Source: a virus
Reading direction: 5' to 3' (one strand)
DNA length: 36,930 bases
IMG/VR virus record: IMGVR_UViG_3300038701_002935
Location: 1 to 36,930 of that record
Shown here: piece by piece, positions 1 to 36,930 of the stretch
Position numbering within the stretch: position 1 is the first letter of the stretch
How the letters are laid out: each line of letters opens with the position of its first letter
Notes under the pieces: generated by a model
Told to the model about the DNA's origin: nothing
Database searches by the model: none
What the model saw: only the letters and a program-made list of their open reading frames with translations
Translations under genes and position numbers: made by a program

Positions 1-131
1 GGACATGCCAAAGGAGTTGGTCTTCGGCGGGGTCAAGGTCAAGGTCAAGGTCAAGGTCATGGTCATGGTCATGGTCTAGGAGTTTAGTTTGAATGCTGCA
101 ATGCTTAGATTGTCGAATGATAATGCAAGGG
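1..131. repeat. Terminal redundancy, left copy
   Basis: Positions 4-129 are identical to 36803-36928. Bases 1-2 also match, base 3 differs, and the last two bases differ. An overlap of this kind is expected from an assembler closing a circle, or from a short direct terminal repeat. Because it lies inside a hexamer array, a collapsed or expanded repeat cannot be excluded. After removing one copy the genome would be about 36,799 bp. Confidence 0.85.
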
Positions 132-256
132 CATGGTCAGGGTCATGGGCAAAGTCATGGGCAAAGTCAAGGTCAAGTGTAGGGTCATGGCCATGCTCAT
201 CATCATGGTCATGGGCAAGTGCAAGGTCAGGGTCAAGGGCAAGGAGTTGGATGTGA
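89..256 (+). CDS. Array protein B, Ser/Arg/Trp-rich (hypothetical)
   Basis: The reading frame is 55 codons from a TTG that overlaps the stop of module A as TTGA. The leader is LNAAMLRLSND, the body has Ser/Arg/Trp/Ala low complexity, and the end is RSWM. There is no in-frame stop, whereas the Gly-Gln frame through the same DNA has an internal TAG. An ATG five codons in is an alternative start. Function unknown. Confidence 0.4.
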   Translation: MNAAMLRLSNDNARAWSGSWAKSWAKSRSSVGSWPCSSSWSWASARSGSRARSWM

Positions 257-432
257 ATGCTGTTATGCTTAGATTGTTTAACGAAAATGTAGCGCCGAGA
301 TTAGGCTCATGGGCTTGGTCAAAGTCATACTTATGCTCATACTCAAGATCATACTCAGGCCTATGGTCAGAGTCGAGGTTAAGGTCAATGTCATGGTCAA
401 GGGCAGGGTTAAGGTCAAGGAGTTGGGTTTGA
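253..432 (+). CDS. Array protein C, Ser/Arg/Trp-rich (hypothetical)
   Basis: The frame is 59 codons starting at GTG, which overlaps the stop of module B as GTGA. The leader is VNAVMLRLFNE and the end is RSWV. The body has more Tyr and Leu than its siblings. The alternative Gly-Gln frame is broken by two TAG and two TAA codons, so this frame is better preserved. Function unknown; the product would be basic. Confidence 0.4.
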   Translation: MNAVMLRLFNENVAPRLGSWAWSKSYLCSYSRSYSGLWSESRLRSMSWSRAGLRSRSWV

Positions 433-644
433 ATTGCGTAATTCTTAGAGTAGCGAATGATAGTGCAAGTTCATTTCCAGGAGCAAAAGCAAGATTATGG
501 GCAAAGTCAAGGTCAAGTGTAGGGTCATGGCCAAGGTCATGGTTATGCTCAAGGTCATGGTTAGGGTCAAGGGCAGGGTTAAGGGTATGCTCAAGGTCAA
601 GGTCAAGGTCAAGGTTATGGTCATGTTCAAGGAGTTGGGTTTGA
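429..644 (+). CDS. Array protein D, Ser/Arg/Trp-rich (hypothetical)
   Basis: This is the longest module at 71 codons, starting at TTG in a TTGA overlap with module C. The leader is LNCVILRVAND, so compared with A-C it shows A to C, M to I, L to V and S to A changes. These are conservative replacements and one of them needs two base changes within a codon. It ends RSWV. The Gly-Gln frame has two TAG and one TAA. Function unknown. Confidence 0.4.
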   Translation: MNCVILRVANDSASSFPGAKARLWAKSRSSVGSWPRSWLCSRSWLGSRAGLRVCSRSRSRSRLWSCSRSWV

Positions 645-817
645 ATTGCGTAATTCTTAGAGTAGCGAATGAGAAGTCAGGTTCAAGGTCAAGGGCGAGG
701 TCATGCTCAAGGTCAAGCTCAAGGTCAAGGGCGTGGGCAAGGATATGGTCAATGTCATGGTCAAGGGCAAAGTCAAGGCCAAGCTCATGCTTATGGTCAA
801 AGGCAACATCAATATAG
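641..817 (+). CDS. Array protein E, Ser/Arg/Trp-rich (hypothetical, divergent end)
   Basis: The frame is 58 codons from TTG in a TTGA overlap with module D. The leader is LNCVILRVANE. The C-terminus differs from the other modules (ATSI) because the tandem CAACATCAATATAG duplication introduces a stop before the usual RSWV end. In this last module the Gly-Gln frame is also fully open (669-866, 65 codons), so the coding frame here is less certain than in B-D. Confidence 0.35.
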   Translation: MNCVILRVANEKSGSRSRARSCSRSSSRSRAWARIWSMSWSRAKSRPSSCLWSKATSI

Positions 818-885
818 CAACATCAATATAGAAGAGTTGGTTGTGAATAAAAAAATGGGAATGTAATAAAATTATTGGAGGAAAT

Positions 886-1221
886 ATGAAGATTACACTA
901 TTATTATCGGCAGTTATTATGCTTTGTAGTTGCGTGTCGATACCAACGTATCGTACAAGATACGTGTGTGAGCAAAATCAAGACGTTAGAGATAAACTTG
1001 CAGATGCTACAGCTCGATGTATTCAGAGTACAGCGATATCAGGAGGCAGTACGCATATGCAGCGGTTTATCACGCAATGTCGAAAAAACGCGATGTCAAT
1101 TTATTGCAAGCGCGCGCCTTATTTTAAACGCTGGTCTTTTCCGTACGGCTCCAGCGTCGAATTGCCATGCTCTAAAGCTCAAAGCGCCGCCGAGTATTAC
1201 GTTTGTCAGTATGGGGAATAA
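886..1221 (+). CDS. Small lipoprotein, unknown function
   Basis: The 111-residue product has a short hydrophobic signal (MKITLLLSAVIMLCSC) with a lipobox-like LCSC, predicting lipid attachment at Cys16 after signal peptidase II cleavage. The mature part has about eight further cysteines that could form disulphides in the periplasm. A good ribosome site (TTGGAGGAAAT) precedes the ATG. It lies 2 nt upstream of the tailspike start, so the two are probably co-transcribed. Possible roles include outer-membrane surface modification, superinfection exclusion or lysis; the sequence does not choose between them. Confidence 0.7.
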   Translation: MKITLLLSAVIMLCSCVSIPTYRTRYVCEQNQDVRDKLADATARCIQSTAISGGSTHMQRFITQCRKNAMSIYCKRAPYFKRWSFPYGSSVELPCSKAQSAAEYYVCQYGE

Positions 1222-1223
1222 AT

Positions 1224-2603
1224 ATGATCAAAGAAAATTTGATAGATATAAAAGAGAGATTAAGCAGTATAATCGATAATTATGACAATGAATCACTATC
1301 TATTATCTCATGGCCGTCGCTATCAAGCGATACTACTGGGTATTCGTGCTATTATGACAATATTTTAGACGTAAAAGATTATGGTGCAAAGGGAAATGGA
1401 ATCTTTGACGATACTGAAGCTTTTATAAAAGCGTTAGGTAGTTGTGTGCCGAATAAGCTTAATTATATTCATGTCCCATCCGGTGATTATATTATTCGCA
1501 AAAATCTTGAAATACCGCAAAATACAATTATTAGCGGTGTCGGTTTTGGGACAAAATTAAATTTTGATTTTGGTGAAGGACAGACTTATGGTAATGGCGG
1601 TTATTGCTTTTCAATTCACGGGAGAATTTATCCTGCCCATAGAGATATCGAAAAAGTGGAAAAAGGACAAAGTCATGTTGTAGCTAGTAGCTCAGACGGA
1701 ATTGATATAGGTGATTATCTTATTGTCACCCAAGATGATGATGATGAACTGTTATACAGTGGACCAAAAGGGGACTTGTATAAAAGAACAGATGGCTGGG
1801 CACCCAAAGAAAAAATCGGACAGATACTGCAAGTAAGTGATGTAATTGGTCGTTATATCGTCTTGCACAAAAAAATAAACTTGAACTATGATCACAATCC
1901 GAAAATTAGAAAAATTCAACCAGTGAAAAATTCTGGTATCGAGAACCTACAAATAAATGTCGTTTGGAAAGACAGCGATAGCATGTCCATATCTGGTGTA
2001 TATATGTATTGTGCTGTCAATTGCTGCATACGTAACATATCAAGCATTAGAGCAAATTGGGCGCATGTTATGCTTGATAACTGCTACAAATGCGTGATCA
2101 AAAACAGTTATTTCACCGGCTCAGGATTAGGGCGGTCATTTGATTATTCCGGTGGTCACGCTTACGGAGTAGACTTTTATCACAGGACAACAGATTGTAT
2201 TTCTGAAAACAACGCTTATACAGACTTAAATAACTGTATTCATTTTCATTTAGGAGCGAGCAATAATGTCGCTAGAAAAGAAATGCAAGGTTTCGGTACG
2301 CGCGATACTACGTGTGGAATCGTCTCATTTCACGGCCACTATGCTAACCATAATGTCGTCGAGAGTTGCGAGGGTTTGTCAATCGGTGTAGGCGACTACT
2401 GGGGGCCAACACCATACAATATTATTTACAACAACAAAATACGCAATCACAGCTCACAAGCTGGCCCAGGAGTCGGTGTTTCGATCGCAGAAAAAAGTCA
2501 TGGAACTATCGTTGCTAATAATGAATTTCAAAATGGCACAAAAGTTGTAGACGTCGACGGGACAAGCGAAGATTGCCTAATCATAGGCAATTCTCATATT
2601 TGA
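1224..2603 (+). CDS. Tailspike / pectate-lyase-like beta-helix protein
   Basis: The protein has 459 residues from the ATG at 1224, chosen because GGGGA lies 7 nt upstream. Residues 50-67 (VKDYGAKGNGIFDDTEAF) are the classic N-terminal motif of Pectate_lyase_3 right-handed beta-helix domains found in phage tailspikes and depolymerases. The following region is rich in Asn, Gly and short beta strands with N-x-I turns (for example IIYNNKIRN, TIVANNEF), as expected for a parallel beta-helix. It probably binds and cleaves a host surface polysaccharide. Only a short N-terminal segment precedes the helix, so virion attachment may need an adaptor. The 3' end overlaps a convergent minus-strand gene by 23 bp. 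Confidence 0.85.
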   Translation: MIKENLIDIKERLSSIIDNYDNESLSIISWPSLSSDTTGYSCYYDNILDVKDYGAKGNGIFDDTEAFIKALGSCVPNKLNYIHVPSGDYIIRKNLEIPQNTIISGVGFGTKLNFDFGEGQTYGNGGYCFSIHGRIYPAHRDIEKVEKGQSHVVASSSDGIDIGDYLIVTQDDDDELLYSGPKGDLYKRTDGWAPKEKIGQILQVSDVIGRYIVLHKKINLNYDHNPKIRKIQPVKNSGIENLQINVVWKDSDSMSISGVYMYCAVNCCIRNISSIRANWAHVMLDNCYKCVIKNSYFTGSGLGRSFDYSGGHAYGVDFYHRTTDCISENNAYTDLNNCIHFHLGASNNVARKEMQGFGTRDTTCGIVSFHGHYANHNVVESCEGLSIGVGDYWGPTPYNIIYNNKIRNHSSQAGPGVGVSIAEKSHGTIVANNEFQNGTKVVDVDGTSEDCLIIGNSHI

Positions 2604-2781
2604 AGTAAAATTTATGTGAATAATATGCTGATATTATTTCTTCCTCATATTTAAAATCAGCATATTCCACGATATTTTCGTCAAAGCTTTTTAAAAATTT
2701 ATCAAACCATTGTTCAAAAGAATCATTGTCGGAGTCTATGATTTTCTTTAAAAAATCACTTATGTCTTTATTTTTCATCAT
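2581..2781 (-). CDS. Small acidic protein, unknown
   Basis: The product has 66 residues, rich in Asp, Glu, Phe and Tyr, with no recognised domain. It starts at ATGATG with an AGGTGGTGA ribosome site and overlaps the stop of the upstream minus gene by 4 nt (ATGA), so translation is probably coupled. It is the last gene of a three-gene leftward operon and its 3' end overlaps that of the tailspike. Small acidic early proteins often act against host factors, but nothing here proves this. Confidence 0.6.
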   Translation of the reverse strand: MMKNKDISDFLKKIIDSDNDSFEQWFDKFLKSFDENIVEYADFKYEEEIISAYYSHKFYFKYENCL

Positions 2782-3188
2782 TCACCACCTAAAACCATTT
2801 TGAGTGCTTGCTCTTTTCTATAACCATCCTCACATTTATCGATTATAGAATCCATTACCTCTCTGTATTTCTCACTATCTAATCGATTTAAGATTGCTCG
2901 TTGATATATCGTAGCGCAATCATATACGTTACACTCATCAGGATATAAACATTCGATGTGCGTAATTCTTGCCGACCACTCGACGCTGCTCCAATCACCG
3001 GTCTCATCAGCTATTTTTTGATCATATGGTGTCGTCCGATAAAATAAAACGGCACATTTATCGTCATAGATTCCCTCTTCCGACCATTCCGGGTAATCGA
3101 AATTTGGATCATTATCTATAAGTCTTCCTGTTAATTTAGCTTCATCCGTTGATTCCCATTTTTTTAAATCGATAAATTCTTTTCTCAT
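2778..3188 (-). CDS. Acidic hypothetical protein
   Basis: The 136-residue protein is acidic and has four cysteines in its C-terminal half. A good ribosome site (AAAGGATGA) lies before the ATG. It is the middle gene of the leftward operon, 3 nt after one gene and overlapping the next by 4 nt. No family is recognised; Trp-rich segments such as DWSSVEWSAR suggest a folded soluble protein. Confidence 0.65.
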   Translation of the reverse strand: MRKEFIDLKKWESTDEAKLTGRLIDNDPNFDYPEWSEEGIYDDKCAVLFYRTTPYDQKIADETGDWSSVEWSARITHIECLYPDECNVYDCATIYQRAILNRLDSEKYREVMDSIIDKCEDGYRKEQALKMVLGGE

Positions 3189-3191
3189 GAT

Positions 3192-3425
3192 TCATCCTTT
3201 CTTTCTTGTGTTGTGTTTTAGAACGTCATCTATCGACGGGTATTGGATATAATCATCAATACGATTCTGCACGAATATTAAAGCACAAGCTAAATTATTG
3301 TAGCTATATGCTTTGTCTTGTAGATCATCTCTAATTTTTTTAGTTATTAATCCTGCTTGAAAAGAATTAAGGAGCAATTCATCAATTCTATCTAAGTAGT
3401 ATTCTTCTTTAAAACTGTTCATCAT
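3192..3425 (-). CDS. Small hypothetical protein, first gene of leftward operon
   Basis: The product has 77 residues, mostly predicted helical (N-terminal LDRIDELLLNSFQAG). It starts at ATGATG preceded by GAGAGGGTGA. It is the promoter-proximal gene of the leftward operon, behind a predicted promoter and operator at 3465-3503. Function unknown; an early or regulatory role is possible from position only. Confidence 0.6.
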   Translation of the reverse strand: MMNSFKEEYYLDRIDELLLNSFQAGLITKKIRDDLQDKAYSYNNLACALIFVQNRIDDYIQYPSIDDVLKHNTRKKG

Positions 3426-3464
3426 TCACCCTCTCTGTTTTGTGTTTTTTAGCGGCTCCCCGCC

Positions 3465-3503
3465 CGACATTTATGTCGTAGCAAACGTATTGCGCTTTGT
3501 CAA
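3465..3503 (-). promoter_or_regulatory. Leftward promoter with overlapping palindromic operator
   Basis: On the minus strand a perfect TTGACA (3503-3498) is followed after 17 nt by TGC-TACGAC, an extended -10 form. A perfect inverted repeat CGACAT-TT-ATGTCG at 3465-3478 overlaps the -10 and start site, as repressor operators often do. It would drive the 3425-2581 operon. The -10 hexamer itself is a weak match. Confidence 0.5.
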
Positions 3504-3543
3504 TACACAATCACGCATAAAATTATAAAAATCAAATAAGCAG

Positions 3544-3573
3544 TTGAAATCATCTATAAAAAAAAGCTAAAAT
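3544..3573 (+). promoter_or_regulatory. Possible rightward promoter
   Basis: TTGAAA (3544-3549) and TAAAAT (3568-3573) are spaced by 18 nt in a very A/T-rich stretch. The predicted start would fall at or next to the ATG at 3581, giving a leaderless or nearly leaderless transcript. No clear ribosome site is present, which fits that reading. Confidence 0.35.
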
Positions 3574-3580
3574 TTTTATT

Positions 3581-3967
3581 ATGAATCTAATTGGTGAAAA
3601 ATTATTGCTAGTCACGCCGGAATGTGAACGTAATGGCTGCGGCTCGAAAGGCATAGACTGTCTTATACCAGATCGGCTATTTTTAGTCGATTTTACGATA
3701 GCTTGTGATATCCACGACTGCTATTATTTTTGGATAAAATGCCTGAAAAATCAGACGTATGGAGAGCTTCCAGCAGATATTTTGTGGTTAAAAAATTTAC
3801 CGCTTGCAACGTGTCGAAAAATAGCTGATAATGTCTTTTACCGCAATATGACTGTCATAAATCAAAAAAAATCCCCCACAAAAATCGGGAAATATGCTAG
3901 AGTGCCTTTAATATCATTATATTATAGCTCTGTTAGAATATTCGGCGAAAGTATTATAAATAGTTAG
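3581..3967 (+). CDS. Prokaryotic phospholipase A2-like protein
   Basis: The protein has 128 residues. It contains an NGCG turn (18-21), then DFTIACDIHDCYY with the His45-Asp46 pair, and CRKIADNVFYRNM (78-90) with Asp83. The order Gly/Cys loop, C-x2-HD-x2-Y helix, then R-x2-aD-x-xFy helix is the arrangement of secreted bacterial and fungal phospholipase A2 (PF09056-like), in which His-Asp is catalytic. There is no signal peptide, so it would act on the inner membrane from the cytoplasm or be carried in the virion. A lysis or entry role is plausible. Assignment rests on motif order, not on an alignment. Confidence 0.5.
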   Translation: MNLIGEKLLLVTPECERNGCGSKGIDCLIPDRLFLVDFTIACDIHDCYYFWIKCLKNQTYGELPADILWLKNLPLATCRKIADNVFYRNMTVINQKKSPTKIGKYARVPLISLYYSSVRIFGESIINS

Positions 3968-3998
3968 TACCGCACAGATAAACAATGTAACTAACTAT
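3960..3998. other. Inverted repeat between PLA2-like gene and small terminase
   Basis: ATAGTTAGT (3960-3968) pairs perfectly with ACTAACTAT (3990-3998) around a 21-nt loop. It begins at the end of the PLA2-like gene. No U-tract follows, so it is not a typical terminator; a TATAAT at 3996-4001 touches the right arm. It could be a protein-binding site or an mRNA-stabilising hairpin. Confidence 0.4.
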
Positions 3999-4024
3999 AA
4001 TTGTTTAGGAAAGTATTTTTAACT

Positions 4025-4507
4025 ATGAAAGATACTGAAAAAAAAGAAAAACCTACAAAGAAAAAAGTCACTAAAAAAGTACGTAAGAATAAATCTGGAG
4101 CCGGTAATCCGTCATGGCGAAAGGGTCAGCCAAGTGCTAATCCCAAGGGAAGGCCTAAGGCTCCGGAGGAAGTCAGACTTGCGAAAAAGCTAAGCAAAGA
4201 GTTTGTCAGAGTTAAGCTTACGGAAATGCTTCATAAAACTGTTGATGAGCTTAAAGCGATTATGCAAGATGGAAGTATGCAGTCGATAGATGTCTGGTTA
4301 TCTCGTATAATCGTAATGGGCATAACGACTGGAGATCACCACCGGCTCAATTTTATGTTTGACAGGATCATAGGAAAAGTAACTGAAATCAAGGAGATAC
4401 AGATATCTAAGCCGTTTATGATCGAGAGTTTGGACGGTAGTAGGACGATTACCCTCGGCACAGATGAAGTATCAGATGCAACAGAAAAAGAAATTATAGG
4501 AGAGTAA
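4025..4507 (+). CDS. Small terminase subunit-like protein
   Basis: From the ATG at 4025 the product has 160 residues; a TTG at 4001 would add eight. The N-terminus is very Lys-rich, followed by the segment GNPSWRKGQPSANPKGRPK, a DUF5681-type motif often found at the start of phage small terminases or terminase-associated proteins. The rest is helical, including LNFMFDRIIGKVTE, a sequence typical of these proteins. Small terminase recognises the packaging site and loads the large subunit. It sits upstream of terL but is separated from it by a virion-type gene and a neuB-family gene. Confidence 0.65.
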   Translation: MKDTEKKEKPTKKKVTKKVRKNKSGAGNPSWRKGQPSANPKGRPKAPEEVRLAKKLSKEFVRVKLTEMLHKTVDELKAIMQDGSMQSIDVWLSRIIVMGITTGDHHRLNFMFDRIIGKVTEIKEIQISKPFMIESLDGSRTITLGTDEVSDATEKEIIGE

Positions 4508-4508
4508 A

Positions 4509-5354
4509 ATGGCTTTTGAAAGAAATATTGCGGACTTAGAGCGTAACAAATTTTTTCGTAACATGACGCAAACATCTAGCAATTTACAATATGATCCACA
4601 CTTTATTATGAGTAACAATATTCCCATAGCCGACGGCTCCAGCTCAACTTACAGAGTGATCAAGACGATTGGTTATGGTTTTGCTGTCCTAAGTACGCAA
4701 AGCGATTTACAGTTTAAGAATTCTCCAGGAACGTATGCGTGGCCGACAAGCGCCAGCAAGCTTATAGCTGTATCGACAGAAGCTGACGACACAGCGGCGG
4801 GAGATGGCGCAAGAACTATCGTAGTCGAGGGTTTAGACGCAGATTATAACGAAGTAAGCGAAACCATAACAATGAATGGCGATAGCAATACCGATGCAAC
4901 AGATACCGAGTTTTTGCGAGTGAATCGCGCTTATGTTGCAACAGCCGGAGCATATACTGGTACAAATGTAGGTCGGATAATCATAGCTATTAACGGCGGC
5001 GGCGCGACACAGTTAGAGATTCCGGCAGCTGGAAGTGACAGTCAAGCGGCTCGATATACGATACCCACTGGCTACACTGGTTACTTGACAAAAATTTTGT
5101 TCGGCTCTAATGCCGGCGAATCGAGCAGTTTTAGCGTTTGGCGGCGCGACGATAGCGATACGATAGCAGCGCCATTCGGGGCGAAAGAATTAATCTATAA
5201 CGCTCCCTACCTTAAGACAATGGTTTTTATGCCGATGGAAGTACCAGTAAAATTGCCTGAAAAAACAGATATATGGATGACTTGCATTGGCGGTACAGGT
5301 GGGTCATATGTAACGGGTAGCTTTGATATCATCTTAGTCAGCAAGAGCGAGTGA
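4509..5354 (+). CDS. Virion structural protein, Ig-like/beta-rich
   Basis: The 281-residue protein starts 1 nt after the terminase-like gene. Its centre contains STEADDTAAGDGARTIVVEG and a following YNEVSETITMNG, a beta-sandwich-like segment I associate with virion surface proteins of marine short-tailed phages. The composition is Ser/Thr/Gly/Ala rich with few Cys or Trp. It is likely a head or tail decoration protein. The lack of a transmembrane segment or enzyme motif supports a structural role. Its position before neuB and terL is unusual. Confidence 0.55.
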   Translation: MAFERNIADLERNKFFRNMTQTSSNLQYDPHFIMSNNIPIADGSSSTYRVIKTIGYGFAVLSTQSDLQFKNSPGTYAWPTSASKLIAVSTEADDTAAGDGARTIVVEGLDADYNEVSETITMNGDSNTDATDTEFLRVNRAYVATAGAYTGTNVGRIIIAINGGGATQLEIPAAGSDSQAARYTIPTGYTGYLTKILFGSNAGESSSFSVWRRDDSDTIAAPFGAKELIYNAPYLKTMVFMPMEVPVKLPEKTDIWMTCIGGTGGSYVTGSFDIILVSKSE

Positions 5355-5357
5355 TTC

Positions 5358-5462
5358 ATGGATAAAAAAATACGCCCTGAACTAATCGGTGAACAGAACG
5401 TATGTCTCAAGGAAGAAGATAACACTGAAACAAATATTCATCAAATACAAAAACTCAGGTAA
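5358..5462 (+). CDS. 34-residue hypothetical protein
   Basis: The short frame begins MDKKIRPELIGEQNVC and ends at TAA, 3 nt after one gene and 11 nt before the next. A weak GAGCGAG lies upstream. It fills the only gap in a tightly packed stretch, which is the main reason to believe it. It contains one cysteine and is charged; no function can be inferred. Confidence 0.4.
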   Translation: MDKKIRPELIGEQNVCLKEEDNTETNIHQIQKLR

Positions 5463-5473
5463 TAGAAAAAGAT

Positions 5474-6283
5474 ATGATGCACTATAAAGATGCGCCGCAA
5501 TGCTTCATCATAGGAGATATAGGGAGCAATTGGCATAACTTGAACGATTGTTTAGATTCAATTGAAGCGTTAGCCGATGCGGGCGCTCATTTTGCGAAGT
5601 TTCAATTTTTCGATTACAAAAAACTGTATGGTTATAGCGACGGCGGCAAAATTTTCGGCGAATTGCAAAGAGAATGGATACCGAAGCTTGCTTCGCATTG
5701 CGATACTCACAAGATAAGCTTTTTGTGTAGCGTTTTTGATCCACTAGATGTCCCACTGCTCGATAGATACTGTTCTTGGCATAAGATAGCAAGCGCCGAA
5801 GCTAACTACAAAGATCTTATAAAGGCGGTTGCCGTCACTCAAAAACCTACTCTGGTATCCACAGGATGCGCGACAGAGGACGACATTAAGCAAGCTCATA
5901 GGATACTCGGCAAGCAGTTTGTACCAATGTCCTGTACTATGATGTATCCTGCAAAGCGTCATCCAATTAACAATCTTCTGTATTTGCGGAAAAAATATCA
6001 CGGACATTTGGTTGCGTTTAGTGATCATTCGCTTGATATGGAATTATCGGCATGGATCGCGCACAGTATGAATTGTGTAGCATATGAAAAGCACTTTTGT
6101 TTAGAGCGAGTTGTTGGCACTCCAGACGAGCAGCATAGCTTTAATGAGCGACAGTTTGAAGATCTTGTGGAGAAATTTGCAATGGTCGAAGGTCACAGAG
6201 ATGTTAAATGGGAATTTAACGATAATCCGCACAAACGCCGACAGTTTGAGAGAGGTTTTTTCCGAAAAAAACCTTTTTGTTGA
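5474..6283 (+). CDS. Nonulosonic acid synthase-like (NeuB/SpsE family), barrel only
   Basis: The NeuB family condenses phosphoenolpyruvate with a 6-carbon amino sugar to make sialic, pseudaminic or legionaminic acid. This 269-residue protein has the family landmarks in order: IGDIGSN (13-19), AKFQ (41-44), KIASAEA (104-110), a YPA turn (158-160), FSDHSLD (182-188), YEKHF (204-208) and GTPDEQHSF (215-223). The usual C-terminal antifreeze-like SAF domain of about 70 residues is absent and the protein ends soon after the barrel. In cellular NeuB that domain helps cover the active site of the partner subunit, so this version must work without it, use another protein, or be impaired. It lies between the terminase genes, far from the sugar cluster at 25641-29840. 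Confidence 0.8.
   Translation: MMHYKDAPQCFIIGDIGSNWHNLNDCLDSIEALADAGAHFAKFQFFDYKKLYGYSDGGKIFGELQREWIPKLASHCDTHKISFLCSVFDPLDVPLLDRYCSWHKIASAEANYKDLIKAVAVTQKPTLVSTGCATEDDIKQAHRILGKQFVPMSCTMMYPAKRHPINNLLYLRKKYHGHLVAFSDHSLDMELSAWIAHSMNCVAYEKHFCLERVVGTPDEQHSFNERQFEDLVEKFAMVEGHRDVKWEFNDNPHKRRQFERGFFRKKPFC
6253..6278 (+). terminator. Terminator-like hairpin inside the 3' end of the neuB-like gene
   Basis: AGGTTTTTT (6253-6261) can pair with AAAAAACCT (6266-6274) over a CCGA loop, followed by TTTT. The stem is 9 bp but mostly A-U. It lies within the last codons of the synthase gene, just before terL, and may reduce readthrough into terL. Confidence 0.35.
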
Positions 6284-6286
6284 TGT

Positions 6287-7627
6287 ATGCAAAAATTCAA
6301 ACCGCACAGCAAAAAGCAAGAGACTGTAATTGTAAGTGACAAACGACTTGTAATATTAGGGTGTGGTATACAGTTCGGTAAGACGATATCAGGCGTAGTC
6401 TGGCTTATGATGCAAATGTTTAAGCATACTCGGCCGGATGATAACTTTCTCGTTACGTCACCGACCTACAAAATTTTAGCACAATCGACATTACCTCCAT
6501 TTTTGCAAATGTGTGGTCATCTTGGTAAAATGGACAAGCAGAACTATTGTTTTGTAACATCGTGGGGTTCGACAGTGTGGTTTCGGACAGGCCAAAATCC
6601 AGATTCTCCAGTTGGTATTACGAATGTTCGCGCTGTTTTGTGCGACGAAGCCGGGTTATATAGCAGATACTTTTGGAGCAACATACAAGCTCGTGCTAGT
6701 TTCAAAATGGCTCCTATTCGCATAGTCACATCACCGTACTCTCTCAATTGGCTCTATCAAGATTTTATCAGACCGTATCGTAAAGGCGACGAATTTATTA
6801 GATCCATTGCTGATGTTGTGCAAGCTACTTCTCGTGAGAACCCCTATTTTCCCGACGAAGAATACGAACAGCGACGGCGAACGATGGACGCCAGGCGCTT
6901 TAATATGATTTATGGCGGCAATTTTGAAAAAGCTGACGGTTTGGTTTATGATGTTTTTGATGCAGAGCAGTATCAAATAGAAGCTCCAGCTGAAGGTTTC
7001 CCACCGGGTACAGAGTACTATGGCGGTATCGATTGGGGGTACACTGACCCCTTCGTGTGTGTCATACGAGCAGTTACGCCGCTCGGTAATCACTACGATT
7101 TTCTCGAGTTTTATAAAACGCAATGCACTTTAAAGGGTATGATTGATGCCGTTAAAGGTATGCAGATATCAGCGGGCATAAAAGTCAAGATGTTTTATGC
7201 TGACCCATCCAGGCCGGATTATATCAATGAATTTTGTGGAGCGGGAATAAGCACAATCGCGGCGAATAACGATATACGTTGGGGTATCGATAATCACTAC
7301 GAGCTTATCAAAAGCGGTAAGTATTTTGTCTTAGATGGCACTTGCAAGAATCTCATCGATGAGTACGAACTATATCATTATCCGGAGCCGAAAGACTTAA
7401 AAGCAGACCAGAGCAGTAAAGACGAGCTTCCGGTCGATCAGTCGAATCATGCTATGGACGTCGTGCGGTATATATCAGCGGCGACTTATAAAGGACGTAA
7501 TCACAAAAAAAATCGCGTCGTCACTCACTCTATGTCGGAAGATAGGCTGACTAAATCGGTTTATGTTGATACGGAGGTAGAGAAGCTCAAAAAGAAAAAG
7601 AAAGCGAATCGATTAAACTATCTATAA
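6287..7627 (+). CDS. terL: Large terminase subunit (ATPase/nuclease)
   Basis: The protein has 446 residues, normal for TerL. It pumps DNA into the prohead and cuts concatemers. The Walker A-like segment is GCGIQFGKT (25-33), an atypical form shared by many phage terminases. Walker B is VLCDEAG with Asp120-Glu121, and TSPT at 57-60 is the expected adenine/coupling region. The RNase H-like nuclease begins at GIDWGYTDPF with Asp249, and the late motif DQSNHAMDVVRY carries another acidic residue. The start ATG is 3 nt after the synthase stop. Confidence 0.93.
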   Translation: MQKFKPHSKKQETVIVSDKRLVILGCGIQFGKTISGVVWLMMQMFKHTRPDDNFLVTSPTYKILAQSTLPPFLQMCGHLGKMDKQNYCFVTSWGSTVWFRTGQNPDSPVGITNVRAVLCDEAGLYSRYFWSNIQARASFKMAPIRIVTSPYSLNWLYQDFIRPYRKGDEFIRSIADVVQATSRENPYFPDEEYEQRRRTMDARRFNMIYGGNFEKADGLVYDVFDAEQYQIEAPAEGFPPGTEYYGGIDWGYTDPFVCVIRAVTPLGNHYDFLEFYKTQCTLKGMIDAVKGMQISAGIKVKMFYADPSRPDYINEFCGAGISTIAANNDIRWGIDNHYELIKSGKYFVLDGTCKNLIDEYELYHYPEPKDLKADQSSKDELPVDQSNHAMDVVRYISAATYKGRNHKKNRVVTHSMSEDRLTKSVYVDTEVEKLKKKKKANRLNYL

Positions 7628-7628
7628 T

Positions 7629-7666
7629 TTGACATTGACATAAATATCAAGATATCATTATATAAT
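7629..7666 (+). promoter_or_regulatory. Probable promoter for the portal/capsid operon
   Basis: Two consecutive TTGACA copies (7629-7634 and 7635-7640) are followed by TTATAT (7658-7663, 17 nt from the second) and an overlapping TATAAT (7661-7666). It lies in the gap after terL and before the zinc-ribbon gene, upstream of the head genes. This is the clearest consensus-like promoter in the window. Confidence 0.6.
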
Positions 7667-7725
7667 AATATCCCACAGGATTATTGGTTAAACATTCAGA
7701 CAATCTCTGTCAGCAACGGGATGTT

Positions 7726-8082
7726 ATGCCAATTTATCTCTATACATGTCCAAAGTGCCAAAAATCTTTTGATATCGTCAAAAGTATGTCTGACTATGAT
7801 CAACAAGAAACTTGCGATTGTGGCGCGATAGCTGAGCGAAAAATAAATTTTCGAGGCGAGCTTTTAGGTACAGCCGTGGAAGATCCTGAATACAATGTCG
7901 GGCTTGGTTGCTGGACAAAGTCTAAAAAACATCGACAAGAAATAGCTAAACGGCGGGGATTAGTTGAAATTGGAAACGATGAAACTCCAGAGCAATCGTA
8001 TAAACGTTTTGAAAAAGAGCGAAATGATAAATGGCGGGAAACTTGGAATAATGTGGAAAAGGAAATAACACATGGTTTATGA
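7726..8082 (+). CDS. FmdB-family zinc ribbon protein
   Basis: From ATG 7726 the protein has 118 residues and begins MPIYLYTCPKCQKSFD, the hallmark of FmdB/CxxC_CxxC_SSSS zinc ribbons. The metal ligands are CPKC and CDCG. An in-frame TTG at 7684 is rejected because the homologous start is MPIY. The C-terminal half is charged and helical, ending just inside the portal gene (11-nt overlap). Phages often carry this gene near terminase or portal; its role is unknown. Confidence 0.75.
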   Translation: MPIYLYTCPKCQKSFDIVKSMSDYDQQETCDCGAIAERKINFRGELLGTAVEDPEYNVGLGCWTKSKKHRQEIAKRRGLVEIGNDETPEQSYKRFEKERNDKWRETWNNVEKEITHGL

Positions 8083-9910
8083 CGAGCGATTGATGGATGA
8101 GCATATGAGTGCCGATGAAAAAGAACGAGGCAGCTCTCAGTCTCCAGAGCAATCAGACGAAGAGTGCGCGCTTGTCAAAAAAACGATGGAAATGTTCTAT
8201 CGTTTTAAAAATTATCGTAAGCGATATGATAGCCGTTGGATGGATTATTACAGACTTATGCGAGGTAATCAGTGGGATTACAGACGTCCAAAATGGAAAA
8301 ACAGCGAAGTTGTTAATTTGATATGGCAGACAATTCAGAGTCAGATACCACTACAGACGGATGTTAGGCCTAGATTTTCTTTTCTTGCAAAAGAGCCAAA
8401 TGATATTCGTTTCGCCGAGACATTGGACAGCATAGCCGAATCTGATTTTGAGAATCAAAATTGGCTTCGAGTCATTTACGAAATTCTCTGGGATGCGTGG
8501 ATATACGGTACAAGCTTTGCATCTGTTCATTACGATCAAGAATCCGATTATGGAATGGGTGCCGCTACTTTTCAAAGTGAGGATATATTCCATTGTTACC
8601 CTCACCCAGACGCCAACACTATTAATGATAACGAGAGCGATTGTTTTTTCTACGCTTCGCCAATTTCGACGGAAAAAGTTAAGAGAGCCTTTCCGGACAG
8701 GGCGCAATATATAAAGCCTGATATTTTTGACAGACTAAAAAAAGAGCGTACAGAACTTAAGACTTTTACAATGTCTTATTTTAGCAGTGACAAACAACTA
8801 GCTGAGGGACATTTTGGAAGCTCCGATAATGGTCAAGACGATATAGAGCGAACAATGGTCATAGAGGCTTTTTATAAGCCAACAGACGTCGAAGAAGAGC
8901 TGAAGGAAGAAAAAGAAGAGGGCGCAGAGGAAGAAAAAGAGGGTAAGAAGAAGTATATTTACAAAAAGAAGTATCCTGATGGGCGGCATATTGTCATAGC
9001 TAACAATATGATTTTATATGACGGGCCTTTGCCTTATGAGGACAAGCTTTTTCCTTTTGCCAAGCTAAATAATTACATTCTTCCACGAGAATTCTACGGC
9101 GTTTCGGAAATTGAGGCTCTGGAATCTCCACAGATTGTATTTAATAAATTGTTGAGTTTTTCTCTCGATTCGCTGGCACTGACAGGTAATCCGATATGGA
9201 TTATCGATAGCAACAGTGAAGTTGATACAGATAATCTAGCTAACATTCCGGGTGCAGTTGTCGAAAAAAATCCTGGAAGCGAAGTTAGAAGGGAATCAGG
9301 AGTATCGCTTAATCCGAGTATGTTTAACATGCTCGACAGGCTCGTAGGCTGGTTTAATACTGTTGCCGGACAGAGCGAATTCAGTCAGGGTGAAGCTCCC
9401 GGCGGTGTGACGGCAGCGAGTGCCATTGAACAATTGATTCGAGCTTCACGGCAAAGAGTACGTCAAAAGCAACGTAATCTCGATATGTTTATGAAAGAAG
9501 CGGGTCGACTCTATATGAATAGAGTATTCCAATATTACACTGTTCCTAAAATCTTCCGCATTACTAATTCAGATGGATCACAGATGTTTAGGAAATTTCG
9601 CGTTGAAAGTGATCAAGAAGGTAATCGCGTCGCTATCTATAGTGACTTTGAAGAAACGCCAAGGGGAATCATAGAAGGTCGCGAGGAAAAACTATTACTC
9701 AAGGGTAATCTTGATATCCGGGTAACGACTGGCAGCGAATTGCCTTTTGATGTAGCTGACAATGAACGAAAGGCACTGGCTCTTTTTGATCGCGGTATCA
9801 TCGATGCAGAAGAAGTTCTTACTAGAATCGAATATCCGAACAAAGAACGTGTGCTACAAAGAATGGCTCAATTAATGCAGCAACAAGCGCCAGCTGGCGC
9901 GCAAAAATAG
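8072..9910 (+). CDS. Portal protein
   Basis: The 612-residue protein follows TerL and precedes scaffold and capsid. It is the likely dodecameric ring through which DNA enters and leaves the head. It has the expected features: an N-terminal helical region with RYDSRWMDYYRLMRGNQWD, a central segment beginning FYGVSEIEALESPQ that is typical of short-tailed phage portals, and a C-terminal helical part ending QLMQQQAPAGAQK. A strongly acidic Lys/Glu stretch lies near residues 272-292. A ribosome site AAGGAAATAACAC precedes the start. Confidence 0.88.
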   Translation: MVYDERLMDEHMSADEKERGSSQSPEQSDEECALVKKTMEMFYRFKNYRKRYDSRWMDYYRLMRGNQWDYRRPKWKNSEVVNLIWQTIQSQIPLQTDVRPRFSFLAKEPNDIRFAETLDSIAESDFENQNWLRVIYEILWDAWIYGTSFASVHYDQESDYGMGAATFQSEDIFHCYPHPDANTINDNESDCFFYASPISTEKVKRAFPDRAQYIKPDIFDRLKKERTELKTFTMSYFSSDKQLAEGHFGSSDNGQDDIERTMVIEAFYKPTDVEEELKEEKEEGAEEEKEGKKKYIYKKKYPDGRHIVIANNMILYDGPLPYEDKLFPFAKLNNYILPREFYGVSEIEALESPQIVFNKLLSFSLDSLALTGNPIWIIDSNSEVDTDNLANIPGAVVEKNPGSEVRRESGVSLNPSMFNMLDRLVGWFNTVAGQSEFSQGEAPGGVTAASAIEQLIRASRQRVRQKQRNLDMFMKEAGRLYMNRVFQYYTVPKIFRITNSDGSQMFRKFRVESDQEGNRVAIYSDFEETPRGIIEGREEKLLLKGNLDIRVTTGSELPFDVADNERKALALFDRGIIDAEEVLTRIEYPNKERVLQRMAQLMQQQAPAGAQK

Positions 9911-9919
9911 GGGATAATT

Positions 9920-10219
9920 ATGGCAATGCAAGAAGATATGGCTCCACAGGGCCAAGGCATGGAAGGCGAAGGCGGCGCTCCCGGCGGCGGCGAAGCGGAT
10001 ACAGCACAAGTTATGAATGACGTCGCTAATGGGTTAGCAGTTGTCACAGATGCTATTATGCAATCTCAAGCTCCCGACGAAGTCAAGAGCAGAATGCAGG
10101 GCATTATGCAGGAGTATGTTAGTATTTTACAAGAGCTTATGGGCGGTGGCGGCGCAGAGCCACAGGGCGCACAGCCTATGGAACAAGTCGGTCAACCAAT
10201 GTCTCCAGCAGGAGTTTAA
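9920..10219 (+). CDS. Small Gly/Gln/Met-rich protein between portal and scaffold
   Basis: The product has 99 residues. The N- and C-termini are Gly/Pro/Gln-rich and flank an amphipathic helical core (about 29-72) with VANGLAVVTDAIMQ. Similar small proteins often lie between portal and scaffold genes in podovirus-like genomes; assembly or virion roles are likely but unproven. It has a strong ribosome site (AGGGGATAATT). Confidence 0.6.
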   Translation: MAMQEDMAPQGQGMEGEGGAPGGGEADTAQVMNDVANGLAVVTDAIMQSQAPDEVKSRMQGIMQEYVSILQELMGGGGAEPQGAQPMEQVGQPMSPAGV

Positions 10220-10236
10220 GGTAGAGAGGTTAATAT

Positions 10237-11079
10237 ATGTATGATTTAGATACGAGTGACTTACCGGAATTTAACCAAGATAGCGGAGATTCTGGTATTG
10301 ATACTCAAACGTCTGACCAAGCTCCGGTCGAGCCACAGACGCAAAATTATAAGTACACGGCAAACGGGAAAGAAATCGAAGAGGATCTTGACACTATCCT
10401 ACAGCGCGCATCGCAAGGCTATAATTACGCCCAGCACATGCAAGAGCTTAAAGCTAAGCAAGATGAAATTGCTCAGCAGGAAAGTACAATTAATTCTCTG
10501 AGAGAAAAATGGGAGCAGTACGATAAGTATGCTAACGAGAACCCGGAGTGGGCCGAATTTGTTAGAGGGCAATGGGAGAATAGAAACAAACAACAGGCCG
10601 ATGATAAAAGCGGTGATAGTAGTGCGGTTCCTGAGTCTGTTCGAGCTGAGTTAGCGGAGTTAAAGAAGTTCAAGGAAGAAATTCAACATAACTTCCAAAA
10701 GCAGCGTGAAGCGGAAGAGGACGCAATATTACAGCAACAATTCGATGAGATCAGCAAGAAGTATCCGGATTATGACTTAAAGCATACTGACCCAAGGACG
10801 GGTATGTCTTTAGAAATGCAAGTTTTAGAGCATGCGCGAGTAAATGGCATTCACTCTGTTAAAGCAGCGTTTCGAGATATGATGCATGATGACCTTGTTG
10901 CTAAAGCTATTACAAAAGCAAAAGAGGACGCAGCTAAAGAATTAGCAAAGCGCACTCAAAAAGGCTTTGTCGCGGAATCAGACAATAGCATGTTGTCAAA
11001 ATATTCTTCTCCTGCAAAAAAATCACACGGGTATTATGACGATATAATGTCGTCTGCTCAAGAACTTGGAATTTTGTAA
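10237..11079 (+). CDS. Scaffolding protein
   Basis: The protein has 280 residues. It is acidic at the N-terminus and then almost entirely helical and coiled-coil (ELKAKQDEIAQQESTINSLR and later KKFKEEIQHNFQKQREAEED). It lies immediately before the major capsid gene, the standard scaffold position. The C-terminus is basic and polar (KYSSPAKKSHGYYDD), where scaffolds usually bind coat protein. No protease signature is seen. Confidence 0.8.
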   Translation: MYDLDTSDLPEFNQDSGDSGIDTQTSDQAPVEPQTQNYKYTANGKEIEEDLDTILQRASQGYNYAQHMQELKAKQDEIAQQESTINSLREKWEQYDKYANENPEWAEFVRGQWENRNKQQADDKSGDSSAVPESVRAELAELKKFKEEIQHNFQKQREAEEDAILQQQFDEISKKYPDYDLKHTDPRTGMSLEMQVLEHARVNGIHSVKAAFRDMMHDDLVAKAITKAKEDAAKELAKRTQKGFVAESDNSMLSKYSSPAKKSHGYYDDIMSSAQELGIL

Positions 11080-11091
11080 AAGGGGAAAAAA

Positions 11092-12015
11092 ATGGCTCTT
11101 AGTTTAGACCAATTAAACGCGATTACGCATAAGAAGATTTTGCCGAAAATGTACGACAACATTTTCGATTCTAACCCACTTCTTAAGAGAATATTGGCTT
11201 CCGGTCAATATCAATCGCAAGAGGGTGGTACAAGTATAGATGTTCCTTTGAACTATGCATCTACATCTAGTTCAGGCTGGTACAGTGGGACAGAAACACT
11301 AGCGACAGATGACAATGAATCTATAAGCGCTGCAAGTTTCAGCTGGAAAAACCTTTACACCGGCATAACAATCAGCGACGAAGACGAACTAAAGAACTCA
11401 GGCGCAGCTGGCGTTTTGAAGCTGGTAGCAAGTAAGTCAATGATCGCTGAAAAGACAATCAAAGACTTGCTTGGAACAGCGCTTTACTCCGATGGTACTG
11501 ATAGTTCATCTATCCAAGGTCTTCGAGATATCGTGGCGACTGATCAGACAGTCGGCGGTATCGATCAAAGCTCATATAGTTGGTGGCAAGCTCAAGTTGA
11601 TAGTTCAACCACAACTATGACTTTGTCAGCTCTCAATAGTCTTTTTGAGGATTGTGTTATCGACTCCGAAAAACCGACGGTTGCCGTTGCAACACGAGCG
11701 AACTACAATCGCTACTACAATCTGTTACAGCCGCAGCAAAGGTTTCAGGATTCTAGCGTTGCAAAAGGCGGTTTTCAATCGCTGATGTTTAACGGCTTGC
11801 CGTTTATAAGCGACAGTCATGTTCCTACTAATCACGTATTTTTCATAAACGAGAAGCATTTGCACTTGTTCTATCATCCTCAAAGAAACTTCTCTATGGA
11901 GCCGTGGCAGAAGCCATTAAATCAACAATTGAAACTTTGCCGGATCTTATGGATGGGCGCACTTGCATCTAGTAACAATCGTTTACATGGAAAATTTAGC
12001 GCTCTTGCAGCGTAA
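11092..12015 (+). CDS. Major capsid protein
   Basis: The 307-residue protein is positioned after the scaffold with a strong ribosome site (AAAAGGGGAAAA). The N-terminal segment ITHKKILPKMYDNIF and the following LLKRILASGQY are typical of HK97-fold coat proteins of short-tailed phages. Later segments fit a P-domain and loop pattern (TRANYNRYYNLL, FNGLPFISDSHVP). It forms the icosahedral shell. Confidence 0.88.
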   Translation: MALSLDQLNAITHKKILPKMYDNIFDSNPLLKRILASGQYQSQEGGTSIDVPLNYASTSSSGWYSGTETLATDDNESISAASFSWKNLYTGITISDEDELKNSGAAGVLKLVASKSMIAEKTIKDLLGTALYSDGTDSSSIQGLRDIVATDQTVGGIDQSSYSWWQAQVDSSTTTMTLSALNSLFEDCVIDSEKPTVAVATRANYNRYYNLLQPQQRFQDSSVAKGGFQSLMFNGLPFISDSHVPTNHVFFINEKHLHLFYHPQRNFSMEPWQKPLNQQLKLCRILWMGALASSNNRLHGKFSALAA

Positions 12016-12029
12016 GAAGGAGGTAAGTT

Positions 12030-12509
12030 ATGGCTTATAATCACGGGCTACCGATTAAGATGAAGGGTGTCTCTTTTGTTACCGAAACAATCGGTGGCAA
12101 TGCTCCAGAACTTGGACAAGAGACTTATGACAGCGAAGGCAACAAGTACGTTTTCGTTTACAATGCTGGCAATTCTCAAATTTTGCCTACATACGGTTGC
12201 ACTATTCAAAGCGGTACCTCTACCGGGTATTCCGTCACTCTCACAAGTGCGGTTGAGGCAGATATAGGCGTTGGCGTGTGTAAGCATTCCACAATCACGA
12301 CCGGTTCATACGGTTTTGTGTTAACCAGAGGACATGCTACCGTTGAGATGGCAGGTACTTCCGGGACTGTAGCAACTAATGGGTTGCTTGTCATGGCGGC
12401 AGATGGCACTTTTGGGCCGAAATCGGATACCGTTGCTAATGCAGTTGGTAAAGCAAAAGAGGCGATTGTCTCTGGTGCTTCTGGTACTGCTTACATAAGC
12501 ATATACTAG
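12030..12509 (+). CDS. Head decoration-like protein
   Basis: The 159-residue product follows the capsid gene and has one of the strongest ribosome sites in the window (AGAAGGAGGTAAGTT), implying high expression. It is Gly/Thr/Ser/Val rich and predicted all-beta. The region GTVATNGLLVMAADGTFGP resembles head-stabilisation or decoration proteins. It is a plausible glycan acceptor because the glycosyltransferase gene comes next. Confidence 0.6.
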   Translation: MAYNHGLPIKMKGVSFVTETIGGNAPELGQETYDSEGNKYVFVYNAGNSQILPTYGCTIQSGTSTGYSVTLTSAVEADIGVGVCKHSTITTGSYGFVLTRGHATVEMAGTSGTVATNGLLVMAADGTFGPKSDTVANAVGKAKEAIVSGASGTAYISIY

Positions 12510-12516
12510 AGTACGA

Positions 12517-12559
12517 TAAGCAGTTTTATCGGTTTCTGCTTAGTCTTAAAAAACCGATA
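12517..12559 (+). ncRNA. Predicted H-type RNA pseudoknot (or two exclusive hairpins)
   Basis: Stem 1 is TAAGCAG (12517-12523) with CTGCTTA (12536-12542). Its loop contains TATCGGTTT (12527-12535), which pairs perfectly with AAACCGATA (12551-12559). Loop lengths are 3, 0 and 8 nt, allowed for an H-type pseudoknot. It lies in the only sizeable gap between the capsid-side gene and the glycosyltransferase gene (start 12591). It may stop ribosomes or polymerase, protect the upstream mRNA, or sense a ligand. Confidence 0.5.
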
Positions 12560-12590
12560 CTAAATAACTACCATAACCGGAGATTAAACC

Positions 12591-13613
12591 ATGAAATCTA
12601 GGACAATCGCGCTCGAATTTCAACCAAATCTTCTACAAGCCCCGATCCCACAAGATCAAGCATATAAAGAAGCTTGTGCAAGTGATAACGCGACAATAAA
12701 TCACTGGGAAAAAACGTGGCTTGCTAATATCAAAGCAAATAAAGCAAAATATGGTTCTTTCGGGAAAAACAGCGCCGGTATATTGTGGGGTAAAGGCGAA
12801 TGTCAGCCGGCGATTATAGCTGGCTCTGGTCCATCTTTGAAGTATACAGCAGCAAAGTTAAAAGACAGGCCGATGAACATGCTTTTAATATCATGCCTTC
12901 ACAATTTCCATTATTTAGAAGACTGTGACGCAAAAGTTGATTATTACGTTACCCTCGATGCAGGGCCTATTACTATCAAAGAAGTCACGGAGGGCGGTAC
13001 TAAAGATCCAAAAGCATATTGGGATATGACAAAAAACCGAACACTAATAGCTTTTATCGGCACTGACCCAGAGCTTTTAGAAAAATGGCAGGGTAAGGTA
13101 TTATTTTATAGCGCGCCGATTCCTGATGAAAACTTAATGAAAAAAATTAAAGAGATCGAAAATTTTCAAGTTTACGTAGAATCAGGCGGTTGTGTCCTCG
13201 GCACTTCGCTATTTTTCGCAAAGGGAATACTAGGGTGTCAGACTACTATATTTGTCGGTTCAGACTTTAGCTTTTCGACAGAGCCAAAAACTCGTTTTCA
13301 TTCTTGGGATTCGAGTTATGACGCAAACCCAGGATTGACAATTAAAACCGTCGATATATTTGGTAACGCCGTGAAGACGTGGAGAAGTTACTATAATTTT
13401 GCTCAATGGTTTAATGTCGTAGCGCAACGTGTGCCGGGTATCTATATCAATGCCAGCGAGGGCGGTATACTCGGAGCATATAGAGAGGGCAACATTACTG
13501 CTATTAAACAAATGTGGTATGATGATATGATTGATTTATTCCGATTACATAAGCATAAGATGGACTTTTGCAAAGATCCAACAATTGATAAGCCTTTAGC
13601 TATTTATATTTAG
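12591..13613 (+). CDS. DUF115/Maf-like glycosyltransferase (MptE-like fold)
   Basis: DUF115 proteins include flagellin Maf transferases that attach pseudaminic or legionaminic acid from CMP-sugars to Ser/Thr, and also the archaeal MptE kinase. This 340-residue protein has the family pattern: AGSGPSL (77-83), YYVTLDAGP (118-126), FVGSDFSF (221-228), GNAVKTW (258-264) and INASEGGI (286-293). It lacks the extra N- and C-terminal domains of long Maf proteins and so is a catalytic core only. It has a good ribosome site (CCGGAGATTAAACC). Its position within the virion genes, together with a nonulosonate pathway elsewhere in the genome, suggests it glycosylates a virion protein. Transfer chemistry is inferred from the family and context. 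Confidence 0.75.
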   Translation: MKSRTIALEFQPNLLQAPIPQDQAYKEACASDNATINHWEKTWLANIKANKAKYGSFGKNSAGILWGKGECQPAIIAGSGPSLKYTAAKLKDRPMNMLLISCLHNFHYLEDCDAKVDYYVTLDAGPITIKEVTEGGTKDPKAYWDMTKNRTLIAFIGTDPELLEKWQGKVLFYSAPIPDENLMKKIKEIENFQVYVESGGCVLGTSLFFAKGILGCQTTIFVGSDFSFSTEPKTRFHSWDSSYDANPGLTIKTVDIFGNAVKTWRSYYNFAQWFNVVAQRVPGIYINASEGGILGAYREGNITAIKQMWYDDMIDLFRLHKHKMDFCKDPTIDKPLAIYI

Positions 13614-13622
13614 GAGGTAATT

Positions 13623-13892
13623 ATGGCTTTTACAGTAACTACAGAAATGAAAACGGTATTCGGGAACAAACGAGTGCATGGTTATTCGGTGACAGCTGAC
13701 GCAGCGACAGCTGAAATAGATACCGGCTTAGATACTGTCGATCATATGCAAGTATCAATTAAGAGTGCTAATACTTTTGGCGCTTATTGGGCAAAAAATG
13801 TTCTGACAGCGGCGACAGCAAGTTATGGGACAATAAGCGTTACAGGATGTACAAGCGGGGATGATTACTACGTTACTGTTTACGGTAGATAA
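13623..13892 (+). CDS. Small beta-rich virion protein
   Basis: The product has 89 residues with a very strong ribosome site (TTAGGAGGTAATT). The sequence is Ala/Thr/Val rich with no Cys other than one near the end, likely a single beta-sandwich domain. It is flanked by the glycosyltransferase and connector genes. It may be a minor head or tail protein and, like its neighbours, a possible glycan acceptor. Confidence 0.55.
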   Translation: MAFTVTTEMKTVFGNKRVHGYSVTADAATAEIDTGLDTVDHMQVSIKSANTFGAYWAKNVLTAATASYGTISVTGCTSGDDYYVTVYGR

Positions 13893-13923
13893 TAGTATTT
13901 AAACCAAATGAGGGTTATGAATT

Positions 13924-14328
13924 ATGGAAACGACTGTCAAGGTTTGGAATAGAAACACTTATGACTATTCCGAAGAATTCAGAGGGAAAAAGATCACAAT
14001 ACCGGCTAGTGATTTTATAGAGATGGCCTACGACGAAGCCGTTTTATTTTTGGGTAGTTTTACTCCGATAGTGAGAAAAGGCGACGGTACTTTCGATCCG
14101 CGGAGCTTTAAAAAGCTTGAGATAGACAAGAATGACAAAGCAGCTATTCGCTCAGAGAGGATGCATAGTATGGATGCAGACGAAAAAGAGAAGGTTTTTG
14201 TCTGTCATGCTTGTGCGAAAGAGTTTTTGACCAAGACGGGGTTAGAGAAGCATATCAAGAGTAAGCATATGAGCGATATGGCAGACAAGGAAGCAATGAA
14301 AGAATTACACGACCGAGAGGATATATAA
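13924..14328 (+). CDS. Protein with classical C2H2 zinc finger
   Basis: The 134-residue protein has an N-terminal beta-rich part (about 1-60). A C2H2 finger follows: Cys94, Cys97, His110 and His115, with spacing C-x2-C-x12-H-x4-H, Phe101 and Leu107 in the conserved hydrophobic positions, and a basic tail KSKH. This is the eukaryote-type TFIIIA finger, uncommon in phage virion operons. It overlaps the next gene by TAATG. It may bind DNA or stabilise a connector subunit. Confidence 0.65.
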   Translation: METTVKVWNRNTYDYSEEFRGKKITIPASDFIEMAYDEAVLFLGSFTPIVRKGDGTFDPRSFKKLEIDKNDKAAIRSERMHSMDADEKEKVFVCHACAKEFLTKTGLEKHIKSKHMSDMADKEAMKELHDREDI

Positions 14329-14774
14329 TGGCAAGCCTTAATTTAAAAGGTAAGTGGTACTCTACGCTATATGGGCCTACAGGGGAGATTAAACAGGCTG
14401 TTAATGGTTATAACACCATTACGACAGGTGGAATTTCTGCTTTAGTCCAACATTTGGTAAGTGCCACAGCAGCGGCGACGACTTTCACGCATCGTTATAT
14501 TGCTATTGGTAGCGATAATACAGCCGAGGCTAGTGACGATACGGCTCTCGGTACTGAACTTGCAAGGCATACAGGGACAGTGTCACAAGTAACAGACGGA
14601 ATTTATCGCGTCACTGCTACTTTCCCAAGCGGCACTGGTACGGGTAACGTCTACGAGTACGGTTTATTCGATAGCAATACAGCTGGTACGATGTTTAGCC
14701 GAGACACAGAAGCTCTTGTAACTAAAAGTGCGAATGACGATTTAGTGGTAGTCACGGAGATTACATATAGCTGA
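14328..14774 (+). CDS. Tail or connector structural protein
   Basis: The product has 148 residues and is Thr/Ala/Gly-rich and beta-type. A central segment YRVTATFPSGTGTGNVYEYG resembles phage tail or receptor-binding adaptors that carry a beta-sandwich. It is joined to both neighbours by stop/start overlaps (TAATG and TGATG), so it is made at matched levels with them. Exact role unknown. Confidence 0.5.
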   Translation: MASLNLKGKWYSTLYGPTGEIKQAVNGYNTITTGGISALVQHLVSATAAATTFTHRYIAIGSDNTAEASDDTALGTELARHTGTVSQVTDGIYRVTATFPSGTGTGNVYEYGLFDSNTAGTMFSRDTEALVTKSANDDLVVVTEITYS

Positions 14775-15373
14775 TGACTACTTATTCGACCACAATCTAT
14801 AATACCATGCCTGTTTATGGTATGGCTCCTACAAGCAAGTGGGATATAGATAAGTGGGACGAATTTAAATGGACGTCTGATGATGATTTGCCGATAAAAT
14901 TCACAAAGTTGATAAGCGAAGGTTTAGACGTTGATGATTTAACCGGCAAGAATGTCACAAAGCTAATAAGCGAAGAAATCACAACGTCTGATATTATAGC
15001 TTTAATTATAACGAAGCTGATAAACGAAGGTTTAGACGTTAATGACGACACTCAAAAGAGTATAACGAAGTTGATAAGCGAAGCGATTGACGCAGATAAT
15101 GCTCTTATTAAGCATGTCACAAAGGGCATAAGCGAAGGCGTTAATATAACTGATACGGCTCAAAAGATATTGACACGATTGATTAGCGACAGTTTGAGTG
15201 CAAATGACGCGCTTGATATTTTCAAACAAAGAGAAGGTTGGACGGTACTTTTCGGCGATGTGACAGATGCAACAGAGCGAAATATACCGACATGGGCGAC
15301 ACAGACCATAAGTAGTGCTGTCTGGACGACGTTAACTGTCTCTTCTTGTTCTTGGAGCGCTTTATCATCATGA
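14774..15373 (+). CDS. Repeat protein with six 18-residue repeats, virion component
   Basis: The protein has 199 residues. Residues 43-150 are six consecutive units of exactly 18 residues with pattern hTKLISExhxxxDxxxKx, for example VTKLISEEITTSDIIALI. The N-terminus contains SKWDIDKWDEFKW, a Trp-rich motif also seen in the C-terminus of the product of 16085-17989 (WDTSKWDNGIWNK), suggesting the two proteins share a structural element. The C-terminus is Thr/Ser/Trp rich. The repeats may act as a length-setting or elastic rod. Confidence 0.6.
   Translation: MTTYSTTIYNTMPVYGMAPTSKWDIDKWDEFKWTSDDDLPIKFTKLISEGLDVDDLTGKNVTKLISEEITTSDIIALIITKLINEGLDVNDDTQKSITKLISEAIDADNALIKHVTKGISEGVNITDTAQKILTRLISDSLSANDALDIFKQREGWTVLFGDVTDATERNIPTWATQTISSAVWTTLTVSSCSWSALSS
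14900..15223 (+). repeat. Six 54-bp coding repeats
   Basis: These encode the six 18-residue units described for the gene at 14774-15373. The DNA copies are diverged; for example AAGTTGATAAGCGAAGG-type segments recur near 14907 and 15067. The array is therefore old and kept at the protein level. Confidence 0.7.
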
Positions 15374-15382
15374 GGTCAATTT

Positions 15383-16084
15383 ATGAGTACTTTGACAGTA
15401 TCGAATATACTAACAAGAGCCAGAAATCGATATAATGCAGCCGATGACGACTTCTTTTCTGATTCTGAGCTGATGGACTTGATTTATGATGCTCAAGCAA
15501 TTTTAGCAAAAGAGGGTTTCGTCATAGAGGAAAGTTACACAACACCGGCGGTAGCTGATACCCGAAGTTACACCTTCCCTACGACGACACTGGCAATTAA
15601 AGAAGTCAAATACGATTATGACAAACTGCAAAAAACGAAACTTCGCTCAGATCCAAAAACTAGCACTTCCGATCCGACAGGTACTCCAGTAGCTTATTCC
15701 GTTTGGAAAAACACTATATACTTATACCCAACACCGGATACAGACGGTTCGACAGATGCGAGCGGCGATAGACAAGACTATATCGACGTAAAGGTTTATA
15801 AATATCCCGACGATATTACGAGTACTTCAGATAGCATTCAAGTACCCGAAGAATACAAGGAAGATTTAATCTTTTATATGCTTATGTGGATGGCTTTAAA
15901 AGATCAAAATACAGTATTATCTGACAGATACAAATTACTCTGGGATGAATCCGTCCTTAGAGCAAAAAAGCAGCGTAAAAAAAGGCTTCGATCAGATTCT
16001 AATACGCGAGTAAGTGACTATTATTTCGGTAGCGATATAACTCCAAATGTTGAGGATACTTTCCACTATTTGGGGGATTATTAA
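15383..16084 (+). CDS. Head-tail adaptor protein
   Basis: The 233-residue protein begins with helical segments (TVSNILTRARNRYNAADDDFFSDSELMDLIYDAQAIL), typical of the adaptor that sits under the portal in short-tailed phages (gp4 of P22, gp11 of T7 type). A beta-rich middle follows (YTFPTTTLAIKEVKYDYDKL) and then helices with EEYKEDLIFYMLMWMALKDQ. It would join portal and tail tube. Confidence 0.7.
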   Translation: MSTLTVSNILTRARNRYNAADDDFFSDSELMDLIYDAQAILAKEGFVIEESYTTPAVADTRSYTFPTTTLAIKEVKYDYDKLQKTKLRSDPKTSTSDPTGTPVAYSVWKNTIYLYPTPDTDGSTDASGDRQDYIDVKVYKYPDDITSTSDSIQVPEEYKEDLIFYMLMWMALKDQNTVLSDRYKLLWDESVLRAKKQRKKRLRSDSNTRVSDYYFGSDITPNVEDTFHYLGDY

Positions 16085-17989
16085 ATGCCGAGAAGTAACT
16101 TTCAGCGAATTTATCCTAAAAATGGAAAGATTGCTCTTGATGGCGGTTATAATAACAAGTTTGATCGATCACTGATAAATGACAATGAATCTCCAGATTG
16201 TCTTAATGTCATTTATGATAACGGTCGAGTGCAGACCAGAGGCGGTACGTCTAAGCTTAATACTGCTTCTGTTGGATCATATGCTTGCGACGGACTTTAT
16301 ACTAGGCATGACTCTGATGGGACAGAGACCATGGTAGCATGGTACGGCGGTAGTTTATACGCTCTGAGCGGTACGACTTTTACCACAATAGCTTCCGCTC
16401 AGAGCATTTACACTGTCGGACAGCAAGTTTATGCTGCCGAGTATGAAAATTACATGTTTTTTGGGAACGGCGGTTCAATACCATACAAGTATGCAGGTGG
16501 AGAATTTACGCGCCATGGAATTTTTTCTCCGGTAAGCGCTCCGGCGGCGGCGACAGCGGCGACCGGAACAGCTCTTACAGGCGATTACAGGTATAAAGTC
16601 ACTTACATAAACTCTGGAGCGGTTGAGAGCGATTCAGGGCCAGCGACAACGACTTTTACAGCGGCGGCCGAAAATATCGCTCTAAGTGATATTCCGGTAG
16701 CTCCAACTAGTTGGGGAGTTGCTTCGCGCCGGATATACCGCACAAAGGACGGCGGCTCAACATATTTTCGCGTTGATACGATTGACGACAACACGACGAC
16801 AACCTACGAAGACGCTATCGTTGACGGTTCACTCGTGACAGAAGAACCAGACGACCAAGGTGTTCCCCCAAATTACAGTGTTATCAAATATCACCAAGGT
16901 CGACTTTTTGTGATCGATCCGGCGACAAATTTAGTCAAATACAGCGAAGTAGGTAACCCATATGTTTTTAAAACTTTGAGTTTCCGTCGTATTGGTGATA
17001 CAAGCGGCGACATTCCGCGAATGCTGGCCGTGTATAATGGGTCTTTGGTTGTCGGTTGCGAAAAATCAATGTGGATTGTTTACACTCCTGATGCAACAGA
17101 CACTAATTGGGCAGACATTCAAGTTGTAACGCCATATGGTTGTCGCGCTCCATTGTCTGTAATGGAATACAATAACAAACTGATGTTTGCAGCGACTCTA
17201 AACGGTGATTTCGTCGGCTTTGCAGCGTTAAGCGGTAGCTCTATAGACCCTAGCGTTAGTGTTTTGACACGTTCGCAATTGGGAAGTGATCTTAAATCTA
17301 ATGTTATCGAGGATGAGATGTTTCTTGTTCCTGATAACTATCAGAGTAAAATAGCGGCGATATCTCACAGAAATCGAGGGTATATTTCGGGGCCATACGG
17401 CGACGGTCAAACTACGAATAATCGCATATGGTATTTTGATTATTCTTACGAAAATTTAGATCGTAAGAATAAATTTGCGTGGTCGCCATGGTCGGGTTTA
17501 GCAGCGATGCAATTCACTGTATATGGTAATACTCTTTATTATGCGACAGATGCGGCTACAGGTTTCGTTTACGCAATGAATCAATCTAATGCTAATGATG
17601 ATGGAACGGCGATAGATAGCTATATATGGACGAAAGAATTTTTTGGATATGCTGATAATGAAGAGTGGGTGAAAGATTGGCGCTGGCTCAATCTCTATTA
17701 TGTTCTCATAGGTAACGGCGAATTAGATATTTCATTGAGAATAGACTCAAGCGCCTCATCATCTACTGATATAGATTCTGTCAGTTTAATAGGTCCTATG
17801 GTTTGGGATACATCTAAATGGGATAATGGAATATGGAATAAATCAAGCTCTAGCGAAGTTAAAAAAATACCTCTTGGCAGGTTTCGAGGTAAGCGCATAC
17901 AGATTAAATTTTCAAACGGTAATGTTGCCGACGTGAAATTTAAAATAATCGGAATACGCATGACTTACAATTTACGGGGTTTTAGATAA
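16085..17989 (+). CDS. Large beta-propeller-like tail hub/tube protein
   Basis: The protein has 634 residues and directly follows the adaptor. Its N-terminus (LDGGYNNKF...NESPDCLNVIYDNGRVQTRGG) is the signature of the large tail proteins of short-tailed phages, positioned like T7 gp12 or P22 gp10. A fibronectin-like segment lies near 160-240 (DYRYKVTYINSGAVESDSGP). The rest has repeating beta strands (GNTLYYATDAATGFVYAMN) and a C-terminal jelly-roll-like part. It likely forms the tail nozzle. Confidence 0.75.
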   Translation: MPRSNFQRIYPKNGKIALDGGYNNKFDRSLINDNESPDCLNVIYDNGRVQTRGGTSKLNTASVGSYACDGLYTRHDSDGTETMVAWYGGSLYALSGTTFTTIASAQSIYTVGQQVYAAEYENYMFFGNGGSIPYKYAGGEFTRHGIFSPVSAPAAATAATGTALTGDYRYKVTYINSGAVESDSGPATTTFTAAAENIALSDIPVAPTSWGVASRRIYRTKDGGSTYFRVDTIDDNTTTTYEDAIVDGSLVTEEPDDQGVPPNYSVIKYHQGRLFVIDPATNLVKYSEVGNPYVFKTLSFRRIGDTSGDIPRMLAVYNGSLVVGCEKSMWIVYTPDATDTNWADIQVVTPYGCRAPLSVMEYNNKLMFAATLNGDFVGFAALSGSSIDPSVSVLTRSQLGSDLKSNVIEDEMFLVPDNYQSKIAAISHRNRGYISGPYGDGQTTNNRIWYFDYSYENLDRKNKFAWSPWSGLAAMQFTVYGNTLYYATDAATGFVYAMNQSNANDDGTAIDSYIWTKEFFGYADNEEWVKDWRWLNLYYVLIGNGELDISLRIDSSASSSTDIDSVSLIGPMVWDTSKWDNGIWNKSSSSEVKKIPLGRFRGKRIQIKFSNGNVADVKFKIIGIRMTYNLRGFR

Positions 17990-19104
17990 TGGCAAATAAT
18001 GCGATTACAAGAGCGATATTAAAGCGTAGACCACAAGCAGCGGCTCTTGCTACTCCACAAGCTCCTGATCCAATTAGTGATCAGGACAAACAGGTAGAAG
18101 ACAGGGTTACAGGCATACTATCTCCGTATGAACAGCAACAAAAAAGTGCGTTGAATCAGCGCATAAGTCAGTCAAGGGAAGAATTGTATGAACAAGAATT
18201 GCGAAGAGGTCAAAGAGAAGGTGATATTTTAAAGCGCCGTTTTGCGGCATTGGGTGGCCAAGCTGGAGAAGAGACTGAACAAAGAGCTTTTAAACTAGCA
18301 GGGCGAGAAGCTGGTCGAAGGTTAGATATCGGGGAAAGAGATATCGAGCAACAAAAACTAGCACAACAACAAGCTCTCGATGAATTGATGGCAGAGCGTA
18401 GGCTCGGAGTTGGAGAAAGATTAAGAGGTCAGCAGTTTGCGACTGGAGAGAGAATTGAAGGTCAGCAGTTTGCGACTGGCGAGAGAGTTAAAGGTCAAGA
18501 ATTTGCGACAGGTGAGAGAGTTAAAGGCCAAGAATTTATGGCTGAGCAAAACGAAATAGCAAGAAATGCTGCTTCCGAGTTAGCAAGATTAGATAGAGAG
18601 ATGAAAGCAGAAATTGCCAAAGCAGACAGGGCGAGTGCCTCTAAAATAGCTCAGCTGAATAGGGATATGCAAAAGACAGAAGGTATACTTAATCGTGCGC
18701 AAGCAGCTAGTGAAGCGCAAAAGACGAGAGACTTAGAGTCTAAACTTGCTGATATGGATCGTGAATTAAAAAATCGGCAGATTGCTATAGCTCAAAAAGA
18801 GCTTGACCTGAATACGAAAATATCTCTTGAAAATATACGAACTCGTGACGGTTATGTTTCTGATGATGTTTTGCAAAGACTTAAAGACGCTGGTTTAGAT
18901 ATTAATTGGTTTGTATCCGGGGAAAAAGGACAAGCGCCAGCGCCAGCGCCAGCGCCAGCGCCAGCGCAAAATATATCCAATATTAGTCCGCTCGAAAAGC
19001 AAATTCAGGACATTAATAAAAACCCATTAAGCCCTGATTATATTAAGACATTAAAGCCTTTTAGGAGGCCGTCAAATGTTCCACCTGGTGTTACAATATT
19101 TTAG
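17989..19104 (+). CDS. Coiled-coil virion protein with 11-residue repeats
   Basis: The product has 371 residues, strongly helical and rich in Gln, Arg and Glu. Four 11-residue repeats of GER-x-x-GQ-[QE]-F-A-T type lie at about residues 142-185. Three-stranded or four-stranded hendecad coiled coils have this period. A Pro-Ala run of about ten residues follows near 316-326. It probably belongs to the internal or ejection proteins. It overlaps the previous gene by TAATG and is related in design to the next gene. Confidence 0.6.
   Translation: MANNAITRAILKRRPQAAALATPQAPDPISDQDKQVEDRVTGILSPYEQQQKSALNQRISQSREELYEQELRRGQREGDILKRRFAALGGQAGEETEQRAFKLAGREAGRRLDIGERDIEQQKLAQQQALDELMAERRLGVGERLRGQQFATGERIEGQQFATGERVKGQEFATGERVKGQEFMAEQNEIARNAASELARLDREMKAEIAKADRASASKIAQLNRDMQKTEGILNRAQAASEAQKTRDLESKLADMDRELKNRQIAIAQKELDLNTKISLENIRTRDGYVSDDVLQRLKDAGLDINWFVSGEKGQAPAPAPAPAPAQNISNISPLEKQIQDINKNPLSPDYIKTLKPFRRPSNVPPGVTIF
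18412..18543 (+). repeat. Four 33-bp coding repeats (hendecads)
   Basis: These 33-bp units encode the GER-type hendecads of the 17989 gene. Units are near-identical at the DNA level, with GTCAGCAGTTTGCGACTGG-like segments repeated, so the array is recent or homogenised. Confidence 0.75.
18934..18966 (+). repeat. GCGCCA hexamer run
   Basis: This is a short perfect run of GCGCCA units encoding alternating Ala-Pro near residues 316-326 of the coiled-coil protein. It is prone to slippage in steps of two residues and would form a stiff linker. Confidence 0.8.
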
Positions 19105-19110
19105 GAGTTA

Positions 19111-20037
19111 ATGATGGCGAGTGCAATAGAAAGACGTTTCGACTTAGCCAGGGCGGCACTTTCGGCAAAAGCCGAGGAAGCTTCATCAACACAAGAAGAA
19201 GCACAAAGAGCAAAGGCGGCTTCACTTGGATCGTTACAGTCAGGCGCGTCAATTAAAGAAGCGCGCGCCGGTGAACGTGCTTTATCCCGAAAAGAATTGA
19301 TTGGCCAAAGCGATATAACAGCAGCTCAAACGAAAGAAGAACAAGCGTTATTGTCCGCAGCATTACAGCGAAAGCTCTCAGCTGGTGAGAGTGCGGCAGG
19401 TCGACAATATGCGGCCGGTGAGAGTGCGGCAGGTCGACAATATGCGGCAGGTGAGAGTGCGGCAGGTCGACAATATGCGGCAGGTGAGAGTGCGGCAGGT
19501 CGACAATATACGGCCGGTGAGAGTGCGAAAAAACGTGAGTTTGTATCAGGAGAAGAGGGTAAAAAACGCGATTATATTACTTCAGAGGCGCTTGCTAGAC
19601 GTACTCAAGCCGAAAGCGAATCGACTAAAGGAAGAGATTTTGCTGTTTCAGAAGCGAAAAGCGGCAGGGAATTTGCGGTAGCTGAATCCGAAAAAGCTAG
19701 AAAAGAAACGATGAGACAAGCTGAGCTTAATCAAGCTCTGGCCGAAAAAGGCGTTATCATTTCTGAGAAAGAATATGCTCTAAATGAAGAGATATCATTA
19801 AGCAATTTAGCGCAATTAAGAGCTACAGCTGACAAAGATCGCCGCAGAAAAGATAGGTTGGATATAGGATTGCCGGAGGGTAAGTATGTACCGATAGAAG
19901 ATCCGAAAGATGTTCCTAAAGCACTTGAAGAGATTATAAAAGCTAGACTAGGTACGGCTAGTGATCCTACGAATTGGTTTAAAGGCGTTCCAAAAGTTAA
20001 AAGCGCTGGAACTTTTGATATCAGGAGTTGGAGATAA
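19111..20037 (+). CDS. Coiled-coil virion protein with 11-residue repeats (second copy)
   Basis: The 308-residue protein begins after AGGAGTTA at ATGATG. It is nearly all helix. Residues 91-145 contain five 11-residue units, AGESAAGRQYA with the last diverged to AGESAKKREFV. More degenerate units with the same period continue to about 200 (SEEAKSGREFAV-like). The plan matches the preceding gene, so the pair probably arose by duplication and forms a heteromeric bundle inside the virion or tail. Confidence 0.6.
   Translation: MMASAIERRFDLARAALSAKAEEASSTQEEAQRAKAASLGSLQSGASIKEARAGERALSRKELIGQSDITAAQTKEEQALLSAALQRKLSAGESAAGRQYAAGESAAGRQYAAGESAAGRQYAAGESAAGRQYTAGESAKKREFVSGEEGKKRDYITSEALARRTQAESESTKGRDFAVSEAKSGREFAVAESEKARKETMRQAELNQALAEKGVIISEKEYALNEEISLSNLAQLRATADKDRRRKDRLDIGLPEGKYVPIEDPKDVPKALEEIIKARLGTASDPTNWFKGVPKVKSAGTFDIRSWR
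19381..19545 (+). repeat. Five 33-bp tandem repeats
   Basis: Units start at 19381, 19414, 19447, 19480 and 19513. The first four differ at only a few positions (GCGGCC versus GCGGCA, and one ACGGCC). The DNA identity predicts copy-number change by recombination. Confidence 0.85.
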
Positions 20038-20474
20038 TGAGCGTTATTAATGTATATCAGCCAAGTACTAATAAGACTGACAACACCGGCCAAAGAATGC
20101 AGCAGATTGGCGGCTTAATATCAATGATACCTCATCCGGCGGCGCAAGCAGCAGGTGGAGGGTTAGCGGCTCTCGGCACTATCAAACAAATGACTACTCA
20201 ACAGCCCAAAGAAATCGGACAGCAGGGAGTTATAAGCTCTCAGCAACAGCGAGTTGCTATGCCTTCGCAGACGCCGAGAGCGGCGCAAGCTGAGCTTGAT
20301 ATGCCTGATTACTCAAGCGCGCTTAATCGCAGAACAGAACTAGCTCAGAATGCCGATCAGGAGCTTATCGATGCAAGGGCAGCACTTGAGGCGCTTGATA
20401 TGGATCAAGAGCTTAAAACACGATTACAAAAACCACTAGAGGCAGCTATTGCAGCGCAAAGGAGCATTGGCTAA
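20037..20474 (+). CDS. Small internal virion/ejection protein
   Basis: The product has 145 residues from ATG 20037, chosen over an upstream TTG because it forms a TAATG overlap and has GGAG 5 nt before. A Gly/Ala-rich segment (about 24-46, LISMIPHPAAQAAGGGLAAL) could insert into a membrane, and a helical Gln-rich C-terminus follows. Size and position fit the small ejection protein of short-tailed phages (gp14-type). Function inferred from context. Confidence 0.55.
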   Translation: MSVINVYQPSTNKTDNTGQRMQQIGGLISMIPHPAAQAAGGGLAALGTIKQMTTQQPKEIGQQGVISSQQQRVAMPSQTPRAAQAELDMPDYSSALNRRTELAQNADQELIDARAALEALDMDQELKTRLQKPLEAAIAAQRSIG

Positions 20475-22159
20475 TGGCTATTGTTGCAGTAAAAGATTTT
20501 CGCAGAGAAGAAAAAGACCCTCTTGATGATATGCTTGGCAAGATATCGAAGGGATTGCAAATTGCTCAATCCATTTACGGCATAAAAACGGCTATGGAGC
20601 AAAGCGACTTGCGAGATTTACAAATGCAAGCCCAAGAGGAAAAGTTACGCGCTGAAACTTTAAAGAATAACTTAGCTGAGACAGGACTTCTTACGCCACA
20701 GCAAGTCATGGATAGCGACATTGTAACGTTCAGAACTAAGGAAGATTTAGCGAAAGCTGTTGGTGCGCAAAATTGGGAAACAGCTATAAAGAAATATCCG
20801 GCTCTTACGGGGAACATTTATGAGATAAATGTAGCGACGCCAAGGCGCGAAGTGACTTCTGAAACTGGAAATGTCATAGGTGTAGACGATGAATCTCGTT
20901 TATTAACAAAAGCTCCTACAATTATCAGGCCACAAGATTTAGACGACTTTGAAATCAACGTGTACAAAGCAGCAATTAAACGAGGCGTATTAGAACAAAT
21001 CCAAAAAGGCTCCGTTGGCGGCGCGAGGACGATGAAAGAATTCACTGAAAAATGGATGCCAGCCGACGACCCGGAAGTATTGAAAAATATACCTAGTCAA
21101 ATTGCAGCGTTACGGGAGCCTGTTCAGGTCCTTGAGAATGGTCAGGTTGTTACTCGTATGGGTATTCGCAGGAGTGCTGTTAAGCCGATACAGCCCACAA
21201 CTTCAATGGATGTGGCAAAGCTACAAGCAGCTCAAATAGGCGCGCAGAAATCAGCTCTTGATTTACTTGAGCGACAGAAAAAGTTTGAAATTGAGCAAGA
21301 TAAGAAAGATCGACGTCAAGCCGGTGTCTATACTCCAGAAGAGTTTTATGAGGATTTTATCGTTATAGATGACATTGATCAGTTTAAGGAACAAAGCCCA
21401 AGCACAGCGAAGTTTATACCGGATAATGCTTTTAGAACTGTCGATATATATGATCCAATCACAGGCGAAATGACAAAGATGACCGGTGTTAATCGAAGTT
21501 TATTTGATACTGCTCTCAAACAAGCAAAAGTCAATAAACAAGAAGGTAAAGCGGACGAATTAACTACAAATGAGAAATCGGTTGAACAGGCATGGAAAAA
21601 GGCTGACGCTACTTTTGCGAAAAAATACACAGATTATGTAGCCGAAGGAACGGAAGAGAAAAATTTTGATGAGATAAGAAAATTAAAAGAAACTTTAATT
21701 GAAGCAGAAAAAACTCTTGGTGATACTTGGGTAGACAGAGCGCAAGGAATATTACCAGAATCTATAAGAGATTGGGTTGATCCAAAAGACAGATCAATTG
21801 AAGATAGAGTTAAAGGCCAAGCACAAAAAACGCTAAGGCAATTATTGGGCGCTCAATTTACTGAAAAAGAGGGCCAAATGATTTTGGATAGATCATTTAA
21901 CCCTAGGCAAACGAAAGAAGAAAATATCAGAAGGATGAAAGAACTCTTACGATCTTTAGAAGAGCAAGCGATTGCTCAAAAAAAGGCAATGGAATATTTC
22001 AGTGAAAAAGGAACTATCAAAGGGTTTAAAGCGCCAAAAATAGATATAAATATACCTGGAAGTGATTATGTCACAGTCAAAAAAGGCGATGAAACTTTAA
22101 AGATTCCGCGCTCTAGGCTCAAAGACGCCGAAGCCGATGGTTACAAACTTGTAAAGTAG
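20474..22159 (+). CDS. Internal/ejection protein, 561 residues
   Basis: The large charged, mostly helical protein has no recognised enzyme motif. It begins MAIVAVKDFRREEKDPLDDM and contains long Glu/Lys/Gln stretches. The C-terminal 30 residues (SDYVTVKKGDETLKIPRSRL) look like a small beta domain. It overlaps its upstream neighbour by TAATG and sits in a run of three likely ejection proteins. No transglycosylase motif is evident. Confidence 0.55.
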   Translation: MAIVAVKDFRREEKDPLDDMLGKISKGLQIAQSIYGIKTAMEQSDLRDLQMQAQEEKLRAETLKNNLAETGLLTPQQVMDSDIVTFRTKEDLAKAVGAQNWETAIKKYPALTGNIYEINVATPRREVTSETGNVIGVDDESRLLTKAPTIIRPQDLDDFEINVYKAAIKRGVLEQIQKGSVGGARTMKEFTEKWMPADDPEVLKNIPSQIAALREPVQVLENGQVVTRMGIRRSAVKPIQPTTSMDVAKLQAAQIGAQKSALDLLERQKKFEIEQDKKDRRQAGVYTPEEFYEDFIVIDDIDQFKEQSPSTAKFIPDNAFRTVDIYDPITGEMTKMTGVNRSLFDTALKQAKVNKQEGKADELTTNEKSVEQAWKKADATFAKKYTDYVAEGTEEKNFDEIRKLKETLIEAEKTLGDTWVDRAQGILPESIRDWVDPKDRSIEDRVKGQAQKTLRQLLGAQFTEKEGQMILDRSFNPRQTKEENIRRMKELLRSLEEQAIAQKKAMEYFSEKGTIKGFKAPKIDINIPGSDYVTVKKGDETLKIPRSRLKDAEADGYKLVK

Positions 22160-22168
22160 GTGGTTGAT

Positions 22169-23827
22169 ATGTCTGACTGGAAAAAAGAAGCTATAAAAGA
22201 AAATGATTGGAAAGAAGAATCTATACCTTTTCCAGATGCGACAGGCGTTCAGATGCCTGATTTATCTAATAAGCAATTAGAAGCGTTTGGAGAAGGTGCA
22301 TTAGCCGGCGCGACATTTGACTTTTCAGACGAAATAAAAGCTGGCGTCAAAGCTGGTTTGCAATCTCTTAAGGGTAAAAAATTCAAAAGTGCTTATAAGT
22401 CACAATTAAAAAAAGAGCGTAATGAGCTTAAACGTTTAGAACAAGAATTCCCTTGGCTTTTTGGTGCCGGCGAATTAGCCGGTGGTGTTGCTTCTGGTTT
22501 TGTGGCTCCTGGCGGATCGGCAGCAAAAGGAGTTAACTTGTTAGGAAGAGGAGTTAAAGCAGCGGCGAGCTTGTTACCAGAAGCGGCTTTACAAGCAGCG
22601 GGTGCCAGCGAAGAAGAAGCCGGAAGCTTAGAGTTTTTTAAAGATGTTGGGAAAGGTAGCGCTTACGGTGTAGCCGGTGGTGTTGCTCTCGGAAAAGTTG
22701 GAAAGGGCGTTAAAAAAGCTTTAGATAGTGGCATATTTAAAAAAGCAACACTTGTCACAAGTAACCTACTATTTGATTTGCCGCCAGCATATGCAGAAAA
22801 ACTTTTGAATCCAAAAACAGCTGAAAAAATAATTAATCCTAAAAACGCCAATGAACTTGTCGATGGAATTGAAGATTTAACAATTAAAATGGGCAAACAA
22901 GCAAAGGGTTTGTCTATCGCAGCGAATAAACATCTTACCACAGATAAAACAATACCAGTTGATGATCTTATGATTGCTCTTGATAACCTTCCTATGTCAA
23001 AAAAAATAGAACTCAGCTCGATGTCAAAGGGTGTCGGTGCAAAAAAAGAGCTTTCAAAAGTTGCAGAAACAATCACGTCATTTTCTGACGGCGAAAATAT
23101 ATCACCATATGAGCTTAAGCAGGTAATAGCAGCTCTCGATGAAGAAATACCTTGGGATAAGACAGATTGGGGACCAAAAGAACGTCTTTTAAGCGAGATT
23201 AGAGGTTATATAGATCACAATATATTAAAGACTAACCCAAAGTATAAAGAAGCAATGGAGCCAGTCGCAGAGCTTACAGGTAACTTGCAAGATATCAGAA
23301 GAGCTTTTGCTATGAAACGAGATGGATATGTCGTAAAGCCGACAGACCAAACATATTCACGAGTTAAAAACTTTTTTGATATTTCAGCGCAAGCGAAAAA
23401 GCCTGTCACAGAAAAATCATTACAAACAGCTGAACGATATTTTCCTGAAGATAAAATTGGCGAAGATTTACTATTGTCTCAAATTGCAGCGAGAACTGAA
23501 GGAGGCGTCACTCAAGGTTCAAGAAATACATTGTTTGGAGGCGGCACAGGAGCCGGAATTGGTCTTTTACTACGTAGTCCTGAAGTTGCCACCGCTCTCG
23601 GTATCGGCGGTTTGATAATAGGACAGATAAAAGATAAATACGGTCGAAAAGTAGGAAAATCTGTATTACCGGCCGCTAGTAAGGCTATTAGCTCTGCTGA
23701 TGTTGGATTGCAGAAAATAGCGCCGGCTTTTCAAAGGGGCGGTGAAATACTTGGACGCCAGAGGGCAATTAACAGCGGAGTTTTACCGCAAGAAAATAAT
23801 CAATCACCATTAATTCCAAGGAGATGA
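22169..23827 (+). CDS. Internal/ejection protein with Gly/Ala-rich membrane-active segments
   Basis: The protein has 552 residues from ATG 22169, preferred over GTG 22160 because AGGTGG lies 6 nt upstream. Residues around 45-175 contain several Gly/Ala-rich amphipathic stretches (ALAGATFDFSDEIKAGVKAG, GVAGGVALGKVGKGV) and there is another near 460-480 (GGGTGAGIGLLL). Such segments occur in ejection proteins that form a channel through the cell envelope. Polar helical regions lie between them. It is the last gene before the fibre. Confidence 0.6.
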   Translation: MSDWKKEAIKENDWKEESIPFPDATGVQMPDLSNKQLEAFGEGALAGATFDFSDEIKAGVKAGLQSLKGKKFKSAYKSQLKKERNELKRLEQEFPWLFGAGELAGGVASGFVAPGGSAAKGVNLLGRGVKAAASLLPEAALQAAGASEEEAGSLEFFKDVGKGSAYGVAGGVALGKVGKGVKKALDSGIFKKATLVTSNLLFDLPPAYAEKLLNPKTAEKIINPKNANELVDGIEDLTIKMGKQAKGLSIAANKHLTTDKTIPVDDLMIALDNLPMSKKIELSSMSKGVGAKKELSKVAETITSFSDGENISPYELKQVIAALDEEIPWDKTDWGPKERLLSEIRGYIDHNILKTNPKYKEAMEPVAELTGNLQDIRRAFAMKRDGYVVKPTDQTYSRVKNFFDISAQAKKPVTEKSLQTAERYFPEDKIGEDLLLSQIAARTEGGVTQGSRNTLFGGGTGAGIGLLLRSPEVATALGIGGLIIGQIKDKYGRKVGKSVLPAASKAISSADVGLQKIAPAFQRGGEILGRQRAINSGVLPQENNQSPLIPRR

Positions 23828-23831
23828 TATT

Positions 23832-25145
23832 ATGGCAGCGCCTAGCGTAACGAATACTTTTGTAGCAAATACAACAGCGAGTGCGAGCGAAGTAAACGCG
23901 AATTTCACCAATATAGTAGAAGGATTGAGCAGCGGCACGAATTGGGACATATACGCTAGTAGTCTTAATTGTGCGTCTATAACTGCAAGTAGTGCTGTTG
24001 TTATTAACGAAGCCGGGGCTGACGTCGATTTCAGAGTTGAGGGTGATACAAATACACATTTATTATTTTGTGATGCCGGTAATGATATAGTGAATATTGG
24101 TACGTCTAATTCCCCGCCACTTAGTGGGTCAGGCATTACAGCAAAATTAAATGTCGTTGAATCAGTAGAATCAGGCGGTCCTTATATTATCGTAGGAAAT
24201 GATGATACAAATACCTCAGTCACTACACAAACTTCAGGAATTATTTTTGCTGTTAGCGCGGGTTCAACAACATTATATCCAACAGCAAGAATATATGGTT
24301 ATAAAAACGGAACTTATGGTGGTGTTCCTTCTAATCGTGATGGTGGTCTTAAAATTGATGTTGTTGTAAATAATACTTTATCAAACATAATAGACATAGA
24401 TTCAGATAAAAAAATTAACCTTGCCAATGGCGTTCAGTTATCGCATGGTGTTGCAAATGTTGGGAATATAGACGTTACCGATTTAAACAAAATACAATTT
24501 GGTAGTATAGGATCAAATTATTTTCCGACTATGAGTGCTTCCTCCAGCGCCATTACTGGTTTAACACTTCAAGGCGCTTCACCGGACGCCAATACGTTTG
24601 GAGATATGATATTTAGTGTTTTAGAAAATGATAATAGTGATTATGCAACAACAACAAGGGATGCATTTATATGGAGACGATACGCGACAACTATAATGTC
24701 ATTAACACGTAGCGGCAATCTTGATATATCCGGCGCATTGTCAAAAGGTTCTGGCTCTTTTAAAATAGATCATCCTTTAGAGGAAAAATCTGAAACACAT
24801 AATTTAGTACATAGCTTCGTAGAAGCTCCACAAGCTGATAATATCTACAGAGGTAAAGCCGAGCTAGTAAACGGGCAAGCTATTGTAAATATAGACGAAA
24901 CATCTGGAATGACTGAAGGGACATTTGAAGTTCTTAACAGGGAAATCCAAGTATTTACGTCTAATGAGTCTGGCTGGACGCCAGTAAAAGGAATTGTTGA
25001 AGGAAATATATTAACGATTACATCGAAAGAAACTTGTCAAGATACTATATCATGGTTAGTTATAGGCGAAAGAAAAGATAAGCATATGTACGATACATCT
25101 TGGACAGATGATAATGGTAAAGTAATCGTCGAGCCTAAAAAATAA
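23832..25145 (+). CDS. Tail fibre protein
   Basis: The 437-residue protein starts with a short virion-binding segment (SVTNTFVANTTASASEVNANF), common at the start of fibres. A long repetitive beta region rich in Asn, Ser and Thr follows. The end from about residue 318 (HPLEEKSETHNLVHSFVEAPQ ... LVIGERKDKHMYDTSW) matches a conserved C-terminal domain I associate with fibres of environmental phages. It probably binds the host. Ribosome site is AAGGAGATGATATT. Confidence 0.75.
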   Translation: MAAPSVTNTFVANTTASASEVNANFTNIVEGLSSGTNWDIYASSLNCASITASSAVVINEAGADVDFRVEGDTNTHLLFCDAGNDIVNIGTSNSPPLSGSGITAKLNVVESVESGGPYIIVGNDDTNTSVTTQTSGIIFAVSAGSTTLYPTARIYGYKNGTYGGVPSNRDGGLKIDVVVNNTLSNIIDIDSDKKINLANGVQLSHGVANVGNIDVTDLNKIQFGSIGSNYFPTMSASSSAITGLTLQGASPDANTFGDMIFSVLENDNSDYATTTRDAFIWRRYATTIMSLTRSGNLDISGALSKGSGSFKIDHPLEEKSETHNLVHSFVEAPQADNIYRGKAELVNGQAIVNIDETSGMTEGTFEVLNREIQVFTSNESGWTPVKGIVEGNILTITSKETCQDTISWLVIGERKDKHMYDTSWTDDNGKVIVEPKK

Positions 25146-25173
25146 GTAGCATTACAATAAATCTTTAGCTATA

Positions 25174-25222
25174 GTCTAACCTATGAGTTTTATGGGTTAG
25201 ACATTTTTTTATGGGTTAGACT
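25174..25222 (+). terminator. Terminator with duplicated right arm (possible attenuator)
   Basis: GTCTAACC (25174-25181) pairs with GGTTAGAC (25195-25202) and a T-run of seven follows, a good terminator after the fibre gene. The right arm TATGGGTTAGAC occurs again at 25210-25221, just before the ATG at 25223. The left arm could pair with either copy, so the transcript may choose between termination and hiding the next start codon. Confidence 0.65.
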
Positions 25223-25636
25223 ATGACAGTAAACGACTACATAGCCGTTATCGGCTTTATCGGTTTCGCTTTCTTTTGGTTTTTTTTTGCTGCAATTTAC
25301 TACTTATACAAATATCATACAACTAATGATTTATATGAAAATCTTAAAGATCGCTACCATAGTGTTTTTAGAGAATGGCGCAAAGATACCGAAGAACTAT
25401 CTATTTTAGATAAGACCCACAAAAATCTTCTCACGAAATATGAACAAGCTTGCCAAAATTTAAAAGTTTGTGACAAAAACTACATTACCGCCCAAGCCGA
25501 AGTCAAAAAGCTTAAGAATAAATCGAATGACAGCGAAGCCTTAAAAGCTTTCATTTCAGAGCTTACTAATGACGGAAGCGCAATGGTCGAGATCCGACAT
25601 ATTGATAGTCGTGACGTATATTTTCACCGGAGATGA
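25223..25636 (+). CDS. Membrane-anchored coiled-coil protein (inner-spanin-like)
   Basis: The product has 137 residues with one N-terminal transmembrane helix (VIGFIGFAFFWFFFAAIYYLY, about 9-29) and then a charged helical tail. This is the topology of inner spanins (Rz), which link inner and outer membranes during lysis. It contains four cysteines in the tail region. No embedded or overlapping outer lipoprotein was found. Other membrane roles are possible. Confidence 0.45.
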   Translation: MTVNDYIAVIGFIGFAFFWFFFAAIYYLYKYHTTNDLYENLKDRYHSVFREWRKDTEELSILDKTHKNLLTKYEQACQNLKVCDKNYITAQAEVKKLKNKSNDSEALKAFISELTNDGSAMVEIRHIDSRDVYFHRR

Positions 25637-25640
25637 ATAA

Positions 25641-26504
25641 ATGAAAGTATTGATTACTGGCGGCACTGGTACGCTCGGTCAAGAGCTTACGCGCCAATTG
25701 CAGCGCAATAACCATTCGGTATACATATTAAGCAGGGATGAGAATAAGCAAAAGCAAATGGCTTTGGACTTCACTCGGTTAAAATTTATCGTCGCTGATA
25801 TTACTAATCGCAGGGATTTAGACGAAGTTTCACGCATAAAAGAATATGACTTTGATCATGTATTCCATTGTGCGGCGATGAAACATATTGAAGTTTGTGA
25901 AAAGTGGGTAAATAAATGTGTTGAAACGAACTTTCATGGGACAGTTAACGTCTATCAGTATTTCGGTTGGAAGGCACGAAATTTCACGTTTTTCACAACT
26001 GATAAAGCTGTCGCTCCGATAAATGCATATGGACATGCTAAGGCTCTCAGCGAGCATTATTTAGCAGACAAAAAGAACGTTAACATGTTTCGCTGGGGGA
26101 ATATCATCGGCTCAACGGGAAGCTTTATACCTTATCTAACGGAGTGCGCTTTGCGTGGAGAGAGGGTTAATATCACTAATCCTAATATGACAAGATTCTG
26201 GGTTTATATCGATGATGCGGCAAAATTTGTTATGAAAAACTGGCAACGACCGTTTATCGGCGCGATATACCCGGAAATGAAAGCTTGCAAGTTAATCGAT
26301 GTCGTCAGAGCGATTGAGATGTTAACCAAAAAGACGGTTCCTAAATTTACGATTGATAGGGACGGTGAAAAAACTCATGAGTGCATGTATGCCGATTGCA
26401 ATGGTCCTAAGATTTACTCTCATGAGAATGTTATAAATGCACAACAAATGAAGGAATATTTGGAAAAATGGTACAGAAAATATTTGAAAAACAGAAAGAA
26501 TTAA
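25641..26504 (+). CDS. UDP-sugar 4,6-dehydratase-like SDR (PseB/CapD family)
   Basis: The 287-residue protein has the extended SDR signs: TGGTGTLG (6-13) for NAD(P), SRDENKQ (31-37), HCAAMKHIEVCE (76-87), the Asp121-Lys122 pair and Tyr130-x3-Lys134, then RWGNIIGS and TRFWV. This set is that of PseB/FlmA dehydratases, which convert UDP-GlcNAc to a 4-keto-6-deoxy sugar in the first step of pseudaminic acid synthesis. It opens the sugar operon and overlaps the next gene by 37 nt. Start is ATG after GGAGATGAATAA. Substrate cannot be proved from sequence. Confidence 0.85.
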   Translation: MKVLITGGTGTLGQELTRQLQRNNHSVYILSRDENKQKQMALDFTRLKFIVADITNRRDLDEVSRIKEYDFDHVFHCAAMKHIEVCEKWVNKCVETNFHGTVNVYQYFGWKARNFTFFTTDKAVAPINAYGHAKALSEHYLADKKNVNMFRWGNIIGSTGSFIPYLTECALRGERVNITNPNMTRFWVYIDDAAKFVMKNWQRPFIGAIYPEMKACKLIDVVRAIEMLTKKTVPKFTIDRDGEKTHECMYADCNGPKIYSHENVINAQQMKEYLEKWYRKYLKNRKN

Positions 26505-27142
26505 TTTGTGTTGTTGGCGGCAAAGGTAATATGGGCCGGCGTTATTGTTGTATCTTAGATTTTCTAGGTGTCCCTTATTATGTTGTTGATTTAGACACAG
26601 ATACTAGTGTACATCTAAACACGACGGGATTTATATTAGCTACTCCGACGAATACGCATAGCGCGCTTATTATGCAGTATGCGAAGGAGTGGCAACTTCC
26701 TATTCTTTGCGAAAAGCCTATATGCAAAGATCCAAAAGAACTTTCCGAAATTCTAAAGATTAAAACTCCATTGAGAATGATCAATCAATATGCTTATTAC
26801 TTTTTGCACAGCAAAAACGCATTGAAGCGCATTGAAATGTGCGCTCCCGAGTATATGAAGGGCGCGACATATTACAATTATTATAACAGTGGTTCAGACG
26901 GTAAATACTGGGATCACATTAATATCATCGGACTCAATAGCGATGACGATATAAACATTCGATATGATAGTCCAGTATGGGATTGTTGGATTAACGGAAA
27001 GTTTATCGAAAAGCAGCGTATGGATGAAGCTTATATTTGGGATATCGAAGATTGGATCGAGAAGAAAAACGACACAAAAAAATATATTAAGTTTGCTCAC
27101 GAAAAAGTATGGGCATTATTAAAAGATGAGGTAGCGCAATGA
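26468..27142 (+). CDS. Gfo/Idh/MocA-type oxidoreductase, short form
   Basis: The product has 224 residues. A Rossmann fold is indicated by CVVGGKGNMGRRY (14-26), then ATPTNTHSAL and LCEKPI, the Glu-Lys-Pro motif typical of sugar-type oxidoreductases. Ordinary members are 320-400 residues, so the C-terminal sheet domain is reduced. It overlaps the upstream dehydratase gene and shares a 4-nt ATGA overlap with the next. It likely oxidises or reduces a sugar intermediate. It is less like any single known pathway enzyme than its neighbours. Confidence 0.65.
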   Translation: MVQKIFEKQKELICVVGGKGNMGRRYCCILDFLGVPYYVVDLDTDTSVHLNTTGFILATPTNTHSALIMQYAKEWQLPILCEKPICKDPKELSEILKIKTPLRMINQYAYYFLHSKNALKRIEMCAPEYMKGATYYNYYNSGSDGKYWDHINIIGLNSDDDINIRYDSPVWDCWINGKFIEKQRMDEAYIWDIEDWIEKKNDTKKYIKFAHEKVWALLKDEVAQ

Positions 27143-27888
27143 GTAAAAAAATAATAGCAATTTGCATACAGATTAGAGACGGTAATAGTAGGCTACCGGG
27201 AAAGGGCAGCATGCTATTGCAGGGAGAGCCTGTATATAAGCATTTAATGCGGAATATAGGCCGTTGCCAGCGCTTTATAAATAAGCACAGCGAGAAAAAA
27301 GGACTTCTAGCAAAGGTTTTTTTCCTGGTACCGTTTGATGAATATGATTACTGGGAAGTAGTGTGCGACAAAGAATTAAAGCAATATGACATAACAGTAT
27401 TACCCGGAGAAGTTGACGACAATAACGATGTTATGGCGCGTTTCGAGACAATGTTTAAATTTCATAAGCCTGATTATATAGTGCGGTTAACCGGGGATTG
27501 TCCTTTTTTGCCAAGCGCTTTGATTAACAAAGCTGTAAATTGTGCTGTTGTTCATAATTTGGATTATGTGTCAAATGTTGACGAACGTTTTAGGACAATG
27601 CCAGACGGTTTTGACGTCGAAGTCATGTCCGACGAGGCTTTTCTTTGGCTTTCCAACAACATCGATGGAGGTTATGAAACCGACCGAGAGCATGTTACGA
27701 CATACCTACGTCGTAAGGCTCCAGACTGGCTACGACAAGCTATTATAAGCGGTTCTTTTGATCTTAGTGCGAGTAAGTGGAGTTTGGACACAAAAGCGGA
27801 TTTTGAAGAGATGACAAAATTGTATGGTCGAAAAGTTATAAAAGATACAGAAGCAAAAAAAGCGGGGCTAGGAATTTATGAGTATTAA
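27139..27888 (+). CDS. SpsF/NeuA-like sugar-acid cytidylyltransferase
   Basis: The protein has 249 residues of the PF02348 type. The nucleotide-binding start contains SRLPGKG (17-23), followed by LTGDCPF (117-123) and DYVSNVDERF (142-151), then PDGFDVEVMS and REHVT, all characteristic of SpsF-like proteins. Members activate nonulosonic or KDO-type acids as CMP derivatives. The usual first motif near residues 9-16 is unusual (CIQIRDGN rather than IPARGGS-like), so the nucleotide loop is altered. It forms an ATGA overlap with the gene before it. Confidence 0.75.
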   Translation: MSKKIIAICIQIRDGNSRLPGKGSMLLQGEPVYKHLMRNIGRCQRFINKHSEKKGLLAKVFFLVPFDEYDYWEVVCDKELKQYDITVLPGEVDDNNDVMARFETMFKFHKPDYIVRLTGDCPFLPSALINKAVNCAVVHNLDYVSNVDERFRTMPDGFDVEVMSDEAFLWLSNNIDGGYETDREHVTTYLRRKAPDWLRQAIISGSFDLSASKWSLDTKADFEEMTKLYGRKVIKDTEAKKAGLGIYEY

Positions 27889-29062
27889 AGCTAGGGCCGA
27901 TAAGTGCATAGGTCAAGGCGCTCTTACGAATTCAAAACATCCAGATCGGTTTTCAGAGTTTGTTGCGTCTCATGTCACTCACGGCAAAGGTGCATATCTT
28001 TATGATACTGATGGAAATGAGTGGCTTGATTTCGTGAGTGGATTAGGCACGAATCATTTCGGTTATGGCAATGAATTTATCGTTAGGGAGATGTTAAAGC
28101 ATGCATACGAAGGAGATTGTCACAGTTTGCCTACAGTTTACGAAGTTGAAGCGGCCGAAGCCGTGAAGGCTACTTGGCCATGGACCGAGAAAGTTAAGTG
28201 GGTTAATGATGGCTCCAGCGCTTGCGCCGCAGCGGTTGAAATGGCTCGTGTCTCTACTGGTAAAAGTCGGGTACTATATCAAGGCTACCATGGGTGGCAT
28301 CCAGAATTTATCAGCCAAGTAGCGTACAAGCCGAATGGCAATTGCTATAACTATCGTCGTTTGGATGATCTTGAGCAAATTGACGAAAAGATTGCAGCTG
28401 TTATAGTCGAGCCAGTCGAGCTTGATTGCTCTCGACATAGAATCGACTTTTTAAAAAAACTTCGAGATAAATGCGATTATTATAATGTTGTCTTAATATT
28501 CGATGAGGTGATCACTGGCGTTCGCTATAAAAATTTTGGGGTGTCGAATAGTTACGGCATTAGACCAGATTTAATTCTACTCGGAAAAGCGCTCGGCAAT
28601 GGCGCAAAGATAGCATGCGTCGCCGGAAGGAAAGATATATTAGACGGCGAGTATTTTGTCAGCGGGACGTATCACGGTCACATACATTCATTAATTCAAG
28701 TCATCGAAACTTTGAAACTTGCTAAAAATAAATCTCGGTATGATATAGAAGCTCTCAATTACGACAGCAAAGACTTTTTTATGAAAATCAATATTCTATT
28801 CGGGCCATTTTTCAGAATAGAATTTTGGGGCTGTCGCGGAGCTTTTAAAGGCGACAGCCATTATATTGCTCTATTTCAGCAGGAGATGGCGAAGGCGAAA
28901 ATATTGTTTTGTCCGAGTATATTTTGCAATTTTTATAACATAAAAGAAACTGATAGAGTTTTAGATTTTGCTAAAAATATCAGTAAGCGTATGTTAAATA
29001 ATGATATCAGTTTAATCGGGAAAGCGCCGACTCCGGCACTTGCATCAACACAAAGGAGTTAA
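27878..29062 (+). CDS. Class III (glutamate-1-semialdehyde type) aminotransferase
   Basis: The 394-residue protein has the fold landmarks of PLP class III enzymes: GSSACAAAVEMAR (112-124), YHGWH (137-141), IFDEVITG (207-214) with Asp209, and LLGKALGNG with Lys237 as the PLP Schiff-base lysine. These enzymes are common partners of SpsF-like transferases in nonulosonate clusters and would place an amino group on the sugar. The canonical PseC aminotransferase is of the DegT family and is absent, so this enzyme may substitute for it or act at another carbon. The Ala/Pro/Thr-rich C-terminal tail (about 380-394) is unusual. Overlaps the previous gene by 11 nt. Confidence 0.8.
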   Translation: MSIKARADKCIGQGALTNSKHPDRFSEFVASHVTHGKGAYLYDTDGNEWLDFVSGLGTNHFGYGNEFIVREMLKHAYEGDCHSLPTVYEVEAAEAVKATWPWTEKVKWVNDGSSACAAAVEMARVSTGKSRVLYQGYHGWHPEFISQVAYKPNGNCYNYRRLDDLEQIDEKIAAVIVEPVELDCSRHRIDFLKKLRDKCDYYNVVLIFDEVITGVRYKNFGVSNSYGIRPDLILLGKALGNGAKIACVAGRKDILDGEYFVSGTYHGHIHSLIQVIETLKLAKNKSRYDIEALNYDSKDFFMKINILFGPFFRIEFWGCRGAFKGDSHYIALFQQEMAKAKILFCPSIFCNFYNIKETDRVLDFAKNISKRMLNNDISLIGKAPTPALASTQRS

Positions 29063-29064
29063 CA

Positions 29065-29274
29065 ATGGATAATCAGTATTTTATGGACAGTAAATTAACC
29101 GATAATGGAAAAAAAGAATTAGTATCGATTATTAAATTGCAGGAATTAGCTGTAATGAAAGAAGCTGAAGCAAAGAAATCGCTGGACGAAGCGAACAAAC
29201 TGTTAAGTGCATTGTTTAACATTCCGAAAGGTGCAAGTCTGAGCTGGCATGATGTAATTAAATCTTTACTCTAA
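29065..29274 (+). CDS. Small helical protein, unknown
   Basis: The product has 69 residues. Predicted helices include VSIIKLQELAVMKEAEAKKS and SLDEANKLL. A good ribosome site (AAAGGAGTTAACA) lies before the ATG. It sits between the aminotransferase and acetyltransferase genes in the sugar operon. No domain is recognised. Confidence 0.5.
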   Translation: MDNQYFMDSKLTDNGKKELVSIIKLQELAVMKEAEAKKSLDEANKLLSALFNIPKGASLSWHDVIKSLL

Positions 29275-29282
29275 GGTGCAGT

Positions 29283-29840
29283 ATGATAGGAAAAACCGAA
29301 GTTAAACTAGACTTTTTATCTCACAATGAAGCACTACTTTTAAATGAGTACCGTAATTTGCCAGAGATCCGGGATTGGTGCCGGCAGCATAGTCTTATTG
29401 ACGAAGAGCAGCAATTAAAATGGTATCATTGGCAAAGCTCAGATCCAAACACGCAAATGTTCGGGATTAATGTCAAATTGCCGGAAAAAGCGAATGCCCA
29501 TTTTTTAGCAGGCGTGTGTGGTTTAACGTCTATCGACTGGGTTCATCGACGCGCCGAATTCAGTTGCTATGTATTTCCAAAATACCAGCGGCGAGGATAT
29601 TGTGAAACAGCTCTCATAGAGCTGTTTGATCACGCATTTAACAATCTTAATCTTAATCTCGTTTGGGGCGAAACTTTTGAAAATAATCCGGCTCTTACAC
29701 TTTTTACAGACATTTTAGGTATGCAAAAAGATGGCGTAAGGCGACAGTTTTATTACAAAAATGGCAGTTATATCGATGCTTATATGCTATCGATTACGGC
29801 TCAGGAATGGCGAGAAATGGGTATATCACATGTTTTATAA
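29283..29840 (+). CDS. GNAT acetyltransferase (PseH-like)
   Basis: The product has 185 residues. The start region (NEYRNLPEIRDWCRQHSLID) and GVCGLTSIDWVHRRAEF, YVFPKYQRRGYCETAL (acetyl-CoA loop QRRGYC at 102-107) and the downstream ENNPALTLF form a normal GNAT domain like those in RimJ/FlmH/PseH. In pseudaminic synthesis PseH N-acetylates the 4-amino group. The partner pathway genes here support that role, but acyl group and sugar are not determined. It overlaps the next gene by 11 nt. Confidence 0.75.
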   Translation: MIGKTEVKLDFLSHNEALLLNEYRNLPEIRDWCRQHSLIDEEQQLKWYHWQSSDPNTQMFGINVKLPEKANAHFLAGVCGLTSIDWVHRRAEFSCYVFPKYQRRGYCETALIELFDHAFNNLNLNLVWGETFENNPALTLFTDILGMQKDGVRRQFYYKNGSYIDAYMLSITAQEWREMGISHVL

Positions 29841-30084
29841 TGTTATATTATTGATGCAAGCTCTCATATTCATTGGTATAATCACCCATACATTTATGCT
29901 CTATAATATAATCAATAGGTTAGCTATAGAGCGTAAAAAAGATATAACTGATGAATATATTTGTCGAAAACCGATAGAGAGCAAAAAACTCTCTGATTGT
30001 GATAATATACTAAAACGTAAGCCAAAATTTAAGAGTGATCAAGGTTGGTATGATTGGGAAAGACAAAACGAACGAGAAAGTTGA
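29830..30084 (+). CDS. Small membrane protein
   Basis: From ATG 29830 (84 residues) the protein begins MFYNVILLMQALIFIGIITH, a single transmembrane helix, and then has a basic and polar cytoplasmic or periplasmic tail with two cysteines. Start chosen because upstream starts would be inside the acetyltransferase. It overlaps both neighbours. A lysis-associated or accessory membrane role is possible. Confidence 0.5.
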   Translation: MFYNVILLMQALIFIGIITHTFMLYNIINRLAIERKKDITDEYICRKPIESKKLSDCDNILKRKPKFKSDQGWYDWERQNERES

Positions 30085-30295
30085 TGTAATCCGAGAAAAT
30101 ACACTTATACCGATTTCGATAGCAGCGCTGATAGCGTCTGCTATTTTTGGTTTTGGTCAATTATATTCGAGAGTTGAAAATGACGGGTTGCGTATTGATA
30201 AAGTGCAAGCTCATCAAGATGGTATCAAGAGTACTCTACAACAGATACTTCAATCTGTTGCTCGAATTGAAGAACGTCTTGAAAAAAGAAAATAA
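30050..30295 (+). CDS. Holin-like membrane/coiled-coil protein
   Basis: The product has 81 residues from ATG 30050. There is one transmembrane helix (IPISIAALIASAIFGFGQLY, about 22-41), followed by a coiled-coil tail ending EERLEKRK. The basic C-terminus and size fit small holins or haemolysin XhlA-like proteins, but topology differs from both. It overlaps the upstream membrane protein gene by 35 nt. It is the best holin candidate here, with low certainty. Confidence 0.4.
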   Translation: MIGKDKTNEKVDVIRENTLIPISIAALIASAIFGFGQLYSRVENDGLRIDKVQAHQDGIKSTLQQILQSVARIEERLEKRK

Positions 30296-30348
30296 TCAAT
30301 ACATAATAGTATCATTGCAATTATTTTTTAGTCACAAAAGGAGAAGTC

Positions 30349-30708
30349 ATGGCTGACTCAACAGGCGAATTAGAACTATTGAAAACGACATTACAGCGCG
30401 GAATCACTGAATCATCTAATATGATTTCAAACGCAGCCGTTGCGAATCACCAATCTCAATTAAACAATTTTTCTCGTGGCGCAGAAATCTTAACAAAGCG
30501 CCTTTGTGAAAATGATCCTAACGAAGCCGTTTCCACAGCGGAAACCTTAACAAGATTTTCACCGGCGAGTCAGGTACACCATAGTGCTATCTCGATGGCT
30601 GAGCTTTCTAGCGTTCTACAAAACAACCAAAACCAATTCGCTCAAGGTTTCAATCAGTTGAATCAATCGATTGAAGGATTGCGGAATGCCATTATGGCTG
30701 GAAAATAA
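30349..30708 (+). CDS. Helical hypothetical protein
   Basis: The product has 119 residues with a strong ribosome site (AAAAGGAGAAGTC). It is helical and Asn/Gln/Ser-rich (for example VLQNNQNQFAQGFNQLNQ), with few charged patches. It is the last rightward gene before a terminator and may be a minor virion protein or an assembly factor. No family recognised. Confidence 0.55.
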   Translation: MADSTGELELLKTTLQRGITESSNMISNAAVANHQSQLNNFSRGAEILTKRLCENDPNEAVSTAETLTRFSPASQVHHSAISMAELSSVLQNNQNQFAQGFNQLNQSIEGLRNAIMAGK

Positions 30709-30733
30709 GATTTAATGTCTTTCTGTTATAGAT

Positions 30734-30767
30734 AAGCCGAGGACGCCAATTGCGCTCTCGGCTTTTT
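30734..30767 (+). terminator. Intrinsic terminator after the late operon
   Basis: AAGCCGAG (30734-30741) pairs with CTCGGCTT (30757-30764), an 8-bp stem rich in GC at its centre, followed by further T residues. It closes the rightward operon before the convergent leftward operon. A second hairpin, TCTCATT with AATGAGA (30787-30804), follows but has no U-tract. Confidence 0.75.
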
Positions 30768-30810
30768 AAAAGGATGTATGATCGATTCTCATTTACCAAT
30801 GAGAGAAGAT

Positions 30811-31257
30811 TTAAGTTTGAAAGAAATTCTTTAAAATTTCGTTGAGCTGGTTTTGTACTTTTTGTACTTGTTGAAAAAACTGCTGTTGCATATCGGTCAA
30901 CATGCCGTTTATTTGCATAACGGTTTTGTGATACTCCTGAAGCTTTTTCTGCTCTTGATTAACCCGCTCGTAATATTGTTGCGGGTCTAAATCAGGCTTG
31001 TTTTGTTGGTACGGACTATTGAGATTCGGCATTTCAACTTTCGGCATTTGAAACTGAGGATCTTGTCCTTGTGCTTGATTCTGCTCTTGTCCTTGCTTGT
31101 TAAAATTAAACATACTACTACCTTTTGCTCCTATCTTTTCAAGCGCGTCAGCTGTCCTCAGCGCGTTTTCGATTAGATCATTTTGCGTTTGGCGATTATT
31201 TGATTCCATAAATTTTAGTACCATATATCTTTTTAAAATGTCGAGGGGATCAGACAT
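30811..31257 (-). CDS. Gln-rich coiled-coil protein
   Basis: The 148-residue protein has a helical N-terminus, a Gln/Asn/Pro-rich middle (KQGQEQNQAQGQDPQFQ) and a long coiled coil rich in Gln at the end. A good ribosome site (AGGGGGGATA) precedes the ATG. It is the last gene in the leftward operon with recT and may organise a complex. It does not resemble any family I know. Confidence 0.6.
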   Translation of the reverse strand: MSDPLDILKRYMVLKFMESNNRQTQNDLIENALRTADALEKIGAKGSSMFNFNKQGQEQNQAQGQDPQFQMPKVEMPNLNSPYQQNKPDLDPQQYYERVNQEQKKLQEYHKTVMQINGMLTDMQQQFFQQVQKVQNQLNEILKNFFQT

Positions 31258-31270
31258 TATCCCCCCTAAT

Positions 31271-31720
31271 TCAATTAATGCTTATGGATGTTGAGTTGTT
31301 GTTATTATTAGCGTTATTATTACAATTAGTTGTACCTTCGGGGCAAGATTGGGTAACAGTATTTTTTTGACGGATGGATTGTTTGCTAGTATTCTGTGGG
31401 CATACTTTTGCACAAACAACGTTGTCGGGCGAGCATGTCCATTTGCATTTACACTCTGGGCATTTTGGACATTCTTTCGGCGGGCATGGTTCGCAATCTG
31501 TACCCCTACGGTCACAACAATTAGTCTCAGCGTCAACACCAATATTGATATCGACTTTTTGTTTTTGCTCTTGTTTTTGCTCTTTTCGATCATTTTTCGG
31601 TAATTGTGTTGTCTCTGTCTTGCAGTCAGGACAACCATAGTCCACACTATCATTATCTTGTGTCTCATAGCCGCATGACATAACGAACATAACAAAAATA
31701 ATTGTGCTTAAACTTTTCAT
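31271..31720 (-). CDS. Cys-rich lipoprotein
   Basis: From the second ATG (31720) the product has 149 residues, starting MKSLSTIIFVMFVMSCGYE with a signal peptide and lipobox ending at Cys16. The first ATG at 31735 overlaps the upstream stop but the AAGGGAAAG ribosome site favours the second. The mature protein has about 15 more Cys residues, including CEPCPPKECPKCPEC with CPxC-like repeats, and a final Asn-rich tail. It could bind metals or be heavily cross-linked in the periplasm. It lies between a small membrane protein gene and a Q-rich gene on the minus strand. A role in lysis, exclusion or envelope change is possible. Confidence 0.65.
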   Translation of the reverse strand: MKSLSTIIFVMFVMSCGYETQDNDSVDYGCPDCKTETTQLPKNDRKEQKQEQKQKVDINIGVDAETNCCDRRGTDCEPCPPKECPKCPECKCKWTCSPDNVVCAKVCPQNTSKQSIRQKNTVTQSCPEGTTNCNNNANNNNNSTSISIN

Positions 31721-31731
31721 AACTTTCCCTT

Positions 31732-31899
31732 TCATTTCGGTAAAAATTTATCAAGCCGGCTTTCCAGCTCTTTAAGATCATACATATTTTTTTTGTAGCG
31801 ATAAAAAATTAATGCTCCATGTGCTATTAAAAGAGCAAGTTGCAGTATCACTACACCATCTGGATTCGTAAAATCAATCGCAAAACATCTAGGTATCAT
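31732..31899 (-). CDS. 55-residue membrane protein
   Basis: The short frame (MIPRCFAIDF...) has one transmembrane segment (GVVILQLALLIAHGALIFY, about 14-32) followed by a short charged helix. AGGAAATTTAA precedes the start, which lies 11 nt inside the end of recT. The stop overlaps the upstream ATG of the lipoprotein frame as ATGA. Its coupling to a lipoprotein gene suggests the two act together at the envelope. Confidence 0.55.
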   Translation of the reverse strand: MIPRCFAIDFTNPDGVVILQLALLIAHGALIFYRYKKNMYDLKELESRLDKFLPK

Positions 31900-32647
31900 T
31901 TAAATTTCCTTGCTGTTTAATTAGATCAGTTAAAAATTGCGTAGCTCTCCGTACGCTATTTGCATCATCGAGATTCGTTCGCTTGTAAATACTGTCTAAT
32001 GTTTCGCTTTTTATTTCGACTTCGACTGCTTGCGTCATAGCATCTTCGAGCAAACCAATGTCTTCTTGAGACGGTTTTCTCTCTTCGATCATATCTATAG
32101 TATTAGTTGCGCTTGCTTTGATGTCCTCGATTTCATCGACAGTTTTCGCTCCCATAAGAATTTCAGGACAGTATCTTCGGCAAAAAAAGGATGCGCTTCT
32201 ATAAGTCAGCATTTGCTCCGGCATTGTTTTATATTTAGCGTTTTTCGTCCATCCTTCTGCCTTTGCCATTGCCATGGATACAGTAGCTTCGCAGTGTGTT
32301 CCGTCCCTTTTTTTTGCTGCACAGGTACATGCTAAGCTTTCCCCTTCTCCAGTGATTTTAAAATTTAAGCCCCCTGGGAAAAGGCCGGATCGGTTTATCA
32401 GTGATATTGTAAAAGCTCCGGTAAATCCCGGTGATCCGTGTACAACATAAAGACCATTTACAAGCTCAAAAAAGTTAATGTTTAGCCTTTGGCTCATTTC
32501 TAACGCAAGAAAACAATTAGCTTTTTTCCCCTGAAAGTGCTTTGGTATGATATCGCTGGTGCTTAAAAAATCCGCTAGTTTAAATATCCGCTCCGATTCT
32601 GCAACAAAAGCGCCGGTCGGCATAGTTTGAATACTTGTCATTGACAT
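31889..32647 (-). CDS. recT: RecT-family single-strand annealing protein
   Basis: The 252-residue protein matches RecT in layout: a basic or polar N-terminus, then GKKANCFLALEMSQRL, GSPGFTGAFTISLINRSG, the Cys-containing CTCAAKKRDG strand, and the family core KYKTMPEQMLTYRSASFFCR. The end is an acidic helical tail. RecT anneals complementary single strands, supporting recombination-dependent replication and concatemer formation. No RecE, Exo or lambda-type exonuclease partner was found nearby. It is the first gene of the leftward operon. Confidence 0.85.
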   Translation of the reverse strand: MSMTSIQTMPTGAFVAESERIFKLADFLSTSDIIPKHFQGKKANCFLALEMSQRLNINFFELVNGLYVVHGSPGFTGAFTISLINRSGLFPGGLNFKITGEGESLACTCAAKKRDGTHCEATVSMAMAKAEGWTKNAKYKTMPEQMLTYRSASFFCRRYCPEILMGAKTVDEIEDIKASATNTIDMIEERKPSQEDIGLLEDAMTQAVEVEIKSETLDSIYKRTNLDDANSVRRATQFLTDLIKQQGNLNDT

Positions 32648-32702
32648 CCCCTTTAATTATGTATTACATACAATGTGTACCCGGATACGTTACGGATGTC
32701 AA
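32641..32702. promoter_or_regulatory. Divergent control region between recT and the RHH gene
   Basis: A rightward TTGACA (32641-32646) with TTACAT 17 nt downstream and a leftward TTGACA (32702-32697) with TACACA 17 nt downstream face each other. TGTAT-TAC-ATACA (32660-32672) is a perfect inverted repeat beside or between the two, and CGGAT recurs at 32682 and 32693, an 11-bp spacing. This arrangement suggests exclusive transcription in the two directions under the adjacent ribbon-helix-helix protein. Confidence 0.5.
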
Positions 32703-32720
32703 TACTAAAGGAGATAGATT

Positions 32721-32930
32721 TTGAAAAGTCTTGAAAAAGTGATACCGAAGATTAAGACTGAAAAAAAAGTAAGCGTAACTTTTCGATTAAACCCGACTCT
32801 TATCAATATGCTACGCAAAGAGGCGGCTCGGCGCTCGACGTCGCAAGCGAAAATTGTCGAAAGCTTATTGCTCTACGAGCTGACGGATTGTTCGATTACA
32901 CCGAAGGAGGTGGCGGTATGGTATCTGTAG
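32721..32930 (+). CDS. Ribbon-helix-helix (Arc/CopG-type) regulator
   Basis: The 69-residue product starts at TTG behind AAAGGAGATAGATT. Residues 18-50 (VSVTFRLNPTLINML, then KEAARRSTSQAKIVESLL) fit the beta-helix-helix fold. Such proteins bind as dimers to inverted repeats. It faces recT across a divergent control region and is likely its own and recT's regulator. It overlaps the following gene by 13 nt. Confidence 0.75.
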   Translation: MKSLEKVIPKIKTEKKVSVTFRLNPTLINMLRKEAARRSTSQAKIVESLLLYELTDCSITPKEVAVWYL

Positions 32931-33124
32931 TTAAATGGTCCGAAATTGCCAAAGAGCAAGCAAGACTACATAAAAAAACAAAGATTTCTAGCGGTTTATG
33001 GGTTCGAGTGTCGTTTGATCGCACAAAGCCCACTCTTATATTATATGATAATACTTCTTTTATAGAGCTTCGAGATAAAGACATAAGGAAGCTAAAAGAT
33101 TTCTTGACAGAAGAAGTTTACTAA
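32918..33124 (+). CDS. Small hypothetical protein in the regulatory cluster
   Basis: The 68-residue product starts at ATG 32918 because GGAGGTGGCGGT lies just upstream; an upstream TTG would give a Gly-rich extension. It has a basic helical N-terminal part (KEQARLHKKTKISSG) and a beta-rich middle. No family recognised. A partner of the ribbon-helix-helix protein is possible given the overlap. Confidence 0.5.
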   Translation: MVSVVKWSEIAKEQARLHKKTKISSGLWVRVSFDRTKPTLILYDNTSFIELRDKDIRKLKDFLTEEVY

Positions 33125-33136
33125 ATGTGATAATAT

Positions 33137-33156
33137 TATGGGTATAATCACCCATA
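33137..33156. promoter_or_regulatory. Inverted repeat/possible operator ahead of the Fis-like gene
   Basis: TATGGGT (33137-33143) and ACCCATA (33150-33156) are perfect inverted arms around ATAATC, and the sequence TATAAT (33143-33148) sits inside. It is 10 nt upstream of ATG 33166. A protein bound there would cover both the putative -10 and the start of the mRNA. The 16-bp right part recurs at 29875-29890. Confidence 0.4.
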
Positions 33157-33165
33157 GGAAAAAAT

Positions 33166-33393
33166 ATGGATATTACCGCACTAGCTGAATCTCTAGCTTC
33201 TGTCGTGCGCACTCTTCCGAAAGCGCATATCTTACACTACGCATACATTTTATACACTCTCAAGCATTATAACGGACATCGAGCAAAAGCGGCGGCTTCG
33301 CTCGGCATATGCCGTCGCACAATCACGACAAAAATTGATGAGATGCGCGTTCTCGGCGTTGAGATTCCCCCACCGAGTAATTCACGGCAATAA
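33166..33393 (+). CDS. Fis-type helix-turn-helix protein
   Basis: The 75-residue protein ends in a Fis/NtrC-type DNA-binding helix-turn-helix at about 35-60, including NGHRAKAAASLGICRRTITT. The N-terminal helix is like the dimer helix of Fis. It occupies the position where lambdoid phages carry cII and is followed by a leftward small RNA candidate. Its target is unknown. Confidence 0.75.
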   Translation: MDITALAESLASVVRTLPKAHILHYAYILYTLKHYNGHRAKAAASLGICRRTITTKIDEMRVLGVEIPPPSNSRQ

Positions 33394-33458
33394 AAAAAAG
33401 CTCCCCGGAAAAGGAGCTTTAACACCAATACTGCATAGTTCTGGCTACTTGAACTATA
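33390..33458 (-). ncRNA. Candidate leftward small RNA (OOP-like)
   Basis: A leftward transcript starting near 33458 would contain a perfect 7-bp hairpin (ATAGTTC 33435-33441 with GAACTAT 33451-33457), then a second hairpin AAAGCTCC with GGAGCTTT (33397-33404 and 33413-33420) followed by eight U residues. The terminator has its U-tract only on the minus strand. It overlaps the last bases of the Fis-like gene. Location and size resemble lambda OOP RNA, although no sequence match is implied. Confidence 0.55.
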
Positions 33459-33464
33459 AAAAAA

Positions 33465-33493
33465 TACCTATCAAAAAACATATGGCATGTCAA
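33465..33493 (-). promoter_or_regulatory. Leftward promoter for the small RNA
   Basis: The minus strand has perfect TTGACA at 33493-33488, 17 nt spacing, and TGA-TAGGTA as an extended -10 (33473-33465). Together with a downstream terminator about 70 nt away it defines a short transcript. The -10 hexamer is weak, so promoter strength is uncertain. Confidence 0.45.
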
Positions 33494-33542
33494 TACAAAA
33501 GTTGTTATACTCCGAATACTCAATTTAACAGACAAAAAAAAA

Positions 33543-33558
33543 GCTAGTGTTAACTAGC
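33543..33558. other. Palindrome at the start of the initiator gene
   Basis: GCTAGT-GTTA-ACTAGC is a perfect 6-bp inverted repeat ending 3 nt before ATG 33561. It replaces the place where a ribosome site would be. As DNA it may be an operator, and as RNA it would obstruct ribosome entry. Confidence 0.45.
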
Positions 33559-33560
33559 AG

Positions 33561-34622
33561 ATGCAGAAATCAAACATGGCAGCCAAAAAAGGCCTTACAA
33601 GGGCCAAAAAGCCCATTTGCGTTAAGTTGAGTAAATATTACGAAACTTTGGAGATATTAGCAATGGATGAATTTAGCAGGACTTTTACTCCGCCAAAGAA
33701 AGGGTTTTTTATGTGTAGTAATTTGATATCTGAATTACCAATTAGCAATGCATCTGTGCGAGTATTGCTTTTTATGCGAGGGCAAAAATCTAATTTTAAA
33801 ATCAGCGTATACAATATGATCGATCGTATATATATGTCAAAGCCAACATTGTATCGAGCGTTAGAGGAACTAGTGGAAATTGGTATTTTACGCATCGAAA
33901 AAGAAAACGGTCACTGTCCAATTTATTATCATGCTCCGGACGACATCTACGAAAAAATCATTGAAGAATTTAGGTCAAATGAGCGCACCGAAATTATGTA
34001 TAGCGGTAAAGAATCTTTACCGGTCAAAAAACTTTACCGGTCAAAAAACTTTACCGGGGGGGGTAAAGAAATTTTACCCCCTATCGATACGGGGGTAAAA
34101 AAACTTTACCGGGGGGGGTCAAAAAATTTTACCCCAAACAATACTAAGGACAATAATAAGAAAACAGACAATAAGAATAAAACAAAAATAAAGAATGCTC
34201 CGCATTCAAATATCTCTCTTCCTGGCAAAGAAAAGAAACCGAAAAAATATAGCTTCGAGGCCCATCATTTAGACTTAGCGCAAAAATGGAGAGATCATTA
34301 TATGATCATTTGTCCATGGCTCGGAGATCCTGAAAATAAGCTTGAGCAATGGGCTAACGAATTGCGATTGATATCTCAGCAGTACAATTTGAGCGAAGAA
34401 GGCGTAAGCAAGATATTTCGATTCGTGCAAAGTGATGAATTTTGGCGTGATAAGGCAGATTCACCGATGACTCTCCGGAAAAAGAATAGTGCTGGAGTGC
34501 CTAAAATCGTAAATATTATTAAGAGCATACCAGAAATGCGTCGAGAAATTGCACAGAGATCGATGGCGGTGAAAACAGAAAACCAAAAACAGAATGAAAA
34601 ATCAGCGGAGGGAATGTTTTAA
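33561..34622 (+). CDS. Replication initiator (phage O-like) with winged helix-turn-helix
   Basis: The 353-residue protein has an N-terminal winged helix-turn-helix (about 60-125: SVYNMIDRIYMSKPTLYRAL, EELVEIGILRIEKENG). A low-complexity middle follows, encoded by the iteron region, then an Asn/Lys linker and a helical C-terminal domain that would contact the replisome. This is the architecture of lambdoid O proteins and other initiators. The first ATG has no ribosome site; ATG 33663 has GGAG upstream and would lose 34 residues. It overlaps the next gene by TAATG. Confidence 0.75.
   Translation: MQKSNMAAKKGLTRAKKPICVKLSKYYETLEILAMDEFSRTFTPPKKGFFMCSNLISELPISNASVRVLLFMRGQKSNFKISVYNMIDRIYMSKPTLYRALEELVEIGILRIEKENGHCPIYYHAPDDIYEKIIEEFRSNERTEIMYSGKESLPVKKLYRSKNFTGGGKEILPPIDTGVKKLYRGGSKNFTPNNTKDNNKKTDNKNKTKIKNAPHSNISLPGKEKKPKKYSFEAHHLDLAQKWRDHYMIICPWLGDPENKLEQWANELRLISQQYNLSEEGVSKIFRFVQSDEFWRDKADSPMTLRKKNSAGVPKIVNIIKSIPEMRREIAQRSMAVKTENQKQNEKSAEGMF
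34005..34200. other. Probable replication origin (iterons plus A-rich region)
   Basis: CTTTACCGG occurs at 34015, 34032, 34049 (17-bp spacing) and 34104, with inverted GGTAAAG copies at 34005 and 34062. GGGGTAAA pairs with TTTTACCCC at 34061-34080 and again around 34092-34135. Two runs of eight G lie at 34056-34063 and 34111-34118. A strand-asymmetric A-rich stretch follows (34135-34195), suitable for unwinding. Iterons within the initiator gene followed by A/T-rich DNA is the classic lambda origin plan. Confidence 0.7.
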
Positions 34623-35185
34623 TGAATCGCGTAAAAAAATGGGAAGCGAAACACTGGAAGATAGTTGCTCAAATGTTTGGCGAAACGGGAGATAAATTTG
34701 ATGATCCTCTTGGGTTAGTGCTTGAAGTTTATGAAGCAACGAGAAATCTTTATACAAGCGAACAATTCAAAAACGGAATTAAACGCGCGTTGGATAAAAA
34801 TCCTCGAAGATTACCTTCTCCACAAGAATTTCGCGCGTACTGTGATGACGTGCCGACCGATAGCCGAAATCGAGCTTCTGAGAGCGCAGAAAAAATTTGG
34901 AATGCCGTAGGTGCGGTTGGAGCTTATCGCGCTGAGGACGCCAAAAACCTTCTCAATTTTGAAGAGTGGCAAGTCGTAGAAAATCATGGTGGCTGGTACG
35001 TTCTTTGTGAGAACCTTACTTATGATCATAAGCATACCTGGATTGCACAGACCAGAGATTATCTGGACTCTCTATACAGCGGAGGAGGGATCCATGAAGG
35101 AAATAATTACAGGCAGATAGGAGAGCCTAGCGAAGCGGCGAAGAAAGCGTTAAAACTTATAATGGGTGGCAAGGATGAGAAGTAA
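34622..35185 (+). CDS. Replication-associated protein (possible helicase loader)
   Basis: The 187-residue protein directly follows the initiator with a TAATG overlap, the place of P or DnaC-like loaders in lambdoid phages. The N-terminal half is helical and basic (KKWEAKHWKIVAQMFGE), with the segment NPRRLPSPQEFRAYCDD known from several phage replication proteins. No Walker motif is seen, so it is not an AAA+ loader. Function is inferred from position. Confidence 0.5.
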   Translation: MNRVKKWEAKHWKIVAQMFGETGDKFDDPLGLVLEVYEATRNLYTSEQFKNGIKRALDKNPRRLPSPQEFRAYCDDVPTDSRNRASESAEKIWNAVGAVGAYRAEDAKNLLNFEEWQVVENHGGWYVLCENLTYDHKHTWIAQTRDYLDSLYSGGGIHEGNNYRQIGEPSEAAKKALKLIMGGKDEK

Positions 35186-35618
35186 GTGGAGGGTTGATCG
35201 ATGGAAGACAAACAAAGAGCGAATTTGGAAATCGCTCAACGATGATACAGTTGCTGAAATTACAAAAATGACATTGTTATTTCCACAAGTACCATTTTGG
35301 GATTTCGTTTATCTTTACCGTTATAGAAATGCTTCACTCTTGATGTGTGCTGAGCGGCTCGACGACACAACAAAATGCGGTAAAGATTGGCTTTTTTTTG
35401 CGACGGGAGCCATTAAACAAAACTACAGCGAGGTTTGTGATCGATTAAAAAATGGAATGTCTCTATATCAATGGCTGAGATATCATACTTCTGCAAAAAA
35501 AGTATTGTCAAGTAGCAATACTAAATGTAAGATATCTCACGATCTTAAAAAAGGAAGAAAGGAAAAAAATGGACGCAGAAAAAAAGAAGCACGAACGAGG
35601 GACATATATCTTTCTTAA
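35175..35618 (+). CDS. Basic hypothetical protein
   Basis: From ATG 35175 the protein has 147 residues. It starts MRSKWRVDRWKTNKERIWKS and ends in a very basic tail (KKGRKEKNGRRKKEARTRD) that could contact nucleic acid. Five or so cysteines lie in the middle. It overlaps the previous gene by 11 nt and the next gene begins inside its 3' end. No family recognised. Confidence 0.5.
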   Translation: MRSKWRVDRWKTNKERIWKSLNDDTVAEITKMTLLFPQVPFWDFVYLYRYRNASLLMCAERLDDTTKCGKDWLFFATGAIKQNYSEVCDRLKNGMSLYQWLRYHTSAKKVLSSSNTKCKISHDLKKGRKEKNGRRKKEARTRDIYLS

Positions 35619-35763
35619 ATCTCTACTAGTCGATAACGCTATGATTTGCGAGACTTGCGCGCATAGTTCAAGCCTCGATAATTACAAATGCGATTGCGAT
35701 TTACACGAGATTACAATGAGATATGGTGACTTTTGTAGCCGGTGGGAAAAGAGACATGGATAA
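35569..35763 (+). CDS. Small Cys-rich (zinc-binding-like) protein
   Basis: The product has 64 residues. It carries CETC (about 28-31), KCDCDLH (40-46) and FCSRW (55-59), giving five Cys and His positions that could bind zinc. A purine-rich ribosome site (AAGGAAGAAAGGAAAAAA) precedes the ATG. It overlaps the basic gene by 50 nt in another frame. Common as small accessory genes near phage replication regions. Confidence 0.6.
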   Translation: MDAEKKKHERGTYIFLKSLLVDNAMICETCAHSSSLDNYKCDCDLHEITMRYGDFCSRWEKRHG

Positions 35764-35811
35764 TAAGCGAGAAGATTGTACTATGGTGTCAAGTTGAGGT
35801 TGAAAGGTAGG

Positions 35812-36384
35812 ATGAGGGTACTTATAGCTTGTGAGGAATCTCAAATAGTTTGTGAAGCTTTCAGAAAGTTTGGACATGAAGCTTATAGTTGTGACTTACT
35901 TGAGACATCTGGTAGTCATCCAGAATGGCATATAAAAGAGGATGTCATTAAAGTGCTTAATGACAATTGGGATTTAATGATTGCTCATCCTCCATGTGAC
36001 CATTTGTCAGTATCGGGTGCCAGGTGGTTTGCAGAAAAAAGAAAAGATGGCAGACAGCAAAGAGCTATAAATTTTTTTATGGATATGGTTAATGCTCCGA
36101 TTTCTCGTATAGCTGTTGAAAATCCTATTTGCATAATGTCAACATTTTATAATAAGCCTACACAGATAATTCAACCCTGGCAATTTGGACATGGTGAGAC
36201 AAAAGCAACATGCTTATGGCTTAAAAATTTACCAAAGTTATATCCGACAAATATTGTTTTGGGAAGAGAACAGAAAACTTGGTTATTGCCACCATCAAAA
36301 GATAGAAAACGTTTAAGAAGTAAAACTTTTAAAGGCATAGCAGAGGCTATGGCTTGTCAATGGGGTAAGTTAAAAGATGGCTAG
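35812..36384 (+). CDS. DNA cytosine methyltransferase-like phage protein
   Basis: The 190-residue product starts MRVLIACEESQIVCEAFRKF, a SAM-binding-like Rossmann start. HPPCDHLSVSGARWF (59-73) resembles the PPC motif of C5 methyltransferases, but Asp follows PPC where classic enzymes have Gln. The usual family length is over 300, so the target-recognition domain is missing. This short family is common in phages and its activity is unknown. Base composition differs from neighbours: CpG is rare and codons such as AGA, CAT and TGT prevail, suggesting recent acquisition. ATG 35812 was chosen over a weak upstream TTG/TTG-like start (35776). Confidence 0.6.
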   Translation: MRVLIACEESQIVCEAFRKFGHEAYSCDLLETSGSHPEWHIKEDVIKVLNDNWDLMIAHPPCDHLSVSGARWFAEKRKDGRQQRAINFFMDMVNAPISRIAVENPICIMSTFYNKPTQIIQPWQFGHGETKATCLWLKNLPKLYPTNIVLGREQKTWLLPPSKDRKRLRSKTFKGIAEAMACQWGKLKDG

Positions 36385-36445
36385 ATATACCAGATCAAAA
36401 GTGCGGTATTGTGGCGCTCATATTTATAATATTTTACGCAGTTAA
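36377..36445 (+). CDS. Possible 22-residue peptide
   Basis: MARYTRSKVRYCGAHIYNIL and a short tail begin inside the stop region of the preceding gene (overlap 8 nt) and end 9 nt before the next gene. No good ribosome site is seen beyond AAAAG. It may be a real small peptide or a remnant; confidence is low. Confidence 0.25.
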   Translation: MARYTRSKVRYCGAHIYNILRS

Positions 36446-36454
36446 GGAGATGTA

Positions 36455-36712
36455 ATGTATCACGAATTTCAAAAGTTATTTGTTAAAACAGCAACAATGT
36501 ACTATACCGGCGAATTTGTTCGAGAAACCGACGATTGTATTGTAGTAAAAAAAGCGGCGTGGATCGCATTGACTGGAAGCTTTGCACAAAATATCAAAAG
36601 TTGTGACTTTCAAGAAGTTGAGCCATTTCCAGATGACGTAGAAGTGCGTATCAGGAAAGGCGGCATTATCTGTGATTTTGATATTGAGAAATTGCCAAGG
36701 GATCGATGTTGA
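36455..36712 (+). CDS. Small conserved-looking phage protein upstream of the array
   Basis: The 85-residue product begins MYHEFQKLFVKTATMYYTGE, with a good ribosome site (TTAAGGAGATGTA). It is beta-rich with a segment DCIVVKKAAWIALTGSFAQN and resembles small proteins frequently found near phage early genes. Its stop overlaps the start of array protein A (TTGATGA), so the array may be translated from its ribosome flow. Confidence 0.6.
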   Translation: MYHEFQKLFVKTATMYYTGEFVRETDDCIVVKKAAWIALTGSFAQNIKSCDFQEVEPFPDDVEVRIRKGGIICDFDIEKLPRDRC

Positions 36713-36891
36713 TGAATGCTGTAATGCTTAGATTGTCTAATGAGCCTCCAAGGGCAAGGGCATGGTCATTGTCAAGGACATGGGTAGGGTCTGGGTCATG
36801 GCCATGCCAAAGGAGTTGGTCTTCGGCGGGGTCAAGGTCAAGGTCAAGGTCAAGGTCATGGTCATGGTCATGGTCTAGGAGTTTAGTTTGA
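36712..36891 (+). CDS. Array protein A, Ser/Arg/Trp-rich (hypothetical)
   Basis: The frame is open for 59 codons. The leader reads MNAVMLRLSNE, followed by irregular Ser-Arg/Ser-Trp dipeptides ending RSLV. The start forms a TGATG overlap with the stop of the preceding gene; a TTG one codon earlier would form a TTGA overlap. Its leader has the pattern shared by all five modules, LN[AC][VA][MI]LR[LV][SAF]N[DE]. No known family is recognised and the product would be strongly basic. No Shine-Dalgarno is seen, so expression would depend on coupling to the upstream gene. It may instead be non-coding repeat DNA. Confidence 0.4.
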   Translation: MNAVMLRLSNEPPRARAWSLSRTWVGSGSWPCQRSWSSAGSRSRSRSRSWSWSWSRSLV

Positions 36892-36930
36892 ATGCTGCAA
36901 TGCTTAGATTGTCGAATGATAATGCAAGCC
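36800..36930. repeat. Terminal redundancy, right copy
   Basis: This is the right-hand copy of positions 1-131, with 126 identical bases in its core. It lets the window be read as a circle, so the array starting at 36712 continues directly into position 132. Confidence 0.85.

Follow-up and report, generated by a model that had tools for sequence, protein, structure and literature searches.

Among described systems, those closest to the locus analysed here are the cassettes carrying DUF6948 (PF22253, a domain of unknown function in Pfam), the Sm/LSm and Hfq/SmAP proteins, the eukaryotic SR and FUS/RGG-type low-complexity proteins, and the type III toxin-antitoxin systems (ToxIN). Eukaryotic Sm proteins have RG-rich tails, an arrangement loosely reminiscent of a Sm-like protein accompanied by an SR/SG polymer. 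Low-complexity regions of prokaryotes and phages have been surveyed, and aromatic residues and Arg were reported to be heavily under-represented in them (PMC6821194); hence a phage repeat family built on Arg and Trp is unusual. The window analysed here (the whole stretch of 36,930 bp, a virus record) carries such a repeat. We consider, at roughly even odds (about 0.5), that its array represents a small phage gene present in five tandem, translationally coupled copies and encoding a short leader followed by Ser alternating with Arg, Trp or Gly (S-[R/W/G]), and that it belongs to a cassette of an Sm/LSm-like protein and one or more dipeptide-repeat polypeptides, working as an inferred nucleic-acid-binding pair. 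The reading frame, the coupling signals, the family relationship, the linkage to the partner, the hypervariable order of the repeats and the tandem duplication, both here and in other phages, are shown by the sequences themselves. A literature search on DUF6948 or peptide strings returned no paper (most subscription papers, as well as preprints, lay outside it), and, as there is no family entry either, the cassette and its SR family are, provisionally, apparently undescribed.

Layout and reading frame of the array

The array starts at 36712, crosses the joined contig ends and stops at 817, and it is preceded by the gene of its presumed partner:

36455..36712, plus strand: putative Sm/LSm-like partner gene (85 aa), TGATG-coupled to SR cistron 0; same family as genes beside SR ORFs elsewhere
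36712..36891, plus strand: SR cistron 0, ATG start, 59 codons and a stop, protein MNAVMLRLSNEPPRARAWSLSRTWV...; its last part recurs as 4-92 at the opposite contig end
89..256, plus strand: SR cistron 1, TTG start, 55 codons, AGGAG at 78-82
253..432, plus strand: SR cistron 2, GTG start, 59 codons, AAGGAG at 241-246
429..644, plus strand: SR cistron 3, TTG start, 71 codons, AAGGAG at 417-422
641..817, plus strand: SR cistron 4, TTG start, 58 codons, AAGGAG at 629-634; its TAG end adjoins a 14-bp duplication (803-831)
4..129, no strand: contig-closing identity, 126 bp identical to 36803-36928

A preliminary description, made from the letters alone, had proposed a tandem series of five open frames, 55-71 codons long, linked by 4-nt NTGA overlaps and coupled to the upstream gene. 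All five SR (Ser-Arg) frames proved to be open over the coordinates listed, with 55-71 codons each, and the stop/start overlaps between them were recovered (TTGA at 89, GTGA at 253, TTGA at 429 and TTGA at 641), each of these four start codons standing 6 nt behind AGGAG or AAGGAG. The upstream coupling also held, but in another form than the 4-nt overlap: the TGA of the preceding gene (36710-36712) shares a single base with the ATG at 36712 (TGATG). The fifth SR ORF (641-817) ends in TAG without onward coupling. The identical junctions go back to a single duplicated feature and do not constitute independent evidence. Moreover, the count of five holds only if the contig ends, which have 126 bp in common (4-129 and 36803-36928, with mismatching bases just beyond), are joined, and thus the true number could differ. 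The module lengths of 176, 164, 176 and 212 are all 8 modulo 12, so that the frame survives the gain or loss of hexamers. In the window copies Ser does alternate with Arg, Trp or Gly, though in a degenerate form (Ser at 27-37%, compared with 38-53% in most relatives), and TTG or GTG serves as the start in four of the five; relative to the other members of the family these copies have diverged further and are less pure, and still all five are open.

The hexamer has a consensus of approximately TCANGG, in which positions 3 and 6 are the most variable; these correspond to third codon positions in the Gly-Gln frame and to first codon positions in the SR frame. To ask how many stops the divergence would be expected to create, we kept the sites that differ from TCANGG and randomised the substituted base. 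No SR-frame stop was observed against 10.7-13.8 expected (P<=2e-4 in every setting), nor was there any when the test was confined to 51 unique hexamers (6.0-8.5 expected, P<=5e-5) or to three modules alone (5.8-8.4 expected). The Gly-Gln frame contains nine in-frame stops in modules 0-3, and the Val-Lys frame contains one. A Fisher test comparing G-to-A changes in TGG with those in other codons was not significant.

It was the variation at hexamer positions 3 and 6 that led us initially to favour the Gly-Gln frame, a choice dropped after the stop test and the comparison with relatives. According to that reading, the Gly-Gln/His frame would be the gene, as in the open ORF at 669-866, and the openness of the SR frame would be a by-product of the repeat. 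The positions that vary most are indeed its third codon positions; however, this frame has nine in-frame stops in modules 0-3, is without a start in most relatives and would read Gly-Arg in the phage MW202573, so we give this reading hardly any credence. On the sequence evidence, the coding frame of the array is the SR frame, because the residues S-[R/W/G] persist through codon changes in a way that only this frame explains. The preliminary description had inferred protein-level selection on the SR frame, and the absence of stops despite divergence, a phage family in the same frame and residues kept with changed codons all bear this out. Its own argument, drawn from conservative replacements in the leader, is thin when taken alone, since the body varies mostly at SR first codon positions, although the conclusion is supported otherwise. 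Fast turnover of units may account for the body varying at first rather than third SR codon positions.

SR-type relatives and turnover of the repeat

A pattern scan of viral contigs for five consecutive TCAWGG units yielded 47 loci, among which 26 viral contigs other than the window (22 without near-duplicates) have an SR-frame ORF with a start codon, a ribosome site and a leader. In these relatives, the ORF body reads (S[R/W/G])n after a short leader, and the ORFs come after a coupled gene of 85-125 aa. Many leaders are of the MNxAxLRxGFD type, others being MIRGKKHRY or MITSHLKKLNR; the window leader, MNAVMLRLSN, belongs to the MNxAxLR type and can be compared with MNTAVLRTGFD, MNQAMLRTGYD and MNAAIIRAGLD. 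The scan by TCAWGG biases the codons of the loci it finds, so that routes independent of the repeat weigh more. A tblastn search with the 85-aa protein of the window led to one phage, MW202573, whose next CDS after the partner is MNAAIIRAGLDASWSWSWSWSRSRSW..., written with the codons TCG and CGG/TGG/GGG. The same search with a type B partner led to one other phage, MW202825, in which the partner is followed by two SR ORFs joined by ATGA, with the codons TCG/TCT and CGG. Both phages were reached via the partner only, without use of the repeat, and compared with the TCA-type arrays their codons differ (TCA to TCG, AGG to CGG), whereas the residues S-[R/W/G] are kept.

Multiple SR copies are likewise present in other loci (five in L105, of which two overlap by ATGA; four in L126; two in each of L132 and L141), and thus the tandem array of the window is not unique. 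The preliminary description would have been refuted by relatives with stops or frameshifts in this frame; the opposite was met in the ATGA-linked tandem SR copies of MW202825 and L105. Its view that the products are unlike any known phage family has to be narrowed: they are not unique, as a large, unnamed family exists.

Other searches were negative. Leader DNA patterns had no match in viral and genome contigs, relatives of the terminase, methyltransferase, replication gene and portal gave no phage covering the array, and Pfam, PHROG, Rfam and tRNA scans left the array without a match. BLAST with the SR protein likewise returned nothing, as is expected from low-complexity masking.

Some observations concern individual arrays. 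In TCA-type arrays (viral loci L101-L143) the sixth base of the hexamer can be A, T or G but is almost never C, while MW202573, with its TCG-type array, has C, T or G there and never A; seemingly, each array uses one Arg codon. The MW202825 record (L264) is flagged as contaminated and shows Illumina-adapter-like sequence (AGATCGGAAGAGCG) after about 3590, directly past the second SR ORF, so the array there is probably cut short. In L122 (7583-8199), the gene after a distant partner homologue (E 1e-9) encodes a protein whose C terminus carries a fused SR-type tail.

It is conceivable that the repeat works as RNA, i.e., that GGUCAN arrays serve as binding sites for the Sm-like partner or as a sponge for another factor while translation is incidental, in the extreme case as an analogue of a type III toxin-antitoxin system. 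The almost invariant TCA and GG of TCA-type arrays, the restriction of their position 6 to A/T/G (hardly ever C) and the RNA-binding-type fold of the partner would suit such a role. Nevertheless, we find it quite unlikely, given that the residues are kept in MW202573 and MW202825 although the codons are different, that conservation extends to the start, the ribosome site and the avoidance of stops, and that the array is hexameric and lies downstream, unlike an upstream repeat RNA.

Closely related loci differ in their repeats. The partner genes of L121 and L134 are identical at 284 of 285 bases and their repeats differ in order and length, which is likewise the case for L101 and L127 (partner identical at 312 of 345). 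No autocorrelation at lags 1-6 was seen for the variable residue in 24 pure runs (R 188, G 127, W 124). The composition of the repeat is maintained and its order is not; a random and differing order fits a function exerted by composition. If units turn over more quickly than synonymous sites drift, so we infer, the TCA codon would stay nearly uniform. A random order and the rapid replacement of units, together with module lengths equal modulo 12, could also be taken to indicate a selfish or neutral hexamer expansion without function. We hold this to be very improbable, since divergence is high and yet no SR stops arise, the start region is conserved and the partner is linked in 14/14 loci. Furthermore, the hexamer has 118 matches in bacterial genomes, and those screened are mono-unit TCATGG repeats with neither leader nor partner, unlike the phage loci.

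The partner gene and its linkage to dipeptide repeats

The window partner belongs to type A, and partner types A and B align with each other (hhalign 96%, E 7e-9). Its AF2 model (pLDDT 92, pTM 0.82) was compared with the PDB by Foldseek, and nearly all of the best 50 structures were Sm/LSm/SmAP proteins, with TM of about 0.5-0.65 and a best E of 8.6e-3 (about 1e-2); the viral Foldseek matches include DUF6948 and a protein annotated as Sm-like. Neither a convincing match in a PDB sequence search nor an Sm sequence match or signature in Pfam was found for it. Thus the partner models as an Sm/LSm-like fold on structural grounds only, with weak E-values, and binding of nucleic acid or RNA is a guess from that fold, without binding data.

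Type A partners are related to DUF6948 by profile comparison (hhalign 97%, E 1e-10), although the window partner itself has no PF22253 match at the Pfam cut-off of 27 bits. DUF6948 loci were sought with a DUF6948-like sequence whose PF22253 match was confirmed. In all eight phage loci examined (Manatee Spring, gut, Chlorobiaceae, Iodobacter, Vibrio, Pectobacterium and Dickeya), an ORF with a G-[D/S/Y]-type dipeptide repeat lies immediately downstream (8/8). In the class of a Lachnospiraceae genome, DUF6948 was present in 3/391 genomes, with such an ORF directly 3' in 3/3, and a search with the partner profile in 369 genomes of one class gave a single locus, L276, followed by MIAGKKHTRSGSGSGSGSGS. 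Altogether, a dipeptide-repeat ORF stands next to the partner in 14/14 loci examined, counting partner-led searches only. The frame of the G-[D/S/Y] repeat is fixed by its fusion to a longer C-terminal part in gut phages, L273 and L275. In the gut phages and clostridial genomes represented by L266, L268, L273 and L275, the C-terminal part after the G-[D/S/Y]-type repeats contains FAHGET(L/V).

The cassette of the window sits after replication and DNA-methyltransferase genes, and in many relatives it lies among exonuclease, primase and other DNA-metabolism genes. Alternating Arg/Trp-rich peptides resemble known antimicrobial peptides, and a small lipoprotein or lysozyme gene is found nearby in the window, L111, L126 and MW202825 (the downstream lipoprotein of the window had no relative among the fetched loci). 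The SR proteins might accordingly be cationic Arg/Trp peptides acting on membranes (in lysis, superinfection block or as a toxin), with the Sm-like protein as a regulator or antidote. This remains possible but fits poorly and is, in our judgement, unlikely: the G-[D/S/Y] counterparts beside DUF6948 are not cationic, and DNA-metabolism genes surround many of the loci.

Elsewhere in the window, a NeuB-type synthase, a Polysacc_synt_2 epimerase/dehydratase, a cytidylyltransferase and a class-III aminotransferase (5474-6283, 25641-26504, 27139-27888 and 27878-29062) look like a phage-carried set for the synthesis of a nonulosonic-acid (sialic-acid-like) sugar. A 17-bp repeat occurs three times at 34004-34057 inside an O-like replication initiator gene and may mark an iteron-bearing origin, and in-frame 33-bp tandem repeats lie within virion-region genes (19384-19527 and 18411-18527).

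Possible mechanism and comparison with known systems

If the SR copies and the Sm-like gene do form a nucleic-acid-binding pair, the repeat protein would be disordered and would act by its composition, with Arg and Trp as stickers and Ser and Gly as spacers. Together with the Sm-like partner it may bind RNA or DNA, perhaps forming a condensate or serving as an RNA chaperone in the early phase of infection, and additional SR copies might raise dose or valency; all of this is inferred, there being no expression or binding data. A more far-reaching version, which we put forward only tentatively and regard as doubtful, is a phage-own RNP-like system in which a Sm-fold RNA-binding protein and hypervariable S-[R/W/G] or G-[D/S/Y] sticker-and-spacer polymers form a nucleic-acid condensate early in infection, their order being rewritten by fast recombination and their residue alphabet kept.

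Whatever its function, an array of repeats that might have been written off as junk DNA is a gene family, and the two-gene cassette, found in many different phages, has been missed by Pfam and PHROGs and is often unannotated. It couples a putative Sm-like fold with a simple repeat polymer that keeps its frame and a small residue alphabet although the order is scrambled. The cassette offers a small natural system in which to ask whether a disordered protein can function through composition alone.

Among known systems, type III toxin-antitoxin loci (ToxIN) similarly place a small protein gene beside short tandem repeats, but the array of the window is downstream, hexameric and coding, and its partner models as Sm-like rather than as a ToxN fold. 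Eukaryotic SR and FUS/RGG-type low-complexity proteins share with the SR family Ser-Arg dipeptides, aromatic and Arg stickers and Gly/Ser spacers; unlike eukaryotic SR proteins, the phage proteins of 40-90 aa alternate by two residues (strictly in relatives, degenerately in the window), include Trp and have no RRM (Pfam gave no RRM match in the SR ORFs or the partner). With Sm/LSm and Hfq/SmAP proteins the window partner may have in common a beta-barrel-type fold, so far only predicted, whereas it lacks a sequence match to them and the repeat is a separate protein. The DUF6948 cassettes resemble the window in having a related small partner gene with a hypervariable-looking dipeptide-repeat ORF immediately behind it, and differ from it in that the repeat is G-[D/S/Y] instead of the basic S-[R/W/G] and the partner matches PF22253, which that of the window does not.
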